DNA of 38,414 nucleotides. Origin: Anaerolineae bacterium (lineage in GTDB: Bacteria > Chloroflexota > Anaerolineae > JAKLPW01). Both the position numbers and the translations under genes were made by a program. A model generated the notes under the pieces. It was not told the DNA's origin. It saw only the letters and a list, made by a program, of their open reading frames with translations, and did no database searches. The DNA lies in contig JAKLPW010000251.1 of NCBI GenBank assembly GCA_022013675.1, positions 1 to 38,414 of the forward strand, given 5' to 3'. The stretch's first letter is position 1, and each line of letters starts with the position of its first letter. This document shows, one piece after another, positions 1-38,414 of this stretch.

Positions 1-173
1 CAATCTGGTCCACTGGCTGGCACCTGGCTGCTACCATAATTGCCATACCTGTGGATCGTAGCTAAAAGCTTTGTGTTCGCTACGTCGTTTCCGCTTGCCT
101 ATCGATCATCGCGGAGTTTGACAGAGCATGTCCGAAGTCTTACTCCACGCTATCAGACCGAGACCGCCAGGGA

Positions 174-202
174 TTGACACTGTATAAGAGGTATGATACA
201 TT
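174..202 (+). promoter_or_regulatory. Candidate sigma-70 promoter of the beta-helix gene
   Basis: TTGACA at 174-179 and TACATT at 197-202 are separated by 17 nt. The expected transcription start is near 209. A TTG that could be read as an upstream start codon at 174 is the first half of the -35 box, which argues that translation starts further down. Confidence 0.5.
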
Positions 203-260
203 GCATATCAAACTACGGGACGAAGCGTGCGAGCACAGTTTCCGACAAGGGAGGCAAACG

Positions 261-2258
261 TTGCGAAACAGAGTTATGATTGTGTTGGTAACATTATGTA
301 TGCTAGCAACACCGTGGCTGCTAACTCCACAAACGGTGCTGGCGGATACACTTGTTGTCACGAACACCCAGGATTCCGATGAAGGTTCTCTGCGACAGGC
401 TATCTTGGATGCAGAAGGCCGGGTGGGACCTGATACCATTGTGTTCAACATACCGGAGAGCGACCCGGGTTACAACGAGGTCCTTGGCGTCTGGACCATC
501 CAGCCACTAAGCGAGCTGCCCGAGATACTCTATGGAGAGACAACGATTGACGGCAGCAGTCAGGCGGACTTCATCGGTCAGGATACCAATCCCAGCGGCC
601 CGGAGATCGAGATCAACGGCACGAGTACCGGGCTGGTAGCGGTCGGGTTCCGCATAAGTTCATCCGACAACACGATCGCGAACCTCCTGATAAATAACTT
701 CTCCGGGGTGCTGTCCAGCGGGGCCATCGTCATTGATGGCGGAGGTGCCAATCGCAACGTCATTCGTGGGTGCTATATCGGCACAGATCCCACTGGGACA
801 GAGGCCCGACGTAACATCGCGGGCGTTGCCATCCTGCATGGAGCCCAGCACAATACCATAGGTGGTACAGTTGCCGGAGAGGGAAATCTCATCAGTGCAA
901 ATCAGGGTTCGTTGAGTAGCTTCGGTGTCTGGATCCAAGGGGAGGACAGCGACAACAACATCATCACCGGGAACTACATTGGCACTGACATCTCAGGCAC
1001 TGTAGCACTTGGTAACGCACAAAGCGGCGTCTGCATTGAGCAAGGCGCAGGATCCAATGTCGTCACCAACAATTTGATCTCGGGTAACAGGACCTACGGA
1101 GTTCTCCTGAAAGACGAGGGGACAAATAACAACCTGGTTTCGGGGAATTGCATCGGGCTGGCCAGTGACGGCATCGCGGCACTGGGAAATCGCTACAGTG
1201 GCATTGTCATCAAGAACGGTTCCCAGCACAATATCGTCGGTGGCATCGGGCTTGAGTCGCGCAATATCATCTCGTCAAACGGTGACTATGGGGTGTACAT
1301 CAGTGGCAGCGACACAGCCCACCATTACGTGGAGGGTAACTACATCGGTACCAACAGGGAGGGAGTCCTGAATCGGGGCAACGGGAAAGCCGGGGTATAC
1401 ATCACTGGCGGCGCACACCACAACACCGTCGGCCGCAGCTCGGCAGGCAGGAACGTCATCTCCGGCAATGAGTCGCATGGTATCTGGCTATCGTCTGAGA
1501 CTGCCCACAATACCATTCGCGGGAACCTGATAGGAACGGATGTATCTGGAACTCTGTCTCTGGGCAATAAGGGAGACGGCATCCGGCTGGAGAATCGTTC
1601 CCATTCCAACACCGTTGGGGGCGAACCCCACGCTGACGCCAATGTGATCTCCAGCAATCGGGGGAGTGGAGTTAGGATATCGGGCACGAACACGGTCAAC
1701 AACGCCATTGTAGGCAACTACATCGGTACTGATCTCATCGGCAAGCTAACACTTGGCAATACCTCCTACGGGGTCTACATGGGGCTAGGTGCTTCGGATA
1801 ATGCCATTGGCCCAGGCAACTCCATAACGCACAATGGTGCTCCGGGTGTGTATATCTACCTGGAAACGACTTTGCGCAACACCATCACTCGCAACTCCAT
1901 CGTGGGCAACGGCCAGAAGGGAATCAGCATCATCTTCGTAGCACAGCCTGACCCACCTACTCCAACCGTCACCGGGGGCTCAGGGAACTACGTCGAAGGC
2001 GAGGCTCTCCCTGGTACAACGGTAGAGGTCTTCTCCGGCCCTGATGACGAGGGAATGTACTACGAGGGAACGGCCATCGCGGGCCAGGACGGAACGTTCC
2101 GAATTGAAGCTCAAATCAGAGGGCGCTACGCTACCGCCACAGCCACGGATGCTGTTGGCACTACCTCCGAGTTTTCCGAGGAATACGAAGTCCAGCCGCT
2201 ATGGCGGATCCTCCACATACCCATCATTGTCAACAGCTACCACGCTTCAGGTAGCTGA
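261..2258 (+). CDS. Secreted right-handed parallel beta-helix repeat protein
   Basis: Predicted exported protein of about 665 residues. I place the start at the TTG at 261 because GGGAGG lies 6-7 nt upstream and the next residues form a signal peptide (hydrophobic core MIVLVTLCMLATPWLL, cleavage near VLA-DT). The frame stays open to a TTG at 174, but that codon lies inside the -35 box. After the signal comes a GSLRQAI segment, a motif common at the N-terminus of large bacterial surface proteins. About eight imperfect repeats follow, each built on N.I.GNYIGTD..GT..LGN and NVISGN, the pattern of NosD/pectate-lyase-like beta-helices. The last ~90 residues (from about GSGNYVEGEALPG) look like a small beta-sandwich domain. 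No catalytic residues can be assigned; polysaccharide binding or cleavage, or a structural surface role, are all possible. It is followed by a strong terminator and appears monocistronic. Confidence 0.8.
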   Translation: MRNRVMIVLVTLCMLATPWLLTPQTVLADTLVVTNTQDSDEGSLRQAILDAEGRVGPDTIVFNIPESDPGYNEVLGVWTIQPLSELPEILYGETTIDGSSQADFIGQDTNPSGPEIEINGTSTGLVAVGFRISSSDNTIANLLINNFSGVLSSGAIVIDGGGANRNVIRGCYIGTDPTGTEARRNIAGVAILHGAQHNTIGGTVAGEGNLISANQGSLSSFGVWIQGEDSDNNIITGNYIGTDISGTVALGNAQSGVCIEQGAGSNVVTNNLISGNRTYGVLLKDEGTNNNLVSGNCIGLASDGIAALGNRYSGIVIKNGSQHNIVGGIGLESRNIISSNGDYGVYISGSDTAHHYVEGNYIGTNREGVLNRGNGKAGVYITGGAHHNTVGRSSAGRNVISGNESHGIWLSSETAHNTIRGNLIGTDVSGTLSLGNKGDGIRLENRSHSNTVGGEPHADANVISSNRGSGVRISGTNTVNNAIVGNYIGTDLIGKLTLGNTSYGVYMGLGASDNAIGPGNSITHNGAPGVYIYLETTLRNTITRNSIVGNGQKGISIIFVAQPDPPTPTVTGGSGNYVEGEALPGTTVEVFSGPDDEGMYYEGTAIAGQDGTFRIEAQIRGRYATATATDAVGTTSEFSEEYEVQPLWRILHIPIIVNSYHASGS

Positions 2259-2273
2259 TAGGAGTCAACAGAA

Positions 2274-2310
2274 GCGGGACGACCTGCAAAGGTCGCCCCG
2301 CCTCTTTCCT
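2274..2310 (+). terminator. Intrinsic terminator after the beta-helix gene
   Basis: A 12-bp stem with one A/C mismatch (arms 2274-2285 and 2290-2301) closes on a GCAA tetraloop and is followed by CCTCTTTCCT. It begins 15 nt after the stop codon. Confidence 0.8.
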
Positions 2311-2325
2311 ATTCTCGACTGAAGC

Positions 2326-2541
2326 CTACTGGGCCTCTCCCTCTACTGCTGCGTTCAGGTCCGTCACCAAGACATCTACGTCAATACCGTGAGCCGTAGC
2401 ACCCTGCAGGATGTTCTCGAACCTGGCGGCTGCACAGCCAACACACATCAACCCATGCGCTAGGAAAACGCGGACTGTCTCCGGGTGTTCTCTCACAACT
2501 TCTCCAATAGTCATTTCCTTCGAGATCGTCTCAGTTGCCAT
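2326..2541 (-). CDS. DUF1858 redox-disulfide domain protein
   Basis: Small cytosolic protein of 71 residues made entirely of a DUF1858 domain (hybrid-cluster-protein-associated redox disulfide domain). The typical features are visible: an N-terminal MTIGEVVREHPETVRVFLAHG helix segment, then a CxxC pair (CVGC, C33 and C36) and a helical tail. The ATG at 2541 is preceded by AAAGGAG at good spacing. It lies 52 nt downstream of thioredoxin reductase on the same strand, so co-transcription is likely, and that context suggests its disulfide exchanges electrons with the thioredoxin system. The biochemical role of the family is not settled; the link to TrxB here is inference from position. Confidence 0.85.
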   Translation of the reverse strand: MATETISKEMTIGEVVREHPETVRVFLAHGLMCVGCAAARFENILQGATAHGIDVDVLVTDLNAAVEGEAQ

Positions 2542-2593
2542 TGTAAGCTCCTTTCGTTTTCTATCGAATTACGTGCTTCTGAACCGTGGGACA

Positions 2594-3538
2594 CTACTTT
2601 CCTTTCCACTCGCCATAGGTGCGACCTTCCAGCCCCGCAATGAATCGCTCTGCCTCGAAGGCGGCTCGCGCCCCCGAACCTACGGCCGTTGCTATCTGTC
2701 GCAAATGGGATTCTTGAACATCTCCAGCCGCAAAAACGCCTTCGACGCTAGCATGAGCGCGGCGATCGGTGACGATGTATCCTCGTTGATCTAGCTCCAA
2801 TTGTCCGGCGAGGAACTGGCTGTTGGGAATATCACCGATGTAGACGAAAACACCATCCACATTCAGTTCCGACTCCTCCTGGGTTTTGACATTTCGCAAG
2901 CGAGCGCCAGTTACCCTCTCCTCGCCGAGGATCTCCGTCACCGCGCTGTCCCACACGACTTCGATCTTCTCGTTGTTGAAGAGCCGGGTCTGCATGTAGG
3001 TCTCCGCCCGAAGCCGATCTCGCCGGTGCACCAGGTAGACTCTCTCGGCAAACTTGGTCAGGAACATGGCCTCCTCAACAGCCGCGTCACCCCCTCCCGC
3101 GACGATGACGGTCTTGCCCTTGTAGAAATAACCGTCGCAGGTGGCACAATATGACACGCCCCTCCCGCGCAGTTCCTCTTCACCCGCCACACCCAATTTT
3201 CGCGGCGAAGTACCGGTTGCCACGATCAGAGTCTGAGTCTGATACTCTTCCCCCCAGGTCTTCACCGTGAAAGGATGTGAGCTCAAGTCCACATCGGTGA
3301 CCTCATCGAATTCGATCCGCGTGCCGAAACGTTCGGCCTGCTTCTGCATGAGCTGATACAGTTCCATACCACTGATGAGTTCAGGAAAGCCCGGGTAGTT
3401 CTCGATCTCTGAGGAGAGTGCTACCTGACCGCCCAACTGCTGGCCAGCAATGATCAAGGGATTCATTTCTGCCCTGGCAGCATAGATAGCTGCCGTGAAT
3501 CCAGCCGGGCCACTACCGATAATGATAACTTTTTCCAC
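2594..3538 (-). CDS. trxB: Thioredoxin reductase (NADPH)
   Basis: FAD flavoenzyme that transfers electrons from NADPH to thioredoxin. I choose the GTG at 3538 as start: AAGGAG sits 7 nt upstream and the protein then begins VEKVIIIGSGPAG, giving 314 residues, the normal length. The longer open frame back to 3655 runs through the promoter. Visible motifs are the FAD-binding GSGPAG (residues 8-13), the redox-active CATC pair (131-134) in GVSYCATCDGYF, the NADPH-binding GGGDAA (148-153), and the C-terminal FAD motif GVFAAGDV. It is followed by the DUF1858 gene, probably as one operon. No thioredoxin gene is seen in the window, so the partner must be encoded elsewhere. Confidence 0.95.
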   Translation of the reverse strand: MEKVIIIGSGPAGFTAAIYAARAEMNPLIIAGQQLGGQVALSSEIENYPGFPELISGMELYQLMQKQAERFGTRIEFDEVTDVDLSSHPFTVKTWGEEYQTQTLIVATGTSPRKLGVAGEEELRGRGVSYCATCDGYFYKGKTVIVAGGGDAAVEEAMFLTKFAERVYLVHRRDRLRAETYMQTRLFNNEKIEVVWDSAVTEILGEERVTGARLRNVKTQEESELNVDGVFVYIGDIPNSQFLAGQLELDQRGYIVTDRRAHASVEGVFAAGDVQESHLRQIATAVGSGARAAFEAERFIAGLEGRTYGEWKGK

Positions 3539-3626
3539 TCTGCTACTCCTTACGACTACTCTTCCTGCTGACTTATCCAATCCTCTGCCCGCGCGTTGCG
3601 GCAGTTCATAAAAAGGATTCCCACGT

Positions 3627-3655
3627 ATTCTATCCATATCGCTCCATTCTGACAA
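3627..3655 (-). promoter_or_regulatory. Candidate sigma-70 promoter of trxB
   Basis: On the minus strand TTGTCA (3650-3655) and TAGAAT (3627-3632) are 17 nt apart. The predicted transcription start is about 80 nt before the trxB GTG codon. Confidence 0.5.
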
Positions 3656-3717
3656 ATCGATGGTGCCGAGAAGAAAGCCAATTGATGGAAACCATCCCTG
3701 TGAATGAGTATCACTAG

Positions 3718-3792
3718 CTGAAACTGGAAAGTCCCGTTAGGGACTGGCCAGTGCATTGGGGTTCAGTGCCTGCGGGCACTTTTCAGATTCAG
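3718..3792. repeat. Inverted pair of related hairpin units
   Basis: Two ~31-nt units of the form CTGAAnCTGnAAAGTnCC-4 nt-GGnACTG face each other, one on the plus strand (3718-3747) and one on the minus strand (3761-3792). Each has a short stem of about 6 bp: AGTCCC/GGGACT, and AGTGCC/GGCACT. The arrangement resembles a paired REP/BIME-type element. The T-run after the second unit (TTTT at 3780-3783) could also give weak termination. Confidence 0.6.
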
Positions 3793-3850
3793 CCAGCATG
3801 CAATCCCCGGCTTCCCATATCTCAACTTGTCTGCCGAGAAAAGGAACTCC

Positions 3851-3879
3851 TTGACGACCTGTTTTCTTTGTGCTACGAT
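3851..3879 (+). promoter_or_regulatory. Sigma-70 promoter upstream of yibE/F
   Basis: TTGACG (3851-3856), a 17-nt spacer ending in TGC, and TACGAT (3874-3879). The 5' untranslated leader would be about 120 nt. Confidence 0.6.
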
Positions 3880-4004
3880 AGCTCCACCAACACGCATAGG
3901 AAAGAGTCCTACTCTGGTAGCTACCGCTTCCACCCTACTCCTGGGTCTCGAGACGAATAGTCACAGACTCCAAGACACCTGTGCCCTGTCAAGGAGAGAC
4001 AATC

Positions 4005-5216
4005 ATGCGCAAGCAAGAACCTGCTCGGTCCTTTGAACGAGCCATCATAGGCATCGTCGTGCTTCTAGCATTCGTGGTGCTTTTCGAGGTTTCGAACGCG
4101 ATCTTTCCCTCCATACCCCCTACCCTGGATACCCCAGAACTCTCCGCTCAAGAGGCCGGACTAAGTGAGACCTTGCAAGCCAGGGTGACCAGAGTCCTCG
4201 AAGAGAGACCGGAGAATGCCGAGAATCGCCAACAACTATACCAGAAGCTTGAATTGTTGGTCACACACGGTAGCCTCAAAGGCCAGCACATCGTAGTTGA
4301 ACAGGGCCTGCTCACTCTGACCAGTGCAGCTATGCAATACAAGACTGGAGATCAGATACTGGTTGAGTACACCCACGGTCCTCAGGGAGATCACTTCGTG
4401 ATTACTGACTTCATTCGGCTCAAGTCGCTATTCTGGCTTGGCGTCGGGTTCGCGCTGATTGCACTGGTGGTGGGAAGGTGGAAGGGTCTCTTCTCCCTGA
4501 TCGGCACCGCTTTCAGCTTTGTGATCATCTTGCGCTTTATCCTGCCACAGATCCTGGCTGGCCGGGACCCCGTACTGGTGAGCGTAGTCGGTTCTGTCAT
4601 ACTAATGGGCTGTACCCTCTACATTGTCTACGGCTGGGAGATGCAGACTCATGCCGCGGCGGGCGGTCTCTTTCTGAGTCTCGTGCTGACTGCTCTATTG
4701 GCAGCCCTGTTCGTAAATTGGAGCCGCCTGTCGGGATTCAGTACGGATGAGGCAACGTTCCTGATGATGGAAAGCAGCATCTCTATTGATCCGCGTGGCC
4801 TGCTGCTGAGTGGCATCATCATCGGAGCCCTGGGTGTGCTCGATGATATCGCTGTTGGTCAGGCCTCTGCCATCTTTCGCTTGAGCGCAGTGAATCCTGA
4901 TCTGGACTGGCGCAGCCTGTTTGAGCACGGCATGAAGATCGGAAGAGATCACATCGCCGGTATGGTCAACACTCTCGTACTGGCCTACGTTGGAGCTTCG
5001 CTGCCCTTCATGCTGCTCTTCTCGCTCTACTCTGAGCCCTTCCTGCAGACCGTAAACCGTGGATTCATCGCCGAGGAGATCGTGCGCACATTAGTAGGCA
5101 GCATGGGACTCATTGCCACCGTGCCTTTAACGAGCCTCCTGGCCAGCTGGCTCGCCGCCTCGCAAGCCACAAGATACGAGATTGTGGACGGAGAGCACTC
5201 TGCGACGGCTAAGTGA
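4005..5216 (+). CDS. YibE/F family membrane protein
   Basis: Polytopic membrane protein of 403 residues. The start is the ATG at 4005 with AAGGAG 8-9 nt upstream; the in-frame ATG at 3981 has no such site. Residues ~12-32 form a first membrane span, followed by an extracytoplasmic domain of roughly 100 residues with no cysteine. Then come about seven further hydrophobic spans, including the conserved stretch GLLLSGIIIGALGVLDDIAVGQ and the later NTLVLAYVGASLPFML, both hallmarks of YibE/F proteins. The family occurs widely in Gram-positives and Chloroflexota; its substrate is unknown and I do not assign one. The gene appears to stand alone, with its own promoter. Confidence 0.85.
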   Translation: MRKQEPARSFERAIIGIVVLLAFVVLFEVSNAIFPSIPPTLDTPELSAQEAGLSETLQARVTRVLEERPENAENRQQLYQKLELLVTHGSLKGQHIVVEQGLLTLTSAAMQYKTGDQILVEYTHGPQGDHFVITDFIRLKSLFWLGVGFALIALVVGRWKGLFSLIGTAFSFVIILRFILPQILAGRDPVLVSVVGSVILMGCTLYIVYGWEMQTHAAAGGLFLSLVLTALLAALFVNWSRLSGFSTDEATFLMMESSISIDPRGLLLSGIIIGALGVLDDIAVGQASAIFRLSAVNPDLDWRSLFEHGMKIGRDHIAGMVNTLVLAYVGASLPFMLLFSLYSEPFLQTVNRGFIAEEIVRTLVGSMGLIATVPLTSLLASWLAASQATRYEIVDGEHSATAK

Positions 5217-5725
5217 AGCGTTCCCCCCCGTATCCATGCTGCCCTTCGCAAGACGAGACTTACGCGACAACGCCTGATTGTAGGCGCATCTCGCTCTTAG
5301 CAACCGCGCTCCTTCCGGCCCGTTGACTCATCCCCACCCTACCCCTGCTAGACAAAGACAGAGAGACCTCACGTCCCCTTTCGGAACATCCTAGACACCA
5401 CGAGCGTCTAATAGATGACACCAGTTTCCCATAGGTTCTGGGCACCGATGTCATTGAACTGCGCTTGGGCGTACACCTACCGCCACACCCTTGCAGAGCA
5501 GCGATGAACCTAAGGAAGGTTACCGACGAGCGTCTTGGACGATGATGTCAGCTTCTTGACAGGAATCTGGCAGCTTACAGTCAAGCAGAAATGCCTTGAA
5601 TCCATTATAATAGCGGTAGATATAGAAGAACGATGGAACAGCGATAGTAGCTAGAGTCAAGGGCTTTGCCTGGGGGATTGGCTCAGGCCGTAGCGGCTCT
5701 CAGTAGAGAGCGGAGGAGGAAAGTC
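5217..5725. other. Intergenic region, mostly featureless
   Basis: About 500 bases between the yibE/F stop and the next start. The only usable signals are a perfect TATAAT at 5606-5611 without a convincing -35 box at the right distance, and an isolated TTGACA at 5556-5561. An open frame on the minus strand (5260-5454) has no start signals or recognisable sequence. No clear terminator for yibE/F is visible. Confidence 0.5.
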
Positions 5726-6244
5726 ATGAAAGGGTCATTCACTTTCCTATTGATACTCGTGGTCGCTTTTATGTCCGTCGTAGCGAAGAACGCTCCAGAA
5801 GTTGAGATCATTCGCGCCACTCCAACGCCGCACAAAACCGATGCTGACAAGTCGATGGGGGGAGTCAAAGAGCCAGAACCAGCACCAAGTGCAACGCCGA
5901 TACCGCTCCCTGAGCACATCTGGCCGCCGAATTTAGGGACTAGCTATGAACACGAGAAGTTGGCCGGTGTAGGCAATCGCTTTGACATTGGAGAGCCGCA
6001 GATCTTCGTCTCCTTTGCGTACAGAAACATGGAGGATGGCCTGCCTTGCACCATCGCTGTGTTGCGAGGTGGAGAGGCGAACGGAGAGATGAGTTGGCTC
6101 TGGGATACCAAGTTGCGTTCTTCCCAAGGCAGCATGACCGCGGACATCATGAGCATCATCGAGAATCTTCAGCCCGGGGACTACGCAGTGGAGATCTCGG
6201 TGCATGATCAGATCGAACAAAGAGTGGAGTTCGAGCTCTTCTAG
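5726..6244 (+). CDS. Membrane-anchored or secreted protein of unknown function
   Basis: Protein of 172 residues that I do not recognise. The ATG at 5726 is preceded by a strong GGAGGAGG at 6-7 nt, which decides the start over the longer frame from 5666. The first ~20 residues are a signal peptide or signal anchor (KGSFTFLLILVVAFMSVVA). No lipobox cysteine is present. Residues ~30-65 form a linker rich in Pro, Thr and Glu (ATPTP, EPAPSATPIPLP), typical of a spacer between membrane and an external domain. The remaining ~105 residues look beta-rich and end in a GDYAVEISVHDQIEQRVEFEL strand pair reminiscent of a small immunoglobulin-like fold. That fold guess is weak. A strong hairpin lies 107 nt downstream. 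Confidence 0.7.
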   Translation: MKGSFTFLLILVVAFMSVVAKNAPEVEIIRATPTPHKTDADKSMGGVKEPEPAPSATPIPLPEHIWPPNLGTSYEHEKLAGVGNRFDIGEPQIFVSFAYRNMEDGLPCTIAVLRGGEANGEMSWLWDTKLRSSQGSMTADIMSIIENLQPGDYAVEISVHDQIEQRVEFELF

Positions 6245-6350
6245 GGCGGTGCCTGGAACGATGCCTGGCAGACAGAATACCAGCCCGCCCGTTCAGTCTT
6301 CCTCATGGGCCACTCCGGCGTGAGATGGTATGATCGCCTTAGTTAGCTCT

Positions 6351-6388
6351 GCGCCGCCTGCGCTTTTCGCGCAGGCGGCGCTCTCTTG
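6351..6388. terminator. Strong hairpin between convergent genes
   Basis: A perfect 13-bp GC-rich stem (6351-6363 with 6369-6381) on a TTTTC loop is followed by TCTCTTG. It lies between the 3' ends of the gene at 5726 and transketolase and may serve both directions, though the T-tract is better on the plus strand. Confidence 0.7.
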
Positions 6389-6443
6389 TCACATACGTAC
6401 CCGCCTTGCAGCGAGTTCTACCTTTTCCTGCGGGTAGAGCGGC

Positions 6444-8453
6444 TCACAACCAGGACATGATCCGATCTGCCACCTGGGTCGGCGTGAACCCAAACTCCTC
6501 AGCCAGTACCTTCTGGGGAGCAGAATCTCCAAAGCGATCCATGCCAATACACAGGCCGTCCCGCCCGGTGAGCGTGCCCCAGCATTGAGTGCGCCCTGCT
6601 TCGATCGCAACGATCTTATGACAACCTGGAGGGAGAACCTCATCCCGGTAGGAAACCGGTTGCCCCTGAAAGAGTTCTACCGAAGGCATGGACACCACAC
6701 GGGCCGAGTAGCCGTGGCTGGCCAGGATGTCTTTCGCATCCATGGCCAAACAGACTTCCGATCCGGTGGCAATGATGACCAGATCCGGGATTTTCGCCTT
6801 GGGATCCGAGACGACGTAGCCTCCCCTCCACACCAACGTGGGATCGAAGCCATTCTCACGGTTCAAAATTGGAAGCGACTGACGGGTCAAGATCAACGCC
6901 GTCGGTCCTTCGGAGTGCTTGAGCGCCCAAGCCCAAGCCATAACAGTCTCCAGTGCATCCGCAGGGCGAAGCACAGTTAGCCCAGGAATAGCCCTGAGCG
7001 CGCTCACTTGCTCCACGGGCTGGTGTGTCGGGCCATCTTCTCCCACGAAGAAGCTATCGTGAGTGAATACGTAGATGACCTGTTGATGCATCATGGCTGC
7101 CAGACGGATTGGAGGCCGCATGTAGTCCGAGAAGATCAGGAACGTGCCCACATAGGGAATCAGACCTCCATAGAGAGCCATTCCATTGGCGATAGCGCCC
7201 ATGGCGTGTTCTCGAATGCCAAAGTGGAAATTCCTTCCTCGGAAATCGCCCGGTGCCACGGCCTCCGAGGACTTGATCATGGTGTGGTTGGACGGAGCGA
7301 GGTCGGCCGACCCACCACACAGGGCTGGCACCAACTCGGCGGCCTTCTGGATCACTCGTCCGCTTACTCCGCGGCTCGCGGCAGCCTCTTCCGGTACAGC
7401 ACCAAGTAGCTGCTCCGCGATATCCTCAGGTACAGGAGTACCAAAGTGGGTCTCCCACGCCTTCGAAAGCTTCGGATGTGCCTCGCCCCACGCTGCAAAG
7501 GCCCTCTGCCACTGCTGATACTCTTTCTTCAGATCAGCGACTCTGGCGGCAAACAGGTTCCGGACTTCGTCCGGAACGTAGAAAGTCGGTTCCAACGGCC
7601 AGCCCAGCTTCTTCTTGGTCGCACTGACCTCCTCCGGGCCAAGGGGCGCTCCGTGTGCAGCCGCTGTATCCTGTTTGTTGGGGCTACCATAGGCGATGTG
7701 CGTTCGCGCGATGATGAGCGAAGGCCGCGAGGCTTCAGCCTGGGCCTTCTCGATGGCATTGGCAATGGCCTCATGATCATGCCCATCGATCTCCTGCACG
7801 TACCAACCATAGGCCTCAAAACGACCCGCCACATCCTCCGAGAAGGTCAGGTTCGTGTCTCCATCAATGGTAATATGGTTGTCATCGTAGATGTAGATCA
7901 GATTGCCTAGCTTGAGATGCCCGGCCAGAGAAGCGGCCTCCGCCGATACTCCCTCCATCAGATCGCCGTCACTGACTATGGCATAGACGTGATGCTCAAT
8001 CACTGATAATTCATCCGTATTGAAACGGGCTGCCATCATCTGAGCTGCGATGCCCATACCCACGCCGTTGACAAAACCCTGTCCCAGAGGTCCGGTGGTA
8101 GTCTCCACCCCGGGCGCACAACCATACTCGGGATGCCCCGGTGTCATGCTGCCCCACTGCCGGAAGTTCTTAAGTTCCTCCAGGGGCAAGTCATATCCAG
8201 ACAGATGAAGCAGTGCGTACAGGAGCATCGAACCATGCCCCGCCGACAAGATGAAGCGGTCTCGATTCGGCCATTGGGGATCCTCTGGGTTGAAACGAAG
8301 ATACCGGCTCCATAGCACAAAAGCATAATCCGCAGCACCCATGGGCAATCCCGGGTGCCCGGACCGTGCTTTCTCCACACCATCCACAGCCAGCATGCGG
8401 ATGGTATTAGCCCCCAGCTTGGCCAACTCACGATTGACACGTCCAGGTGTCAT
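6444..8453 (-). CDS. tkt: Transketolase
   Basis: Thiamine-diphosphate enzyme of the non-oxidative pentose phosphate pathway, moving two-carbon ketol units between sugar phosphates. At 669 residues it is full length. The ThDP motif is clear (GDGDLMEG ending in NLIYIYDDN, residues ~160-195), as are the early catalytic stretch [19 protein letters not shown], the pyrimidine-domain segment [19 protein letters not shown], and the transketolase C-terminal domain with IIATGSEV. The ATG at 8453 has AAGGAGG 7-8 nt upstream. It has its own near-consensus promoter and is flanked by unrelated, oppositely oriented genes. Ribulose-phosphate 3-epimerase of the same pathway lies 24 kb away in this window. Confidence 0.97.
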
Positions 8454-8496
8454 TGAATACTTCCTCCTTATTTATGTAATCCTCCCTTTCTTCCAG

Positions 8497-8525
8497 ATAG
8501 TAGCCCAAGTTGCTTCTGGTGTCAA
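8497..8525 (-). promoter_or_regulatory. Sigma-70 promoter of tkt
   Basis: On the minus strand TTGACA (8520-8525), a 17-nt spacer and TACTAT (8497-8502). Transcription would start about 37 nt before the tkt ATG. Confidence 0.7.
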
Positions 8526-8591
8526 GGTGACGAGTTCCCATTCAAGGCAAGCGCATCCAGACGACTGGCAAGGTGCGTTGCATCTGATTGG

Positions 8592-8620
8592 TTGACGAGT
8601 TGTAGACGTTAGAGTATCAT
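8592..8620 (+). promoter_or_regulatory. Sigma-70 promoter of the class III aminotransferase
   Basis: TTGACG (8592-8597), a 17-nt spacer and TATCAT (8615-8620). An in-frame start at 8620 would lie inside the -10 box, which supports the later ATG at 8719. Confidence 0.65.
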
Positions 8621-8718
8621 TGGTACACAAGACTTCAGTCTGCTACCGGTTGGCGCTTGCCCTAGCTACCAGGCAGCCTAAGGTCCACGATTCATCACCA
8701 CATACCCCAGGGGGAGCT

Positions 8719-10137
8719 ATGAATGAGAAACTTGCCGCGCTGCTCACAGATCTCACGCAAGAATACGTAGCAGCCTTTCCGGCCTCACAGGCAGCCCACA
8801 AACGAGCCAAACAGCATCTGGTGGATGGCGGCAGTCATACTCTCCGCCTTTTCGCCCCATTCCCACTCTACCTTTCCTCCACCAAGGGAGCCTGGTTGCA
8901 GGACCTTGACGGCCACGAAGTGCTGGACTTCTGGCAAGGACACTACGCCAATATCCTGGGGCACAATCCCGAACTGATTGCTGATGCCTTGTCCAGCGCT
9001 CTCGCTCAGGGCAAGGGACTACAGACGGGACACCTGGGCGAACTACAGGCTGAGGTTGCAGATATTCTGACGCAACGGACAGGCGCGGAGAGAGTGCGAT
9101 TCACCACCAGCGGGAGCCTGTCCAGCATGTATGCCATGATGCTCGCACGAGCCTCGACCGGACGAGACCTGATCCTGAAAGTTGGCGGCGGATGGCATGG
9201 CGCCCAGCCCTGGGCGTTGAAGGGAATCCGATATGGGGAGCAGGGCTTTCGCAGCTTGGAATCCCTTGGGCTGCCGGTCAACATCGAAAGCGAGACACTG
9301 ATCACGCGATTCAACGATCCAGAGGACCTGGCGGCCACCTTTCGCACTCATGGAGATCGTATCGCCTGCTTCATCGTCGAACCCTGGATAGGTTCAGCGG
9401 GCTTCATTCCCGCCACACCCGAATACCTGAAACTCGCCCGCTCACTGACGTGGGAACACGGTGCTTTGCTGATCTTCGATGAGGTGATCAGCGGGTTTCG
9501 CTTCCGCGCTGGTGATCTGGGAAGCATGTACGACATTCGACCGGATCTCGCGATCTTCGGCAAGATCATCGGCGGAGGAATGCCAGTGGCAGCCGTGGCC
9601 GGCCGCTCCGACATCATGACTATCTGCGGCCGAGAGGGGGAACGCCTCGTGCACTTCGACGGCGGGACCTACTCAGCCCATCATGCTGCACTGCTGGCTT
9701 CCAAGGTTATGTTGAATCATCTGGTGGACAATGAGGAGGTCATCTACCCCCAGTTAGCTGCGCGCGGCGAGCAGATGCGTCAGCAGGTGGAGCAAGTATT
9801 CGCTGACGAGGGCATCCTGGCGCGCTGCACGGGTTACGGGAATGAATCCGTGCCGGGAAGCTCATTGGCGATGGTTCATTTCCCGTATGATCCGGATCTT
9901 CCACTATTGCACCCGGAGGTTCTATGGGACCCACAAACCTGCGATATTGTTCTGCGCGAGGAAGTCCTGAAGCTAGCCCTTCTGCTGGAAGGCGTCTACG
10001 TCCTACATGGCCTTGGATCTCTCTCCACCATGCACGGAGAACGGGAGATGAGGTATCTAATCAGAGCTTGCTCACGAGTCGCCAAGAGGATCAAAGCCTC
10101 CTCAGTCGCAGAGGGCCCGCCCGTGCCAAGTCGATAG
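8719..10137 (+). CDS. PLP-dependent class III aminotransferase, HemL-like
   Basis: Cytosolic fold-type I PLP enzyme of 472 residues, starting at the ATG at 8719 with GGGGGAG a few nt upstream. It resembles glutamate-1-semialdehyde 2,1-aminomutase: the DEVISGFR motif (254-261) carries the aspartate that contacts the pyridine nitrogen, and the Schiff-base lysine is K282 in FGKIIGGGMPVAAVAG. The usual HemL sequence NSGTEA is replaced here by TSGSLSSM (130-137), and no other tetrapyrrole gene is nearby. The true substrate is therefore probably not glutamate semialdehyde; a related amino-sugar or amino-acid transamination or mutase reaction is equally possible. It appears monocistronic. Confidence 0.8.
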   Translation: MNEKLAALLTDLTQEYVAAFPASQAAHKRAKQHLVDGGSHTLRLFAPFPLYLSSTKGAWLQDLDGHEVLDFWQGHYANILGHNPELIADALSSALAQGKGLQTGHLGELQAEVADILTQRTGAERVRFTTSGSLSSMYAMMLARASTGRDLILKVGGGWHGAQPWALKGIRYGEQGFRSLESLGLPVNIESETLITRFNDPEDLAATFRTHGDRIACFIVEPWIGSAGFIPATPEYLKLARSLTWEHGALLIFDEVISGFRFRAGDLGSMYDIRPDLAIFGKIIGGGMPVAAVAGRSDIMTICGREGERLVHFDGGTYSAHHAALLASKVMLNHLVDNEEVIYPQLAARGEQMRQQVEQVFADEGILARCTGYGNESVPGSSLAMVHFPYDPDLPLLHPEVLWDPQTCDIVLREEVLKLALLLEGVYVLHGLGSLSTMHGEREMRYLIRACSRVAKRIKASSVAEGPPVPSR

Positions 10138-10152
10138 GAGGAGAGTGTGGAA

Positions 10153-10216
10153 GAAGACTTCGGAAGTCTTCCGCGTGCATGGACCACATTGTCCCTCTGA
10201 AGACTTCCGAAGTCTT
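10153..10216. repeat. Two inverted copies of a dispersed palindrome
   Basis: Copy 1 (10153-10171) is GAAGACTTC-G-GAAGTCTTC, a perfect 9-bp inverted repeat. Copy 2 (10199-10216) is GAAGACTTC-C-GAAGTCTT. They are in opposite orientation around a 27-nt core, so the whole unit can also fold as one long stem. A third copy lies at 16811-16827. Confidence 0.8.
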
Positions 10217-10258
10217 GCAAAGAATGGGCGAACCGATACCCACATCAAAACACCGAGT

Positions 10259-10291
10259 GGGGCTCCCCTCCTTCCTCAGGAGAGAAGCCCC
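10259..10291. terminator. Possible terminator hairpin for the sulfate-activation operon
   Basis: Arms GGGGCT (10259-10264) and AGCCCC (10286-10291) with an inner CTCC/GGAG pairing. There is no immediate T-run on either strand; on the minus strand TTTT follows about 10 nt later. The call is weak. Confidence 0.3.
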
Positions 10292-10351
10292 CTCGTCTGA
10301 TCGATCATTCAGATGCCGGCAGATGAGTCTCAGCTAGAAACACAACTAGCA

Positions 10352-10525
10352 CTAGTGGATGTTGTTGACTACCCCTGCTGCGATCGTGTAGTACTTTTTC
10401 GGCGTGCCGTCGTTGAGCCTGAACTTGTATTTCACCGGCAGCAGCTCCACGTAGTCGGTGAAGGCACACCAGCCGCCGGCACAGTACTGCGTGCAACTAC
10501 TGCTTGCAGAATGAACCTGCCCCGT
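10352..10525 (-). pseudogene. C-terminal fragment of an unidentified protein
   Basis: A 57-codon stretch between two in-frame stops on the minus strand has no ATG, but codons strongly biased to G or C in the third position and a protein-like sequence: CTQYCAGGWC, then FTDYVELLPVKYKF, ending PKKYYTIAAGVVNNIH. The other frames read poorly. It lies directly downstream of the phosphodiesterase stop, in a different frame. I read it as the tail of a gene whose front part has been lost. No family is recognised. Confidence 0.45.
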
Positions 10526-10539
10526 TCAGAACATAGATT

Positions 10540-11895
10540 CTACACCACCGACACCCCATCCAAATCCGGTGGCGTTGCCAACTCCATTATGTCCAGTATC
10601 GTAGGCATCACATCTACCACAGAAAAACCATCCCGGTTGAACTCGCGTCCCTGCACATAGAGCATGGCATCGTCGTAGGTGTGCATCCCCACCAACTCGT
10701 TTCCCTTGAAGGTCAGCGCAGGGCGATTCACGGCCCCTTTCAGGTCAAAACCTCGAAATGGCACAGCGATGAGATCTGCTGCCTGCTCGAACTGCGGACC
10801 GTGGTAGATCTCCTCGCGACGCAGCACCTTCTCGATCATCGCCTCGCCGCTACCGGGGTCGCGCAGACCCAACAGCCCGGCGGCCAGTTCATCACGCAGC
10901 TTCTCGTACTCCTCACCCGGAGACACGCATCCCTCTGGCTCTCGTCCGCGCAGGTTGATAAAGATACGTCCTGGATCCAGGCTATACGCCCGCGAAGAGG
11001 GATCGAGATCAGCCACGGACTTAGGCTCATCCGAGCGAAAACTCAGGTATCCAGCATCCCGCAGCCAGGTGTTTATGTAGACCTCCAGGCGCAAGGTGCA
11101 GAAGCCATGATCGGACATCACTATCAAGGTCGTGTCATCATCCAGCCGTCCGCGGACCTCCCCCAGGAGATCATCAATCTGATGATAACAATCGTAGAAG
11201 GCCGGCTCGTATACCGGATCGCCCTTCTCCATGGGCTCCCACAGGAAATGGTGCAAGCGGTCCGTCTCCATGATATGACAATGAAGATAGTCCCACGGCT
11301 CGCCATCCATGAACCCCAGCAGTGTCCTCCCTCGCGCGGCCAGCGTCTCGCGAAAGTCCACCAGGAAATCATCCTTCGACTTGCGAGCAACCCAGGGGTC
11401 TGTATCAATGCGATAGCCCCAAGATTTCAAGCGAGCCGAGACCTCCGGCGGATAGGCCACCTTGTCCACACTGGGCGACAGGAACCCAGCTACCAGAATG
11501 CCGTTGACTTCCCGAGGCGGATAGGTGACCGGCACGTTCATCACGATCACCCGCTTCCCTTGCTTGCTTAGGTATTCCCAAAGGGTCTCGCTGGTCATGT
11601 GCTGCGACGTGGGGATGTAGAGCTTGTAACTCCCGGGCTTGCGGTCCACGAATCCGTAGATGCCGTGCTTGGCTGGATTCACACCAGTCATCATGCAGGA
11701 CCACGCCACCGAGGAGACCGTCGGGTAGACCGAATACATCGGCGCATAGGTGCCTTCGCTCAGAATGTGCGCCATATTGGGAACGTGCCCCTCGGCCACT
11801 AGCCGCGTGATCAGACTGTGTGGCGTACCGTCGATACCGACGAAGACCACGCGACGCGGTTTCTTTCTCGACTTGCGTCTGCCGAATATACTCAT
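10540..11895 (-). CDS. Alkaline-phosphatase-superfamily phosphodiesterase (type I PDE/NPP)
   Basis: Predicted two-metal phosphohydrolase of 451 residues, close in layout to nucleotide pyrophosphatase/phosphodiesterases. All expected metal ligands and the nucleophile can be placed: D22 (GIDG), S61 in YPTVSSVAWSCMMTG as nucleophile, D211 and H215 (TDRLHH), D261 and H262 (MSDHG), and H404 (GMHTYDD). No signal peptide is seen; the N-terminus is basic (GRRKSRKKPRR), so it should act in the cytoplasm, unlike most family members. It is the third gene of the sat-cysC operon, 31 nt after cysC, and is a paralogue of the domain fused to Sat. Possible substrates in this setting are APS, PAPS, PAP or pyrophosphate; none can be chosen from sequence. 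The ATG at 11895 follows GGGAGG closely. Confidence 0.85.
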   Translation of the reverse strand: MSIFGRRKSRKKPRRVVFVGIDGTPHSLITRLVAEGHVPNMAHILSEGTYAPMYSVYPTVSSVAWSCMMTGVNPAKHGIYGFVDRKPGSYKLYIPTSQHMTSETLWEYLSKQGKRVIVMNVPVTYPPREVNGILVAGFLSPSVDKVAYPPEVSARLKSWGYRIDTDPWVARKSKDDFLVDFRETLAARGRTLLGFMDGEPWDYLHCHIMETDRLHHFLWEPMEKGDPVYEPAFYDCYHQIDDLLGEVRGRLDDDTTLIVMSDHGFCTLRLEVYINTWLRDAGYLSFRSDEPKSVADLDPSSRAYSLDPGRIFINLRGREPEGCVSPGEEYEKLRDELAAGLLGLRDPGSGEAMIEKVLRREEIYHGPQFEQAADLIAVPFRGFDLKGAVNRPALTFKGNELVGMHTYDDAMLYVQGREFNRDGFSVVDVMPTILDIMELATPPDLDGVSVV

Positions 11896-11926
11896 GACCT
11901 CCCGTACCTCTCAATAACCAAGAACC

Positions 11927-12538
11927 CTACATGTATCCCAAAGCCCGCAGCCGGTCCTCGACCATCTCTTTCTCTTCATCGGAATAGGACTCCTCTGCCT
12001 CGGCTGATGGTACGTAGCCCAACTCTTCCAGCTTTGCCATCACCCGGGCCGCGCTGGTCTCCGCAGTCTCTCGATCAGAGTAGATGGTGACTTCCGGATC
12101 AGGGGGAGCCTCATAAGGATCAGAGATACCCGTGAAATTCTTGATCTCTCCCGAGAGAGCCTTCTCGTAAAGCCCCTTGACATCGCGCTTGATGAGAACA
12201 TCCAGATCGCACCGACAGTAGACCTCGACGAAATTGTCTATCCTGGCACGGATCTCGTCGCGAATAACCTGATAAGGCGAAATGGCTGCACCGATGGCAA
12301 TGACGCCATTGCGACTCAGCAGGTCACAGACGAAACCGATGCGCCGGATGTTTGTGTCGCGGTCCTCTTTGCTAAAGCCCAGGCCCTTGCTGAGATTGGT
12401 ACGCACGATGTCGCCGTCCAGGACCTCTACTTTCAGGCCTCGATTGCGTAACTCCTTCTCCACCAGCCGCGCCACCGTCGTCTTGCCTGCTCCTGACATA
12501 CCCGTGAACCACAACGCAAATCCGACTTGGTTGCCCAC
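11927..12538 (-). CDS. cysC: Adenylylsulfate (APS) kinase with an unusual C-terminal tail
   Basis: Phosphorylates APS at the 3' position to give PAPS. The P-loop GMSGAGKT spans residues 13-20, and the family segments [27 protein letters not shown] and [10 protein letters not shown]-like (here [25 protein letters not shown]) follow, then [16 protein letters not shown]. The kinase domain ends near residue 175. A further ~28 residues are acidic and end in [10 protein letters not shown], a type of tail I associate with alkaline-phosphatase-superfamily proteins and not with a standard CysC. The start is a GTG at 12538 with GAGGGAG just upstream. It sits 65 nt after the Sat fusion gene and 31 nt before the stand-alone phosphodiesterase, so the three are almost surely co-transcribed. 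Confidence 0.95.
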
Positions 12539-12603
12539 ATCTCCCTCACTTTCAATTGGTTTTGATTCGTTCCAGATTCTGATGATCAGGTATCACTAGC
12601 TCT

Positions 12604-15198
12604 CTAGCTAGAAACCACCTTCCCCTCCATGTCCAGAGGCACCTCTATACCCATCGCTGACAGCATCGTCGGCGCAACGTCCATGATGTGAAGGTCAGAG
12701 AGCTCCTCGCTCTGGCCTGCCTTCGGATCGTACATGATGAAGACCCCCTGCTTGGCATGATTGGCGTCATCGGGGCCGGTATCGTTCTCGCTGGTATAGA
12801 TGGAGCCATGGCCCAGGCTACCCACTGAACGCCAGGCCAGATCGCCGAAATAGACGATCAGGTCCGGCGCGATATTGCGCACCTCATGATAGACCTCCTC
12901 AGGCTTCAGCGCAACCGTGCCGATGTTGTTCCCCTGGGGGTCAGTGATAGCGGAAAGCTTCTCTGCAAGCTCATTCCTGACTTGCTCATATTCGCTTCGG
13001 GGGATGATCCCCTGCGACTCCCGACCCTCTACGTTCAGGAACAGCCGGCCATAGTACCCTCCAGAGCCCCAGGCCCTCGTCTTCCTCCAATCTATCTCCA
13101 GCTTCTCGATGGGTATCAGGTGGCCCTTGGGAGGCTCCTCCTTCAAGACCAAATAGCCTTCCTTGATGAGCCATTCATTGAAGCAGATACCGCCCATCAT
13201 CGGCTGCGCGCCGTGATCAGACACCAACAGCACAACTGTCTCGTCGTCCAGCAACTCCAGAAGGGTCCCAATCTCACCATCCAGGTACTCATAGTAGTCA
13301 CGGATGGCGTTCTCGTATTTCGATCCTGGCTGGTATTTGGGATGCCTGGGATCCATGTACTTCCACATACCATGGTGGATGCGATCCGGGCCCATCTCCA
13401 CGAACATGAAGAATTGCCAGGGCACCTCTTTGGCCAAATAGCGCACCACCTGGAAACGCTGCTTGGTCATGTCATAGATCTGACTCAACAAGACATCCTT
13501 GTCATCGGTGCGGAACCCTTCCACGTCCAGTATGAACTCGCCCACCAATGCCTCGATCTCCTGCTTCAGCGCATGGGGATAGGTGTACTGGCTCTTGGTG
13601 CTAGGCGTCAGGAAGCTGGTAATCACGTAGCCGTTCGTCGGCTTGGGAGGATAGGTTTGGGGTACACCAATCAGCACTACGTCCTTCCCTTCGCGGGAAG
13701 CGATGTCCCAAACAGTATCCTCGGTCACCGCCTTGGAGTTAGCTATGCGCATCCGATCGTAGGAGTAATCCGCGCGGTTACGGAAGCCATAGAAACCGAG
13801 TTGCCCCGGGTCCTTGCTCGTGACCATAGAACTCCAGGCTGGCACCGTGATAGGAGGGTTTGTACTCTCCAGTCGGCCCCACGCGCCCTTCTCCATGAGA
13901 CGGCTCATGTTGGGTAGCCTGTCCCGCCACTGCTCGAATACCAAAGAAGGCTCCAGACAGTCCAGGCCAATCACCATCACTTTCCTGTTATCCACCTTGG
14001 GCTTCGCCTCAGCAGCCAGTCTCTCTTCCACTTGGCGCATCCCTTCGACCAGGATATCGCTGACTTCCGGACGGGTGAACTCCGGCGGCAACGACTCGCC
14101 CTTCAGCAGCTTCTCGCGCACCTGAGTGCCACTGAGGAAAACCCAGTTCTCCTTCCCATGGGGACAGGTCTTGGCCGTCACCACCTGCTTGCACTTGGTG
14201 CAATAGAAAGCATGCTCAAAACGGAGCGGTGTGATGGACAATTCGCCATATGCCAGATCATCAAAGATCTGTTGGGCATCGTATGTACCATAGTACTTGC
14301 CAACCCCAGCATGGTCGCGCCCGACAATGAAGTGTGTGCAGCCGTAGTTCTGCCGAGCTATAGCGTGAAAGATAGCCTCTCGAGGACCAGCGTAGCGCAT
14401 TGCCGCAGGATAGACACCCAGAAGTACCCGATCGGGAGGATAGTAGTCCCGCAGCAGACTACGATAGCTTTCAATGCGCACCTCGGCAGGGATGTCATCC
14501 GCCTTCGTCGCACCCACCAGCGGGTGGAGTAGAAGTCCGTCGCACATCTCCAGAGCCGTCTTCTGAATGTACTCGTGCGCTCTATGCACGGGGTTGCGAG
14601 TCTGGAAAGCCACCACACGCCGCCATCCCCTCTGCGCGAACATGCGACGACTCTGAGCCGGATCATGGCGCAATTCAGGGAACTCAACAGTGGAAGGCCG
14701 ATCCAGCAGCCAAACATCTCCACCCAGCAACACCTCTCCTTGCTCATAGAGGCGCTTCACCCCGGGATGCTTGTCTTCGGTCGTGCGATAGACCATCTCG
14801 GCTTCGCGTTCCTTGTCATAGGCATACTTCTCCTGAATGCGCATGAGGCCCATGATATGGTTCGCCCCCTCCACGAGGGCCACCTCCTGCCCCTCAGAGA
14901 GAGTAGAAGCCTTCTCTCGCGACACAGGCAGCGTGATCGGAACCGGCCAGAGGATTCCATTTGTCAGGTGCATATTCTCCACGACGCCTTCGTAGTCAGC
15001 TCGACACATGAACCCAGTCAGAGGGCTGAAAGCCCCCACGGAGATAAGCTCCAGGTCGGAAACCCCCACCGCACTCAGATAGACACGGGGCAGGTCCTTG
15101 GCTCTCTCCAGGGCCGCTTCCCTCTCCTCTCCACGCAGCACACAGTCAACCAGTTTACCACCGTGGGGCGGGATAGCGTATTTGTATTCTTCACTCAT
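12604..15198 (-). CDS. sat: Fusion of ATP sulfurylase and an alkaline-phosphatase-superfamily domain
   Basis: An 864-residue protein. Residues 1-395 are a complete homo-oligomeric-type sulfate adenylyltransferase (ATP + sulfate to APS + PPi): catalytic QTRNPVHRAHEY (199-210), GRDHAG (293-298), and a zinc site C333, C336, C345, H347. Residues ~405-864 are a complete type I phosphodiesterase-like domain: metal ligand D413 (GLDC), nucleophile T451 (ITVPAWSSM), D605 and H609 (PDRIHH), D661 and H662 (SDHG), and H814 (DDANH). The joint is a short charged linker (EERLAAEAKPKVDNRK), with no frameshift or internal stop. No signal peptide is present, so both halves act in the cytoplasm. The ATG at 15198 has GGAGG 10 nt upstream and a consensus promoter. 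The second domain might remove PPi, act on APS/PAPS-derived nucleotides, or hydrolyse another ester; this is inference. Confidence 0.93.
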   Translation of the reverse strand: MSEEYKYAIPPHGGKLVDCVLRGEEREAALERAKDLPRVYLSAVGVSDLELISVGAFSPLTGFMCRADYEGVVENMHLTNGILWPVPITLPVSREKASTLSEGQEVALVEGANHIMGLMRIQEKYAYDKEREAEMVYRTTEDKHPGVKRLYEQGEVLLGGDVWLLDRPSTVEFPELRHDPAQSRRMFAQRGWRRVVAFQTRNPVHRAHEYIQKTALEMCDGLLLHPLVGATKADDIPAEVRIESYRSLLRDYYPPDRVLLGVYPAAMRYAGPREAIFHAIARQNYGCTHFIVGRDHAGVGKYYGTYDAQQIFDDLAYGELSITPLRFEHAFYCTKCKQVVTAKTCPHGKENWVFLSGTQVREKLLKGESLPPEFTRPEVSDILVEGMRQVEERLAAEAKPKVDNRKVMVIGLDCLEPSLVFEQWRDRLPNMSRLMEKGAWGRLESTNPPITVPAWSSMVTSKDPGQLGFYGFRNRADYSYDRMRIANSKAVTEDTVWDIASREGKDVVLIGVPQTYPPKPTNGYVITSFLTPSTKSQYTYPHALKQEIEALVGEFILDVEGFRTDDKDVLLSQIYDMTKQRFQVVRYLAKEVPWQFFMFVEMGPDRIHHGMWKYMDPRHPKYQPGSKYENAIRDYYEYLDGEIGTLLELLDDETVVLLVSDHGAQPMMGGICFNEWLIKEGYLVLKEEPPKGHLIPIEKLEIDWRKTRAWGSGGYYGRLFLNVEGRESQGIIPRSEYEQVRNELAEKLSAITDPQGNNIGTVALKPEEVYHEVRNIAPDLIVYFGDLAWRSVGSLGHGSIYTSENDTGPDDANHAKQGVFIMYDPKAGQSEELSDLHIMDVAPTMLSAMGIEVPLDMEGKVVSS

Positions 15199-15256
15199 TG
15201 AGGAAACACCTCCAGGTTATTAACTGTCACGAACTTGCAGTGTCAATCACCTATCA

Positions 15257-15285
15257 ATTATATTACACTTAGAGTCTAATGTCAA
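15257..15285 (-). promoter_or_regulatory. Consensus sigma-70 promoter of the sat-cysC operon
   Basis: On the minus strand a perfect TTGACA (15280-15285), a 17-nt spacer and a perfect TATAAT (15257-15262). The leader before the sat ATG is about 50 nt. Such a strong promoter suggests high expression unless a repressor covers it. Confidence 0.85.
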
Positions 15286-15316
15286 AAAGCTTTCAACGCC
15301 TTCTCCTGATGCTAAC

Positions 15317-15345
15317 TTGTACGCTCTGCATCAACAGTGTATAAT
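15317..15345 (+). promoter_or_regulatory. Sigma-70 promoter of the divergent PLP-enzyme gene
   Basis: TTGTAC (15317-15322), a 17-nt spacer and TATAAT (15340-15345). An ATG at 15337 overlaps the -10 region and cannot be the start on this transcript. The two divergent -35 boxes are only about 30 bp apart. Confidence 0.75.
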
Positions 15346-15384
15346 GCGACCCACAAACTCAAACAAGGAGGCTACCAAAAAATC

Positions 15385-16794
15385 ATGGTCAAGACAGATA
15401 AGAGGACTCTCATTACAGGCCCCACATTCGAGGAGATGCTGCACCCGGAGAAAATCGACCCCGCCGTACGTGCACGCGCACTCGATATGCGGGAGAAGGA
15501 CCCTCTGGACCCCATTAACCTCTACAACATCACCTGGCAAGACGAGCACGGCCAGATCTATTACGATGTCCTGCCGCCAGAGCTCACTGGAGTGGAGGCC
15601 CCTATCGTTGTGCTCTATGCCAAGGATTTCCCCACGGGAAGTCACAAGGTAGGAGCAACCTACGCGGTGCTGGTAGAGAAGGAACTCCTGGGAGAGGTAG
15701 ACCCCTCCAAGCACACTCTAATCTGGCCCTCCACGGGCAACTACGGCATCGGCGGAGCGTGGGTAGGCTGCCGCATGGAGTTCGACAGCGTGGTCATCCT
15801 GCCCGAGGAAATGAGCCGCGAACGCTTCGATCTCGTCCATAGGTACGGCGCTCGCCTCTACCTCACCCCAGGATGCGAGAGCAACGTCAAGGAGATCTAC
15901 GACAAGAGCAAAGAGCTCAAGGCCGAAGACCCCGAGCGAGTGCGTATCCTCAATCAGTTCGAGGTTATGGGAAACTACCGCTTTCACTACTACGTCACTG
16001 GCAACACCATCGTCGAGCTAGCCGATGTGCTACAAGCTCAGGGCATTGGCAACGGAAAGATAGCTGCCTACGTGTCAGCCATGGGCTCAGGCGGAACCAT
16101 CGCCGCCGGTGACAGGCTCAAGCAAGTCTGGCCTGAGCATCGCATCATCGGACTGGAACCCACTCAATGTCCAACCCTTTTCCGAAACGGCTACGGTGGC
16201 CACGACATCCAGGGTATCGGAGACAAGCACGTTACCTGGATCCACAACGTCATGAACATGGACGCCATAATGTGCATTGATGACATCGAATCGAAGATGG
16301 GGCTCCAACTGGTCGTTGAGGAACCTGGCTGGAAGACGATGATAGAGCGCTATGGCGTCCCGGAAGAAAGCGTGCGGCGCATGGCAACGTACTTCGGCAT
16401 TTCTGGAATATGCAACGTGCTGGGGGCCATCAAAACCGCCAAGTTCTATGGCTACGGCAAAGACGACGTAATCGTTACTATCTGCACAGACGCCATCGAT
16501 CGCTACCACTCAGTCATGGCGGATATGACTGCAACCTATGGCCCCATGGATGAAACCGAGGCCGCCGTCCGCCTGGTCAGCATCTTCCACAAACAGAAGA
16601 CCGACTGGATCAAGGAAGGCACCGTGGATAACCGCAACTGCTGGCATAACCTGAAGTACTACACTTGGGTGGAGCAGCAAGGCAAGACGGTGGAGGAGCT
16701 CGACGCCCAGAAATCCCAGGAATGGTGGGAAGCGGAGCAGGCCAAGCTGGCAGAAATCGACGCCTTGATTCGAGAGTACAGGGGTACGCCGTAA
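15385..16794 (+). CDS. PLP-dependent enzyme of the cysteine/threonine synthase fold
   Basis: Fold-type II PLP enzyme of 469 residues. The Schiff-base lysine is K88 in TGSHKVGAT, the substrate-binding loop is STGNYG (116-121), and the cofactor phosphate loop is MGSGGT. The sequence between these fits the broad cysteine synthase/threonine synthase/tryptophan synthase beta group, but it is longer than CysK (about 310 residues), with extra N-terminal (~70) and C-terminal (~100) segments rich in charged residues. The ATG at 15385 has AAGGAGG about 13 nt upstream. It is transcribed divergently from the sulfate-activation operon with promoters almost back to back, which hints at a sulfur-related role such as cysteine formation. 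The exact reaction cannot be read from sequence. Confidence 0.8.
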   Translation: MVKTDKRTLITGPTFEEMLHPEKIDPAVRARALDMREKDPLDPINLYNITWQDEHGQIYYDVLPPELTGVEAPIVVLYAKDFPTGSHKVGATYAVLVEKELLGEVDPSKHTLIWPSTGNYGIGGAWVGCRMEFDSVVILPEEMSRERFDLVHRYGARLYLTPGCESNVKEIYDKSKELKAEDPERVRILNQFEVMGNYRFHYYVTGNTIVELADVLQAQGIGNGKIAAYVSAMGSGGTIAAGDRLKQVWPEHRIIGLEPTQCPTLFRNGYGGHDIQGIGDKHVTWIHNVMNMDAIMCIDDIESKMGLQLVVEEPGWKTMIERYGVPEESVRRMATYFGISGICNVLGAIKTAKFYGYGKDDVIVTICTDAIDRYHSVMADMTATYGPMDETEAAVRLVSIFHKQKTDWIKEGTVDNRNCWHNLKYYTWVEQQGKTVEELDAQKSQEWWEAEQAKLAEIDALIREYRGTP

Positions 16795-16810
16795 GGGGAT
16801 AGCGCATACC

Positions 16811-16827
16811 AGACTTCGGAAGTCTTC
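16811..16827. repeat. Third copy of the dispersed palindrome
   Basis: AGACTTC-G-GAAGTCTTC, matching the copy at 10153-10171 except for the first two bases. It lies 17 nt after the PLP-enzyme stop and directly before the broken 5' end of the MscS remnant. Confidence 0.8.
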
Positions 16828-16840
16828 AGCGCGACAACTG

Positions 16841-17422
16841 GGAGTTGATATCGCCCCCATCCTGGCCGGAGCGGGGATCGCCGGCATCGCCATCGGCCTG
16901 GGTGCTCAGGCCCTGGTCAAGGATATGCTCTCAGGTTTCTTCATCTTGCTGGAAGATCATTTCGGTGTAGGCGATTTCATCGAGGCAGCAGACGTGAGTG
17001 GCACAGTGGAGCGCATGTCTCTGCGTGCCACCTGGTTACGCGCCATCAATGGAACTTTACACGTGATTCCGAACGGAGAGATCCGCACCGTATCCAATCG
17101 CAACAGGGGCTGGGCTCGGGTAATCATCGACGTCCGCCTCCCATATGATGAGGACATTGACCGCGCCGAGGAATTGCTTGGCACGCTCACCAAGGAGATC
17201 GTCGAGGAAAAGACCTACGCCAGCATCATGCAGAACGAACCATCCGTGCTATCCGTCACGGAGCTAGCCGAATCGTGGGTAACACTCAAGATCCTGTTGA
17301 TGACTTCTGCTGGCCAGCAATGGGCCATCTCCCGAGACCTGCAGAAGAGGATCGTGAAGTCCTTCAACCAAGAAGGCCTCCGCTTTGCCTATCCTCGCTC
17401 TGTCGTACACGTAGTAGAGTAG
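16841..17422 (+). pseudogene. 5'-truncated mechanosensitive channel (MscS family)
   Basis: The frame begins abruptly inside an MscS protein: GVDIAPILAGAGIAGIAIGLGAQALVKD is the Gly/Ala-rich pore helix TM3, followed by the beta domain (GDFIEAADVSGTVERMSLRATWLR, then IPNGEIRTVSNRNRGW) and the alpha/beta C-terminal domain to a normal stop. TM1, TM2 and the beginning of TM3 are missing. No ATG, GTG or TTG with a ribosome binding site exists upstream of the pore helix; the first ATG (16925) would delete the helix. A dispersed palindrome ends 14 nt before the homology begins. I read it as a gene remnant, not a working channel. Codon use in the remaining part is intact, so the truncation may be recent. 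Confidence 0.75.
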
Positions 17423-17425
17423 GGG

Positions 17426-17462
17426 CGCTGCTTGCTGCGCCCTGCTTGTTGCGCTCTGCCCC
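17426..17462 (+). repeat. Short imperfect tandem repeat after the MscS remnant
   Basis: Two to three ~13-nt units of the form GCGCnCTGCTTGnT occur in a row, flanked by GGGGC and GCCCC, which can pair. It might act as a weak terminator, but there is no T-run. Confidence 0.4.
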
Positions 17463-17520
17463 AACCTGGTAACCAAAGAAGAGCCAGGACAGTAGACAGG
17501 AAACGCAATCCTGTTACGAA

Positions 17521-20325
17521 TCAGGCCAGGTGAACAGTGAAGGTGAACTTGGATCCCTTGCCCTCTTCGCTCTCTACCCGAATCGTCCCTCCGTTCTGTT
17601 CCACATGATCCTTCGCGATGGCAAGACCAAGACCCAAGCCTTCGTACTCGCGAGTCAGTGAGCTCCCCACCTGATAGAATCGGGTGAAAACGCTGTCAAG
17701 AGCATCCTTGGGGATGCCAATACCGGTGTCAGAGACGGACAACTCCGCCCACTCCTCACCGACCTCTCTGATACGAAGCACTGCCTTCCCAGAAGGACGA
17801 TTGAATTTAATGGCGTTGCTCAGGAGGTTTGATATCACCTGACCTATCTTGTGCTGGTTGGCCAAGACCAAAACAGGTGTGTCAGGGATATCTACGTGTA
17901 CCTCTATGTCTTTGGCCTCGGTCCGCGGCCGCATGGCGCGCACGCTCCCCCGTACCAGCAGGCGCAGATCGAAAGCCTGCGGCAGCGGCTCCTCCCCTCC
18001 AGTACTCAAGCTAACAACATCCAGCAGCTCCGTGATGGTAGCACTGAGCCTATCCACGTTCACCAGAGCGATCTCGAGCATCTCTCTCTGCACTGAGTTC
18101 AGGGGCCCGAAAGCCTCTGACAGTGTACGTTCGACCGCTATGCGCATGGGAGCAAGGGGCGACCTCAATTCATGGGAAACCCTGGCGATGAAGTCGTCCT
18201 TCATACTCTCCATCTCCCTCAGTGCGCTATATGCTTCGCGCAATTCCTGTGATCGCCGGATCGTATCCTCGTGAAGCCTCGCATTGTCGATAGCAGTCGA
18301 AGCCTGTGCAGAAAGCAAGGTCAAGAGGCGCTCATCGTCGGCACCGAAAGCCTGCACCACCTCGCTATCAACGCTCAACGTTCCCAGCTTCTCTCCGCCC
18401 AACATCAGGGGGGCAACCAGAATGGATTTCAAGAGCCGCGAGTGGGGAAAACGTATGAACCGGGGGTCCTGGTCTACATCAGGGATGTTCATGACCCGCT
18501 TCTCTCTGATGGCATAACCAGCAATACCCTGACCAAACTTCATCACACCCGCTGCTGGATCCATAGTCACAGCCCCCGGGCGGTAGGAGATGGCTCTGAT
18601 GATCAATTCCTCGGTCTCAGCGTTCAACAAGTGGATCACACCCGCCTGGGCACCTGGGATCACCTCCACAGCAGCCCCCACGATCAAGTCGAGCAAGCTC
18701 TGCAGGTCTGTGGCGGCCATGATCCCCTGAGATACTTTCAAGAGGGCCTGGCTCTCATCGAACTGCCTCTTGATCTCGGCATACATGCGTGCATTCTGCA
18801 ACGCGATGGCGGCATGTGCTGCGAAGAGTTGAAGCACGCTAACATCAGCATCGTCAAACGCTTTCTCTTCAACGTCATTTACCACATCCAGTACACCTAG
18901 AATGGTCTCGCCCCATCGAAGCGGGACGGCTGCTACGCTAGCGAACGCTTCTACCGGAAAAACGTTCGCTCTGTTGGGATACGTGCGGTAATCAGACACA
19001 AGGACAGGCTCCCCCGTAAGAACAGCACGTCCCGCCGCCCCTTCCCCGACGCGGATGATCGTCCCTGTGTAGTCTCGACTGAGCTGATGACTCACCACTA
19101 CCTCCAGCTCGCCCTTCTCCGCGTGATACAGAAACAGCCCCCCTCCCTTCGCATGTAACAGATTCGTGGCCCTCTCCACAATGGCACGGAGCAGATCAGT
19201 GATGTCCAACCGACCGACAATCTCCAGCACCGTATCGTGCACGGCCGAACGATGCTCCAGTCTCCGCCTGGTCTGCGCGTAGAGCTGCGCATTCTCGATT
19301 ACCATACCAACCTGATTGCCAATGGCTTGCAGATAGGCCAAATCCTCAGAATCGAGATGGAGTGACTCCTGGGCACTTAGGTTTATGGTCCCAACGATAC
19401 GATCCCTTCCTACTAGAGGAATGAAGATCAGTGTTCGGAACCCGCCTTCTCGCAGCATATCGAAAGCCAGTCTCTCGTCTGAAGGCACATCCTCCGACAC
19501 CTGAATCATACCGGTGCGTATAGCCAGCCCGGTCAGGCCGTCCTCCACTGACACCGGTGGCACACGGAGTGCCAGTTCGGCACACGGGCCCTGCGCTACC
19601 CGCACAGAGACAAGATTCGAGCGCTCATCCAAGAGCAGCACGGCACCAGTTTCGAGATTGGCAAGTTCCAGGGCTGCGGCGAGCGCTGCACTCAGGACTT
19701 CATCTAGATCTGCCCTCCCGACGGAAAAGGCGACCGAGCTCATCGCGCGCAATTGGGCCTCTTCCCGCTGGCAATGTTCATAGAGATGCGCAATCGTCAA
19801 GTTGGTGGAAAGCTGCATGCCCAGAGCTTCCAGCAATAGCAATTCATGCTCGCACCAGCTTCGCCTAAGCTGGCTGCCAAGAAGCAATGTGCCCGTCTGC
19901 TCCCCTTCCGTTCTCAGAGGCACGAGGACAACGGATGCGAACCCCAGGTTCTGCGGGATACTGCCAGCATCTTCAGCGTCTGCTCTCAATATCGAGGGCT
20001 GGGAGAAACTTCCCGGTCCCACAAGATCGCGAGGGTCGAGAGAGGAATAGTCTGCAGCGAGGTCAGGAGGCAAGCCATGGTGAGCGAATAGCTCGCAGCA
20101 AGCTCCTTGCTCAGCTAAGAGGTAAATCGCCCCCCCATCCGCACCCAGGGCAGAGACAATCCTGGGAAGAACGTCTGTCGCGACCTTCTCCAGTTTTGGA
20201 GGACAACCCATACCATCAGCGACAGCCCGACAAGCGTCCAGATAGCGACGGGTTCTGTCATCCTCAGTCGACCCCATCTCCCCTCCGGACTCCGCTGATA
20301 GCACAGTATTCTTTCGCAAGGTCAT
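17521..20325 (-). CDS. Soluble multi-GAF sensor histidine kinase
   Basis: A 934-residue cytosolic sensor kinase without membrane spans. Four GAF-type modules follow one another at roughly residues 45-190, 210-355, 370-525 and 545-695, each ending in a helical segment of the A.IAL.NA.LY type. Then comes a HisKA dimerisation domain with the phospho-acceptor H718 in ARVSHELRSP, and a HATPase domain with N box (NLLSNAIKFN), G1 (DTGIGIP), F box (FTRFYQ) and G2 (GLGLGLAIAK). There is no receiver domain and no response regulator in the window, so it is an orphan kinase. The ligands of the GAF modules are unknown. The ATG at 20325 has GGGAG 8 nt upstream; an alternative ATG at 20277 follows GGAGGGG. 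It lies 172 nt downstream of the cDPG-synthetase-like gene on the same strand. Confidence 0.93.
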   Translation of the reverse strand: MTLRKNTVLSAESGGEMGSTEDDRTRRYLDACRAVADGMGCPPKLEKVATDVLPRIVSALGADGGAIYLLAEQGACCELFAHHGLPPDLAADYSSLDPRDLVGPGSFSQPSILRADAEDAGSIPQNLGFASVVLVPLRTEGEQTGTLLLGSQLRRSWCEHELLLLEALGMQLSTNLTIAHLYEHCQREEAQLRAMSSVAFSVGRADLDEVLSAALAAALELANLETGAVLLLDERSNLVSVRVAQGPCAELALRVPPVSVEDGLTGLAIRTGMIQVSEDVPSDERLAFDMLREGGFRTLIFIPLVGRDRIVGTINLSAQESLHLDSEDLAYLQAIGNQVGMVIENAQLYAQTRRRLEHRSAVHDTVLEIVGRLDITDLLRAIVERATNLLHAKGGGLFLYHAEKGELEVVVSHQLSRDYTGTIIRVGEGAAGRAVLTGEPVLVSDYRTYPNRANVFPVEAFASVAAVPLRWGETILGVLDVVNDVEEKAFDDADVSVLQLFAAHAAIALQNARMYAEIKRQFDESQALLKVSQGIMAATDLQSLLDLIVGAAVEVIPGAQAGVIHLLNAETEELIIRAISYRPGAVTMDPAAGVMKFGQGIAGYAIREKRVMNIPDVDQDPRFIRFPHSRLLKSILVAPLMLGGEKLGTLSVDSEVVQAFGADDERLLTLLSAQASTAIDNARLHEDTIRRSQELREAYSALREMESMKDDFIARVSHELRSPLAPMRIAVERTLSEAFGPLNSVQREMLEIALVNVDRLSATITELLDVVSLSTGGEEPLPQAFDLRLLVRGSVRAMRPRTEAKDIEVHVDIPDTPVLVLANQHKIGQVISNLLSNAIKFNRPSGKAVLRIREVGEEWAELSVSDTGIGIPKDALDSVFTRFYQVGSSLTREYEGLGLGLAIAKDHVEQNGGTIRVESEEGKGSKFTFTVHLA

Positions 20326-20497
20326 AGGCTCACTCCCAAGCCGTCACCCTTCGACAATCCCAGGGCAACTGTCAACCACGCCTGTCTCACCGGTCATCGT
20401 TTCCGGAGCAGACCATGGAGCGTTCCAACTGACACAAAAACCCAACACACTCCCCCAATTCGTGCCCGCTATGGTGCACTCACACCACCCAATCCAC

Positions 20498-21814
20498 TCA
20501 AGCCATGAAAGGTGCTAGGACATCCTCCAGAGTCGGTTCCCCGACCTCCTGCAGCTCGTATCGCACACGCTGGGCGGGATGATCGATTCTCACTACCCGT
20601 CGGAGATCAATGGGCGTACCGACAATGACCATGTCGCAAGGCGTAGCATTGATCGTCTCCTCTAGCTCCGCGACCTGTTTCCTGCCATAGCCCATTGCAG
20701 GTAGCAGAGGTCCTGTTTGGGGATACTTGGCGAAGGTCTCTACGATGGAGCCAACGGCGTAAGGCCGGGGGTCGATGATCTCGGAAGCCCCGAAGCGCCT
20801 GGCGGCCACAATACCCGCCCCATAACTCATTCCCCCATGCGTGAGCGTCGGGCCGTCCTCAACCACCAGCACACGCTTGCCACTGATGGCCTTGTGATCT
20901 TCTACAAAGATAGGCGAGGCAGCTTCTATGATCGTGGCGCAAGGATTGCTTCTGATGATGTTCTCTCTTACCGTAGCTATATTCGCCAGATCAGCAGTAT
21001 CAATCTTGTTAATGACGACGACATCAGCCAAACGCAAGTTGGTCTCTCCAGGATGATAGGCCACCTCGTGGCCAGCCCGATGGGGATCGGTAACCACAAT
21101 GTAGAGGTCAGGCTGATAGAAGGACAGGTCGTTGTTGCCGCCATCCCAGACGACGATGTCGGCCTCCTTCTCGGCTTGCCGGAGGATGCGCTCGTAGTCC
21201 ACTCCGGCGTACACCACCACGCCCCGATCGATGTGAGGTACGTACTCCTCGCGTTCCTCGATGGTACACTCGTATCTGTCCATGTCGGCGTAGGTAGCGA
21301 AGCGCTGGCAGGCACCCTTGACCAGATCGCCGTAGGGCATGGGGTGGCGCACAACCACAACTCTCTTGCCCTTGGCTCGAAGTATGTCACAGACCCGTCG
21401 AGTGGTCTGACTCTTGCCACAGCCGGTGCGCACTGCCCCCACCGAGATCACGGGAACCTCTGCCTTCAGCATTGTAGATCGTCCACCCATCAGGCGAAAG
21501 TCCGCGCCTGCCGCCAGAACCATAGACGCCTTGTGCATAACATATTCGTGCGGGACATCACTGTAGGCGAAGATCACCTGGTCGGCCTGACGATCAACGA
21601 TCAAATCAACCAGTTTACTCTCCGGGTAAATGGGTATTCCCTGGGGGTACAGCTCCCCAGATAGCTCGGCGGGATACGTACGCTCGTCTATGTTGGGGAT
21701 CTGAGTTGCGGTGAAGGCAACGACCTCGTAAGCTTCATTGTCACGGAAGTAGACATTGAAGTTATGAAAGTCTCGTCCTGCTGCCCCCATGATGATAACT
21801 CTGTTTCTCTTCAT
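20498..21814 (-). CDS. Cyclic 2,3-diphosphoglycerate synthetase-like P-loop protein
   Basis: A 438-residue cytosolic protein. The N-terminus has a Rossmann-like GAAGRDFHNFN segment. A P-loop follows, GAVRTGCGKSQTT (about 126-138), and later NKID (VVINKIDTADLANI), as in GTPases of the SIMIBI class. The overall sequence matches bacterial proteins named after the archaeal cyclic 2,3-diphosphoglycerate synthetase, which closes 2,3-bisphosphoglycerate with ATP. Whether the bacterial members make this compound is not established, so the name should be read as family membership only. It lies 61 nt downstream of the phosphate butyryltransferase-like gene. The ATG at 21814 has AAAGGAG about 14 nt upstream. 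Confidence 0.75.
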   Translation of the reverse strand: MKRNRVIIMGAAGRDFHNFNVYFRDNEAYEVVAFTATQIPNIDERTYPAELSGELYPQGIPIYPESKLVDLIVDRQADQVIFAYSDVPHEYVMHKASMVLAAGADFRLMGGRSTMLKAEVPVISVGAVRTGCGKSQTTRRVCDILRAKGKRVVVVRHPMPYGDLVKGACQRFATYADMDRYECTIEEREEYVPHIDRGVVVYAGVDYERILRQAEKEADIVVWDGGNNDLSFYQPDLYIVVTDPHRAGHEVAYHPGETNLRLADVVVINKIDTADLANIATVRENIIRSNPCATIIEAASPIFVEDHKAISGKRVLVVEDGPTLTHGGMSYGAGIVAARRFGASEIIDPRPYAVGSIVETFAKYPQTGPLLPAMGYGRKQVAELEETINATPCDMVIVGTPIDLRRVVRIDHPAQRVRYELQEVGEPTLEDVLAPFMA

Positions 21815-21875
21815 TGAGAACCACTATTCTCCTTTCAGATTCCGTTGTGCTGCCAGGGATCGTCTGATCCCGGCA

Positions 21876-22907
21876 CTATTCGGTAAGATCAACGCTGGAG
21901 CCGAGGATCTGACGATTCCCTTTGAGCAGGAATTTTGCGGAGGATCTCCGCTGAGATGTACTAGCGATGAGGACCCCCGCGCCGATACAAGCCAGTCGCG
22001 TCTCCACTGGATCAGAGCGGGAGCCGACGATCAGAGGAACCCGAGTACCGAGGACGACGCCGGCCATCGCTCCGCCGGCGAAGTAGGTAATCCCCTTGGC
22101 CATGATGTTCCCCGATTCCACATCCGGGACAACCAGTACGTCAGCACGTCCCGCCACAGGCCCACTCAGTCCTCGCTGCGCAGCCACGGAGGGGGATATC
22201 GCAGAGTCGAGAGTGAGTGGCCCATCCACATATGCCCCCGCCTCCTCCCAGCGTGACTTCATAGCTACGATCTGGGCGATTTCCATGGTCACAGGCACTT
22301 CGAGTATAACAGAATCTGCTGCGGCCAAGAGTGCGACTCGCGGGGGGACCGTGCCGAGGCGTTCGGCAACCTCTATGGCACTGTAGATTATCTCGATCTT
22401 CTGCTCCAAAGTGGGGTACAACACTACCCCACCATCAGTGATGAGGAGAAGACGATCGAAGTCCGGGATCTCGAAGATGCCAACGTGAGAAATGGTACGG
22501 CCAGTACGGAGATCAGCGTTCCTGGACAGAGCCGCCTTGAGGAACTTGCTCGTTTCCATCTGTCCTTTGACGACGACCTTAGCTTCTCCCCGGGCCACCA
22601 ACTCCATGGCTCGGCGCGCTGCACCCGAGTCATCGGGACTATCCACCACCGTGAAACCCGAGAGATCTAGCTGGTACTCGCTCGCGATGTCTTCAATCCG
22701 CTTGCCATTGCCCACCAGAAAGCTGCTCGTAATGATGCCCATTTCATGTGCCCGGCTGGCAGCGATGATCACCTCCGCCACATTAGCAGCAGCAACCGCA
22801 ACAGGCACAGGCCCCTTCTTACTAGCTGCATCCAGCATCCCAGCGAAGTTCGTGATGAGACTCAAGGACGCCTCCTCAGAGACGATGGCTTTCCACTGTG
22901 GATTCAT
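21876..22907 (-). CDS. Phosphate butyryltransferase/acetyltransferase family enzyme
   Basis: Acyl-CoA:phosphate acyltransferase of the PTA/PTB family, 343 residues from the ATG at 22907. Family hallmarks include VAVAAANVAEVIIAA near the N-terminus, KGQMETSKFLKAAL, HVGIFEIP, ITDGGVVLYPTL, and the C-terminal VPDVESGNIMAKGITYFAGG and IVGSRSD. The protein is longer than usual PTB (about 300 residues), and the ATG has only a weak Shine-Dalgarno. A TTG at 22865, preceded by GAGGAGG, would give a 329-residue protein with a more typical N-terminus and may be the real start. No butyrate kinase follows; the next gene is the cDPG-synthetase-like protein. The reaction direction and acyl group are unknown. 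Confidence 0.85.
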   Translation of the reverse strand: MNPQWKAIVSEEASLSLITNFAGMLDAASKKGPVPVAVAAANVAEVIIAASRAHEMGIITSSFLVGNGKRIEDIASEYQLDLSGFTVVDSPDDSGAARRAMELVARGEAKVVVKGQMETSKFLKAALSRNADLRTGRTISHVGIFEIPDFDRLLLITDGGVVLYPTLEQKIEIIYSAIEVAERLGTVPPRVALLAAADSVILEVPVTMEIAQIVAMKSRWEEAGAYVDGPLTLDSAISPSVAAQRGLSGPVAGRADVLVVPDVESGNIMAKGITYFAGGAMAGVVLGTRVPLIVGSRSDPVETRLACIGAGVLIASTSQRRSSAKFLLKGNRQILGSSVDLTE

Positions 22908-22980
22908 ATGCTCTCAGGATCGACACTCTACTGTACACAGGTCTTCAGTCCATCGTCCCGATTAGCTTTTGAGGAAAGAA

Positions 22981-23007
22981 GAATCTCGCTCACAGCGAAC
23001 GAGATTC
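22981..23007 (-). terminator. Terminator hairpin after nusB
   Basis: Minus-strand arms GAATCTCG and CGAGATTC (positions 23007-23000 and 22988-22981) are followed by TTCTTTCC. It lies about 90 nt after the nusB stop and before the phosphate butyryltransferase-like gene, which suggests a transcription-unit boundary there. Confidence 0.6.
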
Positions 23008-23095
23008 CTTTGGCAAGCAGAAAATGATGCCTTCTTCAAGTCAACCCTGACGAGTATGAATGTCACTTCCATTTGGCTTCAGGTGTACTACATTC

Positions 23096-23530
23096 TCAAG
23101 AGGGCTTCCGAGCTATATCCTTCTCGGCGATTACCGTGCCCAACACCCCATTGATGAAACGCCGCGAGCTGTCGTCGCCAAACATCTTAGCCAGATCTAC
23201 AGCTTCATTGATAGCTACCTTATGGGGAGTGCCCTGATCTACCAGAATCTCATAGATCGCAATGCGCAAAATGTTGCGAGCCACTGGAGCTACCTCACTC
23301 ACGGGCCATTCCGGTGCTAACCGATGAATCATCTCATCCAGTCGTTCCAGATGTTCCAATACTCCAAATACCAGGGAGTGCGCAAAATCCGCATCTCGAG
23401 GGGGCAGAGGTTTCTCCTGTAAACGGCCCTGCAAGCTCACTTCCGCATCATGGCCCGCAACATCAATCTCGAAAAGCGTTTGCAACGCGACAATGCGGGC
23501 GCGCCGCCTCATCTTCACAGCATCCCCCAC
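23096..23530 (-). CDS. nusB: Transcription antitermination factor NusB
   Basis: All-helical RNA-binding factor that acts with NusE (S10) in rRNA antitermination. The family signature RRRARIVALQTLFEID is at the start, and EVAPVARNILRIAIYEIL followed by KVAINEAVDLAKMFGDDSSRRFINGVLG at the C-terminus. Length is 144 residues from a GTG at 23530, or 138 from the ATG at 23512; the second fits usual NusB N-termini slightly better. It begins 6 nt after the stop of the Asp23-family gene, so the two are translationally close. The asp23-nusB pairing is also known from Bacillus (yqhY-nusB). Confidence 0.95.
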   Translation of the reverse strand: MGDAVKMRRRARIVALQTLFEIDVAGHDAEVSLQGRLQEKPLPPRDADFAHSLVFGVLEHLERLDEMIHRLAPEWPVSEVAPVARNILRIAIYEILVDQGTPHKVAINEAVDLAKMFGDDSSRRFINGVLGTVIAEKDIARKPS

Positions 23531-23536
23531 TCTCGC

Positions 23537-23887
23537 CTAACTCTCCAAATCCTCCTGCGCAACGTCTTGGATATGGACGTTCACCTCTCGAACAGGCATA
23601 CCGACCATTTCCACGATCGCGCGGGTCACCTTCGCCTGGATTTCTCTGCCAAGGGCTAACATGTTGACGTCTGGGTTCACAACAACGTACAACTCCACCG
23701 CGACCGACTCATCGGAGATCTCAATTCGAACTCCCTCGGTCCCTCCCTTGCTACTCAGCAGACGGCTAACACTCGCCATCGGGCCGGTCGCCATGCAAGC
23801 CACCCCGTCTACACTAAGAGTGGTAAGTTGCGCGACAGTCCCCAGCACTCCTGGTGAAATCCTAACCGTGCCTAGCTTCTTCTCCAC
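23537..23887 (-). CDS. Asp23/Gls24 family protein (YqhY-like)
   Basis: A 116-residue member of the Asp23/Gls24 (DUF322) family. Visible features are GTVRISPGVLGTVAQLTTLSVDGVACM at the N-terminus, VAVELYVVVNPDVNML in the middle, and the closing MPVREVNVHIQDV. The start is a GTG at 23887 with GGAGG about 10 nt upstream. In Bacillus the same position before nusB is held by YqhY, linked to control of fatty-acid synthesis; a similar role here is inference. A second family member lies at 31091-31447. Confidence 0.9.
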   Translation of the reverse strand: MEKKLGTVRISPGVLGTVAQLTTLSVDGVACMATGPMASVSRLLSSKGGTEGVRIEISDESVAVELYVVVNPDVNMLALGREIQAKVTRAIVEMVGMPVREVNVHIQDVAQEDLES

Positions 23888-23946
23888 TGCCTACAACCTC
23901 CTGCCTGGAGCTACCCAGCGATCATATTGACACTAAGGCTATGCAC

Positions 23947-23987
23947 AAAACCAGGCCGTGGAGGCTCGACTGTGATCCACAGCCTGG
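23947..23987 (-). terminator. Terminator after rpmF
   Basis: On the minus strand CCAGGC-T-GTGGA pairs with TCCAC-G-GCCTGG (11 bp with one mismatch) and is followed by TTTTGTGC. It lies about 28 nt after the L32 stop and separates the DUF177-rpmF unit from asp23-nusB. Confidence 0.8.
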
Positions 23988-24015
23988 TGTAGTACCCATT
24001 GATAGCTCCCAACTG

Positions 24016-24201
24016 CTATTCCTTCGACTTCGCCTGAACTACTTCGATCCCCTTGTAGCTGCCACAGGCAGGGCACACATGATGGGGAAGTCGCAATGTA
24101 TGACATTGCGGACAGGACACCAGATTCCTAGCTTTCAGAGCCAAATGGCTACGGCGGCGGTCTCTTCTACCCCTGAAAATTTTCCTTTTTGGTAGTGCCA
24201 C
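24016..24201 (-). CDS. rpmF: 50S ribosomal protein L32
   Basis: A 61-residue ribosomal protein beginning ALPKRK after the initiator, with the zinc ribbon CPQC and CPAC. I place the start at the GTG at 24201, since AGGGGG lies 8 nt upstream and L32 proteins begin MA.PKRK. An in-frame GTG at 24210 directly abuts that Shine-Dalgarno and is unlikely. It follows the DUF177 gene, the usual bacterial arrangement. Confidence 0.95.
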   Translation of the reverse strand: MALPKRKIFRGRRDRRRSHLALKARNLVSCPQCHTLRLPHHVCPACGSYKGIEVVQAKSKE

Positions 24202-24249
24202 TAGGGACACCCCCTTTCTACATCAAATATTGGTGAAAAGCGTTACTCT

Positions 24250-24768
24250 TTACAGCAATTCCTTGAGCACTGCCAAACGCGGGTCCAGAGTAACCTCAGA
24301 ACAACTACATTGCCCCAGATTCAGATTCTGGCCACACAGAGAACAGAGGCCTGCACAGTCTGGTCGGCAAGACGGGCACGTTGTCTGAGCAATGACTAGA
24401 TACTGGCGCACTACTTCTGATAGGTCAAGGACATGATGCTCGTCAATGACCAGCCCCGGGTCCACTTGCTCCGAAATCGGCAAGCTGGCCCCGACCCAGA
24501 TGTCAACGCTCGGGACGAACTCCTCTTCAAGATCAATCTCGACGTCCAGAGGATAAGACTCGAGGCATCGAGGACAGGCCGCCTGGAGCACTGTGCTCAG
24601 CCTACCGGTCACCAGGATCTCATCTAACGTATGAGTGAAAACCACACGTCCAATCAGAGAGGACAGGATCTGCAAGTCGTCATCAATCCCACTGATGTCC
24701 TCATCCAGTTCATATCGACGACTGGCACCCGTTGTTGCCTTCAGTATCTGAGCAACGTTGAATCTCAT
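24250..24768 (-). CDS. DUF177 (YceD) family protein
   Basis: A 172-residue protein of the DUF177/YceD family, linked to 23S rRNA accumulation and widely found next to rpmF. The middle holds the conserved CPRCLESYPLDVEIDLEEEFVP segment. The C-terminus carries several paired cysteines (CPSCRPDCAGLCSLCGQNLN) that look like a zinc site. It starts at the ATG at 24768 with a weak ribosome binding site, and is the first gene after the consensus promoter at 24813-24841. The role in ribosome assembly is known only in outline. Confidence 0.9.
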   Translation of the reverse strand: MRFNVAQILKATTGASRRYELDEDISGIDDDLQILSSLIGRVVFTHTLDEILVTGRLSTVLQAACPRCLESYPLDVEIDLEEEFVPSVDIWVGASLPISEQVDPGLVIDEHHVLDLSEVVRQYLVIAQTTCPSCRPDCAGLCSLCGQNLNLGQCSCSEVTLDPRLAVLKELL

Positions 24769-24812
24769 CTCGGGTCAGGCTTTCTCACCCACCCATGCTG
24801 TACGCAACCCCC

Positions 24813-24841
24813 ATTATAGGCGAGGGCCGTATTCGTGTCAA
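24813..24841 (-). promoter_or_regulatory. Consensus sigma-70 promoter of DUF177-rpmF
   Basis: On the minus strand a perfect TTGACA (24836-24841), a 17-nt spacer and a perfect TATAAT (24813-24818), about 45 nt before the DUF177 start. Confidence 0.85.
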
Positions 24842-24937
24842 AAGAGCCAGGTAGTATCCCACTCTGCCAAGACCACACTCTAACCATCCCTGTCGTGGGT
24901 GCTGACCGGCCTTTTTCCCAGCTAGGGCAAAAGATGC

Positions 24938-25510
24938 TCACTCACTGGGCTCGATCACATCCTGCCCGCCCTGCTCAGCACCTGTCACTGCTCCTCGACT
25001 GCGCCGCCTCTCCAGAGAAGCCAGACCATTGTATACCGTATTCTGCATAGAATCGAGGTACTCCGCAAGCTCTCGCAAGACCTGGGCCGCGTAATCGTCC
25101 GCCCCAAGGATGATCTCCCTGGCCCCAAGGCGAGCCTCCTCAATCATGCGATCGGTCTGCTCCTCGGCCGCCTTCCGAATCTCGTGCTCATCAGTCAAGC
25201 GAGAAGCATCTTCACGCGCCTCCGAAAGTATCCTGGCCACTTCCTCACGCGCTTGCGAGACCTGCTTCTCCTTATCACGCAAGAGACGTTTGGCCTCCCT
25301 AATCTCTTCAGGGATCGAAACGCGCATCTGATCGATGATATTCAGCAGCATATCACCATCAGCAACGATCTTGTTAGAGAAAGGAATGTGGGAACCCTGG
25401 TTCAGCAACTCTTCCAGCCGATCCACCAAGTAGAGGATGTCGATTTTAGCTACCTCCTTCCAGCGAGCCCATAAGCGTAGGCAACGCGCCTGCACGAGCA
25501 ATTCAATCAC
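24938..25510 (-). CDS. Coiled-coil protein resembling ATP synthase b-type stalks
   Basis: Coordinates give the longest form, from a GTG at 25510 that overlaps the coaD stop (190 residues). The probable mature frame begins at DILYLVDRLEELLN, and AAGGAGG lies exactly 8 nt before an ATC codon at 25444, so a non-canonical AUC start giving 168 residues is possible. Residues ~70-140 of the long form are a charged coiled coil (EIREAKRLLRDKEKQVSQAREEVARIL) like the b subunit of F-type ATPase or a DivIVA-like rod, but no membrane segment is present. Proteins of this kind next to coaD occur in other Chloroflexota, as far as I recall; their function is unknown. No ATP synthase gene is nearby. Confidence 0.7.
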   Translation of the reverse strand: MIELLVQARCLRLWARWKEVAKIDILYLVDRLEELLNQGSHIPFSNKIVADGDMLLNIIDQMRVSIPEEIREAKRLLRDKEKQVSQAREEVARILSEAREDASRLTDEHEIRKAAEEQTDRMIEEARLGAREIILGADDYAAQVLRELAEYLDSMQNTVYNGLASLERRRSRGAVTGAEQGGQDVIEPSE

Positions 25511-26030
25511 GTAGTGAGATAAGCCCTACCTCATCCCCCTTGCCTTCACCCATCTCCCCCAGCCTACTCTCCAGGGCACGCGAGACATGGGAAGGGACCA
25601 TCTGTTCCACACAGCCTCCCGCCATAGCGACCTCTTTCACGATGCTGGAGCTAAGAAACGCGTATTCGAGGCTCGTCATCAAGCAGACCATGTCTATATG
25701 AGCGGCTAGCTTGCGATTGGTCAGAGCCATCTGGTATTCCAACTCGAAGTCGGATATGACCCTGAGCCCCCTCACGATGAAGCTAGCGCCAACCTTTGTG
25801 GCATAATCCACCGTGAGCCCATTATAGCTTGCTACTTCGATATTGTCCAGGCCCGCAATGGCTTCCTTGACCATAAGGACGCGTTCTTCGGTCGAAAACA
25901 ACAGAGTCTTCAGCGGGCGACTGTACACGGCAATGATAAGCCGATCAACTAAAGCCGCGGCTCGGCGGGCGATATCCACATGCCCATGATGCACCGGATC
26001 GAAGGTGCCTGGGTAGATAGCTACTCTCAT
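25503..26030 (-). CDS. coaD: Phosphopantetheine adenylyltransferase
   Basis: Catalyses the fourth step of coenzyme A synthesis, transferring AMP from ATP to 4'-phosphopantetheine. The protein has 175 residues from the ATG at 26030, beginning RVAIYPGTFDPVHHGH, which holds the nucleotidyltransferase HxGH motif. FIVRGLRVISDFELEYQMALTNRKL and the C-terminal SSSIVKEVA are standard. It starts 16 nt after the recG stop and its end overlaps the following coiled-coil gene, so all are likely co-transcribed. Confidence 0.96.
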   Translation of the reverse strand: MRVAIYPGTFDPVHHGHVDIARRAAALVDRLIIAVYSRPLKTLLFSTEERVLMVKEAIAGLDNIEVASYNGLTVDYATKVGASFIVRGLRVISDFELEYQMALTNRKLAAHIDMVCLMTSLEYAFLSSSIVKEVAMAGGCVEQMVPSHVSRALESRLGEMGEGKGDEVGLISLRD

Positions 26031-26046
26031 GGCTTGCCCCAATCCC

Positions 26047-28491
26047 CTAGCTAGGATCCCCCTGACCCTTCCAAAACGCTGCGACCTTCTTCGCCAGCAA
26101 CCGGTGCTCAGTACGCTCAAGGTTTGGATCACGCTCGAACAACTCCAGCGCGTGCACGCGGGCATCCTCAAGGATGCGCACATCGCTCAGACGTGCCACT
26201 TTGAGACTGGGCAGCCCACTCTGGCGGGTACCAAAAAACTCCCCTGGCCCACGCATCTTCAGATCTTCTTCCGCCAGCCTGAACCCGTCCTGTATCTCTT
26301 GCATGAGCCTGAGTCGCTGCTCACCCTCAGGGGTGGGGGCATCGGCCAACAGCAAGCAATAGGCTTGATCTTCCCCTCGGCCTACCCGCCCCCTGAACTG
26401 GTGGAGCTGCGCCAGACCAAAACGATTAGCTCCCTCCACCAACATCACAGTTGCATTCTGCACGTCGATTCCCACTTCCACCACTGCCGTCGAAACCAGG
26501 ATGTCATACTCACCACGGTAGAAGGCATCCATCACCGCCCGTTTCTCAGCGCTCTTCATACGTCCGTGCAGCAAACCCAGATGCAAGTTCGGGAAGACCA
26601 CCTTTTGCAGACGCTGATGCTCCTCCACCGCTGCTCGAGCCTCGATCTTGTCTGATTCTTCGACCAGGGGGCAGATTATGAAAGCCTGCCTTCCGGACTC
26701 GATCTGGGAACGAACGAACTCATACGCACGCTCGCGCTCCAGTGGCGGAATCCAATGCGTCTTGACAGGCTTCCGATGGGGAGGCATCTCGTCAATCACC
26801 GTGATGTCCAGATCCCCATAGAGAGTGAGCGAAAGCGTACGAGGAATTGGAGTCGCACTCATGACCAACACATGAGCCGCATGAATGCCATCTTCCTTGC
26901 CTCGCAGGGCGGCTCGCTGAAGAACTCCAAACCGATGCTGCTCGTCTATGATAGCCAATCCGAGGTCCTTGAACGTCACACTCCCCTGTATCAACGCATG
27001 TGTGCCCACAGCGATGTCCACATCACCCTCGGCCAAAGCGCTGTGTATGCACTCCTTCTCCCCAGGCGTAACACTGCCGGTCAACAACTCGATGCGAATG
27101 CGCGACAGATCAACGCCAAGATCGGGGGCCGAGTGTTTCATCACCGTCTTCAAAATCGAAGTGAAATTCTTGTAGTGCTGCTCGGCCAGGATCTCTGTCG
27201 GAGCCATAATAGCTGCCTGCAACCCATTGGTGATGGTTGTCAAGATGGCCGCGAGAGCCACTACCGTCTTCCCTGAACCCACATCACCCTGGAGCAGTCG
27301 GCTCATGGGACGCGAACTGTTCAGATCGCCATGGATCTCGCGGATGGCGCGCATCTGGGCATTAGTAAGCTCGAAGGGCAGTGCATCAAAAAGACGTTGC
27401 AGCAAAACCTCGTCTGTGCTCAGGGCATGGCCTTTCTGGGACTGCCAGTCTTGCCTCTGGCGTAACACCCCAAGCTGTATCAGGAAGAACTCCTCGAAAC
27501 ACAAACGACGGCGAGCCTTCTCCAGCAATTCGTGATTGTCGGGAAAGTGAATCTGACTCAGAGCAGTGGGCAAATTGAGAAGGTTGGCTCTCTGCCTGAG
27601 ACTGGCAGGAAACGGATCAACGACTCGGGGAACCCAGTATTCCAGAGTAGCCTTGATAAGTTTTCTCAGCCAGCGAGCCCCAACTCCATCGGTGAGCGGA
27701 TACACCGGAACGATACGGCCTGTGTGTATCATTTCTTTGTCTAACGGCTCCCACACGGGGGACTCCAAGACCAGCCGTCCCAGGTATTCTCCCACCTTCC
27801 CGCTGAGCACGATCTCTCGCCCCGGGCGCAGACGTTTGGCAAGATATGGTTGATTGAACCACGTAGCCTGTAACACCCCTGTGCTATCGCCAATGATGGA
27901 AGTAGTGACCACGATGCCAGATCGAGCAATACGACTCCGTGTCTCTTCCACTCGTCCTAGAACGGTTACTTCCTCACCATACATCAAATTACTGATGGTC
28001 TTGAGAGCACTGAAATCATCGTACTGCCTGGGGAACAGGTAGAGTAGATCATCGACCGTCGTCACACCCAGCCGCTGCAGCCTCTTAGCATAGCCAATAC
28101 TGACGCCACGAAGAGAAGTGACCGGCGAATCGAGCGACTGATCGGGCTGCGAAGGTGGACGCCTTGCCGGCTTCTCGACCTTCTTTCCCACTCTCTTCGG
28201 GGAAGCACTGGCCGAATGCTTCGTCTCCATCTCGGAGATGGCCGCCAGCACCTCGTTGATATTCCTCACCCTTGCAGAGATACCCTGAGCCCCATAGTCC
28301 TTCAACTTCTCTTTGATCATCTCGATCAAGCGAAACTCATCCGGTTGAGAGGATTCTTCAGTAGCATCCTGCTCCCAAAACGCCAGAAACCGGTCCAGGC
28401 CACCCATGACAGCCCGATTGACGCACCCCTGCTCTCGTTCTAGAGTGATTATCTTCCGTAGCTTCTGAAATGCCAACGACATAGGTGACAT
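26047..28491 (-). CDS. recG: ATP-dependent DNA helicase RecG
   Basis: Branch-migrating helicase that rescues stalled forks and processes Holliday junctions. About 814 residues from the ATG at 28491 (another ATG at 28482). The first ~110 residues are an extra helical domain absent from E. coli RecG (693 residues) but present in longer forms such as that of Thermotoga. The wedge domain begins near LRGVSIGYAKRLQRLG and the OB fold covers VTVLGRVEETRSR. Helicase motifs are Walker A GDVGSGKT, DEQHRFG (DExH), VMSATPIPRT, LLHGRMK and the QFRGRVGRG motif. It follows degV by 13 nt. Confidence 0.97.
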   Translation of the reverse strand: MSPMSLAFQKLRKIITLEREQGCVNRAVMGGLDRFLAFWEQDATEESSQPDEFRLIEMIKEKLKDYGAQGISARVRNINEVLAAISEMETKHSASASPKRVGKKVEKPARRPPSQPDQSLDSPVTSLRGVSIGYAKRLQRLGVTTVDDLLYLFPRQYDDFSALKTISNLMYGEEVTVLGRVEETRSRIARSGIVVTTSIIGDSTGVLQATWFNQPYLAKRLRPGREIVLSGKVGEYLGRLVLESPVWEPLDKEMIHTGRIVPVYPLTDGVGARWLRKLIKATLEYWVPRVVDPFPASLRQRANLLNLPTALSQIHFPDNHELLEKARRRLCFEEFFLIQLGVLRQRQDWQSQKGHALSTDEVLLQRLFDALPFELTNAQMRAIREIHGDLNSSRPMSRLLQGDVGSGKTVVALAAILTTITNGLQAAIMAPTEILAEQHYKNFTSILKTVMKHSAPDLGVDLSRIRIELLTGSVTPGEKECIHSALAEGDVDIAVGTHALIQGSVTFKDLGLAIIDEQHRFGVLQRAALRGKEDGIHAAHVLVMSATPIPRTLSLTLYGDLDITVIDEMPPHRKPVKTHWIPPLERERAYEFVRSQIESGRQAFIICPLVEESDKIEARAAVEEHQRLQKVVFPNLHLGLLHGRMKSAEKRAVMDAFYRGEYDILVSTAVVEVGIDVQNATVMLVEGANRFGLAQLHQFRGRVGRGEDQAYCLLLADAPTPEGEQRLRLMQEIQDGFRLAEEDLKMRGPGEFFGTRQSGLPSLKVARLSDVRILEDARVHALELFERDPNLERTEHRLLAKKVAAFWKGQGDPS

Positions 28492-28504
28492 TGACCCCGT
28501 AGTT

Positions 28505-29347
28505 CTACGCGCCCTCGTAAACAACAACGCCCACGCTGTCAGGCCCCAGATGGGTAGCCAATGCGGGGCCGAATGTCCTGAGGTCAATCTCCTTTTCCGG
28601 AAAGATCTCATTGAGACGCATCAGTAACTCCTGAGACTCTGGAGTAGCCCTGCCCTGCACAACGGTTATACTCTCGATGCGGGGAAACTCCACCACGAAC
28701 TCCAGTAGACGATCGATGGCCCTGCCTCGGCTTCTGGCTTTACTCAGAGGCATGATCTCTCCGTCTTCCAGCACAAGGACCGGCCGGGTGCTCAACAACC
28801 CTCCAACCAGGGCGCGTGCTTTGCCGATGCGTCCGCCACGTCTCAGGTACTCCAGTGTGTTGACGAAAAGCACGAGATAGATCTTAGGGATCAACCCTCG
28901 AACATATCGCACTATCTCATCAAGCCCATCCCCAGCAGCCGCTTTTCTGGCAGCTTCCACTACCAAGAGACCCAATCCCCAGGAAGCCTGCAGAGAATCG
29001 ATGGTAACGACACGGGTTGTCCCCAGGAAATGCTCAGCCGCCTGATCAGCCATTTCCAGAGTGCGGCTCAGTTTGGAAGAGATATGGATGGAAACAATAC
29101 CGTTAGTCTCTCGACTCAGACGGTCGTATTGCTGTCGGAACTCGTCCTTCGTAGGGGGAGAAGTCGTGGGATTGATAGGTCCCTTGGACAGCCGTCGGTA
29201 GAACTCGGCGCTATCAATCTCCACCCCATCTCGGAATGTCTCGCTCCCGATATGAACGTACATAGGTATGACTGTGATTCCCAGTTCATCAACCAAAGTT
29301 TTGGGAATTTCAGCAGTGCTATCAGTCACGATACGTACCCGGCGCAT
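28505..29347 (-). CDS. DegV family fatty-acid-binding protein (FakB-like)
   Basis: DegV-fold protein of 280 residues that should hold a fatty acid for phosphorylation by FakA. It begins MRRVRIVTDSTAEIP at the ATG 29347, preceded by GGAGG at 8-9 nt. TSPPT in the first domain and the later VDSLQASWGLGLLV and GRIGKARALVGGLL are family marks. It lies 16 nt after fakA, a pairing that supports the kinase-carrier relation. The particular fatty acid bound cannot be told from sequence. Confidence 0.9.
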   Translation of the reverse strand: MRRVRIVTDSTAEIPKTLVDELGITVIPMYVHIGSETFRDGVEIDSAEFYRRLSKGPINPTTSPPTKDEFRQQYDRLSRETNGIVSIHISSKLSRTLEMADQAAEHFLGTTRVVTIDSLQASWGLGLLVVEAARKAAAGDGLDEIVRYVRGLIPKIYLVLFVNTLEYLRRGGRIGKARALVGGLLSTRPVLVLEDGEIMPLSKARSRGRAIDRLLEFVVEFPRIESITVVQGRATPESQELLMRLNEIFPEKEIDLRTFGPALATHLGPDSVGVVVYEGA

Positions 29348-29363
29348 AGTCTTAGCCTCCAAC

Positions 29364-31040
29364 TTACTCCACGGAGATAATGTAGTGATAGTGAGGCTGG
29401 CCCCCATCCAATATTTCGAGCTCGTGATCGGGATACATACTCTGAACCCTCTCCGCGAGAGCCTGCCCATCTGAAGGACTCACGTCCGTACCATGATAGA
29501 GAGTGATGATCTCGTATTCATCAAGACCCAGGTGCTGCAAACTGCCATCCACGACCTCATCCAGGCTCTTTCCCGAGACCACTAGCGTCCCGTTAAGTAG
29601 CCCCATGAACTCCCCTTCAGCTACTTCCAGCCCATCCATCGTTGCGTCGCGGACAGCAGTGGTGATCTCGATGGTCTGCACCTCGGCGGCAGCACGGGTC
29701 ATGAGGACGGCGTTTGCGTCCAGACCAACCTGGTAATTGAAAGCCAAGAGAGCACTTATTCCCTGAGGTATAGTCTTCGTAGGCACAACGACCACATTCC
29801 TGGCTGATAGTTTCCGCGCCTGCTGGGCCGCCATGATGATATTCGAATTATTGGGAAGAAGGATCACGTCATGCACCGGAAGAGCATCCACGGCACGCAT
29901 GAGGTCCTGAGTACTCGGATTCATTGTCTGACCACCAGCCACAGTGACCCCCACTCCAAGACTTTCGAACACGCCTTGGAATCCATCTCCCGATACCACG
30001 GCTACAATGGCGATTCCACTCGCTATGCTCTGGGGAGAATCAGCAACGATGGCTCTCGCGGAAGCGAATTCCTCGACCTGCGCTTGGAGGTTCTCAACCG
30101 TGATGTCACTAAGAGTCCCAACACGAGCCCCATACTCAATCGCCGCCCCAGGCTTATCGGTATGCACGTGCACCTTGACGTTCCTACTGTCCCCCACGAC
30201 CAAGACTGAATCACCCATGGAGGCAATAGTCTTTCTAATCTCAAGCACGTCCAGATTCTCGCCCCTAACGACAAACATGGCCTCGAAGCCGTATTCCTCT
30301 CCCGCCATTGCCTGGACAAACGCGCCGCCCACCTCTACAACGCCCGCTGCTAGAGTCTCGCCCTTCAAACCACGCAGAGCGCCTTCCAGTATGGTCAGAA
30401 GCCCCTGACCACCAGCATCCACCACGCCTGCATCGGCTAGAACGGACAACAGCATGGGAGTATGAGCCACGGACTCCCTTGCCTGGCAGACGGTCGTTTC
30501 CAGAACGCGAATGATACCTTTCTCTTCAGAAGCGGCCGCAGAGGCCGCCTCGGCGGATTCTCGAGCAACAGTCAGGATTGTACCCTCCACCGGTTTGATA
30601 ACACCCTTATAAGCAGTGGCGGAGCCTTCCTGCAGGGCTGCTGCTAGCTCCAGCGCCGTAAAGTTCTCCTTTTCTCCCAACACCTTAGCCATACCTCTGA
30701 ACACCTGGGAGAGTATGACGCCGGAGTTCCCCCTGGCACCCATCAGCGACCCATGGGCCAGCGCCTTCGATAGGGTTCCCACCGATGGCTTGTCCGTCGT
30801 GGACATCTCTCGCAGGGCAGCCTGCATGGTAAGATGCATGTTTATGCCGGTATCGCCATCAGGAACTGGATAGACATTCAGCGAGTTTATATGTTCCACA
30901 TGCTGTTCCAACCATACAGCACCCGCCTCCATCATCCGGCGGAAGCACTCACCATCGCAAAGAAGTAGCAGGTCCGGGTGCTCCGAATGTTGATCGTTTT
31001 CCACATCACAGTCTGTCTGAATTTTCTCTTCCCTGGCCAA
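29364..31040 (-). CDS. fakA: Fatty acid kinase subunit FakA-like (DAK2 domain protein, YloV)
   Basis: Kinase subunit of 558 residues: an N-terminal DhaL/DAK2-type nucleotide domain (about 30-230) with the PVPDGDTGINM metal-binding motif and MGARGNSGVILSQ, then a middle domain and a C-terminal domain ending in DGGQPHYHYIISVE. In characterised systems FakA phosphorylates fatty acids carried by a FakB (DegV) partner, here the next gene. The start is uncertain: the frame opens with TTG at 31040, with GGAGG about 13 nt upstream, and the conserved part starts only near residue 28. It follows the Asp23-family gene, as in Bacillus yloU-yloV. Confidence 0.93.
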   Translation of the reverse strand: MAREEKIQTDCDVENDQHSEHPDLLLLCDGECFRRMMEAGAVWLEQHVEHINSLNVYPVPDGDTGINMHLTMQAALREMSTTDKPSVGTLSKALAHGSLMGARGNSGVILSQVFRGMAKVLGEKENFTALELAAALQEGSATAYKGVIKPVEGTILTVARESAEAASAAASEEKGIIRVLETTVCQARESVAHTPMLLSVLADAGVVDAGGQGLLTILEGALRGLKGETLAAGVVEVGGAFVQAMAGEEYGFEAMFVVRGENLDVLEIRKTIASMGDSVLVVGDSRNVKVHVHTDKPGAAIEYGARVGTLSDITVENLQAQVEEFASARAIVADSPQSIASGIAIVAVVSGDGFQGVFESLGVGVTVAGGQTMNPSTQDLMRAVDALPVHDVILLPNNSNIIMAAQQARKLSARNVVVVPTKTIPQGISALLAFNYQVGLDANAVLMTRAAAEVQTIEITTAVRDATMDGLEVAEGEFMGLLNGTLVVSGKSLDEVVDGSLQHLGLDEYEIITLYHGTDVSPSDGQALAERVQSMYPDHELEILDGGQPHYHYIISVE

Positions 31041-31090
31041 AGGGGAAATCCCTCCAGTCTAATGCACTCACGATGAGTCAAAGAACTCTC

Positions 31091-31447
31091 TTATTCGTGG
31101 TTACTCACTCGCAAACCCTGTACGTGTACGTTGACTTCGCTTACGGGCATGCCCAACGTCTTCTCAACGTTGAATTTGACCGTCGATATGATGTTATGCG
31201 AGACCTCCGAAATACGGACGCCGTATTCCATGACAATGTATAGATCAATCACAACACGCTGATCTGCAATTCTCGCCTCCACTCCCCGATGGTAGCTTCC
31301 CCTTTGTAGAAGTTCGGCCAGGCCATCGCGTAACACATTGGCAGCCATACCTACCACGCCGTAACACTGAAGCACGGCATCGCTGGCAACACTGGCGATG
31401 GCCACCGGATGGACATCTATGGTTCCAAGTCTCGTGTCTTCCACCAT
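31091..31447 (-). CDS. Asp23/Gls24 family protein (YloU-like)
   Basis: A 118-residue member of the Asp23/Gls24 family from the ATG at 31447, with GAGGTG 5-6 nt upstream. Conserved parts are [46 protein letters not shown] and the closing [13 protein letters not shown]. It precedes fakA and is divergent from rpmB, exactly the Bacillus yloU arrangement. It may be a membrane-recruited partner in envelope maintenance; the function of YloU-type proteins is poorly known. It is a paralogue of the gene before nusB. Confidence 0.9.
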
Positions 31448-31522
31448 CAATTCACCTCAGCGTGAGACAAAATCAACTGCCAGACTTTGGGAGTCGCGTT
31501 CCTGCACACTCCAAGCCCAAGT

Positions 31523-31551
31523 TTGCACGTGGGGCCCTCTTGTGGTATTAT
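31523..31551 (+). promoter_or_regulatory. Sigma-70 promoter of rpmB
   Basis: TTGCAC (31523-31528), a 17-nt spacer and TATTAT (31546-31551). The leader before rpmB would be about 70 nt and includes a hairpin. Confidence 0.7.
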
Positions 31552-31580
31552 TACCGCGTCATAGTAAATAGATCTTTCAC

Positions 31581-31599
31581 GCGGCAGAGTATCTGCCGC
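31581..31599 (+). other. Hairpin in the rpmB leader
   Basis: Perfect 7-bp stem GCGGCAG/CTGCCGC with an AGTAT loop, ending 11 nt before GGAGG. It may influence ribosome access or RNA stability; there is no T-run, so it is not a terminator. Confidence 0.5.
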
Positions 31600-31626
31600 T
31601 CGACACCGTATAGGAGGTACAGTAGC

Positions 31627-31812
31627 ATGTCTGGAAAATGTGACATCTGTGGCAAGGGCCGTCAGTTCGGACATAACGTCAGCCATTCCAAGCAACGCAC
31701 CAAACGTAGCTGGAAACCGAATCTTCAGAACGCAACAGTTCAGGACGGTGATGAAGTTCGTCGCCTCCGCGTTTGCACACGGTGCTTGCGAACCCTGCAA
31801 AAGCACGAGTAG
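31627..31812 (+). CDS. rpmB: 50S ribosomal protein L28
   Basis: A 61-residue ribosomal protein starting at the ATG 31627 with GGAGG about 10 nt upstream. It begins [20 protein letters not shown] and includes [10 protein letters not shown], both diagnostic of L28. Two CxxC pairs (CDIC and CTRC) mark it as the zinc-binding form. It is divergent from the asp23-fakA operon and convergent with rpe. Confidence 0.96.
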
Positions 31813-31858
31813 CTACCATTTGAGCTGTCGCATCTCGTCCAGCCGATGCACTTCCCAG

Positions 31859-31894
31859 GCCAGTCTCCAACCAGGGGACTGGCTTCATCCTTTT
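31859..31894 (+). terminator. Terminator after rpmB
   Basis: Arms GCCAGTC (31859-31865) and GACTGGC (31877-31883), with extra inner CC/GG pairing, are followed by TTCATCCTTTT. It lies 47 nt after the rpmB stop. Confidence 0.65.
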
Positions 31895-31941
31895 CCGAAC
31901 CCGCAGCCTATTGCCAATACCGCGGATCCTGTGCAACTCTT

Positions 31942-32616
31942 CTAGCCAAGACCGCTCGTACACTCACGCAGACTCCGAATAGCCGCCTCGACACCCTCTT
32001 CGTGACCGAATACGGCGTGGCCCACAACCAGGACGTTGGCCCCCGCTGTTACGACCTCCGGAGCAGTCTCAGTATTGATCCCCCCATCCACCTCCAGCAT
32101 ACACGCTGGCTGGAGCTCAGTTATCATCTGCCTGACTAGCTCTATCTTGCCTAGCATGCTGGCGATGAACTCCTGCCCCCCAAAGCCTGGGTTCACTGTC
32201 ATTACCAGCACCAGATCCAGATAGCTCAGGATCTCCCTAAGCAGGTCGGCCGGAGTTGCCGGATTGAGCGCGACACCAGCCATCACACCGAGACTACTGA
32301 TGTACTGTATGGTACGATGCAGATGCGTGCAAGTCTCCCAGTGGACGCAAAGACCACTAGCCCCCGCCTGGGCAAAAGCCTCCAGGTAGCGATCGGGCTC
32401 TTCGATCATCAAATGCACAAAGATGGGTAGATCAGTAACCCCTCGCACGGCATTGACCACCAGTGGCCCAACAGTTATGTTAGGTACAAAATGGCCATCC
32501 ATCACATCAATGTGAATGAAATCCGCCCCTGCCTTCTCGGCTTCTTGCACCTGCTCCCCGAGGCGAGCAAAATCTGCGGATAGTATGGATGGTGCAATGC
32601 ATATCCGACGAGTCAT
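31942..32616 (-). CDS. rpe: Ribulose-phosphate 3-epimerase
   Basis: TIM-barrel enzyme of the pentose phosphate pathway that interconverts ribulose 5-phosphate and xylulose 5-phosphate. The 224-residue length is normal. Metal-binding and catalytic segments are visible: IAPSILSADFARLGEQ at the start, HIDVMDGHFVPN, HLMIEEPDRY, MTVNPGFGGQEF, and the catalytic aspartate in EVDGGIN. The ATG at 32616 follows a GGGGGCACT stretch. It is next to rpmB, as in Bacillus-type clusters, and has a plausible promoter of its own. Confidence 0.96.
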   Translation of the reverse strand: MTRRICIAPSILSADFARLGEQVQEAEKAGADFIHIDVMDGHFVPNITVGPLVVNAVRGVTDLPIFVHLMIEEPDRYLEAFAQAGASGLCVHWETCTHLHRTIQYISSLGVMAGVALNPATPADLLREILSYLDLVLVMTVNPGFGGQEFIASMLGKIELVRQMITELQPACMLEVDGGINTETAPEVVTAGANVLVVGHAVFGHEEGVEAAIRSLRECTSGLG

Positions 32617-32677
32617 AGTGCCCCCTGGATCGCCCAGCTCACCACAGTTTCACTTCAAGCCCACACTACTGCCCGTA

Positions 32678-32706
32678 ATGATACACTGTATCCTAAGAAA
32701 AAGCAA
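32678..32706 (-). promoter_or_regulatory. Candidate sigma-70 promoter of rpe
   Basis: On the minus strand TTGCTT (32701-32706), a 17-nt spacer and TATCAT (32678-32683), about 60 nt before the rpe ATG. Confidence 0.5.
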
Positions 32707-33084
32707 GCATGGTGTCAAACAGGTTCGGCCTCGTCCACACCACAACTTGGCTCTAATTCCAAGAACAGGATCGGCCCGCCAACTCTCATCAACACACAAT
32801 CCACCGCACCCGAGGAACAGGAGCAACGCCCCAGATCTCTTTTCCTTTCCTCATCGCACTTTCCCCAGAATTGGCAACACACACCGGAACCAGATCGCCC
32901 ACAGACTTGACTCAACCAACATCTGCACTATACTCTACAGAGAGGATTGGAGTTGAACCCATCGAGCACTACCACTCCACTTCCAATATGACAGTAACCT
33001 ACCTCCACACCCCAACCGCTCACTGCACATTGCAGATGCGTGCACCTAGTGCGTATAAGATGCTAAGGGAGTACACACATACTC
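32707..33084. other. Intergenic region between divergent rpe and dhaR
   Basis: Apart from the dhaR promoter I see no gene, strong hairpin or repeat. An open frame at 32516-32956 on the plus strand has no start signals and mostly mirrors rpe. Confidence 0.5.
32907..32934 (+). promoter_or_regulatory. Candidate sigma-70 promoter of the DhaR-like gene
   Basis: TTGACT (32907-32912), a 16-nt spacer and TATACT (32929-32934). The leader is about 140 nt. Confidence 0.5.
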
Positions 33085-35070
33085 ATGCTGCCAACGGCCT
33101 ATCCCTACAATCGTGACATCATCCTTGCTGCCTGGCACGAGTTTACCAGTCAGGGCACCTGTGATCTTGGCATTCTCGATCCAACCGTGGCGCGTTCGTG
33201 GCAACGTTGTCAACAGGCAGGGCTGGATCCGCATGCTTCCATGGCCACCTTGCCACGTCAGGATCCCGAAGCGCTTGAACGGCGGTTACATGCCCACTTT
33301 GACCTCATCGCTATCGCCCGCCCGTTCATGGAGGACATCTACCAATTCGTAGGAGAGCATGGTATCGTAATCTATCTTACCGACCGAGATCTCTGCATCC
33401 TGGATTCAGTAGGCGATCAGTCACTGCAGAAATCGTTGCATACTAGAGGCTTCGTGTCCAGATCGCACCTATCTGAAGATCTCATCGGCACCAACGCCGC
33501 AGCCCTGGCCCCAAGTGAGGGATTTCCCATTCAGGTGGTAGGACCTGAGCACTACTGCTCCACTCTTCACACCCTCAGCGACACCGCGGCTCCTATCCAT
33601 ACTCCGACAGGGGAAATGCTTGGCGTACTGAGCCTCGTCACCTTGGAGAGTGACAGCCATCCCCATACCTTGGGTATCGTCATGGCTGCGACCAAGGCAA
33701 TCGAGAACCAGTTGCGCACGGACCTGAGTCTCGCCGAGGCACATCAACACCTGGCAGAACTAAACATCTCCTTGCAGGCCATGAGCAAAGGTATAGTGTT
33801 CCTCAATCCCGAAGGTTGGATCACTCATATCAATGACCATGCTGGTGAAATCCTCGGTATATCCTCCCACAAGGCCATGGGACGCAGTTTACACTCTCTT
33901 GTTACACTCCCCAACGCAGTGGAAACAGCCATGGTAGAGCGGGTGTCGATGCCAGAGAAGGAAGTCGTCTTCCGAGCGATGGATGAGCCCCATCCCTGCA
34001 TGGCAAGCGTTGACGTACTGTGGCAAGGCTCAAACCTGTGCGGGTTTGTCCTCACCTTGGAACATACGGCACAGGTACGCCAGTTGGTACATCGCATGGT
34101 GGGTGCACGGGCCCACTTCACCTTCGACGACATCCTGGGACAGGCTTCAGAGATGAGGCGGGTATTGAACTACGCCCGCCTCACGGCCCAGGGCGATTCC
34201 AATGTGTTGCTTTTGGGCGAGAGTGGTACTGGCAAGGAGATGTTTGCCCAGGCCATTCACAACGAAGGTCGGCGGGCCAACGGCCCCTTCATCGAGATTG
34301 ACTGCGCGGCCATCCCCCGCGAGCTGATGGCCGGCGAGCTATTGGGTTACGAGAGGGCATTCGCCACAGCCGAAGAGGATGGTCGTCCAGGCAAGTTTGA
34401 ACTGGCCGATGGAGGCACCATCTTTCTCGATAACGTGGACGGAATGGCCCTGGACATGCAGGCTAGCCTGCTACGGATGATCTATACCAAGGAAGCCATC
34501 CGCCTGGGCGGCACCCGGATCATTTCCCTCGATGTGCGTATCATTGCCGCTTCTAGCAATGTAGATTTGGCCGATGAAGTGCGGCGGGGTAACTTTCGTG
34601 ATGACCTTTACCACCGTTTGTACGCTCTGACTCTCACTATTCCCCCGCTGCGAGAGCGAGGAAAAGACATTCTTCTGTTGATCGCTCACCTGACTCAGGA
34701 ATTCGCCCACCGTCTGGGCAAGACTGTTACTGTTTCGCTTGAGGCTTTAGCTGCGCTGCAATCGTATAGTTGGCCCGGGAACATCCGTGAGCTGGAAAAC
34801 GTGCTGGAACGAGCCATGCACACGGTGGAGGACGGCGAGTTGACTGTGAAACACCTACCCCGTGAGCTGCGTATGGCTACCATCGGCGACACGGATGTCG
34901 CTGTGACTACCCTTCAAGAGGCCGAGCGCCAGGCGATCATCCGCGCAGGGCGGGTCTTTCGGGGCAATACCATCAAAATGGCTGCCTCTCTGGGCATCAG
35001 TCGTACCACCCTATGGCGCAGGATTAAGGCTTTCAACCTATCCATAGAATCTTTCAAGGGAAAGCATTAG
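33085..35070 (+). CDS. dhaR: DhaR-like AAA+ transcriptional activator with degenerate sigma-54 motifs
   Basis: A 661-residue regulator with the AcoR/DhaR layout: N-terminal GAF-type sensor (about 70-210), a PAS-like region (about 220-340), an AAA+ domain (about 350-580) and a Fis-type helix-turn-helix at the end (IKMAASLGISRTTLWRRIKAF). Walker A is intact (GESGTGKE, 378-385). Two motifs needed by sigma-54 activators are not: the GAFTGA loop reads RAFATAE (from residue 424), and Walker B ends in D449-N450 instead of Asp-Glu. E. coli DhaR is also recalled to have a degenerate AAA+ domain and a very similar C-terminus, and to act on a sigma-70 promoter. The next genes are glpF, dhaK and dhaL, so control of glycerol/dihydroxyacetone use is the likely job. 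The ATG at 33085 has GGGAG about 11 nt upstream. Confidence 0.85.
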   Translation: MLPTAYPYNRDIILAAWHEFTSQGTCDLGILDPTVARSWQRCQQAGLDPHASMATLPRQDPEALERRLHAHFDLIAIARPFMEDIYQFVGEHGIVIYLTDRDLCILDSVGDQSLQKSLHTRGFVSRSHLSEDLIGTNAAALAPSEGFPIQVVGPEHYCSTLHTLSDTAAPIHTPTGEMLGVLSLVTLESDSHPHTLGIVMAATKAIENQLRTDLSLAEAHQHLAELNISLQAMSKGIVFLNPEGWITHINDHAGEILGISSHKAMGRSLHSLVTLPNAVETAMVERVSMPEKEVVFRAMDEPHPCMASVDVLWQGSNLCGFVLTLEHTAQVRQLVHRMVGARAHFTFDDILGQASEMRRVLNYARLTAQGDSNVLLLGESGTGKEMFAQAIHNEGRRANGPFIEIDCAAIPRELMAGELLGYERAFATAEEDGRPGKFELADGGTIFLDNVDGMALDMQASLLRMIYTKEAIRLGGTRIISLDVRIIAASSNVDLADEVRRGNFRDDLYHRLYALTLTIPPLRERGKDILLLIAHLTQEFAHRLGKTVTVSLEALAALQSYSWPGNIRELENVLERAMHTVEDGELTVKHLPRELRMATIGDTDVAVTTLQEAERQAIIRAGRVFRGNTIKMAASLGISRTTLWRRIKAFNLSIESFKGKH

Positions 35071-35190
35071 CTGCTCGCTGATTACCCGATCGCGTTCTGT
35101 ATCATAACAATCAGCCAAAAAGGAGTGTTCTGAGAAAAAACGCCATTGAGATTCCAAGTGTTTCAATATGCAACACTTCGAGGAAAACCA

Positions 35191-35218
35191 TTGACACCAC
35201 CGCCTTCTGAGGTATAAT
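35191..35218 (+). promoter_or_regulatory. Consensus sigma-70 promoter of the leader/small RNA
   Basis: Perfect TTGACA (35191-35196), a 16-nt spacer and perfect TATAAT (35213-35218). Confidence 0.75.
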
Positions 35219-35326
35219 AGAGGTGTGACATGCATAAGGAAGTTGCCTGCCATGTGATTAGGGTATCCCAAGGGGGGGGAGCGTGCTCAAGTCATCCGGG
35301 CCAGTAGAGGCTACTCGTGGGTTTGG

Positions 35327-35362
35327 CACTTGGGAATTGGCCAGCGTGCACTTGGGTGTTGG
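35327..35362 (+). repeat. Two direct repeats CACTTGGGnnTTGG
   Basis: Copies at 35327-35340 and 35349-35362, 22 bp apart (two helical turns). They could be part of an RNA fold or tandem protein-binding sites, for example for the DhaR-like regulator. Confidence 0.55.
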
Positions 35363-35379
35363 TGCTGTGTGACGAGACA

Positions 35380-35428
35380 AGGAGGCATCTATCCGAGCAA
35401 AGCTCGGATAGATGCCTCCTTTCTTGTT
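35380..35428 (+). terminator. Very strong intrinsic terminator upstream of glpF
   Basis: A perfect 19-bp stem (35380-35398 with 35402-35420) on an AAA loop is followed by TTTCTTGTT. It lies 170 bp before the glpF start and well after the dhaR stop. Confidence 0.9.
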
Positions 35429-35569
35429 GAACAGTGGAGCGAGTGAGGAAGCGGTGGACCCTCGGACGCGTTCTCTTTCGATGAGGGCCACGCCAAAGAT
35501 GGGAAAGGGGGTGATTCTACAGACAATGGAGTCGGCGTTCTCAGTACCATCCGTCTTGACAGAACAGCG

Positions 35570-35575
35570 TATAAT
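35570..35575 (+). promoter_or_regulatory. -10 box close to glpF
   Basis: A perfect TATAAT sits 20 nt before the glpF ATG, with no -35 box at the right distance (a TTGACA at 35556 is too close). Such promoters often depend on an activator; the DhaR-like protein is the obvious candidate. The leader would be very short, with AAGGAG at its 5' end. Confidence 0.35.
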
Positions 35576-35595
35576 ACGAAAAGGAGAGAAGCACA

Positions 35596-36384
35596 ATGAA
35601 GAAGAACGGTCTGAAGGGCGAGTTCATTGGTGAGGTGTTCGGGACATTCATCTTGATTCTCCTCGGTGATGGTGTTGTCGCCAACGTCGGGCTGGCCCCG
35701 CGCCTGGCGGCACCGGCCTACAACTGGAACACGATTGTCTTTGGGTGGTGCTTCGCGGTCGTCGTGGCCGTGTATGTCACTGCTGGCGTCTCCGGCGCGC
35801 ACATCAACCCAGCCGTCACGTTGGCTATGGCGGTGAAGCGCGGGTTCTCCTGGTCCAAGGTCGTCCCCTACTGGATCGCACAGATGCTTGGTGCCTTCCT
35901 TGGAGCGCTCGGCGTGTACCTGACGCACATGGATGGCCTGGTGGCATCGGGCATGCCCAATGTCTGGTGCACCGGCCCTGGCGCCATCTTCTCGACAACC
36001 TTCTGGGGAGGCGCAGGGGGATCGCCCTTGGGAAGCTACTCGCTGGCCACGGCGTTTGTCACAGAGGTCTTCGGCACGGCCGTGCTCCTGTGGGGCATCC
36101 TGGCTGCCTTTGACGCGAAGAACACTGCCATCGGGGCAAATCTTGGCCCGTTACTGGTGGGATTCGTCGTTCTGGCGGTGGGCCTTTCCCTGGGTGGCCC
36201 CAGTGGCTACGCCATCAACCCCGCCCGTGACCTTGGCCCGCGCATCTTCGGGGCACTCGTTGGCACCACCGGTCTCTTCGACGGTCTCTACTGGCTGCTG
36301 CCACCCGTCATCGGGGCACTCATCGGTGGCGTTCTGGGCGTTTTCACCTATGATTGGTTCGTTACCCCCAACCTGCCTGAGTAG
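35596..36384 (+). CDS. glpF: Aquaglyceroporin (glycerol uptake facilitator)
   Basis: MIP-family channel of 262 residues with six membrane spans and two half-helices. The two NPA motifs are present: HINPAV (71-73) and AINPARDLGPR (208-210). The aspartate directly after NPAR (D212) is the mark of glycerol-conducting members over pure water channels. AAGGAG lies about 9 nt before the ATG. It stands between the DhaR-like regulator and dhaK, consistent with bringing in glycerol or dihydroxyacetone for the kinase. No glycerol kinase or glycerol dehydrogenase gene is in the window. Confidence 0.95.
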   Translation: MKKNGLKGEFIGEVFGTFILILLGDGVVANVGLAPRLAAPAYNWNTIVFGWCFAVVVAVYVTAGVSGAHINPAVTLAMAVKRGFSWSKVVPYWIAQMLGAFLGALGVYLTHMDGLVASGMPNVWCTGPGAIFSTTFWGGAGGSPLGSYSLATAFVTEVFGTAVLLWGILAAFDAKNTAIGANLGPLLVGFVVLAVGLSLGGPSGYAINPARDLGPRIFGALVGTTGLFDGLYWLLPPVIGALIGGVLGVFTYDWFVTPNLPE

Positions 36385-36440
36385 TCCTAGGCAGCCGATC
36401 TGTGCTATGCTGAACGTGGTGTAGCTCGACTACAAGTAGA

Positions 36441-36483
36441 CAGGAGGGAAGCAAGCAGGGAACGATCCTCTTCTTCCCTCCTG
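36441..36483 (+). other. Long-loop inverted repeat between glpF and dhaK
   Basis: An 11-bp perfect inverted repeat (CAGGAGGGAAG at 36441-36451 with its complement at 36473-36483) closes a 21-nt loop. No T-run follows, so it is more likely an mRNA processing or stabilising structure than a terminator. Confidence 0.5.
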
Positions 36484-36522
36484 AGCAGCAACACGGATAA
36501 CTAGAAAGGAGAGAGAGAGAGC

Positions 36523-37524
36523 ATGAAGAAACTCATCAACAAAGCAGAGGATGTAGTGAAAGAGGAATTGGAGGGTGTCGCCCTGGCCCATGCAGACCTG
36601 GTCAAGGTGCACTTTGATCCTGATTTCGTTTACCGCGTCGATGCCCCTGTAAAGGGCAAAGTGGCTGTCATCTCCGGCGGCGGCAGTGGCCACGAGCCGA
36701 TGCACGGCGGCTTTGTGGGCATGGGCATGCTGGATGCAGCCTGTCCCGGTCAGGTATTCACATCACCGACCCCGGACCAGATGCTCGAAGCCACCAAGAT
36801 GGTGGACGGTGGCGCAGGCGTGCTCCACATCGTCAAGAACTACAGCGGCGACATCATGAACTTCGAGATGGCGGCCGACATGGCTAGTGACGAGGGGATT
36901 AAGGTGGAAGCCGTCATCATCGACGACGACGTTGCCGTGAAGGACTCCCTGTACACACAGGGGCGTCGCGGTGTAGGAACTACCGTGCTGGCCGAGAAGA
37001 TCTGTGGCGCTGCGGCGGAGAAGGGACTCGATCTCAAGAAAGTGGCCAATCTGTGTCGCAAGGTGAACGGCTGGGGTCGCACCATGGGGATGGCCCTCAC
37101 GTCCTGCATTGTGCCAATGGCAGGCAAGCCCACCTTCGATTTGGCCGATGATGAGATGGAAATCGGGATCGGTATCCACGGTGAGCCTGGCCGTAAACGG
37201 ATGAAAGTCAAGACGGCTGACGAGGTCACTGAGATGCTGGCCGAGGCGATCATATCCGATCTGCCCTACAAGGCCGGCGACAAGGTCCTGGCCTTCGTGA
37301 ACGGCATGGGCGGCACACCCCCCATCGAGTTGTACATCATCTACCGAAAACTCGAGCAAATCTGCGACGCGAAGGGTATCAAGATCGTGCGCAATCTCAT
37401 CGGCCCTTACATCACCTCCCTGGAGATGCAGGGATGCTCCATCACTCTGTTGAAGATGGACGATGAACTGCTCGAACTGTGGGACGCCCCGGTTAATACC
37501 CCTGGTCTGCGCTGGGGTGTGTAG
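36523..37524 (+). CDS. dhaK: Dihydroxyacetone kinase subunit DhaK
   Basis: Substrate-binding subunit (333 residues) of the phosphotransferase-type dihydroxyacetone kinase. The GGGSGHEP loop (52-59) and H219 in GIGIHGEPG, the histidine that forms the hemiaminal with dihydroxyacetone, are present. AAGGAG lies 11 nt before the ATG, and the spacer is a run of GA repeats. It needs DhaL, the next gene, for ADP-bound phosphoryl transfer. Because the subunits are separate, the phosphoryl donor should be a PTS-type DhaM, not seen in the window. Confidence 0.96.
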
Positions 37525-37701
37525 GTCACTGACCATCGGCCTGGGATGAAATCGCCTAATCGATCAGTCTTCCTGACCATCCCGAAGTCTGTCGATGACG
37601 CTCGTGGATGGTCGGGAAGGGGAAGTGTGTCCCTTGCTTCGGCAAGCAAGAGAGTACTTCTATGGCGACCAGTCGAAGAGCTCACAAAGGAGACATTCTG
37701 T
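37525..37701 (+). other. Structured spacer between dhaK and dhaL
   Basis: The 177-nt spacer contains an inverted repeat GACCATC/GATGGTC and a compact CTTGC-TTCG-GCAAG hairpin with a UUCG tetraloop (around 37634-37650). No gene is seen. These may set the relative amounts of the two subunits. Confidence 0.4.
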
Positions 37702-38373
<672 letters not shown>

Positions 38374-38414
38374 GTGTGAAGTGCACTATTCCGCAAGAGG
38401 AGCTTAGTGCTCCA

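Follow-up and report, generated by a model that had tools for sequence, protein, structure and literature searches.

A candidate leader-peptide transcription attenuator upstream of the glpF, dhaK and dhaL genes of an Anaerolineae bacterium

Known leader systems and the glpF locus

In attenuators of the pyrBI type, a short reading frame runs to or into an intrinsic terminator and a ribosome that follows closely suppresses termination, no antiterminator hairpin being needed. Attenuators of the trp/his type have a drifting leader peptide that is enriched in one codon, and a promoter, a leader and a terminator before glpF is the layout of the GlpP-controlled leaders of Bacillus. Both pyrBI and termination close to stop codons are treated in PMC4824070. 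According to that paper, termination in E. coli is nearly eliminated when a stop codon precedes the terminator by a few bp, a stop codon more than about 30 bp away has no effect, and terminators can still act in the first 100 bp of a frame, coupling being unestablished there. In a 2010 survey (PMC2965389), the leader-peptide attenuators known at that time are said to come from Proteobacteria and Actinobacteria only, except for the atypical ermC leader, and a Firmicutes case is added. We found no literature on leader-peptide transcription attenuation in Chloroflexi and nothing on point, by title, on dihydroxyacetone kinase with transcription attenuation; among the matches listed, none was on point for Trp-codon leader peptides in glycerol attenuation, and none of those listed on riboswitches, leaders and attenuators mentioned Anaerolineae.

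The window (the whole stretch of DNA that was analysed, 38,414 nucleotides) is one contig (C186) of the 3.94-Mb draft genome G000, which is 93% complete. On its forward strand the gene of a DhaR-like activator is followed by a leader unit of about 200 nt, a glpF-like channel gene, dhaK and dhaL (Table 1). The activator has its best match in the NCBIfam DhaR model, with 514 bits, below the cut-off of 551 bits. It carries GELLGYERAFAT at the place of a GAFTGA motif, and this replacement of a GAFTGA-type loop fits a sigma-70 partner and promoter. In named records, close relatives of the window GlpF come from Chloroflexota MAGs, most of which carry the label Anaerolineae or Thermoflexia. When the own genome was searched for further copies of the unit, the locus itself, its own hairpin reversed and three chance-level matches of 15–17 bases were returned. 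Between glpF and dhaK (window 36441-36483), CAGGAGGGAAG...CTTCCCTCCTG also forms an inverted repeat of 11 bp that lacks a T run, and L033, L040 and L047 were seen by eye to have hairpins of differing sequence in the corresponding position; this intergenic hairpin possibly serves differential mRNA stability.

From the sequence comparisons described below, we consider it probable that the glpF-dhaK-dhaL mRNA begins with this unit as its 5' leader, which acts as a leader-peptide, that is, ribosome-controlled, transcription attenuator. As in the pyrBI type, the predicted leader frame runs to the terminator and no antiterminator hairpin is needed; the differences are that the operon is one of a glycerol facilitator and dihydroxyacetone kinase, that Trp codons are enriched across the set of loci, and that the organism belongs to the Chloroflexota. 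The likeness to the trp/his type lies in leader peptides that drift while the Trp codon is enriched, although this excess is seen across the set and the window has one Trp codon. Unlike in that type, antiterminator pairing exceeds chance at one of 22 loci, the stop codon lies at the terminator, and the operon is not one for Trp synthesis; TrpE and TrpB were not found in the window's genome at E ≤ 1e-60. A terminator between promoter and glpF is shared with GlpP antitermination of glpF and glpD leaders, whereas GlpP (family PF04309, E ≤ 1e-5) was found in none of the 35 genomes searched here, three control genomes being positive. T-box leaders also have a terminator, and a tRNA-related signal is possible at glpF too, but the scanned glpF loci gave no T-box match.

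Promoter, leader frame and terminator

The consensus promoter described by the sequence-only reading was confirmed. It is the sole site of at least 9/12 in a scan of positions 33000-38414, where shuffles give 3.0 ± 1.8 passing sites; the unusual feature is the perfect score, not the number of sites. A putative DhaR operator lies upstream. Scoring was done for 41 of 68 loci, those with a promoter of at least 10/12 (27 of the 68 were left unscored), and TGTTTCAnnnTGAAACA with three or fewer mismatches was present at 24 of the 41, the window included, always starting 32-33 nt upstream of the -35 box; the remaining 17 have 4 to 9 mismatches. As the neighbouring gene is DhaR-like, DhaR may bind at this operator, and the promoter of the glpF operon is probably DhaR-activated.

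The terminator stem had been described as perfect and 19 bp long; it is perfect, with a length of 20 pairs. Three terminator-like sites passed a scan in which 3.2 were expected; apart from this one, they are 5-pair stems. The outer 10-pair stem is 100% paired in the window, L036, L037 and L034, with 4/10 pairs changed on both sides, and clear T runs follow the stems of relatives, e.g. L034, L048 and L051. No second sigma-70-like site (at least 9/12) was detected between terminator and glpF in the window, and such sites follow the terminator only in L050 and L077 among 24 loci. In the window, glpF transcription would thus have to pass the terminator, unless a promoter of another type is used.

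Table 1. Positions of the features of the leader unit and its neighbouring genes in the window
Feature	Positions	Strand	Remarks
DhaR-like activator gene	33085..35070	+	transcribed towards the leader unit
Putative DhaR operator TGTTTCAATATGCAACA	35159..35175	.	differs from TGTTTCAnnnTGAAACA at one position; begins 32 nt upstream of the -35 box
Sigma-70-type promoter TTGACA-16-TATAAT	35191..35218	+	12/12 consensus; TTGACA 35191-35196, 16-nt spacer, TATAAT 35213-35218
Predicted leader RNA	35225..35378	+	start about 35225, as judged from the promoter
Shine-Dalgarno sequence AAGGGGGGGGAG of the leader frame	35270..35281	+	contains the G8 run (35272-35279)
Predicted leader frame (M)LKSSGPVEATRGFGTWELASVHLGVGAV	35283..35372	+	GTG start, 29 codons, stop TGA 35370-35372
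Intrinsic terminator hairpin, 20 bp	35379..35421	+	20 perfect pairs, AAA loop
U-rich tail TCTTGTTGAA	35422..35431	+	mediocre to weak U-tract
Shine-Dalgarno-like element AAAGGGGGTGATT	35504..35516	+	lacks a start codon 4-10 nt downstream
glpF-like channel gene (MIP family)	35596..36384	+	TIGR00861, 173.2 bits, cut-off 171.25
dhaK	36523..37524	+	TIGR02363, 495 bits, cut-off 406
dhaL	37546..38340	+	TIGR02365, 252 bits, cut-off 138

The claim that this stretch holds no gene is doubtful in view of the 29-codon frame with its Shine-Dalgarno sequence. The run of eight G, present as reported, would be part of this sequence, the pairing of which was calculated at -11.4 kcal/mol with the 16S tail (relatives L036 and L037, -16.9 and -15.9). 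The TGA stop lies 6 nt upstream of the terminator stem and the single Trp is codon 17 (35331-35333). A competing frame in the window (ATG 35230, stop 35305), which a rule-only pick chose, has its Shine-Dalgarno sequence at or before the predicted transcription start.

Local hairpins had also been claimed for the leader. The 155 nt before the terminator fold no better than shuffles (z = 0.18), whereas the whole unit has z = -4.68, which indicates that the fold excess comes with the terminator. The two copies of CACTTGGGnnTTGG exist, at 35327 and 35349, 22 bp apart. They stand in different codon phases within the leader frame and none was seen in four aligned relatives, nor in L036 and L037; for these reasons they were treated as chance. 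In the window, the CACTTGGG repeats could pair with CCCAAG/CTCAAG at the ribosome-binding site. The earlier failure to match the unit to a known RNA class is matched by our Rfam search, in which no family reached the gathering threshold in the window or at 14 glpF loci of relatives; at E ≤ 10 the window unit gave five sub-threshold matches, four of them on the hairpin (three microRNA models and one viral element) and one, a snoRNA, elsewhere. A riboswitch or known RNA class was rejected on the lack of an Rfam match, the shuffle-like fold and the lack of a conserved structured aptamer. In the four closest leaders (window, L036, L037 and L034), RNAalifold also predicted three small stems of 3–5 pairs each, one of which spans the start codon of the frame; 4 of their 12 pairs have double changes. 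The covariation check proposed earlier, made on four sequences to which the structure had itself been fitted, speaks for the terminator stem, which has double changes, while the upstream stems have too few to be called a structure. A long hairpin with hardly varying pairs is predicted over the frame start in L032, L033 and L035, and in L032 the frame to the stop seen in the other two is lost. Pairing of the leader with the 5' arm of the terminator was at chance in 18 loci (z -0.92 to 1.57; window, -0.03) and in three of a further four, the exception being L084 (z -2.2). A trp-type antiterminator was rejected on this result.

Stop codons and tryptophan codons in relatives

The GlpF protein search (E ≤ 1e-60) detected 35 of the 396 genomes of the class, the own genome included; by order, matches were found in 7 of 56 genomes, 39 of 301, and every genome of two small orders (2 and 3 genomes), these genome sets overlapping. 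Upstream regions of 68 loci were analysed, 37 in a first and 31 in a second set. The C-terminal end of dhaR lies just upstream in the window and in seven of eight relatives (L034, L036, L037, L039, L040, L042 and L051); the motifs tried did not detect it in the eighth, L086. By eye, the order operator, promoter, leader with frame, terminator and glpF often recurs. The leader sequences of more distant relatives do not align. In 59 other genomes, matches to the DNA of the leader at E ≤ 1 did not exceed 42 bases; the best one (L006:1501-1542, 42 bases, 84%, E 6e-4) covers the promoter stretch and belongs to G007, a genome without a match in the GlpF search. On conservation, the lack of which the sequence-only reading had named among its refuting observations, the result is divided: the sequence upstream of the terminator is not conserved, but layout, stop-codon position and Trp codons recur. 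The automatic rule found no terminator in 10 of the 31 new and 14 of the 37 old loci, and L044 has the operator and promoter before glpF and, by eye, no leader unit, which indicates that the device is dispensable.

For the position of the stop codon, frames of at least 7 codons preceded by a Shine-Dalgarno sequence were scored, with a zone from 12 nt before the stem to mid-stem. At 24 loci, with terminators chosen by hand, rules set post hoc and expectations from dinucleotide shuffles, the stop was in the zone in 13 (4.5 expected, P 4e-5) and no more than a few nt from the foot in 7 (1.7 expected); frames reached the terminator in 20 (11.0 expected). With automatic terminators, present at 23 of the 37 loci of the first set, the corresponding values were 15 (4.9 expected) in the zone, 8 (1.8) adjacent and 19 (10.7) reaching. 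The rule was fixed before the data were seen for the new loci, 21 of 31 of which have an automatic terminator; here the stop lay in the zone in 9 (4.5 expected, P 0.013), and neither the stricter 'adjacent' score (2 against 1.1 expected, P 0.3) nor the looser 'reach' score (14 against 11.6, P 0.18) was significant. Read by eye, about half of these 21 hairpins precede the promoter, being operator palindromes or stems of another kind, which blurs the test. Ten hairpins lie in the leader (L083, L086, L090, L094, L095, L105, L106, L109, L110 and L111), and nine of these loci score, L090 solely through weak TTG frames, in what is a subset made afterwards. In L084 and L085, where the rule had picked an operator palindrome, a TGA stop is found at the end of the 5' arm of the terminator. 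An ATACCGC stem is shared by L051, L094/L095 and L084/L085, with the stop in the arm or the loop each time; these near-identical stems stand in one phase in L051 and L084/L085 and in another in L094/L095. Because the loci are related, the P values for stop position and for Trp are too small.

Tryptophan was first noticed in early peptides and counted afterwards. In 24 leader frames, 38 of 630 codons (6.0%) encode Trp in frame, against 9/606 and 16/606 in the other phases. The controls gave 10/862 (1.2%) in other Shine-Dalgarno-preceded frames of the same regions, 4/272 past the terminator and 22/1047 on the reverse strand. The 22 hand-picked frames have 35/572 in phase versus 11/550 and 15/550 (shuffles, 12.9 ± 3.4), and ten later-fetched frames 14/244 versus 2/234 and 5/234 (shuffle mean, 4.7). 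When one frame was kept per close group (19 groups), the counts were 31/476 versus 8/457 and 12/457, and without the extreme L036, the leader of which has six Trp codons, they were 25/445 versus 8/427 and 12/427. Frames chosen by rule only, as the one with the strongest Shine-Dalgarno sequence after the promoter, include many plainly wrong picks; at 49 of 68 loci they gave 37/1268 versus 19/1219 in each of the other phases (null 20.5 ± 4.6, P 5e-4). Cys showed no excess in the 22 frames (27 against a null of 25.4), and Lys was also higher in phase (raw counts of 23/572 versus 11/550 and 11/550). This phase-specific Trp excess argues that the leader frame is translated. Trp positions range from codon 2 to codon 28, and a fixed-distance arrest peptide of the TnaC kind was rejected on account of this spread.

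The peptides themselves drift. Five pairs are near neutral change, although the numbers are small: 9 synonymous and 17 non-synonymous changes were counted in L084/L085, 3 and 7 in L047/L052 (the frame of which does not end at the terminator) and 1 and 9 in L094/L095, and the other two pairs, both of which include L101, have 3 or 4 changes each. A conserved functional peptide was rejected on these ratios and a conserved small protein is thus unlikely; the drift is as expected if the codons and the stop position matter more than the peptide. Of 13 genomes searched at E ≤ 1e-60, TrpE was found in 3 (two of them above the cut-off) and TrpB in 2. The lack of both matches in the window's genome, within a draft of 93% completeness, suggests tryptophan auxotrophy there and in the relatives that likewise lack them. 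In the two genomes with TrpE and TrpB, a T-box precedes trpE (L113:1023-1358, 103 bits; L114:1082-1390, 107 bits).

Proposed attenuation by a leader peptide and its alternatives

In the proposed mechanism, RNA polymerase would start at the probably DhaR-activated promoter, and the leader RNA would offer a strong ribosome-binding site and a short frame with its stop at the foot of the terminator. A ribosome following closely to the end of the frame would cover the hairpin foot, so that no terminator would form and glpF-dhaK-dhaL would be transcribed, whereas late or slow translation, e.g. at Trp codons, would allow the terminator to form and an RNA of about 200 nt to be released. Slow Trp codons far from the stem would favour termination, and those next to it could favour read-through. 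Direct blocking by the ribosome is proposed because antiterminator pairing is at chance in 21 of 22 loci. Since the leader frame measures 90 bp, less than 100 bp, default termination with conditional read-through would be the natural outcome, and the 96 bp from start to stem mean that a pause or fast initiation would be needed for the ribosome to block. In the window, the single Trp at codon 17 and the weak U-tract are points against an attenuator. We infer the transcription start, the translation of the frame, the binding of DhaR, the direction of control and the signal from the sequence; the leader itself appears to be real and is probably functional. A narrower version, in which charged tRNA-Trp would let the ribosome reach the stop at the terminator and thereby switch the DhaR-controlled operon on, is rather unlikely.

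The earlier suggestion of a leader with controlled termination before glpF fits the layout in relatives, although its ligand-sensing form, a riboswitch, is unsupported. That an RNA-binding protein or a ligand, and not the ribosome, decides read-through, by GlpP-like antitermination or a riboswitch, would agree with the resemblance to the Bacillus leaders, with the double changes in the three short stems and with the long hairpin of L032, L033 and L035. We regard it as quite improbable, in view of the result for GlpP, the lack of an Rfam family in the window and 14 loci, a leader that folds like shuffles and pairs with the terminator arm at chance in 21 of 22 loci, and Trp codons that it leaves unexplained. 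A stand-alone small RNA of about 200 nt, the other option raised by the sequence-only reading, with glpF transcribed from elsewhere, is likewise improbable. Promoter and strong hairpin do enclose a self-contained unit, but a terminated leader RNA would look identical; the RNA body is not conserved, as the search of 59 other genomes indicates, a second promoter of at least 9/12 before glpF is lacking in the window and occurs after the terminator in two of 24 loci, and in L044 the operator and promoter precede glpF without the unit.

We give least credence to the hairpin being an mRNA-processing or stabilising stem that protects the glpF mRNA together with the downstream Shine-Dalgarno-like element. 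This would suit the weak U-tract of the window and the mostly start-less AAAGGRGGTGAT element, which resembles the STAB-SD of cry3A; PMC4113751 describes the latter as a site bound by 30S subunits that protects mRNA but does not start translation. It leaves the stop position and the Trp codons unexplained, and does not agree with the clear T runs after the stems of L034, L048, L051 and other relatives.

The downstream element, AAAGGGGGTGATT, is nearly complementary to the 16S tail; it is probably separate from the attenuator and a possible STAB-SD-like mRNA stabiliser. At least 10 of the 12 letters of AAAGGRGGTGAT were found in 21 of 37 loci; in 4 of the 37 the best match is followed at 4-10 nt by a start codon. 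A coding frame at AAAGGRGGTG was rejected, since the loci share neither a start codon nor a frame length. The own genome has 14 sites that match the element with at most one mismatch, several of them about 95-115 nt before genes that, from reading their translations, are transporter-like. The element lies about 90-115 nt before starts of glpF and of substrate-binding-lipoprotein-like genes in the window, L061, L064, L066, L067 and L069. A general mRNA stabiliser of the class is possible.

If the Trp-reading version were true, the uptake of carbon would be coupled to the availability of an imported amino acid, in the sense opposite to the classic trp attenuator; that this Trp would be imported follows from TrpE and TrpB not being found in most of the 13 genomes. 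If the leader-peptide attenuator is real, it would add a phylum, the Chloroflexota, and an unexpected kind of operon to those with such control. It would be a leader that keeps its layout, stop position and Trp codons while RNA and peptide drift, a device that searches for conserved RNA structure would miss.
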